A stretch of 51,986 bases of DNA from positions 1 through 51,986 of the forward strand of contig JAHHGS010000091.1 in the NCBI GenBank assembly GCA_019359715.1, written 5' to 3'. Below are positions 1-51,986 of this stretch, piece after piece (positions within the stretch are counted from its first letter, which is position 1; each line of letters starts with the position of its first letter). The translations under genes were made by a program, and so were the position numbers. Under the pieces are notes generated by a model. The model saw nothing but the letters and a program-made list of their open reading frames with translations. It was not told where the DNA came from and ran no database searches. Origin of the DNA: Aphanocapsa sp. GSE-SYN-MK-11-07L (lineage in GTDB: Bacteria > Cyanobacteriota > Cyanobacteriia > Thermosynechococcales > Thermosynechococcaceae).

Positions 1-78
1 CAAGCGAAGAATGTTCCTCAACTGCTCAAGCATCGGTGTGCCTACCTCAATGGATACTTCTCAACCGCACCTCAGTAA
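1..78 (+). CDS. C-terminal fragment of an unidentified gene
   Basis: An open frame runs in from the window edge and ends at TAA 76-78. Its last 25 residues end in ...YLNGYFSTAPQ. Too little is visible to name it. It converges on the truncated CHASE4-like gene, and a small hairpin (89-104) lies just past its stop. It could be the tail of a mobile-element gene that broke its neighbour, or an ordinary gene end. Only the open frame and stop are seen. Confidence 0.3.
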   Translation, partial: QAKNVPQLLKHRCAYLNGYFSTAPQ

Positions 79-87
79 ATAGGGTGG

Positions 88-396
88 CTAAGCATAAATG
101 CTTAACGCAAAACTGGGATGCTCCCCTGTAATTAAGTTGTCATAAGCCCATTTTGGGTTTTTGGTGTGGACAAAATCAATCATTTCATCCCAGTAGGTAT
201 AGTCATAGGCAAATGTTTCTAGAGATTCACCTTTAAGCTGTAATATTTTCTCGGTTTTCTGAATAAAATCTTGCCTAATATTTTCTCGCACAATTTGCGA
301 TCGCTGCTCTTCTTGCTTTTGATGCAGAAATCCTGCTGCTATACCTAATGACACCAACACCGTCAGCAACAGGAACAACCGAGTCTGAATTCGCAT
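88..396 (-). pseudogene. Truncated sensor protein, N-terminal CHASE4-like piece
   Basis: The 102-residue product has an uncleaved signal or membrane anchor at residues 5-22 and then a periplasmic segment. The segment contains YDYTYWDEMIDFV, which resembles the conserved core of CHASE4 extracellular sensor domains. CHASE4 proteins normally continue for several hundred residues, with a second membrane helix and a HAMP, PAS, GGDEF or kinase output part. This frame stops about 30 residues past the WDEM motif, so both the rest of the sensor and the output module are missing. The stop lies in a small palindrome next to the end of an unrelated plus-strand gene, which points to a rearrangement joint. 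Probably non-functional; the domain call rests on motif recognition. Confidence 0.5.
89..104. repeat. Small palindrome, possible terminator stem
   Basis: Perfect 7-bp arms (TAAGCAT / ATGCTTA) are separated by AA. It lies 10 bp after the stop of the plus-strand fragment and covers the last codons and stop of the minus-strand CHASE4 fragment. No T-run follows, so a terminator role is weak. Confidence 0.3.
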
Positions 397-610
397 GGTA
401 GTCGATCATGAAGATGCATTGCAGGTTCGCTGCAACGTGAAATCTAAGGCTTCCCCTCTTACTTGAATATCACTCTGGTCGGCAATATCTCATCCGTGAA
501 TACACTAGTTTTGAGCAAAATAGAGGTTTTTTGGACTCAGAACTGCTAGATTGCGCTCAAACCCGTAATGGTTATTTTGTACCAGCCGCCACGAGTTGTT
601 GGCTTGAGGA

Positions 611-1318
611 CTAACGATAAGCGCTGATCGACTCAATTTCTAAACTAAAACGGCCAGGGGAAAATTGGGGGTTAAGCGCGCCGTCGTACTCAAACTTGCT
701 CAGCATGAGCTGAAAAGAATAAATCTGCTCAGGAGCGATCGCAGGCGCATTTGAAGCCGTTTTCGCCCGTGCAACCGGAGTCACATCACTGAACGGAATT
801 TTAATCGTGAGCCAGGTTGCCGGGGTGGTGTCAAACGAATAGGCATAGCCCACTCCGTCCCAACGGTCGTCTGTGCGGATAAAAAACTTATAGCGCTTAC
901 CATCACCCCGGACTCGCAAGGCAATCCCCGCATAGCCAGATAAATTTAGCGGGGGCTGGAAATTGCGGGTTCGCACCGAGGCAAATCCACCAGAATTGGC
1001 GATCGAAACATTGCCCGTAAACACGGCTGCGCCCGGCATTAACTGGAATTGGCTCTCACTCACGCCACCCATGACTACATCATCAAGAGCGCCCCAAACC
1101 TTGAGTAAATCCTCTGAAGGCTGAATAAAGTCAAAAATGCGGCGCTCTGAAGTCATCGTGTTTTCCTGAAGCTGATTTTGAGCGATCGGCTGGGTTGATT
1201 CCCTGGCTAGAACCTGCCGAATCCAGCCAAAATTGCCCAAAAACGGAACCGTTTCAAAAAAGACCAAGGTGCAAATAAACCGACCAATATTCCAAGGGGC
1301 AAACGATTTCTCGCTCAT
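611..1318 (-). CDS. CIA30-family protein
   Basis: The product is 235 residues. Residues about 60-235 match the CIA30/NDUFAF1 fold: FDF near the start, WGALDDVVMGGVSES, a beta-rich middle with GIALRVRGDGKRYKFFIR, and a closing FSLEIESISAYR. In mitochondria NDUFAF1 assists complex I assembly. Cyanobacterial members are mostly uncharacterised, and a link to NDH-1 is only an inference. A hydrophobic stretch at residues 11-33 may anchor it to a membrane. It starts with ATG. The gap before the RTX-like gene holds a palindromic repeat, so the two are probably not one transcript. Confidence 0.75.
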   Translation of the reverse strand: MSEKSFAPWNIGRFICTLVFFETVPFLGNFGWIRQVLARESTQPIAQNQLQENTMTSERRIFDFIQPSEDLLKVWGALDDVVMGGVSESQFQLMPGAAVFTGNVSIANSGGFASVRTRNFQPPLNLSGYAGIALRVRGDGKRYKFFIRTDDRWDGVGYAYSFDTTPATWLTIKIPFSDVTPVARAKTASNAPAIAPEQIYSFQLMLSKFEYDGALNPQFSPGRFSLEIESISAYR

Positions 1319-1385
1319 TATTAATGCTCCTGATCCCTGTTGAAGTTGGTTCTAAGGAGATTTCTTAGAGTGATTTCACTCTTCG

Positions 1386-1437
1386 AGCCGTGCCCTTCGA
1401 CTGCGCTCAGGGCACGGCTGGCTGAGCGTAGTCGAAG
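1386..1437. repeat. Nested palindromic dispersed repeat
   Basis: Two interleaved inverted repeats are seen. Arms AGCCGTGCCC (1386-1395) and GGGCACGGCT (1410-1419) pair perfectly. Arms CTTCGACTGCGCTCAG (1395-1410) and CTGAGCGTAGTCGAAG (1422-1437) pair with one mismatch. The two hairpins share bases and so exclude each other. The CTTCGACT..GCTCAG core is the kind of intergenic palindrome scattered through many cyanobacterial genomes. Confidence 0.65.
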
Positions 1438-1512
1438 CCAGCGGGTAACTTTTTGCCAGAAATCTCCTAAAACCATCCTAAATCAGTTATCAGGTTGAGG
1501 TGAGTTGTGCGC

Positions 1513-3489
1513 TTACCCATTGACCAGCGTGTTGGATGAAAAAGAACCGTCAGCAAACAGAAACCGCTCGAAACCCGTTGTGGTCATGGTAATGGTGTCT
1601 CCATTATTGGCAAATGCGAAGTTGGCAGCACCGCTGGAAGCGACAACCCCCGAAACACGCAGTTCAGAACGATTAAATGCCCTGAGGTCGAGGGTGTCAA
1701 AGCCACTGCCAGCTTTTACGGTTGCCTGTCCAAAGCCTCGGCAAAGGTCATCTCCAGCCCCTAAGTCGATCGACAAACCACCTCCGATACTGACTTTTTG
1801 GGCCAGTCCATTCAGGCTGCTGGTCGCAATCAATTTGTCATTGCCCTCACCAGTGGCGATCGTACCCTGACCGTAAATGCCATAGGCAGCAGCATCAATG
1901 CCGTCAGCGATCGCCTCTCCCGTCAAAATATCTGCCCCCGTACCTGTGTTGATCAGACCATCGTTGTAAATACCATAGGCGACCCCGCGATCGGAGGAGG
2001 TTAAGCCCTGGCTAGAACCAATGATTTTATCGTCACCGCTCCCGGTTAATAAACTGCTACCCGCTGCGTTGTCAATTCCTTTAGCTTTTGCTAAAACAGT
2101 GCCCACAGGGCCAAGCTCAAGGGTCTGCCCGGTACTCTCCCCTTTAATCGTGTCATTACCCTGACCTGTATTAAGCTGACCACTATTGGCAATACCAGTC
2201 CCAACCGCACCGCCTGTCCCGACGCCCAAAATCGAGTCATCGCCGTCGCCTGTGTTCAGTTGACCAGTGCTGCTGATACCAATCCCATCACCGAAAATAT
2301 TTCCTAAGAAATCGTCGAAGACAGGAGTAACAGTACCGATGCCCTGAATCGTGTCATTCCCGGTTCCGGTTGAAAAACTGCCACTATTCGCTATCCCAGT
2401 TGCGAAAATACCAGTACCAGTGCCCTGAATTGAGTCATTACCTGGGCCAGTACTAAGCTGACCTGTACTGGTAATGCCAACGCCATTTCCGCCAACGCCT
2501 TCGCCGCCTTCACCCAGTCCTTGGATCGAGTCATTGCCAGCCCCAGTCACGAGGCTACCACTATTCAGGATGCCCATGCCATCACCACCGCTGCCACTGA
2601 CGCGCCCGCCTGTACCCACCGTCCCACCGCCACCTTGAGCAAAGATTGAATCGTTACCTTCACCTGTCTCCAGCTTGCCCTGGTTGGTAATCCCGATTCC
2701 TGCTGCACCAGGCATGGCTTGTCCCAAAAAATCTTCAGAGTCGCCGCCGCTGCCACCGATGCCGATGCTGCTGATCGAGTCATTGCCTGCACCGGTATTA
2801 AGACTTCCTGTGTCGGTGATTGAAGTCCCAGTTCCAACTCCACCGCCGCCACCAATTTCACCAGAGCCACCGCTACCGCCAATGCCATTACTAGCGATCG
2901 CGTCGTTGCCTGAACCAGTGCCCAAAACGCCACTGTTGATTATCCCAGTTCCAGCCCCGCCAAAGCCACCAGGAAGTCCAGTTCCGCCGCTACCGCCCGT
3001 GCCTCGACTGGTGATTCGATCGTCGCCAACTCCAGTATTCAAAATGCCATGATTTAAAATCCCGATTCCATCACTCCCAGCCCCAGGATTAGGATTAAGG
3101 TTGGGATCTCCTTCAGACCCTGCACCACCAATTCCTTCGCTGGTAATCGAGTCATCACCTGTTCCGGTATCTAAATTGCTATCTTCAGTGTTCAAAATGC
3201 CAATGCCATCTCCGTCAGTCAAGCTAGTGCTATTACCGCCGATCCCTTTGGCTTCAATTGTGTCACTGCCATTTCTGGTGGCTAGGATGCCCCTATTTTC
3301 GATCCCGGTGCCGTTACTGGTGGAGCTGCTGCCGATTCCCTCAATAACATCATCTCCGCCGCGAGTATTAATTAGACCCTCTGGCAAAACTTCAATCCCG
3401 ATCGCTGGATCTGCATTTAGCTCCTGCCCGACCAAGGTATCAGCACCGAGAGAACCAATCAGATTCGGGGGAACCGTCAATCTGGGCAT
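1513..3489 (-). CDS. RTX-like Gly/Asp repeat protein
   Basis: The product is 658 residues, mostly about 14 imperfect repeats of roughly 35-45 residues. Each unit carries a phrase such as TGxGNDSIxGxGxGG followed by GTGIxNSG. The Asp after Gly-Asn resembles the calcium-binding turns of RTX/hemolysin-type beta-rolls, but the strict GGxGxDxUx nonapeptide is not kept. A less repetitive C-terminal part (about 560-658) includes IDLGAGDDLC and AGSGFDTLDL and could be a type I secretion signal region. There is no N-terminal signal peptide. Long open frames on the other strand come from the repeat composition. Likely a secreted or surface beta-solenoid; the substrate is unknown and no secretion genes are nearby. 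Confidence 0.7.
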   Translation of the reverse strand: MPRLTVPPNLIGSLGADTLVGQELNADPAIGIEVLPEGLINTRGGDDVIEGIGSSSTSNGTGIENRGILATRNGSDTIEAKGIGGNSTSLTDGDGIGILNTEDSNLDTGTGDDSITSEGIGGAGSEGDPNLNPNPGAGSDGIGILNHGILNTGVGDDRITSRGTGGSGGTGLPGGFGGAGTGIINSGVLGTGSGNDAIASNGIGGSGGSGEIGGGGGVGTGTSITDTGSLNTGAGNDSISSIGIGGSGGDSEDFLGQAMPGAAGIGITNQGKLETGEGNDSIFAQGGGGTVGTGGRVSGSGGDGMGILNSGSLVTGAGNDSIQGLGEGGEGVGGNGVGITSTGQLSTGPGNDSIQGTGTGIFATGIANSGSFSTGTGNDTIQGIGTVTPVFDDFLGNIFGDGIGISSTGQLNTGDGDDSILGVGTGGAVGTGIANSGQLNTGQGNDTIKGESTGQTLELGPVGTVLAKAKGIDNAAGSSLLTGSGDDKIIGSSQGLTSSDRGVAYGIYNDGLINTGTGADILTGEAIADGIDAAAYGIYGQGTIATGEGNDKLIATSSLNGLAQKVSIGGGLSIDLGAGDDLCRGFGQATVKAGSGFDTLDLRAFNRSELRVSGVVASSGAANFAFANNGDTITMTTTGFERFLFADGSFSSNTLVNG

Positions 3490-3589
3490 AGGGCTTTATC
3501 ACTCCTAATATTCGGCAGCATCTTTTTATGATTCGTGCCAAATCATACAGAAGTTCGCCCCACAGGCTGGTGATCGTCATAACAATTTC

Positions 3590-3632
3590 AGAAAGGTTGG
3601 AGAGTTCAGGTCGAATGCTCTCCAACCTTTCT
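3590..3632 (-). terminator. Strong hairpin after prlC
   Basis: Perfect 15-bp arms (3590-3604 and 3618-3632) with a 13-nt loop begin 6 bp beyond the prlC stop. The stem contains AAAGGTTGGAGAG. Only a short T-rich tail follows on the minus strand, so it may be a stabilising 3' hairpin as much as an intrinsic terminator. Confidence 0.6.
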
Positions 3633-3637
3633 ATGGG

Positions 3638-5740
3638 CTAGGCCGCGACTAAACCACTGTGACGCAGCAGGGGTTCAGTGCTGGGTTCTCGCCCCCGGAA
3701 GGCCTTAAACACATCCATCGGGTGTTTGCCGCCACCCAAAGAAAGGACTGTATCTCGGAAACGGCGCCCAGTTGCCGCGATCGCCACTTCATCTTCCAAG
3801 CCGACTTCTTCAAAAGCCGAGAATGCATCTGCACTTAAGACTTCAGCCCACTTGTAGCTGTAGTAACCAGCCGCGTAGCCCCCGGCAAAAATGTGTCCAA
3901 ACGCGCACAAAAAGGCATCTTCTGGTAGAGGAGGCAGAATCGTGGTGGTTTTGGCGATCCGATCGCGCACCGTTGCCGCTGTCTCTCCTTGTCCCGGCTG
4001 GTAGCGGTGGTGTAGCTCTACATCAACCAAGCTAAAGTGCAACTGGCGCAGCATCGCCGTCCCGCTCATGTAGTTGCGGGCGGCTAGCAGCTTTTGATAG
4101 TAATGCTCTGGCAATACTTCCCCAGTTTCATAGTGGCGGGCCATCCCAAACAGGGTGGCGCGATCGTAGCACCAGTTTTCCATAAACTGGCTGGGCAACT
4201 CCACCGCATCCCACTCGACATTGTTAATCCCGGCGGCACCACCGTAGTCAACCTGGGTCAGCATGTGCTGCAAGCCATGCCCGAACTCGTGAAATAGGGT
4301 TTCAACTTCGGCAAAGGTCATTAGGCTAGGCTTGCCGTCAACGGGGGGTGTTTGGTTACAAACAAGATGGGCCACGGGCAAGCGGGTAGTCGCAATCCCG
4401 TTTTCGCTGATTTTGGCCCGCCCTAAGCAATCATCCATCCAGGCTCCGCCCCGCTTCTCGGCCGGACGGCTGTAGGGATCAAGGTAAAAGTGAGCGATCG
4501 CCTGACCCGTTTCGTCAGCAACCTGAAAATAGCGGACGTCGGGGTGCCAAACCGGAGCCTGCCCGTCAGCGGCTGCAATGGTGACTCCAAACAAGCGCTG
4601 AACAAGGCTAAACAAGCCTTCTAACACCTGGGGCAACGCGAAATAAGGACGCAACTCCTCAGCATTAAAGGCAAATTTGGCTTCCCGCTGCCGCTCAGCC
4701 CAAAAGCTGACATCCCACGGTTTGAGGTCGGCCGCCTCGGCGGCCCCTTGGCTTTGGGCAAAGGCTTTCAGGGTTTCGATCTCTTGGCTAGCAGCCTGAT
4801 AGCTGACGGCTCGCAGCTCTTCTAGCAGGTGCTCGACTGCTGCTACGTTTGGGGCCATTTTGCTGGCCAAGCTCAATTCAGCGTAGCTGTCAAAGCCCAG
4901 CAGTTTGGCTTTTTGCTGCCGCAGGGTGAGAATTCGTTCAATCAGAGCGGTGTTGTCGAGTTCACCCGCCGAGGCGCGGCTAATAAAGCCTCGGTAGAGT
5001 TGTTCGCGCAGGTCACGGCTGCTGCTGTGCTGCATAAACGGGCCAAAGCTCGGCCCATCCAGGGTGATCCGCCAGGGGCCAGCTTCCGGGGTAGCTTCCT
5101 CAGAGCCAGCGGCGCGAGCCGTTTGAGCGGCTAAGCTCAGCAAACTAGGCGGCAAGCCAGCCACTTGAGTCGGTTGAGTTAAGTCTAAACTGAAGGCTTT
5201 GGTTGCATCTAAAACATGGTTAGAAAATTGAGTCGAAAGCTCGGCTAATTCTAGCTGAATTGCGTTGAACTGCTCTTTGGCCTCTCCGGTCAGGCTCACC
5301 CCTGAATGCTCAGCGCTGCGAATTGCCGCTTCCACAATCCGCCGTTGGGCCTCGGTCATGGTTGACCAATCTTCGCCGATTTGGATTGCTTTAAATGCAA
5401 CGTAAAGGGGCTGGCTTTGCCCTAACCGATTCACAAACTGCACCACCTGGGGCTGGACTGCTTCGTAGGCAGTTCGCAGTTCCGGGCTGTTTTTGACTCC
5501 CATCAGGTGCCCGATCGCTCCCCAGGTCCAAGTTAAGCGATCGCTAATTCGCTCTAAAGGCTCCACCAGACCTGCCCATGTTGGCACCGCCGAGGATTCT
5601 AGTTCAGTTAAGGCTTGCTCTAGCTCGGCTAAAAGTTGATTAACCGCTGCCCCAACCTGTTCAGGCTGGATGCGATCAAAGGGCGGCAAGCCTTTTCCAA
5701 TCAGCAATGGATTGTTCATCAAGGTGGCAGCAACACTCAT
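3638..5740 (-). CDS. prlC: M3-family oligopeptidase A
   Basis: This is a 700-residue zinc metallopeptidase of the M3 (thimet oligopeptidase/PrlC) family, the usual length for cyanobacterial members. The catalytic HEFGH is at residues 484-488, and the third zinc ligand is probably the Glu in WDAVELPSQFMENW about 25 residues later. The closing substrate-binding region has the family signature HIFAGGYAAGYYSYKWAEVLSADAF, cut here only in quotation. PrlC cleaves short peptides, including released signal and transit peptides, in the cytoplasm. The ATG at 5740 gives full N-terminal coverage. A strong hairpin follows the stop. Its promoter must lie in the few tens of bases before the DUF4351 remnant, or inside that remnant. 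Confidence 0.93.
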   Translation of the reverse strand: MSVAATLMNNPLLIGKGLPPFDRIQPEQVGAAVNQLLAELEQALTELESSAVPTWAGLVEPLERISDRLTWTWGAIGHLMGVKNSPELRTAYEAVQPQVVQFVNRLGQSQPLYVAFKAIQIGEDWSTMTEAQRRIVEAAIRSAEHSGVSLTGEAKEQFNAIQLELAELSTQFSNHVLDATKAFSLDLTQPTQVAGLPPSLLSLAAQTARAAGSEEATPEAGPWRITLDGPSFGPFMQHSSSRDLREQLYRGFISRASAGELDNTALIERILTLRQQKAKLLGFDSYAELSLASKMAPNVAAVEHLLEELRAVSYQAASQEIETLKAFAQSQGAAEAADLKPWDVSFWAERQREAKFAFNAEELRPYFALPQVLEGLFSLVQRLFGVTIAAADGQAPVWHPDVRYFQVADETGQAIAHFYLDPYSRPAEKRGGAWMDDCLGRAKISENGIATTRLPVAHLVCNQTPPVDGKPSLMTFAEVETLFHEFGHGLQHMLTQVDYGGAAGINNVEWDAVELPSQFMENWCYDRATLFGMARHYETGEVLPEHYYQKLLAARNYMSGTAMLRQLHFSLVDVELHHRYQPGQGETAATVRDRIAKTTTILPPLPEDAFLCAFGHIFAGGYAAGYYSYKWAEVLSADAFSAFEEVGLEDEVAIAATGRRFRDTVLSLGGGKHPMDVFKAFRGREPSTEPLLRHSGLVAA

Positions 5741-5776
5741 CAGTCATTCTCCAGTGCAACATCTCTATCTTAGTGA

Positions 5777-5979
5777 TTGGAGTGGGAACAACGCACTGAG
5801 CAACGCGGTAGACAAGAAGAAGGGCGATCGCTGATTCTTCGTCAACTCACCCGTCGATTTGGAGCGTTGCCAGTGGAGTTGAGGACTCAAATCGAGGCTC
5901 TATCTCTACCGCAATTGGAAGCGTTAGGAGATGCGCTGCTTGATTTTTCTGAGCTAACCGATTTGGTGAATTGGCTTAG
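5777..5979 (+). pseudogene. DUF4351-domain remnant cut by an IS3 element
   Basis: The open frame encodes a recognisable DUF4351 tail: SLILRQLTRRFGALP, then LSLPQLEALGDALLDF and LTDLVNWLSD. DUF4351 usually ends a longer Rpn/PD-(D/E)XK transposase-nuclease-like protein. Only the tail is present. A TGA at 5774-5776 lies in frame just before the only possible start (TTG 5777). At 5980 the frame runs into the left end of the IS3 element. The upstream nuclease part is absent, so this is a decayed fragment. Confidence 0.7.
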
Positions 5980-6039
5980 TGACCTTGCCCCGAAAAAGTG
6001 GACAATTCCCAAGAGTCGTCAACTCAGGAGCATGTTCAC

Positions 6040-6438
6040 ATGACACAAAAACCGCGCAGGCTATTTACAGACGAGCAGAAGGCTGAGGCCGTCCGCATCG
6101 TCAATCAATCTGGTAAACCCGTGAGCCAGATTGCCAAAGAAATGGGATTAAGCGAAAGCGCTCTGCGCAGATGGGTTCAGCAAGCTCAAATTGACCAGCA
6201 GCCGAACTCTCAAGGGCAACTGACCTCTACTGAACGGAAAGAACTAATTACCTTACGCCGTGACCTGAAACGAGTTCAGATGGAGCGAGATTTCCTAACG
6301 GCAGTGGCTTTAAGCGGGGGAACCCCGCCAACGCCCTGCCTCAAAAAGGCCGCGACCTTCTTGAGGCAGAGCGTTGGGCGGCTTTGCCGACTTGAAGCTA
6401 CTGCCGTTGCTCAGGAAAGCTCCGACCCTTTGAGCTAA
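6040..6438 (+). CDS. IS3 OrfA with two in-frame insertions
   Basis: The product is 132 residues, against about 100 for usual IS3 OrfA proteins. The N-terminal helix-turn-helix is clear (RLFTDEQKAEAVRIV, then MGLSESALRRW), followed by the leucine-zipper-like LRRDLKRVQMERDFL. In the family DFL is followed directly by KKAA.FF. Here 15 extra codons precede KKAATF and another 15 follow it. The ATG at 6040 has a CAGGAG ribosome site 9 bp upstream; an earlier in-frame start at 5998 lies inside the terminal repeat and is unlikely. The normal -1 shift into orfB at AAAAAG (6343-6348) would now hit TGA at 6393-6395, so OrfAB should not form by that route. Confidence 0.75.
   Translation: MTQKPRRLFTDEQKAEAVRIVNQSGKPVSQIAKEMGLSESALRRWVQQAQIDQQPNSQGQLTSTERKELITLRRDLKRVQMERDFLTAVALSGGTPPTPCLKKAATFLRQSVGRLCRLEATAVAQESSDPLS
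6297..6408. repeat. 112-nt imperfect palindrome inside orfA
   Basis: Arm A (6297-6342) and arm B (6363-6408) are both 46 nt and pair at 36 of 46 positions. The outer ends AACGGCAGT and inner ends TGCCTC are best conserved. The 20-nt centre (6343-6362) is the ancestral orfA segment for KKAATF, itself almost palindromic (AAAAAGG...CCTTCTT). The result is one hairpin of about 53-nt arms with a tiny loop. Each added block is 45 nt, preserving the orfA frame. Confidence 0.75.
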
Positions 6439-7452
6439 TTGATGCAGAGAAGGAAAACTTTCCGATTGCCTTGATGTGTAAAGTGCTCAAGCTAGCCAGG
6501 AGTGGCTACTATGCCTGGCTCAATCGCAAACTATCCCCTCGAACTCAGGAGAATGAAATCTTGTCCGAGCAGATTCAACAGATTCATCAAGGGAGCCGTC
6601 AAACCTATGGCTCACCTCGGATTCATGCCGCTTTGGTCGCCAAAGGGTTTCACGTCGGTCGCCAACGGGTGGTTCGGCTGATGGCAAAGCTGGGTATTGG
6701 TGCTCGCCTCAAGCGTAAATACAAGACCACGACTGATTCTGAACATGACTTGCCCATTAGACCTGTTGCTTTATAACGCAAAAAATCGCCGAAACCCTTA
6801 TCGTCACTAGCTTGCAGCCATTGATCATGAAAATCGCCTGGAATGATTGCTCTGCTTGGTTTTCATGGCTTTTTGTGGCTTATTAAGCAACAGGTCTATT
6901 GCAAAGAATGTGCTTGATCGGAATTTCACAACCACAGAACCTGACCGTGCTTGGGTTGCTGATATGACCTATATTTGGACAACAGAAGGATGGCTTTACT
7001 TAGCGGTCATTATCGACTTGTTCTCACGACGGGTGGTGGGTTGGTCAATGGCTGAACATATGCGCACAGAACTGGTCTTGTCGGCGCTAGATGCCGCCTT
7101 GGGGCAGCGCGTACCCTCACTGACTGGATTGGTCTTTCATTCTGACCGAGGCAGCCAATATGCCAGTGGCGACTACCAGACTGCTCTGCACAAAGCTGAG
7201 ATAACCTGTAGTATGAGCCGTCGGGCTAATTGCTGGGATAATGCGGTGGCTGAAAGCTTTTTTGGTACCCTCAAAATCGAGTTGATTTATCCCAGGATCT
7301 TCTCTACAAGAGCGATCGCCCGGACGATCATTGCAGAATGGATTGAGGTGTTCTACAACCGACAGAGGATGCATTCGACTATTGGATATCTTTCCCCTGT
7401 TCAGTTTGAAGCAAATTACTGGAGTACCCTAAATTCCCCGATCGCCGCTTAA
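6396..7452 (+). pseudogene. IS3 OrfB transposase, split by a MITE
   Basis: The orfB frame (-1 relative to orfA) is open from 6396 and shows the typical start FELIDAEKENFP and SGYYAW. It reads to LPI at 6758, is broken by the MITE, and resumes at 6901 as AKNVLDRNFTTTEP in another frame. The rve integrase core is intact in the second part: Asp codon 6961 (ADMTY), Asp 7144 (HSDRGSQY) and Glu 7252 (AESFFGTLK), a DD(35)E spacing. The 142-bp insertion shifts the frame and brings a stop at 6774-6776. Restoring LPI-AK removes the lesion exactly, so the gene was intact when the MITE arrived. Confidence 0.85.
6759..6897. mobile_element. 139-bp MITE inside IS3 orfB
   Basis: Terminal inverted repeats of 18 bp (AGACCTGTTGCTTTATAA at 6759-6776; the reverse complement of 6880-6897 differs at one position) bound 139 bp with no coding capacity. 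It is flanked by direct repeats ATT at 6756-6758 and 6898-6900. Removing the element and one ATT restores an uninterrupted transposase frame (LPI-AK). It must have been moved in trans by a transposase that recognises AGACCTGTTGC ends; none is in this window. Confidence 0.88.
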
Positions 7453-7483
7453 GTTACCTGTCCACTTTTTCGGGGCAAGGTCA

Positions 7484-7517
7484 CTTGGGAATTGTCCACT
7501 TTTTCGGGGCAAGGTCA
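7484..7517 (-). repeat. Stray inverted copy of the IS3 left end
   Basis: These 34 bp are the exact reverse complement of the first 34 bp of the IS3 element (5980-6013), beyond the 25-bp inverted repeat. They directly follow the element's own right end. This is what remains if a second, inverted copy lost everything but its left tip, or the product of an aberrant one-ended event. Confidence 0.85.
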
Positions 7518-7933
7518 ATGCTCCCAAAATCGTCGCTGCCAGACCGCCTGCTCCTTCTGTCCTGAAGCTGAAATCTCTCCTCGCACCTCGTCTGGGCAAT
7601 GTCGCGAAAAAAACGACTTAATCAAACGCCAGCGCATTGAATAATCCGAATCCTCTGCTGGCAACGTCCAAATGCAGACGTTCTGGCAAAACAACTGCTG
7701 CATCAATCCCAAACGGATGTTGCTGCATCGTATACCAGAAAGAAGGATTTAACCAGTGCAGAGATGCCGATGTCTGGAATCACCACTCCAACCGATCGGA
7801 GAACCCAGGCAAGAGGAGGATTTGGTCAGTCGATTTCCTAAAGTGGCTGAGCGATATTAGTGCGGCTTGACCCACCAAAACCTAAAGCTTTCAAGCTTGC
7901 CCAATCAAGACTTTGCGGATTAGCCAACCGCAG
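7518..7933. other. Decayed region between IS3 and topA
   Basis: About 415 bp without a credible gene. Short plus-strand frames break one into another: one of about 40 codons ends at the TAA near 7640, and another reads ADVLAKQLLHQSQTDVAASY and further to a stop near 7840. Their residue make-up looks coding rather than random, suggesting the tail of a lost gene with frameshifts. I do not recognise the family. The last part must hold the 3' end signals of topA. Confidence 0.3.
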
Positions 7934-10615
7934 TTAAGAACCCTTTTTCGCATTGGTTTTAGAAGTTGCCTTACTTGAGGTTGCTTTAGTGGTTTTGGTT
8001 TGAGTGACTGCCCGCTTACGAGCGGTTGTCGATTTGGCGGTTGATTTTTTCTTGGTTGATTGAGTCCCGGCCTTGGCGGCTAGAAGCTGGAGAGCAGTTT
8101 CTAAGGAAATACTTTCGGTTGTTTCGCCTTCTGGCAGGGAAGCATTCGTCTTGCCGTGTTTGACGTAAGGCCCATAAGGGCCATCGTAGATATTGACTGC
8201 TTCTCCGTCTTCAGGATGGGGGCCAAACTCACGCAGGGCCTCTTTGGCTTTGGCCGTTCGTCCCCCTCGCCCCACTTTTGGTTCGGCTAGCAGCTCTAAG
8301 GCGCGATCGCAGGTGATTTCTAGCAAATTGTCTGTTTTTTTGAGCGATCGATACTCTTTACCCTCTTTGCCTTTGTCATGCACAACATAGGCACCGTAAG
8401 GGCCTAAGCCCACCTGCACCTTACCTCCCGATTCAGGATGCGCGCCCAACAAGCGCGGTAAAGCCAATAATCCAACTGCCATTTCTAGGGTTGCGTCTTC
8501 CATCGCCGTTCCCTTCGGCAAAGAGGCTCGCTTCGGCTTTTTATTCTCGTCTGTGACATCGCCGAGCTGAACGAAGGGCCCATAGGTGCCTAACCGGAGG
8601 TAAATCGGTTCGCCAGTATCAGGGTGGAGACCGAGTTTATCGGGCCCCTCCAGCTTTTGCCGCAGCAATAGCTCAATTTGAGCTGGGTCAAGGTTGGCAG
8701 GGGTAATGTCTTGGGGCAGCGAGGCTCGAATTGATTCCTCTTGGTCGTTTTCGACTTCAATAAACGGGCCAAACCGCCCAATTCGCACCTTGACATCCAA
8801 TCCTTCCATTACAATCGTGCGGGCTTCGGTCGGGTCGATCGCCGCTTCTCGATTTTTGACCTGGGTTTCTAATCCGCTCTCCCCTAGATAAAACTGTTTG
8901 AGGTAGGGCAGCCAAGCCACATCGCCAGTCGAAATATCATCCAGGGTTTGCTCCATCCGAGCCGTAAAGCCCGTATCCACCAGGTCAGGAAAGTTTTTTT
9001 CCAGCAGGGCCGTGACGGCAAAGGCGGTAAAGGTGGGAAGTAGCCCATTTCCTTGCCGCTGCACGTAGCCGCGGTCAATAATCGTGCCAATAATGCTGGC
9101 ATAGGTGCTCGGACGACCAATCCCTTCGCTTTCTAGGGTTTTGACCAAGGTGGCTTCGGTGTAGCGGGCGGGGGGCTGGGTTTCGTGCCCGATCGCCTCT
9201 AGCTGCCGACAGCTTGGCCGATCGCCCTGTTTGAGGGCGGGCAAAATCACTTCTTGATCTTCGATCGCTGCTTCTGGGTCATCTGAACCCTCGACGTAGG
9301 CCCGAAAGAAACCTGGAAAATCAATCCGCTTGCCGCTGGCTCGAAACCCAGCATCTGCAACTTGAACCTGGACGGTGAGCAGGGTTTGCCGCGCTTCCGC
9401 CATTTGGCTCGCTACGGTTCGCTTCCAGATCAGGTCATACAGGGCCAGGTCGGTGCCAGTGAGGCCGGTCTGCTGCGGCGTCCGAAAACTGCTGCCGGCC
9501 GGACGAATCGCTTCGTGGGCTTCTTGAGCGCCCTTGCTTTTGGTCGAGTATTGGCGGGGTTGGGGGCTGAGGTAGGCAGCGCCATACATTTGCTGGACGC
9601 AGTCACGGGCCGCCACGATCGCCTGCTGGGAAAGATTAACCGAATCTGTCCGCATGTAAGTGATAAACCCGCGCTCGTACAGCCCTTGGGCAACCCGCAT
9701 TGTGTCTCTGGCCGACAGGCGCAGCTTGCGGTTGGCTTCCTGTTGCAGGGTTGAAGTGGTGAAGGGCGGCGAGGGCTTGCGAGTGACGGGGCGCTCTTCT
9801 AGGTCTCTGACCGTCCAGGTTTGGGGTTGCAAGCGCTGCTGCAACTGCTGAGCTTCGGCTTCGTTCAGCAGCACAACATTGCGATCGCCAAACAGTTGCC
9901 CAGTCCGCTCATCAAAGTCGCTCCCCGTAGCAATTCGGCGGCCAGCTAGCGTGATCAGTTTGACCTCAAAGGGACTTTCCGCCTGCACCAGCGTTGCTTT
10001 TAAGTCCCAGTAGCTGCCCTGACGAAACGCCCGTCGTTCCCGCTCGCGGTTCACCAGGAGGCGAACAGCCACCGACTGCACCCGACCCGCCGAGAGACTG
10101 GGGGCAATTTTCTTCCACAGCAAGGGCGAAAGCGTATAGCCGACCAGCCGGTCTAAAATCCGGCGGGTTTCTTGGGCCCGCACCAACTGCTGATTCACAT
10201 CCCGACAGTTGTTTAACGACTGCTTAATTGCTTCATCCGTAATTTCGTGAAAGACCATCCGCTTCACGGGCACCTTGGGGCGTAAAACTTGCAGCAAGTG
10301 CCAGCTAATGCTTTCGCCTTCCCGGTCTTCGTCCGTTGCTAGTAGCAACTCGTCAGCCGATTTGAGAGCTGCTTTTAGCTCGTCTACGATCTTCTTTTTG
10401 TCCTTAGGAATGACGTAGAGGGGTTCAAAATCAGACTCAACGTTGACCCCCAGACTGGCCCATTTTTCTCCCTTGACGCCCGCCGGAATTTCTTTGGCAT
10501 CCTTCGGCAAGTCGCGCACGTGCCCCATTGAGGCTTCGACTCGATAGCCAGCGGGTAAGTAATTGCGGATCGTGCGGGCTTTTGTGGGTGACTCAACAAT
10601 CACAAGGGTTGACAT
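7934..10615 (-). CDS. topA: DNA topoisomerase I
   Basis: An 893-residue type IA topoisomerase that relaxes negative supercoils. The TOPRIM domain opens the protein ([13 protein letters not shown], later TDEDREGE). The active-site Tyr is about residue 320 in FITYMRTDS. After the catalytic domain come cyanobacterial-type C-terminal repeats of the form [29 protein letters not shown] and [11 protein letters not shown] instead of Cys4 zinc fingers. A Lys/Thr/Ser-rich tail of about 45 residues ends the protein and probably binds DNA. The ATG at 10615 gives full coverage. Upstream lies a 460-bp gap with an AT-rich palindrome. Confidence 0.96.
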
Positions 10616-11076
10616 AAGTCGAATTGCTATCAGGATAAAGTGCAGCAGTTAAGGCATTTGTTAATTAGAAAATCTAATTAAGACATCTGCCAATCCAGAG
10701 GTGGCGTAGATTATTAGCCTACACGCTACAGAATCAACTGAGATGAGATAATAACTCTGTCTTAACGCCTTATAGCTAATCTTGCCAGCTAAAGTTGCGT
10801 TTGGGGGGCAACCGAGGGTTTTGCTACTTCATGATCAGTAATAATCCTGGTCTCAGCAAGCTGACTGGACAACGGTTTTGAAGTTGAATCGCTAGGGTCT
10901 AGCTTTTGTGCTAATTGCTGCTGAAAACTCGGCCGCCTATGATTAGGGTGGTAGAAAAATCTGATCAGACCCGTGTAATATGACCTAATAAAAAATTAAT
11001 TGCGGCTGGCGGTCTAGTCAGAGATATTGCTGTCCTTAAAACTGGACTTTTTTAGAATTTTAGCGTTGAGATACAA
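10616..11076. promoter_or_regulatory. topA / c-di-GMP enzyme divergent control region
   Basis: A 461-bp gap between divergent genes with no open frame worth calling. A perfect 9-bp inverted repeat (TTAATTAGA, 10661-10669; TCTAATTAA, 10673-10681; loop AAA) lies 46 bp upstream of the topA start and could be an operator or part of a supercoiling-sensitive promoter. A run of Gs at 10803-10808 and AT-rich tracts near 10980-11000 are the only other marks. No tRNA or riboswitch shape was recognised. Confidence 0.35.
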
Positions 11077-14000
11077 ATGCCTGGAGCTAAGACAACCGGG
11101 GGCAACTCCCCAGACTCAGTCATTCCTGGTTTTCCCAATCAAGCTGATTTTACTCAAAATACAGCCCACTTGATGCGGTTAATCGATACCCTGCCGGGCG
11201 TTGTTTTTATTTGCCAGATCACTCCTGAACTGCCCATGCAGTATCTGAGCCAAGGCTGTTTGGAGGTGAGCGGCTACACCCAGGCGGAATTGCTGCAAAC
11301 AGAGGAGCTGTGCTGGAATCGAATTACTCATCCTGAAGATTTGCCGCGCGTCTTGGCGACCATTAGGGCAGCGATCGCTCAGCGACAGCCCTACAGTGTG
11401 GAATATCGGATTTGCACGAAAGCCGGCCAGGTAAAGTGGGTGTGGGAAAAAGGCAATTGCATTCTTAATCGGCAACAGCAAATTCTACACATTGAAGGCT
11501 ACATCACTGATATTACGCTGCTGAAGCAGTCAGCCGCTGACCTGACCTATCGGATCGAGTTTGAGCAACTGGTGACGACGCTGGCGACTCGATTTATCAA
11601 TATTCCCTGCGACCAAATTGATCCAGTGATCAATGTTGTGTTGGCAGAAATTGGTCAGTTTGCCGGGGTTGATCGCAGCTATATCTTTAGCATCTCCGAA
11701 GACGAGAGAATTAAAAGTAATAGCTACGAGTGGTGTGCGGCGGGGATTGAACCGCAGATTGATCGCCTGCAAGGCATGGTTCTTGATGACATTCCCTACT
11801 ACGCCGATCGAATCCAGCAGCGAGCCATTATTCACAATCCTTGTGTGAGAGATTTACCTGCGGATGAACCTTGGCGAATCTATCTCGAACAGCAGGGCAT
11901 TCAGTCCATTGTGGCAGTGCCAATGGTGCTAGGGCAGCAACTGATTGGCATGTTGGGGTTTGACCGCGTCCATCGCCAAGCGGCTTGGTCAGATGAAATT
12001 ATTTGTTTGCTGAAGGTGGTGGCTGAAATTTTTGTCAACGCCCTAGAGCGGCAGCGAGCAGAACGGCAACTCCAACAGACCACTCTAGAACTGCAAGCAG
12101 TTTTCCAGGCCTTACCTGACCTTTATTTTCGGTTGAGTCAAGACAGCACGATTTTGGACTGGCAAGCCGGACGCAGTGCTGACCTCTACATCCCACCCGC
12201 CGAATTCTTAGGTCAGCGAATGATCGATGTTCTTCCCGCGCCTGCTGCTCAGAAGGTAGAAGCTGCGATCGCTCAAATTAACCAAGGTCAGCGACGGGTT
12301 GATCTGGAGTACAGCTTGCCAATGCCCAACGGTGAGCAGTTCTTCGAAGCCCAACTGATCGCTTTTTTGACAGATCAAATTATTGTGGTGATTCGGAATA
12401 TCAGCGATCGCAAACAGTCTGAACATGAACTGAGCCAAGCGGAAGCCAAATATCGCAGCATCTTTGAAAATGCGACCGAAGGCATTTTTCAATCTATCCC
12501 TGCTGGTCAATACATTAGCGCCAATCCAGCCTTGGCTAATATCTACGGCTACAGTTCCCCAGAGGATCTCAAAGCCAATCTGACCAGTATTGCCGATCAC
12601 CTCTATGTCCAGCCTAATCGTCGAGTTGAGTTCCTGCAATTGCTAGAACAACAGGGCAGCGTCAGTGATTTTGAGTCAGAAATCTACCGTAAAAATGGTC
12701 AAATGATCTGGATTTCTGAAAACGCTCGGGCTGTTTATGATCAGGCAGGCAACCTGCTCTATTTTGAGGGCACTGTGGAAGATATTACGGCCCGCAAACA
12801 GGCAGAAATCACGATTCGTTACCAAGCCTTCCATGACCTGCTGACGGGTCTACCCAATCGGGCTCTGCTCAACGATCGCCTGTCTGTAGCGCTGGCAGAA
12901 TCACAGCGTACAGAGGAAGCCCTAGCGGTCATGTTCATGGACTTAGATCGGTTCAAGACGATTAACGACACGCTGGGGCACGCGATCGGCGATCAGTTAC
13001 TGCAACAGGTGGTCGGTCGGGTTGTTCATTCGTTGCGGAATGTAGACACGATCGCGCGCTGGGGTGGCGACGAGTTTACGCTGCTGCTGCCTCATCTCAG
13101 CCAACCCGAAGATGCGATCAACGTGGCAGAGCGGATTTTATCGGCTTTTAAGGCGACATTTTGCTTGGAAGGGCAGACTTTTCGGGTCACATGCAGCATC
13201 GGAATTGCCGTTTATCCCCGCGATGGTACAGATGCAGCCACGCTGCTCCGCAATGCTGATGCTGCCCTGTATCAAGCCAAAAGCCTGGGCCGCAATCGCT
13301 ATCAGCTCTATACGCCGAGCCTGAATAACCACGCTTCTACCCGCCTCACCCTCGAGCATGAACTGCACAAAGCCCTAGAGCGGAATGAACTCTGTCTCTA
13401 CTATCAGCCTCAAATTGACACTCGCAACGGCAAGATGATTGGGGTAGAAGCGCTGGTGCGTTGGCGGCATCCAGAGTTAGGTTTACTTTCCCCGCAAACT
13501 TTTATTGGCTTGGCGGAAGAGAGTGGGCTGATTGTCTCGATTGGAGAATGGGTTCTCCGCACCGCCTGTCAGCAGTGTCGGGCTTGGCAAGAGCAAGGCT
13601 TTTCTGCGATTAATATGGCGGTCAATCTTTCTTCCTTGCAGTTTCAGCAGCCCAATCTGGTGAATATTATTACCCAGATTCTCTCGACGACGGGCTTAGC
13701 GCCGCCTCACCTAGAACTCGAAATCACCGAGAGCACCGCGATGAGCGATCTGGAATTTACCCGCATTTTGCTGGCAAAGCTCAGCCAAATGGGGATCGGC
13801 ATTTCGCTGGATGATTTTGGCACCGGCTACTCTTCGCTGGGTTACTTAAAGCTATTTCCGCTCAGTGGGCTTAAAATTGATCGCTCTTTTATTTGTGATT
13901 TGGCCGATGATCCGCAAAATTTAGCCATTACAACCGCCATTATTGCCCTAGGGCGGGGTCTGAAGCTGAACGTCGTGGCGGAGGGAGTAGAAACTGAGGC

Positions 14001-14112
14001 CCAGTACCAAATTTTGCGATCGCTGGGCTGCGAAGCAATGCAAGGCTATCTGTTTAGTCAACCTTTGCCGGTAGAAGGGATGACAGCCCTGCTGCCCAGC
14101 AGTCTCTCCTAG
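11077..14112 (+). CDS. PAS-GAF-PAS-PAS-GGDEF-EAL c-di-GMP enzyme
   Basis: A 1011-residue soluble protein. In order: PAS (about 25-150, with a PAC-like ending YITDIT), GAF (about 160-330), PAS (about 340-450), PAS with PAC (about 455-575, ending VEDITARKQ), GGDEF (about 580-745) and EAL (about 755-1005). GGDEF is intact (RWGGDEF, 661-667), and an inhibitory RxxD site (RNVD) sits five residues before it. The EAL part keeps GVEAL (789-793), LEITES, DDFGTGYSS (912-920) and AEGVET, so both cyclase and phosphodiesterase activities are possible. The GAF lacks the Cys motifs I would expect of a bilin-binding photoreceptor; its ligand is unknown. It stands alone with its own promoter. Confidence 0.93.
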   Translation: MPGAKTTGGNSPDSVIPGFPNQADFTQNTAHLMRLIDTLPGVVFICQITPELPMQYLSQGCLEVSGYTQAELLQTEELCWNRITHPEDLPRVLATIRAAIAQRQPYSVEYRICTKAGQVKWVWEKGNCILNRQQQILHIEGYITDITLLKQSAADLTYRIEFEQLVTTLATRFINIPCDQIDPVINVVLAEIGQFAGVDRSYIFSISEDERIKSNSYEWCAAGIEPQIDRLQGMVLDDIPYYADRIQQRAIIHNPCVRDLPADEPWRIYLEQQGIQSIVAVPMVLGQQLIGMLGFDRVHRQAAWSDEIICLLKVVAEIFVNALERQRAERQLQQTTLELQAVFQALPDLYFRLSQDSTILDWQAGRSADLYIPPAEFLGQRMIDVLPAPAAQKVEAAIAQINQGQRRVDLEYSLPMPNGEQFFEAQLIAFLTDQIIVVIRNISDRKQSEHELSQAEAKYRSIFENATEGIFQSIPAGQYISANPALANIYGYSSPEDLKANLTSIADHLYVQPNRRVEFLQLLEQQGSVSDFESEIYRKNGQMIWISENARAVYDQAGNLLYFEGTVEDITARKQAEITIRYQAFHDLLTGLPNRALLNDRLSVALAESQRTEEALAVMFMDLDRFKTINDTLGHAIGDQLLQQVVGRVVHSLRNVDTIARWGGDEFTLLLPHLSQPEDAINVAERILSAFKATFCLEGQTFRVTCSIGIAVYPRDGTDAATLLRNADAALYQAKSLGRNRYQLYTPSLNNHASTRLTLEHELHKALERNELCLYYQPQIDTRNGKMIGVEALVRWRHPELGLLSPQTFIGLAEESGLIVSIGEWVLRTACQQCRAWQEQGFSAINMAVNLSSLQFQQPNLVNIITQILSTTGLAPPHLELEITESTAMSDLEFTRILLAKLSQMGIGISLDDFGTGYSSLGYLKLFPLSGLKIDRSFICDLADDPQNLAITTAIIALGRGLKLNVVAEGVETEAQYQILRSLGCEAMQGYLFSQPLPVEGMTALLPSSLS

Positions 14113-14136
14113 TCAAATCGCACGAACCGCTATCGT

Positions 14137-14916
14137 TTAGACGCGGCTGGCGACTCTCGATTGGGGCTGAATGTGCAAGCGATCGCCGGGTGCTGGTTCA
14201 ATTACCTGGGTTGAGAGGTTGTGCTCAACTACACTCTGCCGGAAGGCTTCAGTCCCGCCTTTCGCTCTCAGCACTGCCATCAGTAATCCTTCAAACTTGA
14301 CTTCACCTCCGGCTGCGGTTGGCAAAACGTACTGGGGTTGGAGTAATTTCACAACTTCGAGAGCGGTCTGTCCGCCCTTAATGAAGGGAGCCATCAGCAG
14401 GTATAAATCCAGCAGTGGGGTAATCACAACATCCACTGGCGCTAAGTCCGATAACTCAGGCGAGTGATAGCCGTGGGGTTCGTAATATAGATTCGTGTTT
14501 GTGGCTAGCTCGGTCAGCAGATAGCCATTTTCGCGCACCGTTGGGCCAATAGGCGAACCGACTGTGGCCCGAATGGCAAGTTTGTTCTGGAGAGTGTGGG
14601 TTTGCCCGTGAGCCAAGCGAGTGACTTGAGTGTAGCCGAGTTGCTCAACCACCTTGGCAGCGCTAGGAGACGCCACCACCGGAATAGTTTTGTCTAACTG
14701 CTGAAGCGTAGCGGGGTGAGCGTGATCTTCTAAGCCTTGTGAGAGCAAGATTAGGTCGATCTCGGCTGGAATTGACCTCGGCTTGGGACGTTCTGCTTTG
14801 AACAGCCAAGGCAAGTTGCCAAACATCAGCGGCCCAACTAGCCAGGGGTCAAGTAAAATCCGCTGCCCAGCCATTTCAATCAGCCAAGAATTACTATCCA
14901 ACCAGGTCAAGTACAT
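14137..14916 (-). CDS. Metallo-beta-lactamase-fold protein, altered metal motif
   Basis: A 259-residue MBL-fold protein, UlaG-like in layout (WLDSNSWLIEMAG near the start, then LLDPWL). The usual HxHxDH motif reads SQGLEDHAH: the first two His are replaced by Gln and Leu while Asp and the last His stay. From memory, cyanobacterial and chloroplast homologs share a SQxxDDHxH form, so this is probably a subfamily trait and not decay. Catalysis would need fewer or different metal ligands. Convergent with the c-di-GMP enzyme, whose stop lies 24 bp away. The substrate is unknown. Confidence 0.7.
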   Translation of the reverse strand: MYLTWLDSNSWLIEMAGQRILLDPWLVGPLMFGNLPWLFKAERPKPRSIPAEIDLILLSQGLEDHAHPATLQQLDKTIPVVASPSAAKVVEQLGYTQVTRLAHGQTHTLQNKLAIRATVGSPIGPTVRENGYLLTELATNTNLYYEPHGYHSPELSDLAPVDVVITPLLDLYLLMAPFIKGGQTALEVVKLLQPQYVLPTAAGGEVKFEGLLMAVLRAKGGTEAFRQSVVEHNLSTQVIEPAPGDRLHIQPQSRVASRV

Positions 14917-15321
14917 GGGATTTTTCTTATGAAAGGCTGTTTTAATTCTAGGGCTGTCCTAAAATTTGTCAGAATTTTGGATCGTCTTAGCCCACGCGAC
15001 TCAAAAGATCATCAATGCCAGAACGCCTCGCTCGCAAAACTGGCTGCAATTATGAGAGAACTTGGGCGATCGCCCTTTAATTATTACTATTTGTTACTTA
15101 ACCGGACTCATCTGATGCTGAAGGATGAATTTGCCGTATCGTCTGCTACAGATTAAACCGATCGGGGGATGGCGAACCGCCACAGGCTAAGCCAAAATCA
15201 TTCATCTATAGTAATTAACAAAAATTACTCTACAGTTAATCGCTTAGATTTTTCCGGTAGAATGTTGCACATTCTGATTTTTCCCGTTACATTGATTAAC
15301 ACTCGCTCTCATTTTTTCCCC
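14917..15321. other. 405-bp intergenic region
   Basis: It lies between the divergent MBL-fold and DUF2949 genes. It holds an inverted repeat (AGTAATT 15210-15216 / AATTACT 15223-15229) about 100 bp before the DUF2949 start, a possible operator. The open frame 14929-15156 has no recognisable features and is not called. Confidence 0.35.
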
Positions 15322-15519
15322 ATGACCCCGCAGCCGTCCCGTTGGACAAACCTAATTGAGTTTCTACAGGTAGAGTTGGCGCTACCCAAAGCTGCGATCG
15401 CCTTGGCCCTGAAACACTGTGAGCAAAAGGTTAATCTCTTGCCCGTGGTGCTCTGGCAGTATGGTCTTGTCACAACTAAGCAGTTAGATCAGATTTTTGA
15501 CTGGTTAGAAGCCAGCTAA
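15322..15519 (+). CDS. DUF2949 family protein
   Basis: A 65-residue cyanobacterial protein of the DUF2949 type: LIEFLQVELALPKAAIALAL, then LLPVVLWQYGLVTTKQLDQI and a final FDWLE. The family has no known biochemical function. The frame is open further upstream (from 15169), but the conserved part and the usual family length fit the ATG at 15322. No Shine-Dalgarno sequence is evident. Convergent with pyk, whose stop lies 54 bp away. Confidence 0.8.
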   Translation: MTPQPSRWTNLIEFLQVELALPKAAIALALKHCEQKVNLLPVVLWQYGLVTTKQLDQIFDWLEAS

Positions 15520-15572
15520 AGCTTTTGGCTTTTCGCCGCTTTACCATCAATTTCAGACTCGGCAAAAGTTTA

Positions 15573-17363
15573 CTAAACCGTTAGCCCAGGAATCTTCAAC
15601 CCCGACTCGATCGCGCCAGAGTAAACCAGTCCTCGCTGCACGTCCATAGTCAAAATGGTGCCATCTCGGATCACTTCTGTCGCATTTCTGACCCCAACAA
15701 TGACGGGAATGCCCAACCGCAGCCCTAGCACGGCGGCATGACTATTCAGGCTAGGTTCTTCAGTAATAATGCCTGCTGCCTTCCGAATTGCCTCGACAAA
15801 ATCGGCATTGGTGCGGGTGACAACCAGAATTTCTCCAGAACTAAAATTATTGGCATCTGCCCCATTCCGGGCAACTTTGGCTGGCCCGCTGACGGATCCC
15901 TGGCCGATCCCGTGCCCTTTGCCCATAACCGAGGTGACAATTTCAACTTTGATCATATCCGTCGAGCCAGCTACCCCTTGCAGGGTGCCCGCCGTCATCA
16001 CGACCAAATCACCTTCATTCAGTAAACCCTGCTCTTGGGCCATGTTGAGAGCCGCCTGAAAAGATTGCCGCATGGAGGGCATGTTCAGCGCCAGCAACGG
16101 TTCTACCCCCCAAACCAGTTGCAGTTGTCGCGCCACATCTAAATGAGGAGTCGCAGCAATAATCGGAATCTGGGGCCGAAACTTTGAGACATTGCGAGCA
16201 GTGGCGCCGGTTTTGGTCTGAGTCAGAATTGCTTTGGCATTTAGCTGAGCGGCAATCTGGCTGACGGCTTGGCTAATTGCATTCGGAATTGAGCGCCCGG
16301 CGGTTTCGGGGGTCAGATTGGGGTTACTGCGGCGTTCACCGTCCATCCGTTCGGCAATCCGAGCCATCGTTGCCACCGCTTCCACCGGATATTTGCCGAC
16401 CGCCGCCTCGTTAGAAAGCATGACGGCATCTGTGCCGTCCAAAATTGCGTTAGCCACATCGGAAATCTCAGCTCGCGTGGCTCGCGGTGAGTTAACCATG
16501 CTATCGAGCATCTGGGTGGCGGTAATAACTGGAATGCCGAGCCGATTGGCCGTCGCAATTAATCGCTTCTGCAAGATTGGCACATCCTCTGCCGGTAGCT
16601 CAACTCCCAAGTCTCCCCGCGCCACCATCACGCCATCACAAACCGACAGAATCGCTTCCATCTGTTCGATCGCTTCGTGTTTTTCAATTTTGGCGATCAC
16701 CGGCACGTGTTTGCCAGCATTAGAAATCAGCTCTTTGATTTCCAGCACATCTTGGGGATTGCGAACAAAGCTGAGGGCAACCCAATCAACGCCCTGATTA
16801 AGTCCAAACGCTAAGTCCTGACGATCTTTGTCGGTCATTGCCTTAATCGACAGGTAGACGCCGGGAAAGTTTACCCCCTTCGCGTTGGAAAGTGGCCCAC
16901 CCACCACGACTCGGCAATGCAATTCTCTCTGCTCTCGGTCAACCGCTTCAACGTGCATCTCAACTCGCCCATCATCCAGCAGGATGATCGCACCAGTTGG
17001 AACTTCATCAGCTAGGGGGCCGTAGGTGACGGAGCTAATTTTGGTGGTACCCGCAACCTGACGGCTGGTGAGGATAAAAGAATCGCCCCGGTTGAGCACA
17101 ATTGGCCCATCGGCAAACTTTCCGAGCCGAATTTTCGGCCCCTGGAGGTCTTGCAGAATGCCAACCGGCTGGTTGAGTTCGTAGGAAATTTGCCGGATCA
17201 GGCGAATACTTTGTTTGTGGTCTTCGTGGGTGCCGTGGGAAAAGTTGAGCCGGAGTGTGGTGGCTCCTGCCTCAATGACAGCTCGCAGCATCTCTGGGCT
17301 ACTAATCGCTGGGCCAACGGTGGCAACAATTTTGGTGCGACGGATGTTATCTGCAAGGGGCAT
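15573..17363 (-). CDS. pyk: Pyruvate kinase
   Basis: Converts phosphoenolpyruvate and ADP to pyruvate and ATP in glycolysis. The product is 596 residues from the ATG at 17363 (MPLADNIRRTKIVATVGPA), matching usual cyanobacterial starts; the frame stays open 31 codons more, but that part is not family-like. The active-site region reads VIAKIEKHEAIEQMEAIL with the catalytic Lys, and MVARGDLGVELP binds metal. After the C-terminal domain there is the extra PEP-utiliser-like swivelling domain (about 490-590, LVVTRTNADFVEAIRKAAG and NSHAAVLG), common in cyanobacterial and Bacillus pyruvate kinases. Confidence 0.95.
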   Translation of the reverse strand: MPLADNIRRTKIVATVGPAISSPEMLRAVIEAGATTLRLNFSHGTHEDHKQSIRLIRQISYELNQPVGILQDLQGPKIRLGKFADGPIVLNRGDSFILTSRQVAGTTKISSVTYGPLADEVPTGAIILLDDGRVEMHVEAVDREQRELHCRVVVGGPLSNAKGVNFPGVYLSIKAMTDKDRQDLAFGLNQGVDWVALSFVRNPQDVLEIKELISNAGKHVPVIAKIEKHEAIEQMEAILSVCDGVMVARGDLGVELPAEDVPILQKRLIATANRLGIPVITATQMLDSMVNSPRATRAEISDVANAILDGTDAVMLSNEAAVGKYPVEAVATMARIAERMDGERRSNPNLTPETAGRSIPNAISQAVSQIAAQLNAKAILTQTKTGATARNVSKFRPQIPIIAATPHLDVARQLQLVWGVEPLLALNMPSMRQSFQAALNMAQEQGLLNEGDLVVMTAGTLQGVAGSTDMIKVEIVTSVMGKGHGIGQGSVSGPAKVARNGADANNFSSGEILVVTRTNADFVEAIRKAAGIITEEPSLNSHAAVLGLRLGIPVIVGVRNATEVIRDGTILTMDVQRGLVYSGAIESGLKIPGLTV

Positions 17364-17621
17364 AGGGGAAAGCGACGTAGACGAGACGAATCTGGCGAAG
17401 GACGAGAGTAATTTTATTATTAAGGATTTTGGGCTACGGCTTCCGGCTGAGATCAAAAAACTGCTTGCAGCTATAGCAGACTAGAGCCGCCTAGTCATCT
17501 GTAGATCAGCAGAATAGCACGATGATTAAATCGCAACAGTGACTTGCCCTAACCGATCTGTTTCTAAGGATTGCAGAAAATTATTGGGCTTTACTAAGTC
17601 TATGATTCTCAATAAACTGAC

Positions 17622-19190
17622 TCAGGCATAAGCAGGAGTGCTACTGGCTAAAGCTGCCTTGAGGGTTGGGGTCAAAAATTGCGTCAGCGTGAAGGCATCA
17701 ACCCCTAGTTCAGTGTTTTGATTTACGCCATAAATGCCAGCTTGAGCATGCCACCACACCGCCGATCGCACCCCCGCAACGACCTGCTCGGCTGACTTGC
17801 ATGGAGCCAGCAAGCCGCCAATTAAGCCCGTCAAAACATCACCGCTGCCACCACGGGCGAGGGCAGGGGTACTCTCAGGATTGAGCCAAACTTGCTGATT
17901 GGGGTCTGCGAGCGCCACCCTGGCCCCCTTTAACAAAACAATTGCTCCAGTTTGCTGAGCCGCTAGGTGAGCCGCGATCGCTCGATTGTCGGTTTGCCCT
18001 CCCAAATCAGGAAACAGGCGCTTGAATTCACCTGGATGGGGGGTGAGCACGGTGGGTGCCGTCCGCTGTTGCAGTTTGGGCACTGTGCCCAAACTGGCTA
18101 ACAGGTTTAGCCCATCAGCATCCAGCACCAGCGGGCGATCGCAGGCCAATACCTGCTCAACCAGTTGCGGGTTGGCGGTGGTTAAGCCCGGCCCGCAGGC
18201 GATCGCGTCAAAGCTAGCCAAATCGAGTGGCAGGTCAGCGATCGCCCCCTCATCTGACTCTGGACAGCCGATCACTAAGGCTTCTGGCAGTTGGGCCAAG
18301 ACAAGCAACTTGAGCGACTCTGGCACAGCGATCGACAACATGCCAATCCCCGTCGCTCTGGCCGCCAGTCCAGCCAGTAAAATACTGCCGGGGTAACGTC
18401 TAGAGCCACCCACCAACAGCAGATGACCCTGTTGATATTTGTGGATAGCCAGGGGGCGTGGTAGGGGCAAACCCGCGATCGCCATTGCCCTAGTCATTCT
18501 GCCGATTTGCCGGGGCGATGCCGCTAGCACACTTGAAATATCGGCAACCGGCAGATCGAGGTCTAGGCGCTCAACCTGACCAACATAGGTTAGCGCTTGG
18601 TCTTGGAGTAAGCCCAGCTTCCACAGCCCTAGACAGAGGGTATGAGTGGCTTGAATCGCAGTTCCTAAAGCTTCGCCGGTATCGGTGTGTAGCCCAGAGG
18701 GTAAATCAATGCTGATAGTCGGTTTTTGCCAGGTATTGATCTGGGCGATCGCGGCTGCAATTTCCCCAATTGGGGGCTTTTCCAAGCCAAACCCAAACAG
18801 CCCATCCAAGACAACGTCACAGGCTTGCAAATCACTCACTTGGTTCACCACAGCAATCCCCAAGTGAGCAGCAAACTGTCGATGCTGGTCAGTTAAATCT
18901 TTGCGGTGCTGAAACGGATGATAAATCTGGACTGGGTAGCCCTGGCAGTGCAGTTCACGCGCCACCACCAGCGCATCTGCCCCGTTATGACCTGGCCCCA
19001 CCAGCACGCCCCAATTTAAAGACTTGGAGCGAGGGTAAAGCTGCTGCACCCGCTGGGCAATTCTGATCCCGACTTTTTCCATTAAGGCAGCGATCGGCAT
19101 TCCAGCCGCAAACACCCGTTCCTCAATTTGGCGCATTTGCTCAGCCGTTACCACCCACTGATCCCCTGGTTTGGGAAGATAAGTCGTCAA
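17622..19190 (-). CDS. nnrDE: Bifunctional NAD(P)HX epimerase/dehydratase
   Basis: Repairs hydrated NAD(P)H: the N-terminal YjeF_N domain (about 1-225, GPGHNGADALVVARE) epimerises NAD(P)HX and the C-terminal ribokinase-like domain (about 235-515) dehydrates the S form using ADP or ATP. C-terminal motifs are GGSRRYPGSILLAG, LTPHPGEFKRL and the nucleotide site ARGGSGDVLTG. The length, 522 residues, suits the fused enzyme. The first codon here is TTG (19188-19190); a GTG a dozen codons later is an alternative start. It lies downstream of psaJ on the same strand, separated by a hairpin, so probably a separate transcript. Confidence 0.93.
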   Translation of the reverse strand: MTTYLPKPGDQWVVTAEQMRQIEERVFAAGMPIAALMEKVGIRIAQRVQQLYPRSKSLNWGVLVGPGHNGADALVVARELHCQGYPVQIYHPFQHRKDLTDQHRQFAAHLGIAVVNQVSDLQACDVVLDGLFGFGLEKPPIGEIAAAIAQINTWQKPTISIDLPSGLHTDTGEALGTAIQATHTLCLGLWKLGLLQDQALTYVGQVERLDLDLPVADISSVLAASPRQIGRMTRAMAIAGLPLPRPLAIHKYQQGHLLLVGGSRRYPGSILLAGLAARATGIGMLSIAVPESLKLLVLAQLPEALVIGCPESDEGAIADLPLDLASFDAIACGPGLTTANPQLVEQVLACDRPLVLDADGLNLLASLGTVPKLQQRTAPTVLTPHPGEFKRLFPDLGGQTDNRAIAAHLAAQQTGAIVLLKGARVALADPNQQVWLNPESTPALARGGSGDVLTGLIGGLLAPCKSAEQVVAGVRSAVWWHAQAGIYGVNQNTELGVDAFTLTQFLTPTLKAALASSTPAYA

Positions 19191-19256
19191 TTTTTAAACG
19201 CAAATGTGGTCAGAATTTAGCTCAAGCATGAATGATGTGAGTGACGCAAATAGCAA

Positions 19257-19289
19257 GACGAGGGCAGCTTGTCAGAAACTACCCTCGTC
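19257..19289 (-). terminator. Hairpin after psaJ
   Basis: Arms GACGAGGGCAG (19257-19267) and CTACCCTCGTC (19279-19289) pair at 10 of 11 positions around an 11-nt loop, 21 bp past the psaJ stop. On the minus strand a short TTG-rich tail follows. Likely the psaFJ terminator. Confidence 0.6.
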
Positions 19290-19310
19290 AAAAATTCCAA
19301 CCAATTTGCT

Positions 19311-19436
19311 CTAAAGCGGATGGAAGAGGAGGTCTGGATAAAAACGATTAAACTCAATCAAAATCCCAGCGGTAATCGTTAGCCAAATGGCTGTAATCAC
19401 CGGAGCTGTTGAGAGAAAAGTGACAAAGTACTTCAT
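19311..19436 (-). CDS. psaJ: Photosystem I subunit IX (PsaJ)
   Basis: A 41-residue single-helix membrane protein of photosystem I. The translation starts [18 protein letters not shown], continues with the hydrophobic helix and ends [13 protein letters not shown], which matches the PsaJ pattern of N-terminal YF..LSTAP and C-terminal E.NRF.PD. It sits 30 bp after psaF in the same direction, the standard cyanobacterial psaFJ arrangement. PsaJ contacts PsaF at the edge of the reaction centre and helps keep it in place. Confidence 0.96.
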
Positions 19437-19466
19437 GGGCGAACTTCCATTAGTGAGTAGGTTAGG

Positions 19467-19961
19467 TTAACGCGGAGCAACAGTAACGTCTCCATCCTTA
19501 GCCAATAGCTCACCGGAAGTTAATTCCTTCAGAGCCAACAGCGGCCACAGGGGGCCTTGGGCTACACATTTGATCGCCAGGGGCACATCAATCACAATTT
19601 CTTTCTGAGCTGGGTTGTCAGACTTGCGGGCAGCAATAATGTATGCCCGACCGACCCAACCAATCCAACCTGTGATGTACAAAAATAGAACACCAGGAAT
19701 CAGGAAGTCGCCTTCCCGTCCCCGACGACCATCAATAATCAAATGGGGTAGTCCTTCTGGGCCACAGAGAGCCTGACTGTAGCGCTCAAACCGCTTTTGA
19801 CCGGAAGCCGGATCATCAGTAGTATTACGAGCAGCGGCTGCCCGTTTTTGAAACGCGGGAGAATCTTTGCAGGGCACCAGTCCAGCAACATCAGCAGAAG
19901 CAGAGGGGGCAAAACCGACCCAGAGCAAGCAGACAAGAACTAGGGCAAACAATCGGCGCAT
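19467..19961 (-). CDS. psaF: Photosystem I subunit III (PsaF)
   Basis: A 164-residue precursor. A signal peptide (residues 1-23, ending PSASA) directs the N-terminal half to the thylakoid lumen. The mature start [14 protein letters not shown] and the second Cys in [11 protein letters not shown] are family hallmarks. The membrane helix is about 90-110 ([18 protein letters not shown]). PsaF lines the lumenal donor side of photosystem I. It begins with ATG after an AAGGAAA ribosome site, with a sigma70-like promoter about 105 bp upstream, and is followed closely by psaJ. Confidence 0.97.
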
Positions 19962-20015
19962 GGAATTGTTTTCCTTTATTACGAATTACGAAAGTTAATC
20001 ACGAAAAGCCTAGAC

Positions 20016-20036
20016 CCAAAAAGTTTAGACTTTTGG
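20016..20036 (-). promoter_or_regulatory. Leader hairpin of psaF
   Basis: CCAAAAAGT (20016-20024) faces ACTTTTGG (20029-20036), giving a stem of about 8 bp with one bulge in the psaF 5' leader, 55 bp before the start codon. It may affect mRNA stability; no direct evidence. Confidence 0.3.
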
Positions 20037-20065
20037 TAACGGCAATCAATCTGAACTTGGAAGCC

Positions 20066-20095
20066 ATCATAGCCCTTCCAGAAAATTCCAGTAAA
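20066..20095 (-). promoter_or_regulatory. Candidate psaFJ promoter
   Basis: Reading the minus strand, TTTACT (20095-20090) and TATGAT (20071-20066) are 18 bp apart, close to a sigma70-type -35/-10 pair. This would give a psaF leader of about 100 nt. The opposite strand carries tsaD 50 bp away. Confidence 0.4.
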
Positions 20096-20145
20096 GCCTG
20101 AGGCAACCGTCAATTTCGATTAACCTATCAAAAAATTACCAGCTA

Positions 20146-21186
20146 ATGGCAACAGTTTTAGCAATTGAAACGAGTTGTGATGAAACCGCCGCCGCAGTTG
20201 TTAAGAATCGTCACATTTTCAGCAACATTATTGCCTCTCAAGTGGCTGACCATCGCCCCTATGGCGGCGTCGTGCCAGAGGTGGCCTCGCGTCAACATTT
20301 AGCCAATATTAATCATGTGATCGATCGCGCCTTGGCAACCGCTAACATTGGCTGGCGTGAAATTGACGGGATTGCCACCACCTGTGCGCCGGGCTTAGTC
20401 GGGGCGCTGTTCGTCGGCTTGACGGCGGCTAAAACCCTGGCTTTAGTCCAGCAGAAACCCCTGATTGGCGTTCATCATCTGGAAGGGCATATCTATGCCT
20501 CTTACCTGGCTGCCCCAGACCTCCAGCCCCCTTTCTTGTGTCTATTGGTATCAGGTGGGCATACCAGCCTGATTCACGTCCGGGGATGTGGCGACTATCA
20601 AACCTTAGGTCAAACCCGTGATGATGCCGCCGGAGAGGCTTTCGATAAAGTAGCGCGGCTGCTGGGATTGGGCTATCCGGGCGGGCCGGCGATCGATCGC
20701 CTAGCCCAGCAGGGCAATCCGCGGGCGTTTGGGCTGCCGGAAGGCAGTATTTCTCTGCCGGAGGGCGGTTATCATCCCTACGACTCTAGTTTCAGTGGCT
20801 TAAAAACTGCGATGCTGCGCTTGGTGGAAAAACTGAAAGCGACGGTCGATCCGTTGCCGATCGCTGATTTGGCAGCTAGCTTTCAGGCAACGGTGGCCCG
20901 ATCGCTGACTCGACGGGCGATCGCTTGCGCGTTAGACCAAGGCTTAACAAAAATTGCGATCGGGGGCGGTGTGGCTGCTAACAGCGGTCTGAGAGAGCAT
21001 CTGCAAACGGCGGCGGCTCAACACAACCTCCAGGTCTTCTTGCCACCTCTGTCGCTATGTACAGACAATGCCGCCATGATTGGCTGTGCTGGTGCCGATC
21101 ACCTAGAGCAGGGGCACACTTCAACCCTAGCGTTGGCGGCTCAATCTCGGCTGCCGATTACGCAGGTGATGCAGCTTTATCCTTAA
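20146..21186 (+). CDS. tsaD: tRNA threonylcarbamoyladenosine transferase TsaD
   Basis: A 346-residue TsaD/Kae1-family ATPase that, with TsaB and TsaE, places the threonylcarbamoyl group on A37 of ANN-reading tRNAs. It begins [18 protein letters not shown], the family N-terminus. The iron ligands are in HHLEGH (His111 and His115), with the later Asp in [15 protein letters not shown] and [12 protein letters not shown] are typical nucleotide-fold motifs. The ATG at 20146 gives the usual length. Divergent from psaFJ. Confidence 0.97.
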
Positions 21187-21282
21187 TTCGCAGACTGTCA
21201 TCTCTTTGCCACATCTTTGTCACATCAGCGTCATAGATCGCAGATTAGAATCAGTACAGTTAGCTATAAATGTGGTAAAGAG

Positions 21283-22518
21283 ATGAAATCGGATAATTCG
21301 GATCACAGCCAAGTCGTGCCTGTTCGTAAACCTAAGGCTAAGTCTTCAATTCAAAAATCTGCCCTTTATCTTTCCTTGTTATCGCTTGGAGCTGGCGCAG
21401 CTCTGTTGGGACAGCAAATGATCCCATCTGCTCCGCCGACAATCCCGATCGCCAGCAGCCTATCAGCAGCGATCGCGGCGGCACCTGATAATCCTGATAC
21501 CAACTACATTACGCAAGTGGTTGATCAAGTTGGGCCAGCGGTAGTCAGAATTAACTCCTCCCGTCGCGTCAGTCAGCAAGTGCCTGATGAGTTCAACGAT
21601 CCTTTCTTTAAGCAGTTTTTTGGTTCTCAAGCGCCCTCTCAACGGCAGCGGGTCGAGCGGGGAACCGGTTCCGGCTTCATTATCAGCGCCAATGGTGAAG
21701 TTTTAACGAATGCTCACGTTGTCGAAGGGGCTGACACTGTAACGGTGTTGCTCAAAGACGGGCGGTCGTTTCAGGGCAAGGTGATGGGGGCAGACCCAGT
21801 CACCGATGTGGCCGTGGTCAAAATTCAAGCCAATGATTTACCGACCGTTAGCCTGGGCAACTCTGATCAAATTAAACCAGGGGAATGGGCGATCGCGATT
21901 GGTAATCCTTTGGGGTTAGACAATACGGTGACGCAGGGAATTATCAGTGCGACAGGGCGATCAAGCGGTCAGGTCGGTGTGCCTGACAAGCGAATCGACT
22001 TCATTCAAACTGATGCGGCGATTAATCCCGGCAACTCCGGGGGCCCTCTGCTCAACCAGCGTGGACAAGTAATTGGCATGAACACCGCGATTATCCAAGG
22101 TGCTCAGGGGCTAGGCTTCTCAATTCCGATCAATCGGGCCCAGCAGATTGCCGCTCAACTGATTGCCAACGGCAAGGTTGATCACGCCTATTTGGGGATT
22201 CAGATGGCTAATCTCACCCCAGAAGTTCAGCAGCAAATCAATGCTGACCCGGACAGTGGCTTAAAGGTGGCGGTTGATCAGGGCGTGCTGATTGTGCGAG
22301 TAATGCCCAACTCTCCAGCCGCGCAAGCGGGGCTAAAGGCGGGTGATGTCATCCTCAAAGTTAATGGGGAAAACATTGTAGACTCTAACGCTGTCCAGAA
22401 AGCGGTTGAAAAAACGCAAGTTGGCAGCAGTCTGCAACTTGAACTGAGCCGCAATGGGCAAAGCCTCAACTTGGCAACTAAAGTAGGGGCATTGCCAGCC
22501 CAAGAGGAACAGTCTTAA
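21283..22518 (+). CDS. htrA: HtrA/Deg-type serine protease
   Basis: A 411-residue protein from the ATG at 21283, preceded by a GGTAAAGAG ribosome site; the frame is open from 21217 but that extension is not family-like. The N-terminal hydrophobic segment (about 27-45) is a signal or anchor, so it acts in the periplasm or lumen. The catalytic triad is His145 (TNAHVVEG), Asp175 ([10 protein letters not shown]) and Ser252 ([10 protein letters not shown]). One PDZ domain follows (about 305-400). Cyanobacteria have three such paralogs (HtrA, HhoA, HhoB) that degrade damaged exported proteins; which one this is cannot be settled here. A terminator follows. Confidence 0.93.
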
Positions 22519-22560
22519 AGCAGCTACTCAAGGCTGGTTGCTGAGTGTAAATAGACTTTG

Positions 22561-22606
22561 AACCCGTGTAGGTTAAACTCCTGCACGGGTTTGCGCTAAG
22601 TTTTTT
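22561..22606 (+). terminator. Intrinsic terminator after htrA
   Basis: Arms AACCCGTGTAGG (22561-22572) and CCTGCACGGGTT (22580-22591) pair at 11 of 12 positions with a 7-nt loop, followed by a six-T run at 22601-22606. Confidence 0.75.
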
Positions 22607-22706
22607 CTAAACATCACTCAAACGCTCAACTGGTATCTCATGATTAGCGATCCTAAATTGCTGATCGGTAAGTCAGAAAGAAATACTGATAGAGATTGCA
22701 GAATTT

Positions 22707-25700
22707 ATGGTTTCTGTTTCTAACTCCGGCCCAACGTACCAAGTGGGAGGCAGTTTGCCTGGTAGCGCCCAAACTTACGTGCGGCGGCGGGCTGACCATG
22801 ACCTGTACGCCGGATTGCAGGCGGGAGAATTTTGCTATGTGCTCAACTCGCGTCAGATGGGCAAGTCTAGCCTGCGGGTACAAACCATGCAGCGGCTGCA
22901 ATCTGAAGGGTTCGCCTGTGCGGCGATCGACATTACCAAAATCGGTAGCCAAAATATTACCCCCGACCAGTGGTATGCCAGCATTATTGGGGCCCTCGCT
23001 CAAGGATTTGAACTCACCGATCGATTTAGCTTGCGTCCCTGGTGGCGCGATCGCGAACTGCTCTCGCCCGTCCAACGGTTGGGAGAATTTATCGAAGGGG
23101 TCTTGCTGCCGCAAATTCGCCAGCGCATTGTGATTTTTGTCGACGAAATTGACAGCGTGCTCAGCCTCAATTTCCCGATGGATGACTTTTTTGCCCTGAT
23201 TCGGGCTCACTACAATAACCGAGCCGATGATGCAGACGCAGCCCGGCTAACCTTCGTTTTACTAGGAGTCGCCGCTCCTTCAAGTTTGATTCAAGACAAA
23301 CAGCGCACCCCGTTTAACATTGGGCGAGCGATTCCGCTGGATGGCTTGCAGGTTGCAGAAGCCGAGCCCTTGGAGGTGGGACTGATTGAGCAGGCTGAAA
23401 TTCCCCCAGCCGTGATCCGCGAAATTCTCACCTGGTCGGGTGGACAACCCTTTTTGACCCAAAAGCTCTGTCGGTTGGTTCAATTACGGCAGGAGTGGAT
23501 TGCGGCCGGCACAGAAGCAGAAATTATCAGCCAGATTGTCCGATCGCAGGTAATTGAAAATTGGGAAATCCAAGATGAACCGGAGCACCTAAAAACAATC
23601 CGCAATCGTCTGCTGGTGAGCCAACAGCGGGCCGGTCGCCTGCTGGGGTTTTATCAAACTATTCTCCAGCAGGGGCAGATTATTGCCGATGATAGCCCTG
23701 AGCAAATGGAACTGCGGCTGACGGGCTTGGTGACGCGCCAGGGCGGGGTGCTGCGAGTCTACAACCCAATTTACGCATCGGTATTTAACCTAGAGTGGGT
23801 GGAGAAAGAACTGGCTAATTTGCGCCCCTACGCCGAAACGTTTCAAGCCTGGATTAGCAGTGGCGGCACCGATAGCTCCCGTTTGCTGCGGGGGCAGGCC
23901 CTCCAGGATGCCCTGAATTGGGCCAGCAATAAAAGCCTCAGCGATACTGATTACCAGTTTTTAACGGCCAGCCAAGAGCAAGAAAACCAGGATGTCCAGC
24001 AGACGCTGGTGATTGAACGCCGGGCAAAGCAGGCGGCTGAGCAAGCCAACCAAATTTTGACCGAAGCCCAGGGCAAGGCAGTGCGAATTTTGCGGCGGGC
24101 CTTTGCTGGACTCGGCATTGTCTCGGTGGTGTCTGTGTTTGCGATCGCTGGTGTCATTCGGATCAACCGCGACCTGCAAATCTCTCGCCAAACCCTTTCC
24201 TTAGAACAGGCCAGCGTTGCCAGCTTAGAGCAGTTCCCCAGTCAAGAGATTAATTCTTTGCTGGCCGCCATTCAAGCCGGCCGCGACCTGCAAGCCCTGG
24301 TTGGGCAGACTCCTTTAGCCAACTATCCCACCACCCGCCCTTTGTTCGTCCTCCAGACGATGCTTGATACCATTCACGAAAAAAATGTCTGGGATGCTGA
24401 ACAGGGCAAAGTGCTAGCGGGCAGCTTCACCGCCGATAGTCAGCGGCTGATTACGGCGGGAGCCAATGGCAGCCTCAAATTTTGGCAGCGACAGGGAAAA
24501 TTTCAGCAGCAGTTGGCTGTGCCGCGTGGGGTTAAAGCCCTGCCAATCCGGCTCAGCCCCGACGGCAAACTGCTGGCGATCGTCAATCAAACCGACCAGA
24601 TCCAACTGCTGTCTTTGAGCAACAAAGCCTGGCAGGAGTTGCCACCGCTGTCCACCAGTCTAAACAGCCTCAGCTTTAGTCCGAACGGGCAATATTTGGC
24701 AGCGGCCGGTAAAAACGGGCGAGTTTATGTCTGGAATCTCAAGCAGCCCGGTCAATTCAGCGCCTTTTTAGCCCATGCTGACCCGATCAACAGTCTCAGC
24801 TTTACGCCCGACAGTCAACGCCTGCTGACGGCGGGGCAAGATGGGACGGTGCGGCTGTGGACGTTGAGCGGCGATCGCCTATCCGTTTGGCAACCGACCC
24901 GGACAACTGGCATTAAAAGTATCAGCGTCAATCCGAAACCGAATCCTGAGTCAGCCGAGGTGGCTTCCGCCGGGGAGGATGGCTTTTTGCGGCTGTGGAG
25001 CTTAGACGGGCAGCAGCTCAATCGCTGGCGCGCCAGTCAAATTACGGTGTTTAGCCTCAGTTTTAGTCCAGATGGCCAAAGCTTGCTCACGTTGGCAGAA
25101 GACAGTACGGTCAGCCTCTGGGATTTATCGGGACAACTGCTGATGGAGTTGAAGGGGCACAAAGGCTACATCACCAGCGCCAACTGGAGTCCTGATGGGC
25201 AGCAGATTGTCACCACCGGCAATGATGGCACAGTCCGGCTGTGGAACGTTAAACATCGACTGGGTAGCCAATGGGCCAGCCAGCAAGCAGAGGTCTGGAG
25301 CATCATTTTTAGCCCGGATGGCCAAGATCTGGCAACGGCTAGTCAGGATGGCACAATTAAACTTTGGAATCGCCAGGGGCAGCAGCAGCAGGTGCTGAAA
25401 GCTAAGGCAGGCGGGGTCTACAGTGTGGCTTTTAGCCCCAACAAACAGCGCCTAGCGGCGGTTGGACAAGAGGGACAAATCTGGTTATGGAATCGCACCG
25501 GTCAACTGTTGGCCAACTGGTCTGCCCATAATGGCGCGATCAATGAAGTCTTGTTTAGTCCTGACAGTCTGACCTTAGCCACGGCTGGCAATGATGGCAA
25601 AATTCGAGTTTGGGATCAGGCGGGGCGATCGCTGGCAGAGCTGACAGGTCATGAAGGCCCGATCTGGAGCCTCAGCATCAGTCCCGATGGACAACGCTTG

Positions 25701-26309
25701 GCCAGCACCGGCCCCGATGGCACCGTTAAGCTGTGGAGTCTCAGGGGTGAAACCCTCTTGACGCTTGACCCTGAGCAGGGTTGGCTGAGCAGCATTAGTT
25801 TTAGTCCTGATGGGCAAAGCTTTGCCGCTGCTGGTCAAGATGGGATGATCCGCCGCTGGAATTTAAGCGGCAAAAACCTCGGTCAATTTCGCAGCCATCC
25901 GAGTGGCATTTTGAGCTTGAGCTTTAGCCCCACCGGCGAAAGTTTAGCCACGGCAGGGCAAGACGGCACGGTCAAAGTTTGGTCGCTGTCTGGCCAGCAA
26001 ACCGCAGAATTTAGAAAAGGCGGCGTCAAGCGCTTAGCCTTTAGCCCCAAAGCAGACAGCAGTGGGCAATGGTTAGCGACGGTTGGCCAAAATGAAATGA
26101 TTCAACTCCAACAGGTGGGCAACTTAAACCAGCTTCTAAGTCGCGGCTGCACTTGGCTGGCAGACTATTTGCTGATTCATCCAACCGCTCAGCCCCTCTG
26201 CGATCGCCATAATTCTACGAGAATACCTATCTTTAAAGCTCAGCCTCAATTGGCGATCGCTCCTATTCAGGGAGTTGATCTGGGTCAATGCCTTGCGATC
26301 GCAAAATAG
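22707..26309 (+). CDS. AAA-like ATPase with 14 WD40 repeats
   Basis: A 1200-residue protein. The N-terminal part (about 10-330) is a cyanobacterial AAA-like (AAA_35-type) domain with a Walker A of the form NSRQMGKSS, lacking the usual first Gly, and a Walker B IVIFVDEID. A coiled region (about 425-460) precedes one membrane helix (about 463-482). Then come 14 WD40-like repeats (about 565-1145), enough for two seven-bladed propellers, most with FSPDGQ.LATAGQDGTVRLW-type cores. A short tail has RGCTWLADYLL. The layout resembles STAND-type signalling ATPases in which the propeller senses a ligand, but the target is unknown. The 3' end overlaps the convergent Uma2 gene by 47 bp. Confidence 0.88.
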   Translation: MVSVSNSGPTYQVGGSLPGSAQTYVRRRADHDLYAGLQAGEFCYVLNSRQMGKSSLRVQTMQRLQSEGFACAAIDITKIGSQNITPDQWYASIIGALAQGFELTDRFSLRPWWRDRELLSPVQRLGEFIEGVLLPQIRQRIVIFVDEIDSVLSLNFPMDDFFALIRAHYNNRADDADAARLTFVLLGVAAPSSLIQDKQRTPFNIGRAIPLDGLQVAEAEPLEVGLIEQAEIPPAVIREILTWSGGQPFLTQKLCRLVQLRQEWIAAGTEAEIISQIVRSQVIENWEIQDEPEHLKTIRNRLLVSQQRAGRLLGFYQTILQQGQIIADDSPEQMELRLTGLVTRQGGVLRVYNPIYASVFNLEWVEKELANLRPYAETFQAWISSGGTDSSRLLRGQALQDALNWASNKSLSDTDYQFLTASQEQENQDVQQTLVIERRAKQAAEQANQILTEAQGKAVRILRRAFAGLGIVSVVSVFAIAGVIRINRDLQISRQTLSLEQASVASLEQFPSQEINSLLAAIQAGRDLQALVGQTPLANYPTTRPLFVLQTMLDTIHEKNVWDAEQGKVLAGSFTADSQRLITAGANGSLKFWQRQGKFQQQLAVPRGVKALPIRLSPDGKLLAIVNQTDQIQLLSLSNKAWQELPPLSTSLNSLSFSPNGQYLAAAGKNGRVYVWNLKQPGQFSAFLAHADPINSLSFTPDSQRLLTAGQDGTVRLWTLSGDRLSVWQPTRTTGIKSISVNPKPNPESAEVASAGEDGFLRLWSLDGQQLNRWRASQITVFSLSFSPDGQSLLTLAEDSTVSLWDLSGQLLMELKGHKGYITSANWSPDGQQIVTTGNDGTVRLWNVKHRLGSQWASQQAEVWSIIFSPDGQDLATASQDGTIKLWNRQGQQQQVLKAKAGGVYSVAFSPNKQRLAAVGQEGQIWLWNRTGQLLANWSAHNGAINEVLFSPDSLTLATAGNDGKIRVWDQAGRSLAELTGHEGPIWSLSISPDGQRLASTGPDGTVKLWSLRGETLLTLDPEQGWLSSISFSPDGQSFAAAGQDGMIRRWNLSGKNLGQFRSHPSGILSLSFSPTGESLATAGQDGTVKVWSLSGQQTAEFRKGGVKRLAFSPKADSSGQWLATVGQNEMIQLQQVGNLNQLLSRGCTWLADYLLIHPTAQPLCDRHNSTRIPIFKAQPQLAIAPIQGVDLGQCLAIAK

Positions 26310-27009
26310 CCGCTAATTGTTCTGAACGCTGCCGCTCCCGTACTTCAGCTTGCTGTGCCTGCTCTTTTGCCTGCCGTTCCCGTGCTTCAGCTTGCTGTGC
26401 CTGCTCCTCCGGCAACGGAATTAACTGCCCCTCCGCGCTAAACCAGCGCAACTGCCGCTCATGAATACCGAGATATAACTCAAGCTGTTCACTCCACAGC
26501 CATCCAGCCTCAGTGGAGGCGATCGCTGCATAGCGACCATCCACTAAGTGAAACCCAGCAAACTCTAGCGTCTCTGGGTGGAACCAGAAATAGTCTGGCA
26601 CCCGCCACACGTCTTGATAGAGGTCTTTCTTCTTACCCTTGTCTACTGTTGCAGTTGAGCTTGAGAGTAGCTCAATTACCACATTCGGGTATTTGCCCCC
26701 TTCTTCCCAAATTGTCCAACTGCGGCGATCGCGTTTCTCAGCTCCCAAGACAACAAACACATCTGGTCCTCGGAAGTCACGATTTTTGAGCTGCTGCTGG
26801 TTGTAATAGACCGTCAAATTACCAGAAATGTAGAAATCCGAGCGGTCTTGCCACCAATATTTGAGTAAGCGAATTAACAGGTCAATTTGATCGCGGTGAA
26901 AATCAGTTTCCAAGGGCGGCTCATCGCTATACAGATTGGTCGGCAGCTTGATCTCGTCTGGGACTTGCTCACTGACAAATTGGGTGGAGTTGGCATCTAA
27001 ACGCACCAT
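26263..27009 (-). CDS. Uma2-family (DUF820) putative endonuclease
   Basis: A 248-residue protein with the PD-(D/E)XK-like Uma2 fold abundant in cyanobacteria: DFYISGNLTVYY, RGPDVFVVLG, GGKYPNVVIELLS and a Lys in KGKKKDLYQ. These supply the Asp-Glu-Lys of the nuclease core. The C-terminus is a charged coiled coil with a 14-residue repeat (EQAQQAEARERQ-like). The ATG at 27009 is preferred to the TTG at 27027. Biological role unknown; the family is multi-copy and often found near transposons or scattered alone. Confidence 0.85.
   Translation of the reverse strand: MVRLDANSTQFVSEQVPDEIKLPTNLYSDEPPLETDFHRDQIDLLIRLLKYWWQDRSDFYISGNLTVYYNQQQLKNRDFRGPDVFVVLGAEKRDRRSWTIWEEGGKYPNVVIELLSSSTATVDKGKKKDLYQDVWRVPDYFWFHPETLEFAGFHLVDGRYAAIASTEAGWLWSEQLELYLGIHERQLRWFSAEGQLIPLPEEQAQQAEARERQAKEQAQQAEVRERQRSEQLAAILRSQGIDPDQLPE
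26331..26414. repeat. 42-bp tandem repeat in the Uma2 tail
   Basis: Two adjacent 42-bp units (first at 26331, second at 26373) differ at a few positions and encode 14-residue coiled-coil units containing AQQAE.RER. Such tails vary in repeat number between paralogs. Confidence 0.6.
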
Positions 27010-27188
27010 CACAGCATTCTCCAACAAGACTGTTTCCAGTCTAGCCGCTCCGAGAAATGCTTTAGAATAGCGCGATCTCCTATAAACACTAGAGGTTGCC
27101 CTATGGCCTCTCAGAAGTCAGCTCCATTGATCTAGGCAAGCGTCAATTCAAACTGCTTGAGCAGCGAATTAGCGTCACGTCTGTCAGA

Positions 27189-28493
27189 ATGGCAAGAGTA
27201 ATCGATCGCCAGTCTAAATCTATGGTGCAAGCGCCTGTCAAATCTTCTGGGCCAATCTGTCATCGCTTGGCGAATGGGTTAACAATTGTGGCTGAGCAGG
27301 TGCCCGTGGAAGCAGTCAGCTTTGGACTCTGGGTGCAGGCGGGTTCAGCCGTGGAGCCAGATCCGATCAATGGCATGGCCCATTTTTTGGAGCACATGGT
27401 ATTTAAGGGCAGTCAGCGGCTGCCAGGTGGTGAATTTGAGCGGCGAGTCGAGCAGCGGGGCGGTAACACAAATGCTGCCACCAGCCAAGATTACACTCAC
27501 TACCATGTCACCGTTGCTCCAGCAGACTTTGCGGCGATCGCCCCAGATCAAATTGAACTTGTCCTAAATGCCAGCCTTGAATCAGAAGCGTTTGAGCGAG
27601 AGCGGTTGGTCGTGCTAGAAGAAATTCGCCGGGCGGCTGATAACCCTCGCCAGCGGATTTTTCAGCAGTTTATTCAGCTTGCCTATGCTGAATTGCCCTA
27701 TCGTCGCCCGGTGCTGGGCCCGACCGAAGTGATTGCTGATCTGAGCCCGCAGCAAATGCGGCAGCACCATCAGCATTGGTATCAGCCCCAAACGATGACG
27801 GCGATCGCTGTCGGTAATTTACCCGTCGAGCAATTGATGGCCACGATTGAAGCCGGCCTGGCTGATCTGCCCACCTATCCTGTGCCCCAGTTGCCTGCCT
27901 GGCAGCCAGAACCCCCTTTCCAAACGATTGTCCGCCAGCATCAGGATGATCCCACCCTGCAACAGGCTCGTCTGGTCATGTTGTGGCGAGTGCCGGGAAT
28001 TGCTGATCTAGAGCAAACCTACGCCCTAGATGTATTGGCGCGGATTTTGGGATCTGGACGCACCTCGCGGCTGGTGCAAGATTTGCGCGAGGAGCGCGGC
28101 CTGGTATCGAGTATTGCGGTGAGCAATATGACCCAAGCGCTCCAGGGGATTTTTTCGATTTCCGCTCAGTTGCCGATTGAGAATTTGGCAGTGGTAGAAG
28201 CAGCGATCGCTCAACAGATCGAAACCCTGCGCCAAGACCTAATGCAGCCCCACGAATTAGCCCAAGTCCGAACTCAAACTGCCAACCAATTTATTTTCCG
28301 CAACGAAACGCCCGATAACCGCGCCAGTCTGTACGGCTACTATCAGGCGATCGCGGGTGATTTATCGCCTGCCCTAGACTATCCTGAACGGATTCAAGCC
28401 ATCACGGCCGAAGCAGTCCAAACAGCAGCCCAAACCTACCTCAACCCAGTCGCCTACGGCATTTTTACCTGCCATCAGCCGCTATCTACATAG
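27189..28493 (+). CDS. M16-family zinc peptidase
   Basis: A 434-residue processing-peptidase-like protein. The inverted zinc motif HFLEH is at residues 65-69, with the distal Glu in VVLEEIRRAADNP about 75 residues on. The R/Y-region of the C-terminal half (about 225-420) is present, so it is the active type of subunit. The frame is open upstream to a TTG at 27096; ATG 27189 or ATG 27222 fits better with family length, and I cannot choose firmly. Cyanobacterial M16 peptidases resemble mitochondrial processing peptidase; their substrates are unclear. Confidence 0.9.
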   Translation: MARVIDRQSKSMVQAPVKSSGPICHRLANGLTIVAEQVPVEAVSFGLWVQAGSAVEPDPINGMAHFLEHMVFKGSQRLPGGEFERRVEQRGGNTNAATSQDYTHYHVTVAPADFAAIAPDQIELVLNASLESEAFERERLVVLEEIRRAADNPRQRIFQQFIQLAYAELPYRRPVLGPTEVIADLSPQQMRQHHQHWYQPQTMTAIAVGNLPVEQLMATIEAGLADLPTYPVPQLPAWQPEPPFQTIVRQHQDDPTLQQARLVMLWRVPGIADLEQTYALDVLARILGSGRTSRLVQDLREERGLVSSIAVSNMTQALQGIFSISAQLPIENLAVVEAAIAQQIETLRQDLMQPHELAQVRTQTANQFIFRNETPDNRASLYGYYQAIAGDLSPALDYPERIQAITAEAVQTAAQTYLNPVAYGIFTCHQPLST

Positions 28494-28538
28494 CCTGACT
28501 GCTTGGCAACATTTCCTCTGTAGACGATCCTGACTTTG

Positions 28539-28709
28539 ATGCCAAACTCTAAGCCGCAACTTTACGGCAAATGCAAGCAGTTGATAATAGCGGTCAAGCA
28601 GCAGTCAAACAACCTCTATTCACCAGCCGCGTTTCAGTCACCTCTCGAACTCAATGAAGAGACTCTGTACAGTCGATGTGCAACAAGATTGTTAACTGGC
28701 TGGCTGTGA
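28539..28709 (+). CDS. Possible small ORF of unknown function
   Basis: A 56-codon frame from ATG 28539 to TGA 28707-28709, beginning MPNSKPQLYGKCKQL and ending CATRLLTGWL. It overlaps the 3' end of the convergent regulator gene by 18 bp. Composition looks plausible for coding, but I recognise no family and there is no clear ribosome site. It may be spurious or a remnant. Confidence 0.2.
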   Translation: MPNSKPQLYGKCKQLIIAVKQQSNNLYSPAAFQSPLELNEETLYSRCATRLLTGWL

Positions 28710-29540
28710 ATGTATTGTCAAAAGTCGCTGAAGTTTAAGAGCAGTATCTGACTCTGGCAACGGTAAATACATCACAACTTCTAGGTTTGGGCTATCAGCA
28801 ACCTTGAAGACAACATAGTTGAGGACTAACCGACCAACAAGTGGATGATCGATTTCTTTCTGCCCATCTGTTCTGCCTAATATGTCATGCTCCTTCCACC
28901 ACAGGCGGAACTCTGGGCTAGCAACTTCAAGAGCATTAATTAATTCAGTAAACCAAGGATCTCCAACAGAACGACTGAAATTGATCCGAAACTGAGCGAG
29001 CACCAAGCGAGCATGAGTTTCCCAGTCAACCAAAATTTGGCGCAGATTCTCATTCATAAATACAAACCAAAGAATGTTTTGCTCTCTTAGTGGCAGCAAG
29101 TTAAAATCGCCGAATACAGAGCAGGCAGCTTGATTCCAAGCTAGCAAATCCCATCGTTGTCCAGTAATATAGGCAGGATTTAAACCAAATTGGTTGAGCG
29201 CCTGTAGCAATAAGGGACTCACAATCTCTTGAGGGTAAATGGGATCGATCGGAGGGGACTGGTCTGCGAGTAAGAATAAATGCTTCTGCTCATCCCAATT
29301 CAGTTTGAGAGCACGAGCAATTCCTTCTAGTACCTGAACAGAGACTTGAACATCCCGCCCTTGCTCAATCCATGTGTACCAAGTCACTCCAACTCCTGCA
29401 AGTTGAGAAACTTCTTCGCGTCGTAGTCCAGGTGTCCGCCGCCGAATTCCTTCTGTTAACCCAACCTGCCTTGGGGAAATTCGAGCACGGCGAGTCTTTA
29501 AAAAGCTTGACAACTCCTTCAATCGCTTCTTCTTGTCCAT
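28692..29540 (-). CDS. HTH regulator with MmyB-type ligand domain
   Basis: A 282-residue one-component regulator. An XRE-type helix-turn-helix (about 10-75) carries LRREEVSQLAGVGVTWYTW and LEGIARALKL. The remainder (about 100-275) matches the MmyB-like ligand-binding domain: WDLLAWNQAACSVFGD and the final PDLEVV-like NLEVVMYLPL. The start at ATG 29540 (MDKKKRLKEL) fits better than 29561. It is divergent from the cupin gene across about 120 bp, with a palindrome between them, which suggests it controls that gene and itself. The ligand is unknown; MmyB domains have been suggested to bind fatty acids. Confidence 0.88.
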   Translation of the reverse strand: MDKKKRLKELSSFLKTRRARISPRQVGLTEGIRRRTPGLRREEVSQLAGVGVTWYTWIEQGRDVQVSVQVLEGIARALKLNWDEQKHLFLLADQSPPIDPIYPQEIVSPLLLQALNQFGLNPAYITGQRWDLLAWNQAACSVFGDFNLLPLREQNILWFVFMNENLRQILVDWETHARLVLAQFRINFSRSVGDPWFTELINALEVASPEFRLWWKEHDILGRTDGQKEIDHPLVGRLVLNYVVFKVADSPNLEVVMYLPLPESDTALKLQRLLTIHSQPAS

Positions 29541-29578
29541 CGCACGTTGTTGTCTCTCCATAAACTGGTAGCGCCAGT

Positions 29579-29601
29579 ACTAGGATAAGTTCACTCCTAG
29601 T
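29579..29601. promoter_or_regulatory. Candidate operator of the regulator/cupin pair
   Basis: Perfect 7-bp arms ACTAGGA (29579-29585) and TCCTAGT (29595-29601) with a 9-nt spacer lie in the divergent gap, 38 bp from the regulator's start and 58 bp from the cupin's. Position and symmetry suit a dimeric HTH regulator. Confidence 0.45.
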
Positions 29602-29659
29602 TAGGGAATAGGCTTGGATTTAAGCTGCCAGTGTAAACCGGAAAATACTTGAAACAACG

Positions 29660-29995
29660 ATGGCAATAACACACGTTCCTGCTGGAAAGGGTGATTGGAT
29701 TAATTTTGGGGCGAAAGGGGTTGATTTGCAATTTACAACGTTTGGTCGATCAAACGCTTACACGCCTATGAAATGCGGCTTTTATCGTTTCAAGGCTAGT
29801 AACAGCATTGACTTCGATTACCAGTATGACGAGTTCAAGTATATTGTCGAGGGTGAAATGATGCTCGATGTTCGGGGCGATCGCATTTATCAGGTAAAGC
29901 AAGGAGATTGCTTACTCATTGAGCAAGGGACATTCATTCGCTATTCAACATCTTCTGAGTGCGTTATGTATTACGTTTCGCAAGCGTCAGATTGA
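29660..29995 (+). CDS. Small cupin protein, EutQ-like
   Basis: A 111-residue single-cupin protein. It contains CGFYRFKASNSIDFDYQYDE and IVEGEMMLDVRGDRIYQVKQGDCLLIEQGTFIRY, the two cupin motifs without the full set of His metal ligands. The pattern is closest to EutQ-type cupins of ethanolamine utilisation, but no eut genes are here. Starts with ATG and is likely controlled by the divergent MmyB-type regulator. Its small-molecule partner is unknown. Confidence 0.75.
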   Translation: MAITHVPAGKGDWINFGAKGVDLQFTTFGRSNAYTPMKCGFYRFKASNSIDFDYQYDEFKYIVEGEMMLDVRGDRIYQVKQGDCLLIEQGTFIRYSTSSECVMYYVSQASD

Positions 29996-30094
29996 AGAAA
30001 AAAGCCAGCTAACAAGGCCTGGCAGCGGGCGATCGTACCACTCTGGCAGTAACTCATCGAACTCTCAGACTCACACACTTCTGAACAACAGTTA

Positions 30095-31003
30095 CTAAAG
30101 CAGCGGCAGAAAATGGCGCTGCATTAACCCAACTACAACTTCTGGCAGTTCCAGGTGAGGCAGGACACCAGCATCGGCGATCGCCTGAAAAACCTTGACC
30201 GCTTTTGGATTAAGCTGGGCTAGCCGTTTCCCTAGGGCTGCGCTGGTAAACCGAGCCTGCTCTCCCCACAGGATTACCGTTGGCACGGTTAACTGCTGGA
30301 TATGAAATCCTAAATCAAAGCACAAATCTCCTCGCAAAGAGGCCAAAGCTGCGTATTCAGCCCCAGGCTGCTGGGCTGAAGCCAGGTAAGCCTGCACGAT
30401 TTGATCTGAAATCCGGTTGGGCTGGGCAAACAAGACCTGCTGCAAAAAGCCTCGCACTGCCAGTTCATTGGCTGCACCCAGCGCATAAATGACTTGGTCT
30501 AAGCCCGGTATGCTAGCCACCTGAGCCGCCAGCCCGCGTCCATAATCAGTGCCAAAGTCGGCATAGCCACTCGGACAGACTAAACACAGCGCCTTGAACA
30601 ATTCTGGCTGCTGAATCGCCATCCGAATCATTATTCCGCCCGTCAAAGAAGAGGCGACAACAGCCACGGGTGGCTGAGCAACCTGCTGGATTAAGTCACT
30701 CACTATTAACCAATAATCATTCACCCGATAATCTCGCTGTGGATGAGCCGAACTGCCCCAACCGATCAAATCTGGCACAATCACCCGATGGGTGCTGGCA
30801 AAAGCTGGATACACCTTAGACCACTCATAGGCAGAAGACCCGCCACCCAGACTGTGGAGAAAAATTAGGACTGGTTTTGGTTGCTCAGTCTCTTGCGCCA
30901 AAACATCATGCCAGAGCGCGGCTGATGCAGTGTAGTAAGCCAGCTTGCCGAAGCGGGTATCAATATCGTGCTGTTCAAACCCAAGCGGTTGAAAATTAAT
31001 CAT
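30095..31003 (-). CDS. Alpha/beta hydrolase
   Basis: A 302-residue alpha/beta-hydrolase-fold protein. The oxyanion region is LIFLHSLGGGSSAYEW, the nucleophile Ser lies in VVASSLTGG, the late acid is probably the Asp in AIADAGVLPHLE, and the His is in PHLELPE. The pattern resembles cyanobacterial/chloroplast hydrolases of unknown substrate. It ends a minus-strand pair; the DMT transporter gene ends 10 bp from its start, so the two may be co-transcribed. Confidence 0.85.
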   Translation of the reverse strand: MINFQPLGFEQHDIDTRFGKLAYYTASAALWHDVLAQETEQPKPVLIFLHSLGGGSSAYEWSKVYPAFASTHRVIVPDLIGWGSSAHPQRDYRVNDYWLIVSDLIQQVAQPPVAVVASSLTGGIMIRMAIQQPELFKALCLVCPSGYADFGTDYGRGLAAQVASIPGLDQVIYALGAANELAVRGFLQQVLFAQPNRISDQIVQAYLASAQQPGAEYAALASLRGDLCFDLGFHIQQLTVPTVILWGEQARFTSAALGKRLAQLNPKAVKVFQAIADAGVLPHLELPEVVVGLMQRHFLPLL

Positions 31004-31013
31004 GACTCAGCAT

Positions 31014-32093
31014 TTAGCCACGATCGCCGGCCACTGAAGACGGCTCAGCTCCCTGCAATTCTAAGGAGACAGGGCTGAGATACTCGATCGCATCGATCGC
31101 GGTGGCGGCCCGGCGGCGCTGCAAGACTTCGGCTAGCTGCTGACGCTGATTCACTAAATAGATGCTAACGAGAGTCAAGCCGACCCCCGCCAGTTGGAGC
31201 GGCGTTAGCACCTCTGCCAAAATTAAATTGCCAAAGGTAAGAGCAAAGACAGGCGTTAAAAAAGTGAGTGAGCTGAGGCTGGTCAGATTGCCCTGGGCGG
31301 CAAAGTAGAAAAATAGTCCGTAGGCGATCGCGCTGCCAAACACGGTGGCATAACTCAAACTCAGCCAGTCGCTCAAGTGCAAATTATTCCACTGCTCGGT
31401 TTCCCACAGCCCCGAACCCAGCGCCAGGGGCAAGCCACCCAAAATCATGTGCCAGCCCGTTGCCATAATTGGGTCAGCATAGCGACTGACTCGACCCATC
31501 ATCACTGTGCCAACCGCCATTGCTAGGGCCGCCAACAGCATCAAAAATTCACCGCTGTTGACTAGGCGAGAGAGGGAAGTTGCGATCGCTGCTGGCGCTA
31601 ACCAGTCTTGAGGATGTATTCCCCCCTGCCAGAGGCTAAAGACTAACTGATCGGGAAGTCCGATCAAGCTAATCCCAGCGATGCCCAAACCTAAACCCAA
31701 CCAGCCCCACAGTCCAATCTGCTCTCGGTAAAACCAGCCTGCTAACAGGGCAACCGCTAAAGGCTGTGAGTCAATCATGACTGACCCTAGCCCGGCCCCA
31801 GTCCGGGCTAATCCTTGGGCTAAAAAGCCTTGGAATAAAGTGCCATCAACCAATGCAAATAGGCTAATCCAAAGCCAGGCTAGCCAGCCCTTCGGTTGCG
31901 GGCGTCCCCAGAGGGTGGCGATCGCCACGACCAACAAACCGGCGGGCAGCAACCGAACGACCGCCACAAAAAACGGGGTTGTTTCTGACATCACTCCTTT
32001 CATTGCCACCATGGCTGTCCCCCACAAAAAGAACGGGGCGACGAGCAGCAGCCGAGTTAGGGGCAGTTTGGAGTTAGACAGATTGAGATGCAT
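31014..32093 (-). CDS. EamA/DMT-family transporter
   Basis: A 359-residue membrane protein with about ten hydrophobic helices in two EamA repeats (starting near LLLVAPFFLWGTAMVAMKG and near LLAALAMAVGTVMMGRVS). The repeat ends, ASLxxFLTPVFAL-like and GEVL-like (ILAEVLTPLQLAGVGL), are family features. ATG 32093 (MHLNLSNSK) is preferred; the frame is open to 32180. DMT proteins export or import small metabolites; the substrate cannot be told. The next gene on this strand, the hydrolase, starts 10 bp away. Confidence 0.88.
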   Translation of the reverse strand: MHLNLSNSKLPLTRLLLVAPFFLWGTAMVAMKGVMSETTPFFVAVVRLLPAGLLVVAIATLWGRPQPKGWLAWLWISLFALVDGTLFQGFLAQGLARTGAGLGSVMIDSQPLAVALLAGWFYREQIGLWGWLGLGLGIAGISLIGLPDQLVFSLWQGGIHPQDWLAPAAIATSLSRLVNSGEFLMLLAALAMAVGTVMMGRVSRYADPIMATGWHMILGGLPLALGSGLWETEQWNNLHLSDWLSLSYATVFGSAIAYGLFFYFAAQGNLTSLSSLTFLTPVFALTFGNLILAEVLTPLQLAGVGLTLVSIYLVNQRQQLAEVLQRRRAATAIDAIEYLSPVSLELQGAEPSSVAGDRG

Positions 32094-32272
32094 GAAGACT
32101 AATCCCGACATTGCTAAAGAATTAATAACTTTCGTAACAATGCCTGATTTGATTATAGAGGCCAGCGCTCGGATTAACACAGCTCCTGATCCCGCTTGCT
32201 CGTAAAATTGAGGAATCAGCGCTTTGGGCGCTGGATTTGCTCTAGAACTGCATCTGCCCTAAATTGCCCGCC

Positions 32273-32773
32273 ATGACCACCACGATCGCTCTCAGCCCAG
32301 ACCAAATTAATCGCCTGGATTTATCTCCTGCTATAAAAGTGATTCAAGATTGGCTCAGCAACGGCGCGATCGCTCAGCACGAACAGCAGCTTCAGTTCAA
32401 AATCGACTACCCTCAAGACCCAGAAGACACGCTAGAACTGTCTGAACTGCCAGAAGTGCGGCTCTGGTTTATTCGTTTAGATGCAGTTTATCCTTGGTTG
32501 CCTTACCTGCTGGACTGGCGGGCGGGTGAACTAGCCCGTTACGTGGCGATGCTGGTGCCGCACCAATTCAGTCCTAAGGAAGGAATTCAGTACAATCCGC
32601 AAGCCCTCGATATTTTCATCATGCATAAAATTTTTGTCATGCTGGGCTGGCTGCAGAGCCAAGGCATCGAAAGCGAGTCCAAACTGAAAGCCATGGCAGA
32701 AATGTTTGGCTATGACTTAAATACAGGTTTATTTGAGCTACTACGGGCTTATCCGGTTTCAGGAGCAGCTTAA
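32273..32773 (+). CDS. crr6: CRR6-family NDH-1 biogenesis factor
   Basis: A 166-residue soluble protein matching the CRR6 (DUF1817) family: LSELPEVRLWFIRLDAVYPW, LDWRAGELARY and a C-terminal MFGYDLNTGLFELL. In plants and cyanobacteria CRR6 helps mature NdhI during assembly of the NDH-1 complex. ATG 32273 is chosen over the TTG at 32264. It stands between minus-strand genes and is transcribed alone. Confidence 0.88.
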   Translation: MTTTIALSPDQINRLDLSPAIKVIQDWLSNGAIAQHEQQLQFKIDYPQDPEDTLELSELPEVRLWFIRLDAVYPWLPYLLDWRAGELARYVAMLVPHQFSPKEGIQYNPQALDIFIMHKIFVMLGWLQSQGIESESKLKAMAEMFGYDLNTGLFELLRAYPVSGAA

Positions 32774-32779
32774 ATAAGC

Positions 32780-33037
32780 TTAGCCACCGCTCACAGGTGG
32801 GATCAGCACCACTTCATCCCCATCTTGGAGCAGGGTTTCAGGGGGAACAAATTGTAAATTCACGCCGTAGCGGGTGACTTCTCGCCAGCGGGCCAGGTTT
32901 GGATATTGGGCGTAAAGGCGATCGCCCACGGCTGCCACAGCCTCACCTGGCTCAAACTGCCATCGCAGGTCAGACTGCCCGCAAACTTCTTGGTAAGCAG
33001 CAAACAATTTAACCGTCACGGTAATGGTTTCAGACAC
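32780..33037 (-). CDS. moaD: MoaD, molybdopterin synthase small subunit
   Basis: An 85-residue ubiquitin-like sulfur carrier ending in the diagnostic VSGG tail, on which the thiocarboxylate forms. It supplies sulfur to MoaE for molybdopterin. It starts at GTG 33037, and this start overlaps the end of the upstream hydrolase gene by 8 bp, indicating translational coupling. No other moa genes are nearby. Confidence 0.92.
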   Translation of the reverse strand: MSETITVTVKLFAAYQEVCGQSDLRWQFEPGEAVAAVGDRLYAQYPNLARWREVTRYGVNLQFVPPETLLQDGDEVVLIPPVSGG

Positions 33038-33845
33038 TACTTTTTGATCTTTCCTGTGCTTTTAGTGGGGCTGCCAAAGCTGATGGCGGTTGGGGCAGGA
33101 AGTCGTGCTGCTCAAAAATCTGATAAAGATTCACTTCTTGCTCCAATAGGCAAGCATGACCACTCTCAGGCAAAACGACAGTCTGAGCCTGGGGCAACTG
33201 CTGTTTTAGGTAAGCTGCCTCGGTGACAGAGGGCAACAGGCGATCGCTGCCGCTGGCAATTAACAGCACGGGCTGCTGAAACCGATCTAAATTTTCGACC
33301 TGAAACTGCCGCAGGAGTAAAAGTCGCCAAGCTGAGGTGACTTGGGGCACACTCTGCATTGCTGTTAGGAGGGCCATCCGATCGCTGGGCGCAACTCGCT
33401 CAACGGCTGCCAGCCAAGGCAAAAAAGTGACAGCGGAGGACTGATAGAGATAATCGTGTACCCAGGGTAAGAGGAACACGCCCCAACCGAGCCAGGAACG
33501 ATGCCGGAAGGAAGAGGCTGGATTCACTAGCACAATTCGCTCAAACAATTCTGGAGCGCGGTGAGCCAGCTTGAGGGCAAAGCACCCCCCGAAGGACTCA
33601 CCACACAGGTAAAGCGGTTGGCAAGGTTGCTCCAACTCAATCAACGCCAGCACTTCCTCCACCATTTGATCCCAGGTTCTTAAATAATCCGAGGGCAATG
33701 CCAAACAGCGCAGATTAAAGGCTGATTCCAAATGCACAGCTTGGGTCTTAAATAACTGCCCTGTGCCATCCATTCCCGGCAGGTAGATTAACCAAGGCAG
33801 ATCAGGCTGAGTTGAACTGGAGGCAATAAAGTGCAGACGAGACAT
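33030..33845 (-). CDS. Alpha/beta hydrolase (esterase-like)
   Basis: A 271-residue hydrolase: LIYLPGMDGTGQLF near the start, nucleophile elbow YLCGESFGGCFALKLA (Ser about 92), NPASSFR following, late Asp in IASGSDRLLP and His in ESGHACLLE. The LPG.DGTG and GESxGxxxAL pattern resembles the hydrolase half of phytyl-ester synthase-like proteins. The neighbouring gene upstream is a PlsC-type acyltransferase, so the pair may act on the same lipid; this is inference. Its stop overlaps the moaD start. Confidence 0.85.
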   Translation of the reverse strand: MSRLHFIASSSTQPDLPWLIYLPGMDGTGQLFKTQAVHLESAFNLRCLALPSDYLRTWDQMVEEVLALIELEQPCQPLYLCGESFGGCFALKLAHRAPELFERIVLVNPASSFRHRSWLGWGVFLLPWVHDYLYQSSAVTFLPWLAAVERVAPSDRMALLTAMQSVPQVTSAWRLLLLRQFQVENLDRFQQPVLLIASGSDRLLPSVTEAAYLKQQLPQAQTVVLPESGHACLLEQEVNLYQIFEQHDFLPQPPSALAAPLKAQERSKSSV

Positions 33846-33910
33846 CAGGAAAACGTGAAAAGGCTATCTGGAGTTTATCGGATTAGCTTGAGCTTGAGAA
33901 AGTAAAGAAT

Positions 33911-34675
33911 TTAGGCATAGCCTTCAGCCAGCAGGGCTTGGATTGACTGCTGGCAGCGCTCAGACAAATCGCGAGCGATCGCCTTGCTGCTACCGCGATA
34001 GCTATCCTGCTCGATCGCTGAAACGGGTAAGGGTTGACCCACCAGCACCTTGACCCGGCGGTAAATCACCATTGAGTGCCAGCCCGCTTGCTGAAACAGC
34101 GGCTCAGACGGATCAAACCAGCTTAAAAGCTGAAGCGGAAACAGCGGCTGGCAAGTTTCTTGCTGAGAAGCGATCGCGATCGGCAGAATCTTCAAATCAG
34201 GCGTATTCGCTTGCAGGGCTAAATGAGCAAACCCGCGCTGAAAGGAGCCGACTTGACTCGGTTGACCAACCTCAACCATTGCAGATGCCCCTTCTGGAAA
34301 GATGCCAACTGCCTGCTGGCGCTGAAGGAGCTGGGTCGCCTGCCGAAAAAATTCTTGCTGCCCACGGGCATCCGCTCGCAGCGGCAGGCAGCCTAGTTGC
34401 GCCGTCACCTCGCGCAGCAGCGGCACCTGACTCATGTAGCGATGGCAGGCAAACCGAATTGAACGGTTAGCCACCACCATCAGCAGTAGGGCATCCATAA
34501 AACTGCGGTGGTTGCTAACAAACAGGACTGGCCCGCTAGTCGGAATTCGATCGCCATCTTGGATCGAGACTTGCGTATCCAATAAAGACAGCAACGTTTG
34601 CGAAAGAAACAGCGGTTGTTCAGACAGCATCGGTGGAGGGCAGACAGCAGAAGAGTCTAGTCCCTCATGTATCAT
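33911..34675 (-). CDS. PlsC-type acyltransferase
   Basis: A 254-residue lysophospholipid-acyltransferase-like protein. The HX4D motif is NHRSFMDA, and the acceptor site is FPEGA in VGIFPEGASAMVEVG. A third block reads ILPIAIAS. The start is uncertain: ATG 34675 (MIHEGLDSS) is used; ATG 34708 would overlap metG's start codon. The first gene of a likely acyltransferase-hydrolase-moaD run. Probably membrane-associated, transferring a fatty acyl group to a lipid or alcohol. Confidence 0.87.
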   Translation of the reverse strand: MIHEGLDSSAVCPPPMLSEQPLFLSQTLLSLLDTQVSIQDGDRIPTSGPVLFVSNHRSFMDALLLMVVANRSIRFACHRYMSQVPLLREVTAQLGCLPLRADARGQQEFFRQATQLLQRQQAVGIFPEGASAMVEVGQPSQVGSFQRGFAHLALQANTPDLKILPIAIASQQETCQPLFPLQLLSWFDPSEPLFQQAGWHSMVIYRRVKVLVGQPLPVSAIEQDSYRGSSKAIARDLSERCQQSIQALLAEGYA

Positions 34676-34706
34676 GGAACTTAACGATAGGAATTCTATA
34701 TTTTGC

Positions 34707-36308
34707 ATGAATTCTGCTAAAAAAAAGCAATTTGCCCTCACAACTCCCCTTTACTACGTTAACGATCTTCCGCATATTGGGAGCGCCTACACCACAATTG
34801 CCGCCGATGCGATCGCTCGGTTTTATCGCGCTCAGGGCTACGACGTACTGCTGATCACCGGCACCGATGAGCATGGACAAAAAATTCAGCGCACGGCCGA
34901 GCGATTGGGGCGATCGCCGCAGGATCACTGCGATCAAATTGCGGCCGGTTTTGCTGACCTATGGGCAAAGCTAGAAATTCACTACGATCGGTTTAGCCGC
35001 ACGACGGCCTCAGCCCATGCCGCGATCGTCAAACAGTTTTTCGAGCGGGTCTGGCAGCAGGGCGACATTTATCTGGGGCAGCAGCAGGGCTGGTACTGCG
35101 TTGAGTGCGAAGAATTTAAAGAAGAGCGCGACCTGCTGGAAAATCATCACTGCAATGTCCACATCAATCGGCAGGCCGAGTGGCGAGATGAGCAAAATTA
35201 CTTTTTTCGGCTCTCTAGGTATCAACAGCGGCTGCGAGAGCATTTTGAGCAGCAGCCTGAGTTTATCCAACCCCCTAGCCGCCGAAACGAGGTGTTGGCA
35301 TTTTTAGAGCGGGGGCTGCAAGACTTCTCAATCTCTCGCGTCAATCTGGACTGGGGCTTTCCTGTTCCCGAAGACCCGAAACATACACTTTACGTCTGGT
35401 TTGATGCTCTGCTCGGCTACGTCACTGCTCTCCTAGAGCCAGGAGACGAACCAACCCTAGAAAATGCGCTCCAACGCTGGTGGCCCATTAATTTACACCT
35501 GATTGGCAAAGACATTCTCCGCTTCCACACCCTCTATTGGCCAGCCATGCTGATGTCAGCCGGACTGCCGCTGCCGGGGCAAGTGTTTGGGCATGGCTTT
35601 TTAACCAAAGATGGGCTGAAGATGGGCAAAAGCTTGGGCAATACCCTAGACCCGATTGCGCTCGTCGAGCGCTACGGGGCGGATGCCGTGCGCTATTACT
35701 TTTTGAAAGAAATTGAGTTTGGGCGCGATGGCGATTTTAACGAGCAGCGATTTATCAATATTTTGAATGCAGATTTGGCCGATAATTTGGGCAATTTACT
35801 CAACCGCACCCTCAAGATGGCGGTGAAGTATTGTCACGGTCAGGTGCCGCTGATTGATTTAGATAGTCTGGGCGAAGATCATCCGCTGCAAATATTAGGT
35901 AAATCAGCCGGAGTTTGGGCAGCTAAACACTATCAGTCGCTGGCCTTTAGTCAAGCCTGCGAGGTTGCTCTTTCTTTAGTCAGAGCGGGCAACAAGTTTG
36001 TCGATGAGCAAGCGCCCTGGACTTTATATAAAAAAGGTGAGCAAGAATCGGTCAACCGGGTGATTTATGCGGTTCTAGAATCGGTTAGACTAGCTGCACA
36101 CCTTTTATCTCCGATTATCCCCAATATTTCCACCGAAATATACCGTCAGCTTGGCTACGATTTGAAATTTAATCTGCAAGGTATCGTAGCAGGAGGTGCG
36201 CCAAATATCGATCTTAGCCAGTGGGGAAGCTTGCAAGGAGGGCAAGTTCTAGGTACACCCCAACCTGTATTTCAAAAAATCGAACTTCTGGAACCGGCCG
36301 CTCTCTAG
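34707..36308 (+). CDS. metG: Methionyl-tRNA synthetase
   Basis: A 533-residue class I synthetase. The HIGH motif is HIGS (residues 23-26) and the KMSKS loop is KMGKS (305-309). A zinc knuckle has CVEC and, later, CNVH. There is no C-terminal tRNA-binding/dimerisation domain; the length fits the short (MetG1, Thermus-like) form. ATG 34707 (MNSAKKKQFALTTPLYYVND) fits the family; the open frame from 34512 runs through the divergent gene and is rejected. Only 31 bp separate it from the acyltransferase start. Confidence 0.96.
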   Translation: MNSAKKKQFALTTPLYYVNDLPHIGSAYTTIAADAIARFYRAQGYDVLLITGTDEHGQKIQRTAERLGRSPQDHCDQIAAGFADLWAKLEIHYDRFSRTTASAHAAIVKQFFERVWQQGDIYLGQQQGWYCVECEEFKEERDLLENHHCNVHINRQAEWRDEQNYFFRLSRYQQRLREHFEQQPEFIQPPSRRNEVLAFLERGLQDFSISRVNLDWGFPVPEDPKHTLYVWFDALLGYVTALLEPGDEPTLENALQRWWPINLHLIGKDILRFHTLYWPAMLMSAGLPLPGQVFGHGFLTKDGLKMGKSLGNTLDPIALVERYGADAVRYYFLKEIEFGRDGDFNEQRFINILNADLADNLGNLLNRTLKMAVKYCHGQVPLIDLDSLGEDHPLQILGKSAGVWAAKHYQSLAFSQACEVALSLVRAGNKFVDEQAPWTLYKKGEQESVNRVIYAVLESVRLAAHLLSPIIPNISTEIYRQLGYDLKFNLQGIVAGGAPNIDLSQWGSLQGGQVLGTPQPVFQKIELLEPAAL

Positions 36309-36402
36309 ACGTTAATTGCTTGAGATAGGCTATAAGAAGAAGAGGTGAGAAGGATTATTTGATAAGCATTTCTTTTCATCATCATGAGGTATTAATAACA
36401 CA

Positions 36403-37020
36403 ATGTTAAATCCAGAAAGTGAAACCGTTTTTACACCACAGCAAGTTTTAGAAAATCGGGGGCGAGTCGCCATTTTTATTGATGGCTCAAATCTGTTTTA
36501 TGCCGCACTTCAACTTGGAATTGAGATTGATTATTCCAAATTGCTTTGCCGTTTAACCTCAGGTTCTCGCCTATTGCGATCGTTCTTTTACACTGGCGTT
36601 GATCCGACCAATGAAAAGCAGCAGGGATTTTTGCTCTGGATGCGTCGAAACGGCTATCGAGTGATTGCCAAAGATTTAATTCAATTGCCTGATGGGTCTA
36701 AAAAAGCCAATTTAGATGTTGAAATTGCGGTTGATATGATTGCCTTGGCTGGTAGCTACGATACGGCAGTTTTAGTGAGTGGCGATGGCGATTTGGCCTA
36801 CGCGGTTGATGCTGTCAGCTATCGAGGCGTCCGGGTTGAAGTGGTCAGCCTGCGATCGATGACCAGTGACAGTTTGATCAATGTTGCCGATCGCTACATT
36901 GACTTGGACACGATTAAAGAAGATGTCCAGAAAGCGCCCCGCTCGGCCTATACCTACCGCCCTCTGTCTGGCATTACTCTGGCTACCCCAGAGGTTGATG
37001 TTGACGATGAAAAATACTAA
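36403..37020 (+). CDS. LabA-like NYN-domain protein
   Basis: A 205-residue NYN (PIN-like) domain protein: VAIFIDGSNLFYAA near the start, KANLDVEIAVDMIALA, then VLVSGDGDLAYAVDAV. These supply the acidic residues of a predicted metal-dependent RNase. In Synechococcus, LabA of this family feeds back on circadian output through RpaA. Whether this copy has that role is not shown. The start is ATG 36403. It precedes lptC by 32 bp. Confidence 0.88.
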   Translation: MLNPESETVFTPQQVLENRGRVAIFIDGSNLFYAALQLGIEIDYSKLLCRLTSGSRLLRSFFYTGVDPTNEKQQGFLLWMRRNGYRVIAKDLIQLPDGSKKANLDVEIAVDMIALAGSYDTAVLVSGDGDLAYAVDAVSYRGVRVEVVSLRSMTSDSLINVADRYIDLDTIKEDVQKAPRSAYTYRPLSGITLATPEVDVDDEKY

Positions 37021-37052
37021 GTTAGCTAACGGCTGGGCTGAGCCAATCGTTT

Positions 37053-38249
37053 ATGGCAAGGGTTGACTTCTGGCGGACGGAGCGGAGCAGCAATAAATCC
37101 TGCCAGATCGCTGTTCCGTCTGCCCTAGCGATCGCCTGTGGGTTGAGTTTGGCTGGCTGCGGCTGGTGGGGAGGGCAACCGGCTTCAGAAGTTTCGCCTG
37201 GAGAGCAAGCCGTTGAAGGGGGACTGGGGCTAAAAGATATTACCCTCAAGCAGAGCGACCAGCGGGGTCAGTTGCTGTGGCAGCTCAAAGCGAAAGCGGC
37301 GACCTACGGCGAAAGCCGCAAACAGGTGAGCGTGAATGGGCTAGAGGGAACACTTTCCCAACAGGGCAAGCCCGCCTACAAAGTGAAAGCCGCCCAGGCT
37401 GAGGTCAGACAGCAGGGAGAAGACTTATTTTTGAAGGGAAAAGTGATTATTACAGACCTGCGATCGCAGGGAGTCTTCACCGCCAAGGAATTTGAGTGGC
37501 GACCGCAAAAAAGTCTACTCCTAGCCAGAAAAGACCTGAACATTAAGCATCCCCAGGTCGAAATTACTGCCAAAGAAATGCAAGCCTCTAGCCAAACCAA
37601 TCAGGTAACGGCCAAAGGGCAAGTCGTGGCGGTATCGCAGCGAAATCGACTCCGCCTGTTGACTGAGCAACTGGTTTGGCAGCCCCAGCAGCAGCAAGTG
37701 TTTGCTGGCGGCTTGCCAGGCCAGCCGCCGACCGGGGTGCAGATGTTCCGGTTTGGGCAAAAGGGCGATCCCCGCACTGACCGTGCTCAGGGCGGTAGCC
37801 TGCAAGCCGACCTCAAAACCCAAACCGTGACGCTAGCCTCGAATGCAAAGCTACTCTTGGCTGATCCCCCCCTAGAAGTAGACAGTCAGCAACTGGTCTG
37901 GCAAGTCAAAGCCAAAACTCTGACCAGCGATCGCCCAGTCAGAGTGTACAGCCCCAGCCAAAAAGTCACCCTTACCGCCAATCAAGGCTTCGTCAACCAA
38001 ACCCTTCAGCAGGTCAACATGATTGGTAACGTCAAAGCTCTCGGGCAGAGAAATGCGGCTTTCCTGAGCACTGACCAACTTACCTGGATGATTCCTAGCC
38101 AGCAAATTGAAGCCTTGGGTCGGGTTTTTTATCAACAGCAACAGCCTCGATTTACGGTCAGGGGAGGACGGGCGGTTGGGTTGATCAAAGAGCAAAAAGT
38201 TGTTGTCACCGGCGGGGATGTGGTGACAGAAATTTTCACAAAAAATTAA
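37053..38249 (+). CDS. lptC: LptC-like lipopolysaccharide transport lipoprotein
   Basis: A 398-residue protein with a lipobox LAGC (33-36) after a basic N-terminus and hydrophobic stretch, so a membrane lipoprotein. The rest is OstA/LptC-type beta-jellyroll repeats with many SxQGxxAxxVKAxxA-like strands. LptC bridges the LptBFG pump to LptA in the periplasm. It is longer than the ~190-residue proteobacterial protein, as cyanobacterial LptC proteins usually are, which suggests an extra LptA-like region. It follows the NYN gene closely. Confidence 0.85.
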   Translation: MARVDFWRTERSSNKSCQIAVPSALAIACGLSLAGCGWWGGQPASEVSPGEQAVEGGLGLKDITLKQSDQRGQLLWQLKAKAATYGESRKQVSVNGLEGTLSQQGKPAYKVKAAQAEVRQQGEDLFLKGKVIITDLRSQGVFTAKEFEWRPQKSLLLARKDLNIKHPQVEITAKEMQASSQTNQVTAKGQVVAVSQRNRLRLLTEQLVWQPQQQQVFAGGLPGQPPTGVQMFRFGQKGDPRTDRAQGGSLQADLKTQTVTLASNAKLLLADPPLEVDSQQLVWQVKAKTLTSDRPVRVYSPSQKVTLTANQGFVNQTLQQVNMIGNVKALGQRNAAFLSTDQLTWMIPSQQIEALGRVFYQQQQPRFTVRGGRAVGLIKEQKVVVTGGDVVTEIFTKN

Positions 38250-38289
38250 CTAATCCTGAACAAAGCAGATCACTCTCTAAAATCCTGGG

Positions 38290-39024
38290 ATGATTAGAGT
38301 CCAGTCGCTTGTCGCCAAAATCTTAGCTACTATGCTGATGCGCCTCTCGCCAGTCACTCGCTTCTATCTCCGGAAGCTGCTTCAGCAGAAGAGTGGGCAA
38401 GTCCAGTTTTTATCCAGGTCTGGTTTAGCCGAAGTCTCGATTGAGCAAATCCTAGATAAAGTATTTGTGCTGGAAACGATGTCTACGACATCGATTTCTG
38501 ACCTGGAAGTGGTGCTGCGCTTGCATCAGAGAATGAAACTGCAAAAAGAGGCATCCCCAGAGCGGTTAGAGGAGCTGGAAACGCGAATTTTTCAGATTTT
38601 GGAGTTGCAGCAGCGATCGCCTTCCAAGAAATTAATGATTGTGGATGGCAGCCAGAGTCATCCAGCATCGACTCAATTCACGCAACTGACCGTTCAGTCT
38701 TATCTGGATCTGCTGAACCGGCTGAGTCTATTTAGCCAAGATCACGTTGGACGATGGGTGGTTGTCAATTATTGGGAAACGGCTCGTCCATCCATAGACT
38801 GGCTGGAGCGATTTCAGATCAATAGCGCTGGCGTGATCAGTTTTACCGGCATCACAAGTGCGCAGCTGACCTTAGAGCACCAGCAAGATTTGAACAAATG
38901 GATCGAAAGATTTATTGGTCGCTGCAATCAGGCGGTTCCCAACTTTCGGCAGTTGGTTGAACAAGCCGGTTTAACGACCAGTCGAGAGCTGACTCCTGCC
39001 ATGACGGCTATGGGGATGAGTTAA
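38290..39024 (+). CDS. Conserved hypothetical protein
   Basis: A 244-residue soluble protein I do not recognise. The N-terminal 30 residues are basic and partly amphipathic (LMRLSPVTRFYLRKLLQQ). A second part (about 110-240) includes LMIVDGSQSHPASTQF and WVVVNYWETARPSIDWLERF. The next gene, polA, starts 9 bp after the stop, so it is likely co-transcribed with it and perhaps with lptC. No catalytic motif is evident. Confidence 0.65.
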   Translation: MIRVQSLVAKILATMLMRLSPVTRFYLRKLLQQKSGQVQFLSRSGLAEVSIEQILDKVFVLETMSTTSISDLEVVLRLHQRMKLQKEASPERLEELETRIFQILELQQRSPSKKLMIVDGSQSHPASTQFTQLTVQSYLDLLNRLSLFSQDHVGRWVVVNYWETARPSIDWLERFQINSAGVISFTGITSAQLTLEHQQDLNKWIERFIGRCNQAVPNFRQLVEQAGLTTSRELTPAMTAMGMS

Positions 39025-39033
39025 AATCTGGGC

Positions 39034-41949
39034 ATGACCAGCAGCTCCCCAGATCTTAAGAGTCTTCAGACAACGCCAAGCCCCAAAAACCTGATTCTGG
39101 TGGATGGTCATTCCCTCGCCTTTAGGTCTTACTATGCGTTTGCGCGGGGGCGAGACGGTGGCTTGCGCACGACGACCGGGATTCCGACCAGTATTTGCTT
39201 TGGGTTTTTGAAGGCCCTGTTAGAAATGCTGGAAGTCGAAAAGCCAAATGCCTTGGCGATCGCCTTTGATCTAGCTGTCCCCACCTTCCGACACGAGGCT
39301 GACCAAACCTATAAAGAGGGACGCCCGGAAACCCCAGAAGATTTTATTCCTGACATTGAAAACCTGAAGGGACTGCTGAGTGCCCTCGGCCTGCCGATTT
39401 TGACTGCCCCTGGCTACGAAGCGGACGATGTGATTGGCACCCTCTCCCGGCAGGCCAGTGCGACGGGCTATCAGGTCAAAATCCTCAGCGGCGATCAAGA
39501 TTTGTTTCAGTTGGTCAATCCTGAGCAGGGGATTACTGTCTTGCACCTGAGCAGCACCTTTGCGCCTCGCACCCCGTTGGGCAATCATCCGCGCGAGTTT
39601 GGGCGCGAGCAGGTAAAAGAAAAATTAGGAATTTGGCCGGAGCAAGTTGTCGATTATAAAGCCCTCTGCGGAGATAGCTCCGACAACATTCCCGGCGTGC
39701 GCGGGATTGGCCCGAAAACCGCCGTTCAGTTACTTAATGAGTTTGATTCCTTAGAAAAAATTTATCAGTCCCTCGATCAGATTAAGGGAGCCGTTAAGCA
39801 AAAGCTAATTGATGGGGCAGATGCGGCTCGCCACTCGCAGTACATGGCCCAAATTGCTTTAAACGTGCCGCTGGAGATTGACCTAGACAAACTGGATTTA
39901 TGCGGGTTTGATGTGCATGCTGTTGTTCCCTGGCTGGAAAAACTAGAGTTTCAGTCATTTTTGAACCGAATTAATAAGCTACAGCAGCGGTTTGGCGGGG
40001 TGCCGGCCAGCCCCAGCTTGGATGCGCTTGACCCGATCGATTCTGACCTCTGGTTTTTTAGCGCCGATGACACGGCGGCGGCGCAAGCAGAACAAGCCCC
40101 GGTGATTACACCGCAAATTATTGATACCCCTGTCAAACTGACTGCTCTGGTTGAGCATTTGCTCACCTGCACTGACCCCGAAACTCCAGTCGCCTGGGAC
40201 ACTGAAACGACTTCTCTTTCGCCCAGAGATACGGCTTTAGTCGGGATTGGTTGCGCTTGGGGAGTGGGTCTAGACGAGATCGCCTATATCCCGCTGGGGC
40301 ATCAGACCGGCGGCAATCTTGACCAGTCTCTAGTGCTAGAAGCGCTCCGCCCGATTTTGGAGAGTGCTAGCTACCCGAAAGCTTTGCAAAATGCCAAGTT
40401 TGATCGCCTGGTCTTGTTGTTTCAGGGGATCAATTTGGCGGGGGTGGTGTTCGACACTATGTTGGCCAGCTATGTGCTGAATCCCGAAGGCAGCCACAAT
40501 CTGACGGATTTATCTCGCAAGTACTTGGCGATCGCCGCTAAAACCTACACAGAATTAGTCCCCAAAGGGCAAACGATCGCTGATTTAGAGATTCCAACCG
40601 TGGCGATCTACTGCGGTCTGGATGTTTACACCACCTGGCAATTGGTCGGCAAACTCCGGCCGGAATTACCCCCCCCACTACTAGATCTGCTGTTAAACGT
40701 TGAGCTTCCTCTAGAGCCAGTCTTGGCTGATATGGAAGTGCGGGGAATTCGGATTGACCAAGCTTATCTCAAACAGCTATCGGGACAGCTCGAAATCAGC
40801 CTCCACGCTCTAGAAACTCAAGCCTATGAGGTGGCTGGCGAAACGTTTAACTTGGGATCACCAAAGCAGTTGAGTGAACTGCTGTTTAACAAGCTCCAGC
40901 TTGATCCAAAAAAATCGCGCAAAACGAAGCTGGGCTTTTCGACCGATGCTGCCACCCTGGAAAAAATGCAGGGAGATCATCCCCTGATTGACCTGATTTT
41001 GGAGCATCGCACTTTAGCTAAATTGAAATCGACCTATGTTGATGCTTTGCCAGCCCTAGTGCGATCGGAGACGGGGCGCGTTCACACTGACTTTAACCAG
41101 ACGATCACATCGACCGGGCGGCTGTCGTCTTCTAACCCGAATTTGCAAAACATTCCGATTCGGACTGAGTTTAGTCGCCAGATTCGAGCCGCTTTTGTGC
41201 CGGAACCCGGCTGGCTGCTGGTGGCCGCCGACTATTCTCAAATTGAGCTGCGGATTCTGGCCCACTTAAGTCAAGAACCGCGCTTGGTCAGCGCTTATCA
41301 GCAAAATCAAGATGTGCATCGGCTGACGGCTCAATTGCTGTTAGACAAAGCAGAAATTAGCTCAGAGGAGCGGCGACTAGCCAAGATTATTAACTTTGGC
41401 GTGATCTATGGTATGGGAGCGCAGCGATTTGCCAGGGAAGCCGGGGTGAGTGTTGCGATCGCCAAAACGTTTATTCAGCGCTTCTACGATCGCTATCCCG
41501 GCGTGTTTGCTTATCTAAAGCGGATGGAGGCGCAAGCGATTACCCAGGGCTACGTTGAGACGATTTTGGGACGGCGGCGCTATTTTAATTTTGAAAGCCG
41601 CGAACTGCAACAGTACCGGGGGCAAACAGGTTTGGAAGGATTGGACTTGAGCAAGCTCAAAATCAGCCAATACGATCGCGGTCAACTGCGGGCGGCCGCT
41701 AATGCCCCCATTCAGGGTTCCAGCGCTGATCTGATTAAAATCGCCATGATCAAACTGCACGCTCTGCTCAAACCCTACCAATCTAAGCTGCTGCTGCAAG
41801 TCCACGACGAGCTGGTGTTAGAAGTGCCGCCCGCAGAGTGGACAGACCTGCAATCGCTGATTCAAACCACAATGTCATCTGCGCTGCCGCTCAGCATTCC
41901 GCTGTTGGCTGAGGTGCATTCTGGCCCGAACTGGATGGAGGCAAAATAA
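39034..41949 (+). CDS. polA: DNA polymerase I
   Basis: A 971-residue family A polymerase. The 5'-3' exonuclease covers about 10-310 (LILVDGHSLAFRSYYAF, GYEADDVIGTLS, GDSSDNIPGVRGIGPKTA). The 3'-5' exonuclease (about 370-570) keeps its acidic residues: Asp389 and Glu391 in WDTETTSL, later KFDRL and CGLDVY, so proofreading should be active. The polymerase domain (about 600-971) has motif A ADYSQIELRILAHL and motif C LLLQVHDELVLEV. The start is 9 bp after the upstream hypothetical gene. Confidence 0.97.
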   Translation: MTSSSPDLKSLQTTPSPKNLILVDGHSLAFRSYYAFARGRDGGLRTTTGIPTSICFGFLKALLEMLEVEKPNALAIAFDLAVPTFRHEADQTYKEGRPETPEDFIPDIENLKGLLSALGLPILTAPGYEADDVIGTLSRQASATGYQVKILSGDQDLFQLVNPEQGITVLHLSSTFAPRTPLGNHPREFGREQVKEKLGIWPEQVVDYKALCGDSSDNIPGVRGIGPKTAVQLLNEFDSLEKIYQSLDQIKGAVKQKLIDGADAARHSQYMAQIALNVPLEIDLDKLDLCGFDVHAVVPWLEKLEFQSFLNRINKLQQRFGGVPASPSLDALDPIDSDLWFFSADDTAAAQAEQAPVITPQIIDTPVKLTALVEHLLTCTDPETPVAWDTETTSLSPRDTALVGIGCAWGVGLDEIAYIPLGHQTGGNLDQSLVLEALRPILESASYPKALQNAKFDRLVLLFQGINLAGVVFDTMLASYVLNPEGSHNLTDLSRKYLAIAAKTYTELVPKGQTIADLEIPTVAIYCGLDVYTTWQLVGKLRPELPPPLLDLLLNVELPLEPVLADMEVRGIRIDQAYLKQLSGQLEISLHALETQAYEVAGETFNLGSPKQLSELLFNKLQLDPKKSRKTKLGFSTDAATLEKMQGDHPLIDLILEHRTLAKLKSTYVDALPALVRSETGRVHTDFNQTITSTGRLSSSNPNLQNIPIRTEFSRQIRAAFVPEPGWLLVAADYSQIELRILAHLSQEPRLVSAYQQNQDVHRLTAQLLLDKAEISSEERRLAKIINFGVIYGMGAQRFAREAGVSVAIAKTFIQRFYDRYPGVFAYLKRMEAQAITQGYVETILGRRRYFNFESRELQQYRGQTGLEGLDLSKLKISQYDRGQLRAAANAPIQGSSADLIKIAMIKLHALLKPYQSKLLLQVHDELVLEVPPAEWTDLQSLIQTTMSSALPLSIPLLAEVHSGPNWMEAK

Positions 41950-42093
41950 ACCAGCCGCCAATTTTGAGCGCTGTAACTTAAGCAAATTTTTGGCTTGATT
42001 AGCGAATTTGGGTAGCTACAGTTACGAAACGCCTGCCGGGTTTCTGTTACATTACAGTGCATTCAAGCTGAGTATTTGAAGGACTTAGCGCCA

Positions 42094-42876
42094 GTGGCAA
42101 ATATTCACATTCAAGTTGTTGAGGGAAACCCGCACCTGCGATCGCTGCTCGGTTGGCACCTCCAGCAAGCGGGCTATACCATTCACTTGGCTGCGGGTTG
42201 CCAGCAGGCCCAAGAAGTATTTTTGAGCAAGCAGCCTGACCTGGTTGTGATTGATTCTGACTTGCCAGATGGCAATGGGCTAGAGCTTTGTTGCTGGCTG
42301 GGTCGGCAGCAGGTGGTGATCTTGATGCTGTCTGCTCGTAACAACGAAGTGGATATTGTCGCGGGGCTAAAAGCCGGCGCTGACGATTATTTGACCAAGC
42401 CGTTTGGAATGCAAGAGTTTTTAGCGCGGATAGAAGCTTTGAGTCGCCGCAGTCGTCCGGTGCCGCCCGCCTACCTCCGCTATGGCGATTTGCGAATTGA
42501 CTTGGTGCAGCGGCGAGTGCATTTTGGTGAAGAATTAGTTGATCTAACCCCGCAAGAATTTAGTTTGCTCTACGTGCTAGCCCAAGCCGGCGGCGTGGCG
42601 TTGAGTCGGCAAGAATTACTGCAACGAGCCTGGCCCAATAATATCGATAACCCCCGCACCGTCGATACTCACGTTCTGTCGCTACGCAAGAAAATTGAAC
42701 CCAATCCCCAGCAGCCTCACCTGATTCAAACCGTTCGCAATATTGGCTATCGACTCAACTTGGAGGGTTTGACCGCGGCCATCTACAATCAACCCGCCAC
42801 TAATCCACCAGTGATTTCCAAGATGCTTGGGCGGGAAACCTTCCACTTGCAGCCCGCTGTTAAAGTCATCGGTTGA
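42094..42876 (+). CDS. OmpR-type response regulator, altered acidic pocket
   Basis: A 260-residue regulator: receiver (about 3-118) followed by an OmpR/PhoB winged helix (about 130-230). The phospho-acceptor Asp54 (VVIDSDLPDG) and the conserved Lys in YLTKPF are present. The N-terminal acidic pair, normally DD, reads EG (Glu10-Gly11) in VVEGNPHLR, which should weaken Mg binding or phosphorylation. GTG 42094 is chosen because AAGGA lies 10 bp upstream; TTG 42076 is an alternative. No sensor kinase is adjacent. Target genes unknown. Confidence 0.88.
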   Translation: MANIHIQVVEGNPHLRSLLGWHLQQAGYTIHLAAGCQQAQEVFLSKQPDLVVIDSDLPDGNGLELCCWLGRQQVVILMLSARNNEVDIVAGLKAGADDYLTKPFGMQEFLARIEALSRRSRPVPPAYLRYGDLRIDLVQRRVHFGEELVDLTPQEFSLLYVLAQAGGVALSRQELLQRAWPNNIDNPRTVDTHVLSLRKKIEPNPQQPHLIQTVRNIGYRLNLEGLTAAIYNQPATNPPVISKMLGRETFHLQPAVKVIG

Positions 42877-42914
42877 AAAACTGGTATTCATGCCAGTAAT
42901 TTATCCACAGAAAA

Positions 42915-43643
42915 TTAGTCCCAATCGTCGGCTGACGGCTGAGTCGCAGATGGAACTTGCTGCCAGTTGAACTCAGCAGTTGAAGCTTGGGCAATAATTT
43001 CGCCCCGATGGAGGCAAACCACTCGATCGCAATATTGCTTGATTAGGTCATGCTGATGACTGACCATAATTACCGTTTGCTGAGTTGATTTGAGTACTTC
43101 AAATAACTGATTAGCTCGATCGCCATCCAGGCCCGTTGTCGGTTCGTCCAGCAGTAAAACTGGGGACTGCATGATCAACCCGCGCAGCAAACTTACCCAT
43201 TGTCGCTGTCCGACCGAAAGCTGAAAATCCTGGCGCGGTAGCCAATCCACGGGGAGTTGGGAGCGATCCAACCAGTCTTGCAGCCGGAGCTGAATCTGCT
43301 CTGGTGGAAGTTGAGCCAGTTTGAGCGGATAAGCGATCGCCTGCTCAACCGTCATGCCCAAGAGCTTGGCTTCTTGAGCCACCAGCACAACTTGCCGCCG
43401 TAGCTCGTAAATGTTGGCATTGCGAATATCTTGCCCTTGAAAAGCAATCGAGCCAGAGGTCGGCTCATTAAGCCGATTCAGCAGCCGCAGCAAAGAGGTT
43501 TTACCCGCTCCCGCAATCCCGATTAGCCCCACCCGATCGCCCGCTTGCACCGTTAGAGAAATCTCTCGCAGCAGCGGCGTCGCCAACCTGGGCAGCGCCA
43601 GACTGACCCGCTCTAGCTCAAACATAGGCACAGAATTGGGCAT
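42915..43643 (-). CDS. ABC transporter ATP-binding protein
   Basis: A 242-residue ATPase subunit. Walker A is GIAGAGKTS, the Q-loop is VVLVAQEAK, the signature is LSVGQRQW and Walker B is LLLDEPTTGLD with the switch His in VSHQHD. No permease gene is adjacent; the gene upstream is a small membrane protein. Its ATG is 4 bp past the stop of that gene, so the two are co-transcribed with ccsA. Substrate unknown. Confidence 0.9.
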   Translation of the reverse strand: MPNSVPMFELERVSLALPRLATPLLREISLTVQAGDRVGLIGIAGAGKTSLLRLLNRLNEPTSGSIAFQGQDIRNANIYELRRQVVLVAQEAKLLGMTVEQAIAYPLKLAQLPPEQIQLRLQDWLDRSQLPVDWLPRQDFQLSVGQRQWVSLLRGLIMQSPVLLLDEPTTGLDGDRANQLFEVLKSTQQTVIMVSHQHDLIKQYCDRVVCLHRGEIIAQASTAEFNWQQVPSATQPSADDWD

Positions 43644-43646
43644 GGG

Positions 43647-44225
43647 CTAGCCAAGGGCGATCGCCGTCCCAATCACCCAGGCATCAACCAAGCCCATCAG
43701 CAGAGCGAACACCAGCAAAGTGCTATACATCCAAGGCTGAGCCAGGGGACGCACCACGCTGGTATCAATCTTGGTTTGGGCTTGAATATAGCTGACCATG
43801 CGGCTAAACCCCGCCACCCGCGTCGGCAGTAAATAGGCCTGCCCAGTCTGGCTGACCAAGTAGTAAACCAACCCGCCCTGACCCGTCGAACGGGGCGTTA
43901 GGCTGACAATTTCTGACCAGTCCAACGCCCAGCCTCGCTGCCACAGCTTTGGCACCCAGTTGGGGTAAACGACCCGGATGCCCTGCGGGTCTAAATGCAC
44001 TTGCTGGGTGAGGGTGAGGTAGAGGGCAACTCCGCCCAGTCCAATCCCAGCGATCAGCCCACTGGTGGGAACGGGGGTAAGGCTGACCTGAGCCAAAAAC
44101 GGCAGCGGCAGCATTAGCGTCAAATACAAGCCCAGCACTGCCAGCCAGATCAAAGGCGAAATCCGCAAAACGATCGCGGTTGAATTAGCAGCCTCTGGGG
44201 TAACTGTTTCCAATGAGTTTGTCAT
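43647..44225 (-). CDS. Membrane protein of unknown function
   Basis: A 192-residue protein with about four hydrophobic helices (ISPLIWLAVLGLYLTLMLP, GLIAGIGLGGVALYLTL, and two near the C-terminus around WMYSTLLVFALLMGLVDAW). The middle is a soluble strand-rich part (GIRVVYPNWVPKLW, VYYLVSQTGQAYLLP), reminiscent of bacterial-PH-like domains. Its ATG overlaps the ccsA stop in a TAATG, so it is translationally coupled to ccsA. The frame is open further upstream, but that would overlap ccsA entirely. Confidence 0.7.
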   Translation of the reverse strand: MTNSLETVTPEAANSTAIVLRISPLIWLAVLGLYLTLMLPLPFLAQVSLTPVPTSGLIAGIGLGGVALYLTLTQQVHLDPQGIRVVYPNWVPKLWQRGWALDWSEIVSLTPRSTGQGGLVYYLVSQTGQAYLLPTRVAGFSRMVSYIQAQTKIDTSVVRPLAQPWMYSTLLVFALLMGLVDAWVIGTAIALG

Positions 44226-45220
44226 TACAAAAACCAGCCGTAGCTGTGTAGCCCTTTGCCCAAGAGGTTCACACCCAAGTAGCAAATCCAAACCACGACG
44301 AGTCCAGAAGCCGCTAAAATCGCTGGACGACGACCCTGCCAGCCCCGGGTAATTCGGGCATGTAGATAGGCCGCAAACACCAACCAGGTAATTAAAGCCC
44401 AGGTTTCTTTCGGATCCCAACTCCAGGGTGCGCCCCAGGCCTCATTGGCCCAAACGGCTCCGGCAATAATCCCAATCGTCAGCAGCGGAAACCCTAAACC
44501 AATAATCCGATAGCTAACGTTATCGAGGGTTTCGGCTAGAGTCAGTCGCTGTAAAGACAGGGCGGCGGTTGCTGGTGCAGTTTCTAACACCGCCACAGAA
44601 CCAGAGTCGCTGCTGCCAGGGTTGTGATTAATTGAACTCAGCTCGCCCGACTGCTTGATCGCTAAGGATTTCTGCCGGAAACCGCCTGTGCCAATCGAAT
44701 TGCCCTTCAGTTCGACTTCTTGTCCCCAAGTGATGACTAAAAAGGCGATCGCCAGCAGCGAACCCACCATCAAAGTGGCGTAGCTCAGCATCATCACGCT
44801 GACATGCATCATCAACCAGTTAGACTTGAGGGCTGGCACCAGCGGCGCAGAGGCTTGCATCCCGGCTGGCAGTGTCAGGGCGGCAAAGGCAGTAATTCCC
44901 ATCGCGATCGGTGAGGTAACAACCCCGACCAGGCGACTGCGGCTGATCCACTCAGCCACTAAGTGAATCGCCGTTATCCCCCAGCACAGAAAAAAGAGTG
45001 ATTCGTAGAGGTTACTGATCGGAAAGTAGCCCGCTTCCATCCAGCGGGAAGCCAGCAGACCGGCAATCACAAGGTTGGCGATCGCCATCCCGGTTGTACC
45101 TAAGCCTGCCAGCAGCGGCACCTGGGGGAAAGCCGCCCCGCCCCAGTAAATCAGCATGGTGACGAATAGCACCGCAAAAGACAAATTATCTAAAACGTTT
45201 TCTAATGTAATCAGGTTCAT
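44225..45220 (-). CDS. ccsA: Cytochrome c biogenesis protein CcsA (system II)
   Basis: A 331-residue polytopic membrane protein. The Trp-rich heme-handling motif reads [18 protein letters not shown] (about 264-281), with conserved His nearby (AYLHARIT and the final GKGLHSYGW). With CcsB it carries and attaches heme to apocytochromes in the thylakoid lumen. It heads a minus-strand run with a coupled membrane protein and an ABC ATPase. ATG 45220 gives the usual length. A Ser/Asn-rich loop (about 190-215) is a cyanobacterial variation. Confidence 0.94.
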
Positions 45221-45382
45221 GCAGTCTGTTCTCCAACTGTGGCCCAGCAGTTCTTGATCAAGCCTTTTCTATCCTAACGACTGATGGGGGCATTGTTGAA
45301 GCCCAGGTCGTTCTAAAGATGTCAGGATATAAACGAGAGCCGTGCCTGCAATACCTGTTTAGAAATATCCCTTTAGAAAAGT

Positions 45383-46957
45383 ATGACCTCAGACAAAGAA
45401 ATTGCCGACATTGTGGTGATTGGCAGCGGCATTGGTGGTTTATCCTGTGCTGCCCTGCTGGCTCGCTACGGGTTTAAGGTGATTGTTTGCGAGAGTCACA
45501 CCATTCCCGGCGGGGCCGCCCACGCCTTTGAGCGGCATGGGTTTAGGTTTGATTCTGGACCTTCGCTCTATTCGGGGCTTTCCTACCGCCCCTCCCCGAA
45601 TCCTTTGCGTCACGTCCTCGATGCAATTGGAGAGGATATTGACTGGCTGACCTATGATGCCTGGGGCTGCTGCTTACCAGAGGGTGATTTTTCAGCCCAA
45701 GTTGGGGCAGAGCCATTCTATGAAGTGCTGGCAAAGTTGCGCGGGCCAGCCGCCGTTGCAGAGTGGCGATCGCTGCAAGCCGTGATGGAGCCGTTGGGAA
45801 AAGCGGCGATCGCCGTGCCGCCGGCCGCCCTGCGGTCTGACCTGGGCGGATTACTGACAATGGCTCCCTATGCTCCGGCGCTGCTCCAGCAAGCATTTAG
45901 CGTTTCCAAGCTGACCGGCCCGTTCAGCCAGGTCATGGACAGCGTGGTCAGCGATCCGTTTATCCGCAACTGGCTAGATTTACTCTGCTTTATGCTGTCG
46001 GGGCTGCCCGCCAGCGGCACGATTACGGCCGAAATTGCCTTTATGTTTGCCGACTGGTATCGGCCGGGCGTGGTGCTAGATTACCCGGTTGGCGGCAGTG
46101 GAGCGCTGGTGAATGCCCTTCTGCGCGGACTTGAGTCTAAGGGCGGCGAACTGCGCCTGAATGCCCACGTTGAGCAAATTTTGATCGAGGGCGATACTCG
46201 CAGAGTCGGCAAAGCCGAACGCGCAGTCGGAGTGCGGCTCCGCAATGGTGAAGTGATTCGAGCGCGGCGGGCCGTGGTTTCTAATGCGGTGCTGTGGGAC
46301 ACCCTGAAGCTGCTGCCAGAGGGCGGGCTGCCCAAGGCTGATTGGCTCAAGAGTCAAGCAACCCCCGAATGCGATAGCTTCATGCACCTGCACTTGGGGA
46401 TTGATGCGGCTGGCCTCTCACCTAACTTAGAGTGTCACTACATTGTCGTCAACGATTGGGAGCGGGGCGTAACGGCACCCCAGAATGTCGTAGCAATTTC
46501 AATTCCGTCCTTGCTTGACCCCAACCTGGCCCCGCCTGGCAAGCACACCATCCATGTCTATACGCCTGCCACGGAACCCTATCAGCTCTGGCAAGGCTTA
46601 GATCGCCGCAGTGAGGCCTATGCCGCCCAAAAAGAAGCCAGGGCAGAGGTGATGTGGAAAGCATTGGAGCGAGTGATCCCAGATATTCGATCGCGCTGTC
46701 AGGTAACACTCGTCGGCACACCCTTGACCCATGAGCGCTTTTTGCGCCGCCATCAAGGCACCTATGGGCCGGCAGTCTGGGCTGGGCAGGGAATTTTGCC
46801 AGGCTCAAAAACACCTGTGCTAGGTCTATTCTGCTGTGGAGACTCCAGCTTTCCGGGGATTGGGCTGCCAGCGGTGGCCGCCAGCGGGATGATGGCGGCG
46901 AATGCGATCGCTCCGTTAGCAAAGCATCGTGCCCTCCTGAAGGAGCTGGGATTTTAA
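45383..46957 (+). CDS. FAD-dependent carotenoid isomerase-like oxidoreductase
   Basis: A 524-residue flavoprotein with an N-terminal dinucleotide site VVIGSGIGGLSCAALLARYG and ESHTIPGGAAHAF, and a C-terminal FAD signature region GLFCCGDSSFPGIGLPAVAASG. This is the CrtISO/phytoene desaturase/retinol saturase group. It may act on a carotenoid, but a general polyene or lipid reductase is possible and no carotenoid genes adjoin. Start at ATG 45383. Divergent from ccsA across 162 bp. Confidence 0.87.
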   Translation: MTSDKEIADIVVIGSGIGGLSCAALLARYGFKVIVCESHTIPGGAAHAFERHGFRFDSGPSLYSGLSYRPSPNPLRHVLDAIGEDIDWLTYDAWGCCLPEGDFSAQVGAEPFYEVLAKLRGPAAVAEWRSLQAVMEPLGKAAIAVPPAALRSDLGGLLTMAPYAPALLQQAFSVSKLTGPFSQVMDSVVSDPFIRNWLDLLCFMLSGLPASGTITAEIAFMFADWYRPGVVLDYPVGGSGALVNALLRGLESKGGELRLNAHVEQILIEGDTRRVGKAERAVGVRLRNGEVIRARRAVVSNAVLWDTLKLLPEGGLPKADWLKSQATPECDSFMHLHLGIDAAGLSPNLECHYIVVNDWERGVTAPQNVVAISIPSLLDPNLAPPGKHTIHVYTPATEPYQLWQGLDRRSEAYAAQKEARAEVMWKALERVIPDIRSRCQVTLVGTPLTHERFLRRHQGTYGPAVWAGQGILPGSKTPVLGLFCCGDSSFPGIGLPAVAASGMMAANAIAPLAKHRALLKELGF

Positions 46958-47041
46958 AGCATGTTTCCAATGAGCCTCATCTACTAGGGGCGATCGAGCA
47001 GCTTGAGAGAGCATTTCTCTGATCACAGAAAATTATAAAAG

Positions 47042-47071
47042 TGACCTTGCCACTTTTTCTAGACAAGGTCA
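47042..47071. repeat. 30-bp possible IS-end scar
   Basis: TGACCTTG (47042-47049) and CAAGGTCA (47064-47071) form an inverted repeat. The first 10 bp equal the IS3 element's left tip, and the following CCACTTTTTC equals part of its right tip. It looks like two IS ends joined with nothing between. Confidence 0.35.
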
Positions 47072-47136
47072 GAGCGCCCCCTCCAGCCCCTAAGTCTTGC
47101 ACCCAGTTCAGAACAATAATCAGTCCATCTCATAGG

Positions 47137-48141
47137 TTAGTCATATTCTAATAGCGCTCCTCCGCAGCTAGACCCACTCCCGGCTGTGCAGCCATAGCAG
47201 AAAGGTGCCGTTTGAATCAGTTGGATCAAATCTAAACGATTTTCAGTTAGCAAATCCGCCACGGTCAACGCTACACCTTTAGGACTAAGAGCTGGCAGAT
47301 TTTCCATTTGATTAAAATCGCAGTCGTAGAGGTTGCCCAAGTAATCAACAGAAAGCTGGTTGCGGCACATCAGATGAGCAAGGGTGGCTGGGTTGTAATG
47401 CTGCTCTAAAAAGTGCAGGTAGGGATGCAGTAAGTTCTGGTGTTGAAGCTGAAACTTAGTTCGCCCAATTGGCAAATTGGTAATTGTAAACAGGCGATTA
47501 AAAACAATCCCAAACTCTGCTTGCAGATGGGCTTTGTAGGCTTGCTCTAAATTGGCTTGATCAGGGGTGAGGCTAAAGTCTTCGCTGTTGGGGATTTGGG
47601 GATTGTAGACTAAATCTAGCTCTAGGTCAGGGGTTTGCCCATAACCGAGATGATTGAGCCACTGGAGAGCTTGGATTGATTGCTCAAATACACTCTGCCC
47701 GCGCTGGCGATCGACATTATCAGCTTGATAGCAAGGCAAAGAAGCGACAATTCGCAACCGCTGAGCAGCGCAGTAGGCGGGTAAATCCTCAAACCCTGGT
47801 TCAAAGTAGATGGTTAGGTTAGAGCGAACAATCACTGCTTTGCCGCTCGCCCGTGCTGCTTCGACCAAGGGCTTAAACCCATAGTTCATTTCTGGTGCCC
47901 CACCCGTTAAATCAACAGTGGCAATTTGGTCAAAGCGGTGAATCAGCTCAATGAGCTGGGCACAAATTTCCGGCGAGAGTTCTTCTTGACGATGGGGGCC
48001 CGCTTCAACATGGCAATGGCTACAGGCTAAATTACAGCGGCGACCCAAGTTGATTTGCAGCCCGGTAATTAACTGCTTGCTGAGGGGAGCGGATAGGGTC
48101 TGCTGAAAGGGTGTAATCGTGGTTTTAGCAGCGGTGGACAT
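47137..48141 (-). CDS. arsS: Arsenosugar biosynthesis radical SAM protein ArsS
   Basis: A 334-residue radical SAM enzyme. The [4Fe-4S] motif CxxxCxxC is CNLACSHC (Cys36, Cys40, Cys43). The C-terminal DUF3641-type part carries many Cys: CRNQLSVDYLGNLYDCDFNQM and PFCYGCTAGSGSSCGGAL. ArsS joins the adenosyl moiety to a methylated arsenical during arsenosugar synthesis; its usual partner methyltransferase ArsM is not in this window. ATG 48141 (MSTAAKTTI) fits; the frame is open to 48213. Divergent from arsR with a shared operator-like palindrome, so probably induced by arsenite. Confidence 0.92.
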   Translation of the reverse strand: MSTAAKTTITPFQQTLSAPLSKQLITGLQINLGRRCNLACSHCHVEAGPHRQEELSPEICAQLIELIHRFDQIATVDLTGGAPEMNYGFKPLVEAARASGKAVIVRSNLTIYFEPGFEDLPAYCAAQRLRIVASLPCYQADNVDRQRGQSVFEQSIQALQWLNHLGYGQTPDLELDLVYNPQIPNSEDFSLTPDQANLEQAYKAHLQAEFGIVFNRLFTITNLPIGRTKFQLQHQNLLHPYLHFLEQHYNPATLAHLMCRNQLSVDYLGNLYDCDFNQMENLPALSPKGVALTVADLLTENRLDLIQLIQTAPFCYGCTAGSGSSCGGALLEYD

Positions 48142-48248
48142 AGCGGTAAAAACTGGGGCTATGTCTTTCAGTATTACGTGATTGCTATTTTCAATGGAAC
48201 ACATCTGGATCAAGGGAGATGAACGTAGAGAGCAGAAGGGAGTAGCAT

Positions 48249-48264
48249 ATCAATATAAATTGAT
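48249..48264. promoter_or_regulatory. Candidate ArsR operator 1
   Basis: ATCAA-TATAAA-TTGAT (48249-48264) is a palindrome with a 6-bp spacer in the arsS/arsR gap, ending 11 bp before the arsR start. Operator 2 has the same half-sites and 15 of these 16 bases. ArsR-type repressors bind such inverted repeats near the -10 region. It could control both divergent genes. Confidence 0.7.
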
Positions 48265-48275
48265 GAGTAAATGTG

Positions 48276-48605
48276 ATGGCTCCTGTTTCTGTTTTCTCCG
48301 CCAGTGATATTGAGTTAGGGTTCCATGCCTTTTCTGATCCTTTGCGGCTACAGGTGCTGGAATTGCTGAAGCAGCGGGAACTGTGCGTTTGCGAACTGTG
48401 TGCTGCTCTAGAAGTGCCGCAGTCAAAACTGTCGTTTCATCTCAAGGCATTGAAAACAGCTAACTTGGTCAAGTCCTACCAAGAAGGGCGGTGGACTTAC
48501 TACAGCCTCAATTTGAACCAGTTTTTAAGGCTAGAGCAATACCTGGCAGAGTTCCGCCGCTATGGCGATATTGTACCGGCTCGTCGCTGCGATGACGATT
48601 TGTAA
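48276..48605 (+). CDS. arsR: ArsR-family arsenic-responsive repressor
   Basis: A 109-residue winged-helix SmtB/ArsR repressor. The arsenite-binding site in the recognition region is ELCVCELC with Cys37, Cys39 and Cys42, the classical ArsR type. The DNA helix is QSKLSFHLKAL, and the wing is EGRWTYYSLN. Binding of As(III) releases it from its operators. The start is ATG 48276 (a GTG at 48273 is also in frame). Operator 1 ends 11 bp upstream, so little room remains for a ribosome site. A weak hairpin (48621-48640) follows the stop. Confidence 0.93.
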   Translation: MAPVSVFSASDIELGFHAFSDPLRLQVLELLKQRELCVCELCAALEVPQSKLSFHLKALKTANLVKSYQEGRWTYYSLNLNQFLRLEQYLAEFRRYGDIVPARRCDDDL

Positions 48606-48620
48606 TTCTTAGCGATCGCC

Positions 48621-48640
48621 TTAACCTCCTCTTAGGTTAA
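48621..48640 (+). terminator. Weak hairpin after arsR
   Basis: TTAACCT (48621-48627) and AGGTTAA (48634-48640) pair perfectly across 6 nt. AT-rich and without a T-run, it is at most an attenuator between arsR and the pstS-like gene. Confidence 0.3.
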
Positions 48641-48663
48641 ATCAGGGATGATACTACTTAACT

Positions 48664-48681
48664 CATCAAAATAAATTGATG
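48664..48681. promoter_or_regulatory. Candidate ArsR operator 2
   Basis: CATCAA-AATAAA-TTGATG is a perfect palindrome 47 bp before the pstS-like gene. It shares half-sites and spacer length with operator 1, implying that ArsR also controls the pstS-gap-arsJ branch from an internal promoter. Confidence 0.7.
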
Positions 48682-48728
48682 TAATTTTTCTTCTATTAAC
48701 CAATTCTGCTAGCCACGGGGAGATAAAG

Positions 48729-49745
48729 ATGCCAGTAGCAACTCAGGTTTTAGTTAAAAAATTAGCGGCGATCGCTACCCTTTGCGCCACTGCCAGCCTC
48801 TTGGGTTGCGCTCAGTCGCCACCCGCCGGGCCGGTCAGTGTTGATGGGTCTAGCACTGTCTTTCCGATCACAGAGGCGATCGCCAAAGCTTACAACCAAG
48901 CCCAGGGCGATCAAGTCAAAGTAGTTGCCGCAACTTCGGGGACTGGGGGCGGCTTCAAAAAATTCTGCGCTGGCGAAACAGACATTAACGATGCCTCCCG
49001 CCCAATTAACCAGGAGGAGATGAAGCTATGCGATCAGGCAGGCGTTCGCTATGTTGAGCTGCCGATCGCCTTTGATGCTCTCACGGTGGTGGTCAACCCT
49101 AAAAACACTTGGGCTGAAGACATTACTGTGGCTGAACTAAAAACGATGTGGGAGCCTGCTGCCCAAGCCAAAATCACCAACTGGCAGCAGGTGCGCTCCT
49201 CATGGCCCAAGCAGCCTTTGCGTTTATTTGGGCCAGGCAAGGACTCTGGCACCTTTGACTACTTTACGGAAGTAATTGTCGGCGGAGATGGCAGCCGCAC
49301 AGACTATGTAGCCAGTGAAGACGACAACACCTTGGTGCAAGGAGTCGGGCAAGACCCGAATGCGCTCGGCTACTTTGGCTTTGCCTACTACGAAGCCCAG
49401 GGGGCCAAACTAAAGGCGGTGGCGATCGATGGCGGCAAGGGCCCGGTTCTACCTTCTCGGGCAACGGTTGAGAAAGCCCAGTATCAACCCCTGGCTCGGC
49501 CGCTGTTTATTTATGTCAATGCCAAAGCGGCTCAAGACAAGCCCCAGGTGCAGAGTTATGTCGAGTTTTATCTAAAAAATGCGCCTCAAGTCGTGAGTAC
49601 AGTCGGCTACATTCCTCTCTCGGAGGATGGCTATCGACTGGCCACGATTCACTTTGAGCGGGGTAAAGTCGGGACGGTGTTTGGCGGTCAACCTCAGCCA
49701 GACTTGACCCTGGCAGAGCTACTCCGTAAGCAGGCGACTTTTTGA
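48729..49745 (+). CDS. pstS: PstS-like phosphate (arsenate?) binding lipoprotein
   Basis: A 338-residue periplasmic binding protein. A lipobox LLGC places the lipid on Cys27. The anion site is [11 protein letters not shown] (about 39-49) with [19 protein letters not shown] and [10 protein letters not shown], the PstS pattern. No pstCAB genes are here. Its place between arsR/operator 2 and gap-arsJ suggests it binds phosphate selectively or senses arsenate/phosphate during arsenic stress. The function is inferred; binding of arsenate is not shown. ATG 48729 follows a GGGGAGA ribosome site. Confidence 0.88.
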
Positions 49746-49817
49746 ACTTGGTAGTTTTAGGAGTTACGCAGTTAGATCTCCTAACTCTCTTAAAAAGAGG
49801 GCTTCAGACTTCAAAGT

Positions 49818-49834
49818 CCCCCTTTTTAAGGGGG
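49818..49834. repeat. CCCCC/GGGGG palindromic repeat
   Basis: CCCCCTTTTTAAGGGGG lies in the 166-bp gap between the pstS-like gene and gap, followed by GATTTAGGGGGATC. This motif is a widespread intergenic repeat in filamentous cyanobacteria. It forms a hairpin and could reduce read-through into gap. Confidence 0.6.
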
Positions 49835-49911
49835 ATTTAGGGGGATCGAGGGTTGAGTCTTCAAGTGAGTAGTTCCTAAGTTTACACAGTTCACGTTTAA
49901 GCAAAGAAGGC

Positions 49912-50922
49912 ATGGGTATTCAAGTTGGCATTAATGGATTTGGGCGGATTGGGCGGCTGGCGTTGCGAGCCGCTTGGAATTGGCCGGAGTTAGAATTTGT
50001 CCACATCAATGAAGTCAAAGGGGGAACTGCGGCCGCAGCTCACCTGCTCAAGTTTGACTCGGTGCACGGGCGCTGGCAACCAGAGGTGACGGCAACGGGC
50101 GATCACATTCAAATTGGTAATCAGGATTTAACCTTTAGCGAGTTTCCTACCCCTGGTGAAGTTGATTGGGAAACCCTTGGGGTTGATTTGGTGCTGGAAT
50201 GCTCCGGCAGATTTCACACCCCCGAAACCCTCGACCCCTACTTTAAGCGAGGCGTGCAGAAGGTAATTGTGGCGGCTCCGGTTAAAGAGGAAGCCTTAAA
50301 CATTGTGATGGGGGTGAATGATCACCTCTATCAGCCCGATCGCCATCATTTATTAACAGCAGCTTCTTGCACCACTAACTGTCTGGCTCCCGTAGTGAAG
50401 GTGATCCATGAGGGCTTGGGAATTAAGCATGGAATTATCACCACAATTCACGACCAAACCAACACGCAAACCCTGGTCGATGCCCCCCACAAAGATTTAC
50501 GTCGAGCCAGAGCCTCTAGCCTGTCGCTGATTCCAACCACAACCGGGTCAGCGACGGCGATCGCCCTCATCTACCCCGAACTCAAGGGCAAGCTGAACGG
50601 ACTAGCCGTGCGGGTGCCGCTCCTAAATGCGTCCCTGACGGATTGCGTGTTTGAATTGAGCCAACCCACCACTGTTGCAGAAGTAAATCGGTTACTCAAA
50701 ACCGCTGCCGAGGGAGAACTGCAAGGCATTTTGGGCTACGAAGAGCGACCCCTGGTTTCAATCGACTATAAAGACGATCCGCGTTCAGCGATCGTCGATG
50801 CCCTGTCAACCATGGTTGTAAACGATACTCAGGTCAAAATTCTGGCCTGGTACGACAACGAGTGGGGTTACGCCAACCGGATGGTGGAACTCGCCCGCAA
50901 AGTTTCCTCTAGCCTGCAATAG
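49912..50922 (+). CDS. gap: Glyceraldehyde-3-phosphate dehydrogenase, ArsJ-linked
   Basis: A 336-residue GAPDH. The N-terminal NAD site is [12 protein letters not shown]-like ([17 protein letters not shown]), and the catalytic Cys153 is in [11 protein letters not shown]; the C-terminal [15 protein letters not shown] is intact. Position next to arsJ, 23 bp away, marks it as the arsenic-linked type that uses arsenate in place of phosphate and makes unstable 1-arseno-3-phosphoglycerate. The photosynthetic Gap2 or glycolytic Gap1 would normally lie elsewhere. Likely co-transcribed with pstS-like and arsJ. Confidence 0.93.
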
Positions 50923-50945
50923 CGATTTCTCTTGCCCCTTCTCCC

Positions 50946-51846
50946 ATGACTTCTACAATTGCCGACAAAGCTAATTTCAGGAACTACAGTCTGGTCACGC
51001 TGGCCTACTGGGGTTTCACAATCACCGACGGCGCGCTGCGGATGCTGGTGTTGCTCTACTTCAACAACATTGGCTACAGCCCGATTCAGATTGCCTCTTT
51101 GTTCCTGTTCTACGAAGTGTTTGGGATTGTTACTAACTTTTTGGGTGGTTGGATTGGCTCCCAATTTGGCTTAAAAGTCACCCTTTATAGCGGGATTGGC
51201 CTCCAGATCTTGGCCCTGATCATCCTGTCATTTTTGAATCCCAACTGGGCTGCTTGGTTGGCCGTTCCCTACGTGATGCTGGCCCAGGCGCTTTCCGGGA
51301 TTGCCAAAGACCTGACCAAAATGAGCACCAAAAGCGCGATTCGGCTAGTGGTGCCGCAGGACGCGCAGTCAGCCCTGTTTAAGTGGGTGGCTATCCTAAC
51401 GGGTTCTAAAAATGCCCTGAAAGGGGTTGGCTTTTTTGTCGGCGCGGTGCTGTTGGGGTTAGCTGGCTTTGTTGGAGCGCTCTGGATCATGGCCGCTGGG
51501 CTGTTTTTGATCCTGTTTACGGGGCTACTGTTGCCCAAAGGCATGGGCAAAATCAAAGCCAAAGTCAAGTTTAGGCAACTGTTCTCAAAGAGCCGAGAAA
51601 TTAATCTTTTATCAGCCGCCCGGTTTTTCCTGTTTGGCTCTAGAGATGTCTGGTTTGTGGTTGGCTTGCCGGTGTTCTTACGCAGTGGCTTGGGCTGGTC
51701 GTTCTATCAGGTGGGTGGATTTTTGGCCCTCTGGGTAATTGGCTATGGGATTGTCCAATCTTCTGCGCCGGCTTTAATCAATCGATTTGGTTCGGGTCGC
51801 CCACCCCAAGCCAGCACAATTCAGTTTTGGACTTTCGCCCTAAGAG
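50946..51846 (+). pseudogene. arsJ: Organoarsenical exporter ArsJ, truncated
   Basis: An MFS permease that exports 1-arseno-3-phosphoglycerate made by the adjacent GAPDH. The visible 300 or so residues start MTSTIADKANFRNYSLVTLAYWGF and include GALRMLVLLYFNN, YEVFGIVTNFLGGWIG and MSTKSAIRLVVPQ, family features. Full ArsJ is about 400 residues with twelve helices; here the sequence leaves the family after QFWTFAL and stops at 51857 within IS-like DNA. The last third (about three helices) is lost, so transport is probably abolished. The rest may exist beyond the IS. Confidence 0.85.
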
Positions 51847-51986
51847 TATGTTTGTAAATAAAGATTACGAGAGGAGTGACTGAATTCTACTAACAGAGAG
51901 GATTAGGAAATCAGAGTTGCATGAGGCTAAGAGAATGGGACAACTCAAAACTTACGGCAGTGATTTAACCGATGCAGAGTGGCACA
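51842..51986 (+). mobile_element. IS5-family insertion sequence, left part
   Basis: Foreign sequence begins near 51842 where arsJ stops matching its family. A transposase frame opens at ATG 51935: MGQLKTYGSDLTDAEWH, the typical start of IS5-type transposases (YGSDLTDAEW). The element runs out of the window. CTAA at 51840-51843 would fit the 4-bp YTAR target of IS5, but the other flank is unseen. The left terminal repeat cannot be delimited from one end. Confidence 0.75.
51935..51986 (+). CDS. IS5-family transposase, N-terminal fragment
   Basis: Seventeen codons from ATG 51935 to the window edge; the YGSDLTDAEW phrase is the conserved start of IS5-type DDE transposases. A GAG-rich stretch precedes the ATG. 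Confidence 0.75.
   Translation, partial: MGQLKTYGSDLTDAEWH

What the first reader, a model, noticed from the sequence alone, without database searches (positions are those of the whole stretch)
6297..6408. Paired 45-nt in-frame insertions build a long palindrome around a conserved IS motif
Two 46-nt arms, 78% complementary, flank the 20-nt segment encoding KKAATF, which is itself near-palindromic. Both additions are 45 nt and keep the orfA frame, yet add a TGA (6393-6395) in the -1 frame. One palindromic element cannot simply insert on both sides of a host segment. Hairpin-templated copying at the native palindrome, or two inverted insertions of one short repeat, could explain it.
Basis: partly seen in the sequence, partly recalled or inferred. 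Interest (0 to 1): 0.55.

Follow-up and report, generated by a model that had tools for sequence, protein, structure and literature searches.

The report
Two inverted 45-base hairpin repeat insertions
The long palindrome is two separate, oppositely turned copies of a short wandering hairpin repeat that landed on either side of one spot in a cyanobacterial jumping gene; it is an unusually clear example of a kind of very small mobile DNA that is already known in outline.

Summary
In detail: arms 6298-6342 (+) and 6363-6407 (-), each exactly 45 nt, flank the 20-nt KKAATF segment of an IS3-family orfA. They are two inverted, independent insertions of one 45-nt hairpin repeat. In the same genome other copies of this IS carry only the left arm (C53), only the right arm (C90), both (C91 = window, C96) or neither (C27). 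The family normally lacks both: 20 of 24 readable left sites and 19 of 23 right sites are empty. The right arm is 43/45 identical to Nostoc and Calothrix copies but 35/45 to the left arm, so it was not copied from the left arm. Each arm folds on its own; family members keep the stem through compensatory changes. This genome has 22 family matches; 13 probed genomes have at least 12 to 147. Insertion adds exactly 45 nt with no target duplication at three IS3 sites and in a second host repeat. Left-arm copies are not one clade (AU p 0.0009), and another genus has a variant at the same bond in an IS with open reading frames. The enzyme that moves it is unknown; single-strand (Y1/HUH-type) transposition in trans is my best guess.

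The parts
5980..7483 (+). Degenerate IS3-family element (orfA + orfB, IR ends 5980-6004 and 7459-7483)
   Evidence: Pfam HTH_Tnp_1, HTH_21, rve; inverted ends; related copies in own genome and relatives
5998..6438 (+). orfA reading frame (likely ATG at 6040), open through both 45-nt insertions
   Evidence: frame arithmetic
6298..6342 (+). Left arm: 45-nt hairpin repeat, + orientation, encodes TAVALSGGTPPTPCL in orfA; joint CCTA^ / ^AAAAAGG
   Evidence: absent from C90 and C27, present in C53, C96 and, as a 40/45 variant at the same bond, in G001:C219
6343..6362 (+). Host segment encoding KKAATF (near-palindrome; slippery A-run at its start), target of both insertions
6363..6407 (-). Right arm: 45-nt hairpin repeat in inverted orientation; joint on the minus strand GCA^ / ^AAGAAGG
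   Evidence: also in C96 and C90, remnant in C98; absent from C53 and C27
6393..6395 (+). TGA in the -1 (orfB) frame brought in by the right arm; blocks an OrfAB frameshift product
49814..49843 (-). Empty copy, inside the window, of a second host repeat in which other family members sit (AAATCC^CCCTTAAAAAGG)
   Evidence: filled counterparts

Best explanation
The palindrome is built from two independent insertions, in opposite orientation, of one 45-nt dispersed hairpin repeat (consensus about ACGgCAGTTGCTTCAAGTCGGCAAAGCCGCCCAACGCACTGcCTC). Shown: the two arms occur apart in sister copies of the IS; each insertion adds exactly 45 nt with no target duplication and no loss; each arm folds alone and the family keeps its stem by compensatory changes; the same bond was filled in more than one IS lineage. 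Inferred: the repeat is a non-autonomous mobile element moved in trans as a single-stranded hairpin. The likely agent is a Y1/HUH-type transposase, because zero duplication, orientation and palindrome-edge targets fit that chemistry. The KKAATF segment took two inserts because its near-palindrome offers a similar A-rich joint on both strands (^AAAAAGG and ^AAGAAGG). In orfA the left insert is a tolerated 15-residue addition; the right insert puts a stop in the -1 frame and should abolish the OrfAB fusion. My confidence figure covers the identity and origin of the arms; for the Y1/HUH step alone I would give 0.35.
For: Separate states in one genome: left only C53, right only C90, both C91 and C96, neither C27; C98 keeps the last 6 nt of the right arm. 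Family: 22 matches in this genome, 8 of them in IS3 copies, 10 in a CCCCCTAAATCC repeat, 2 in Uma2 genes, 2 elsewhere; at least 12-147 matches in each of 13 genomes reached through loci (only 150 candidates per genome are scored). Compensatory changes: 7 of 14 pairs, covariation 0.274 against 0.062 in shuffles. No target duplication: IS3 left and right, orfB site against G001, and AAATCC^CCC sites, where empty copies hold the same five C. Right arm 43/45 to L104 (Calothrix) and L028 (Nostoc), 35/45 to left arm. Left-arm copies not one clade: AU p 0.0009 on upstream and 0.0023 on downstream flanks.
Against: The agent of movement is not identified: 5 Y1_Tnp matches lie in the genome but none of the 5 fetched loci holds a family member. 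Arms are identical in copies whose flanks differ by 9-18%, so gene conversion or loop repair between IS copies may have spread them, rather than fresh insertions. C90 and C96 end at contig ends inside the IS, so their states could be assembly errors; C53, C27 and G001:C219 do not have that weakness. The AANAA that follows all three IS3 joints follows 0 of 74 other copies, so the target rule is not general.
Confidence: 0.9

Rival explanations
1. Hairpin-templated copying (template switching) at the native KKAATF palindrome made one arm from the other.
For: The native segment is near-palindromic. Template-switch-like events do occur in sister copies: C27 has a perfect 20-nt inverted repeat where the window and G001 have a diverged one, and C90/C96 carry AAAGGTCGCG just upstream of the site, 9 nt of which are the inverted copy of CGCGACCTT in the site.
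Against: Arms exist apart (C53, C90). Right arm is closer to Nostoc and Calothrix copies (43/45) than to the left arm (35/45), and the arms differ by compensatory stem changes. Both arms belong to a family found at many unrelated places.
Confidence: 0.03
2. One ancestral double insertion, with arms later lost by precise excision, or passed between IS copies by gene conversion or loop repair in heteroduplex DNA.
For: Arms are 45/45 identical among copies whose flanks differ by 9-18%. Right-arm copies are compatible with one clade (AU p 0.455 upstream, 0.272 downstream). C53 shares AAAAAGG after the arm with the window, while its sister C27 (312/317 upstream) has AAGAAGG.
Against: Left-arm copies are rejected as one clade. 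Conversion tracts would have to end within 3 nt (C96) and 6 nt (C53) of the left edge of the arm. The G001 left arm differs at 5 of 45. Empty sites are intact in all other lineages.
Confidence: 0.3
3. The paired hairpins are a functional control of IS3 programmed -1 frameshifting, kept by selection.
For: They sit exactly at the orfA/orfB slippery region; the left insert changes A AAA AAG to C AAA AAG; G001:C219 has a left insert with both ORFs open (131 and 279 aa).
Against: The right arm puts a stop in the -1 frame; the window copy is broken in orfB by a 139-nt insertion; most copies lack both arms; the family occurs at many unrelated places.
Confidence: 0.05

Closest known systems
Small dispersed repeats (SDR) of cyanobacteria, Elhai et al. 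2008 (Genome Res 18:1484; paper not held, recalled; cited in PMC4390886, PMC3116915, PMC2884548)
   Same: Very short, hairpin-forming, compensatory changes, embedded in heptamer arrays and in other small repeats, nested copies, abundant in Nostoc and relatives
   Different: 45 nt here against 21-27 nt as recalled; sequence identity to any named SDR could not be checked because the paper is not held
Rickettsia palindromic elements (RPE; passages in PMC10969869)
   Same: Palindromic selfish repeat that lands in frame inside protein genes
   Different: About 150 bp there against 45 nt; no sequence relation tested; most copies here lie in other repeats, not in genes
REP/REPIN sequences with RAYT (TnpA-REP) transposases (passages in PMC3116915, PMC3733652, PMC6006769)
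   Same: Short imperfect palindromes, dispersed, thought to be moved in trans by Y1/HUH enzymes
   Different: No GTAG or CGTC tag at the foot of the hairpin (sequences); no Y1 gene with a family member beside it
MITEs such as Nezha (named in PMC3733652)
   Same: Non-autonomous, inverted-repeat, no coding capacity
   Different: Much shorter, and no target-site duplication at the sites tested

Membership tests
IS3-family insertion sequence (host element) | orfA HTH + orfB rve integrase core, orfB in -1 frame, inverted ends beginning TG | tested here: met
   HTH_Tnp_1, HTH_21, rve; orfB in -1 frame; IR ends
Cyanobacterial small dispersed repeats (SDR) | dispersed, much under 100 nt, hairpin with compensatory changes | tested here: met
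   rows of the alignment were chosen for at least 7 of 8 outer pairs, which inflates the percentage paired
Cyanobacterial small dispersed repeats (SDR) | size 21-27 nt (recalled) and sequence of a named SDR family | not testable with these tools
   family here is 45 nt; source paper not held
REP/REPIN | GTAG or CGTC tag at one foot of the palindrome | tested here: not met
   sequences begin ACG/GCG and end CTC/CTT
REP/REPIN | cognate RAYT gene flanked by the repeats | tested here: inconclusive
   5 Y1_Tnp matches, 0 family members in the 5 loci (356 bases); the enzyme could act from a distance
MITE of a DDE transposon | target-site duplication | tested here: not met
   net 45 nt and no duplication at IS3 left, right and orfB sites and at AAATCC^CCC sites
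Rickettsia palindromic element | in-frame insertion in protein genes | tested here: inconclusive
   orfA left insert and a Uma2 gene (277 aa, 51-nt in-frame addition against 7 paralogues) are open; the orfB insert starts with a stop; 10 of 22 own copies lie in another repeat

The most novel reading that the evidence does not exclude
A 45-nt hairpin, among the smallest mobile DNAs, inserts with no target duplication at a fixed orientation beside palindromes or A-rich joints (^AANAA in IS3), and has hit the same bond of the IS3 frameshift window independently in different genera, adding exactly 15 codons so that the transposase gene stays open and its frameshift signal is altered.
Probability: 0.2. 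Interest if true: 0.7.

Novelty: new member of a known kind. Interest (0 to 1): 0.42.

Why it matters
One genome holds nearly the whole series (empty, left only, right only, both) of a 45-nt element at one spot, with exact empty sites at several other places. That makes the questions how such tiny repeats move, whether they duplicate the target and what they aim at directly testable; they are abundant in filamentous cyanobacteria and no enzyme has been assigned to them in the papers I could see. It also shows a simple route by which two unrelated insertions make a long palindrome.

Tried and rejected
Hairpin-templated copying was tested by comparing the arms with each other, with the other family members and with sister IS copies, and rejected. 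A target duplication of 7-8 nt in Nostoc copies was considered, because flanks looked repeated; these flanks are heptamer arrays (11 of 74 copies have matching 7-mers on both sides), and where empty sites exist there is none. AANAA as a general target was tested and rejected outside the IS (0 of 74; 15 of 2548 positions inside it). Viral contigs: the core pattern gave 0 matches, and the orfB protein gave no confirmed relative. Plasmids gave only orfB-like IS3 fragments. Rfam: 0 families at gathering score in 5900-7600. Printed sequence: five strings from the repeat gave 0 papers. Other paper searches; only passages by search term were read, of PMC4390886, PMC3733652, PMC6006769, PMC3116915, PMC2884548, PMC551604 and PMC10969869. 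One alignment (A3) had one row in the wrong register and was redone (A4); model R1 rests on A4, whose 36 outside rows are those among 79 distinct contexts that keep at least 7 of 8 outer pairs, four other such contexts (shifted ends) being left out. Copies of the IS that had no locus, and fetched loci that do not span the site, were not counted.

Full report
The thing itself. At 5980-7483 lies an IS3-family element, broken in orfB. Its orfA (ORF 5998-6438) holds two additions around the KKAATF codons. The arms form a 56-nt inverted repeat that is 79% complementary, and the 112 nt fold far better than shuffles (z -8.1).

Two events, not one. Other copies of this IS in the same genome show the steps apart: C53 has the left arm alone, C90 the right arm alone, C96 and the window both, C27 neither, and C98 a deletion that leaves the last six bases of the right arm. 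In 25 copies from this genome and relatives that I could read at one or both sites (24, one more), the left site is empty in 20 of 24 and filled in 4; the right site is empty in 19 of 23, filled in 3 and a remnant in 1. So the family normally lacks the 90 nt. Copies without a fetched locus were not examined.

What inserted. Each arm, read in its own orientation, is a 45-nt repeat: left ACGGCAGTGGCTTTAAGCGGGGGAACCCCGCCAACGCCCTGCCTC, right ACGGCAGTAGCTTCAAGTCGGCAAAGCCGCCCAACGCTCTGCCTC. They share 35 of 45 positions. The right arm shares 43 of 45 with copies in Calothrix brevissima NIES-22 (L104) and a Nostoc metagenome-assembled genome (L028). A third member, 40/45 like the left arm, sits in orfB of C27 and C98. 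Each arm folds alone as DNA: left -14.8 kcal/mol, z -3.5, 0 of 200 shuffles as stable; right -8.3, z -2.0, 8 of 200. In an alignment of 39 members, 7 of 14 stem pairs show changes on both sides, and the covariation score is 0.274 against 0.062 in shuffles and at most 0.062 in slid controls. The rows were chosen for pairing, so the 92% of paired cells is inflated.

How common it is. A pattern with up to 3 mismatches finds 8 copies here; a covariance model finds 22: 8 in IS3 copies, 10 in a second host repeat (CCCCCTAAATCC...), 2 in Uma2 nuclease genes (C89, C133) and 2 elsewhere. Three of them are 69 nt long, which fits a nested 24-nt insertion. Of 38 relatives 6 have one or two matches. Thirteen genomes reached through loci that hold the core have 12 to 147 matches each; as only 150 candidates per genome are scored, these are lower bounds.

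How it inserts. At the left site CCTA^AAAAAGG, the right site (minus strand) GCA^AAGAAGG and the orfB site ATCCC^AACAATT, the addition is exactly 45 nt with no duplicated or lost base. At AAATCC^CCCTTAAAAAGG and AAATCC^CCCAATTCTGGG the filled copies keep two plus three C, and the empty copies of this genome have five C (8 of 9, the ninth with one C to T change; 10 exact and 12 near matches). So it makes no target duplication there either. All three IS3 joints are followed by AANAA, which starts at only 15 of 2548 positions of the IS, but 0 of 74 Nostocales-type copies have it, so this is a lead, chosen after the fact. Several targets lie at the edge of a palindrome; this is my reading of the sequences, not a test.

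Recurrence at one bond. A member of another genus (G001:C219) carries a 40/45 variant at exactly the left bond, in an IS whose orfA (131 aa) and orfB (279 aa) are open. The left-arm copies are rejected as one clade on upstream (AU p 0.0009) and downstream flanks (p 0.0023); right-arm copies are not (p 0.455 and 0.272). C53 and C27 are 312/317 identical upstream though only C53 has the arm; C96 and C90 are 129/130 identical downstream though only C96 has the left arm. Arms are 45/45 identical among copies whose nearest 60 bases differ by 7-18%. Fresh insertion into one hot spot and short-tract conversion between copies both fit this; I cannot separate them.

Consequences. The left insert adds 15 residues in frame and changes the slippery A AAA AAG to C AAA AAG (sequence; the role of this heptamer in IS3 frameshifting is recalled knowledge). 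The right insert adds a TGA in the -1 frame, so a frameshift product would end there. The orfB insert begins with TGA in frame. In the Uma2 gene of C89 the addition is 51 nt and in frame, against 7 paralogues without it. Being in frame is thus partly a by-product of the length.

Mechanism. Zero duplication, fixed orientation and hairpin form fit single-strand transposition by a Y1/HUH enzyme in trans, as proposed for REPINs (PMC3116915, passages read). The genome has five Y1_Tnp matches, but none of the five loci holds a family member. I give this step 0.35. For SDR elements an RNA intermediate has been suggested (Elhai et al. 2008, recalled, not read).

What it is. It is a member of the class of very small mobile cyanobacterial repeats, and the palindrome is an ordinary result of two such insertions. 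The interest lies in the complete series of states, the exact empty sites and the shared bond between genera.

Noticed in passing
window 6759-6897: A 139-nt insertion with inverted ends AGACCTGTTGC/GCAACAGGTCT, flanked by ATT, splits orfB of the IS copy; MITE-like.
   Followed up: partly
window 7484-7517: Directly after the right IR of the IS lies a 34-nt inverted copy of its left end (5980-6013), so the right IR motif occurs twice (7459 and 7493).
   Followed up: no
L006 2150-2196 (G000:C27:6723-6769): orfB of the C27 copy holds a perfect 20-nt inverted repeat where the window and G001 have a diverged version, as expected of hairpin-templated correction.
   Followed up: partly
L004 and L002, just upstream of the orfA site: C90 and C96 carry AAAGGTCGCG in place of AGATGGAGCG; 9 nt of it are the inverted copy of CGCGACCTT in the KKAATF segment, so a template switch at the native palindrome may have happened there.
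   Followed up: partly
L144 1123-1956 (G000:C89): A Uma2-family gene with a family member in frame, 277 aa open, 51 nt longer at this point than 7 paralogues of the same genome.
   Followed up: partly
L150, L152, L153 (G000:C41, C103, C33): Three 69-nt family copies look like the 45-nt repeat with a 24-nt repeat nested in it at one place.
   Followed up: no
G000:C137:21946-22035: Two family members lie head to tail with no base between them inside the CCCCCTAAATCC repeat.
   Followed up: no
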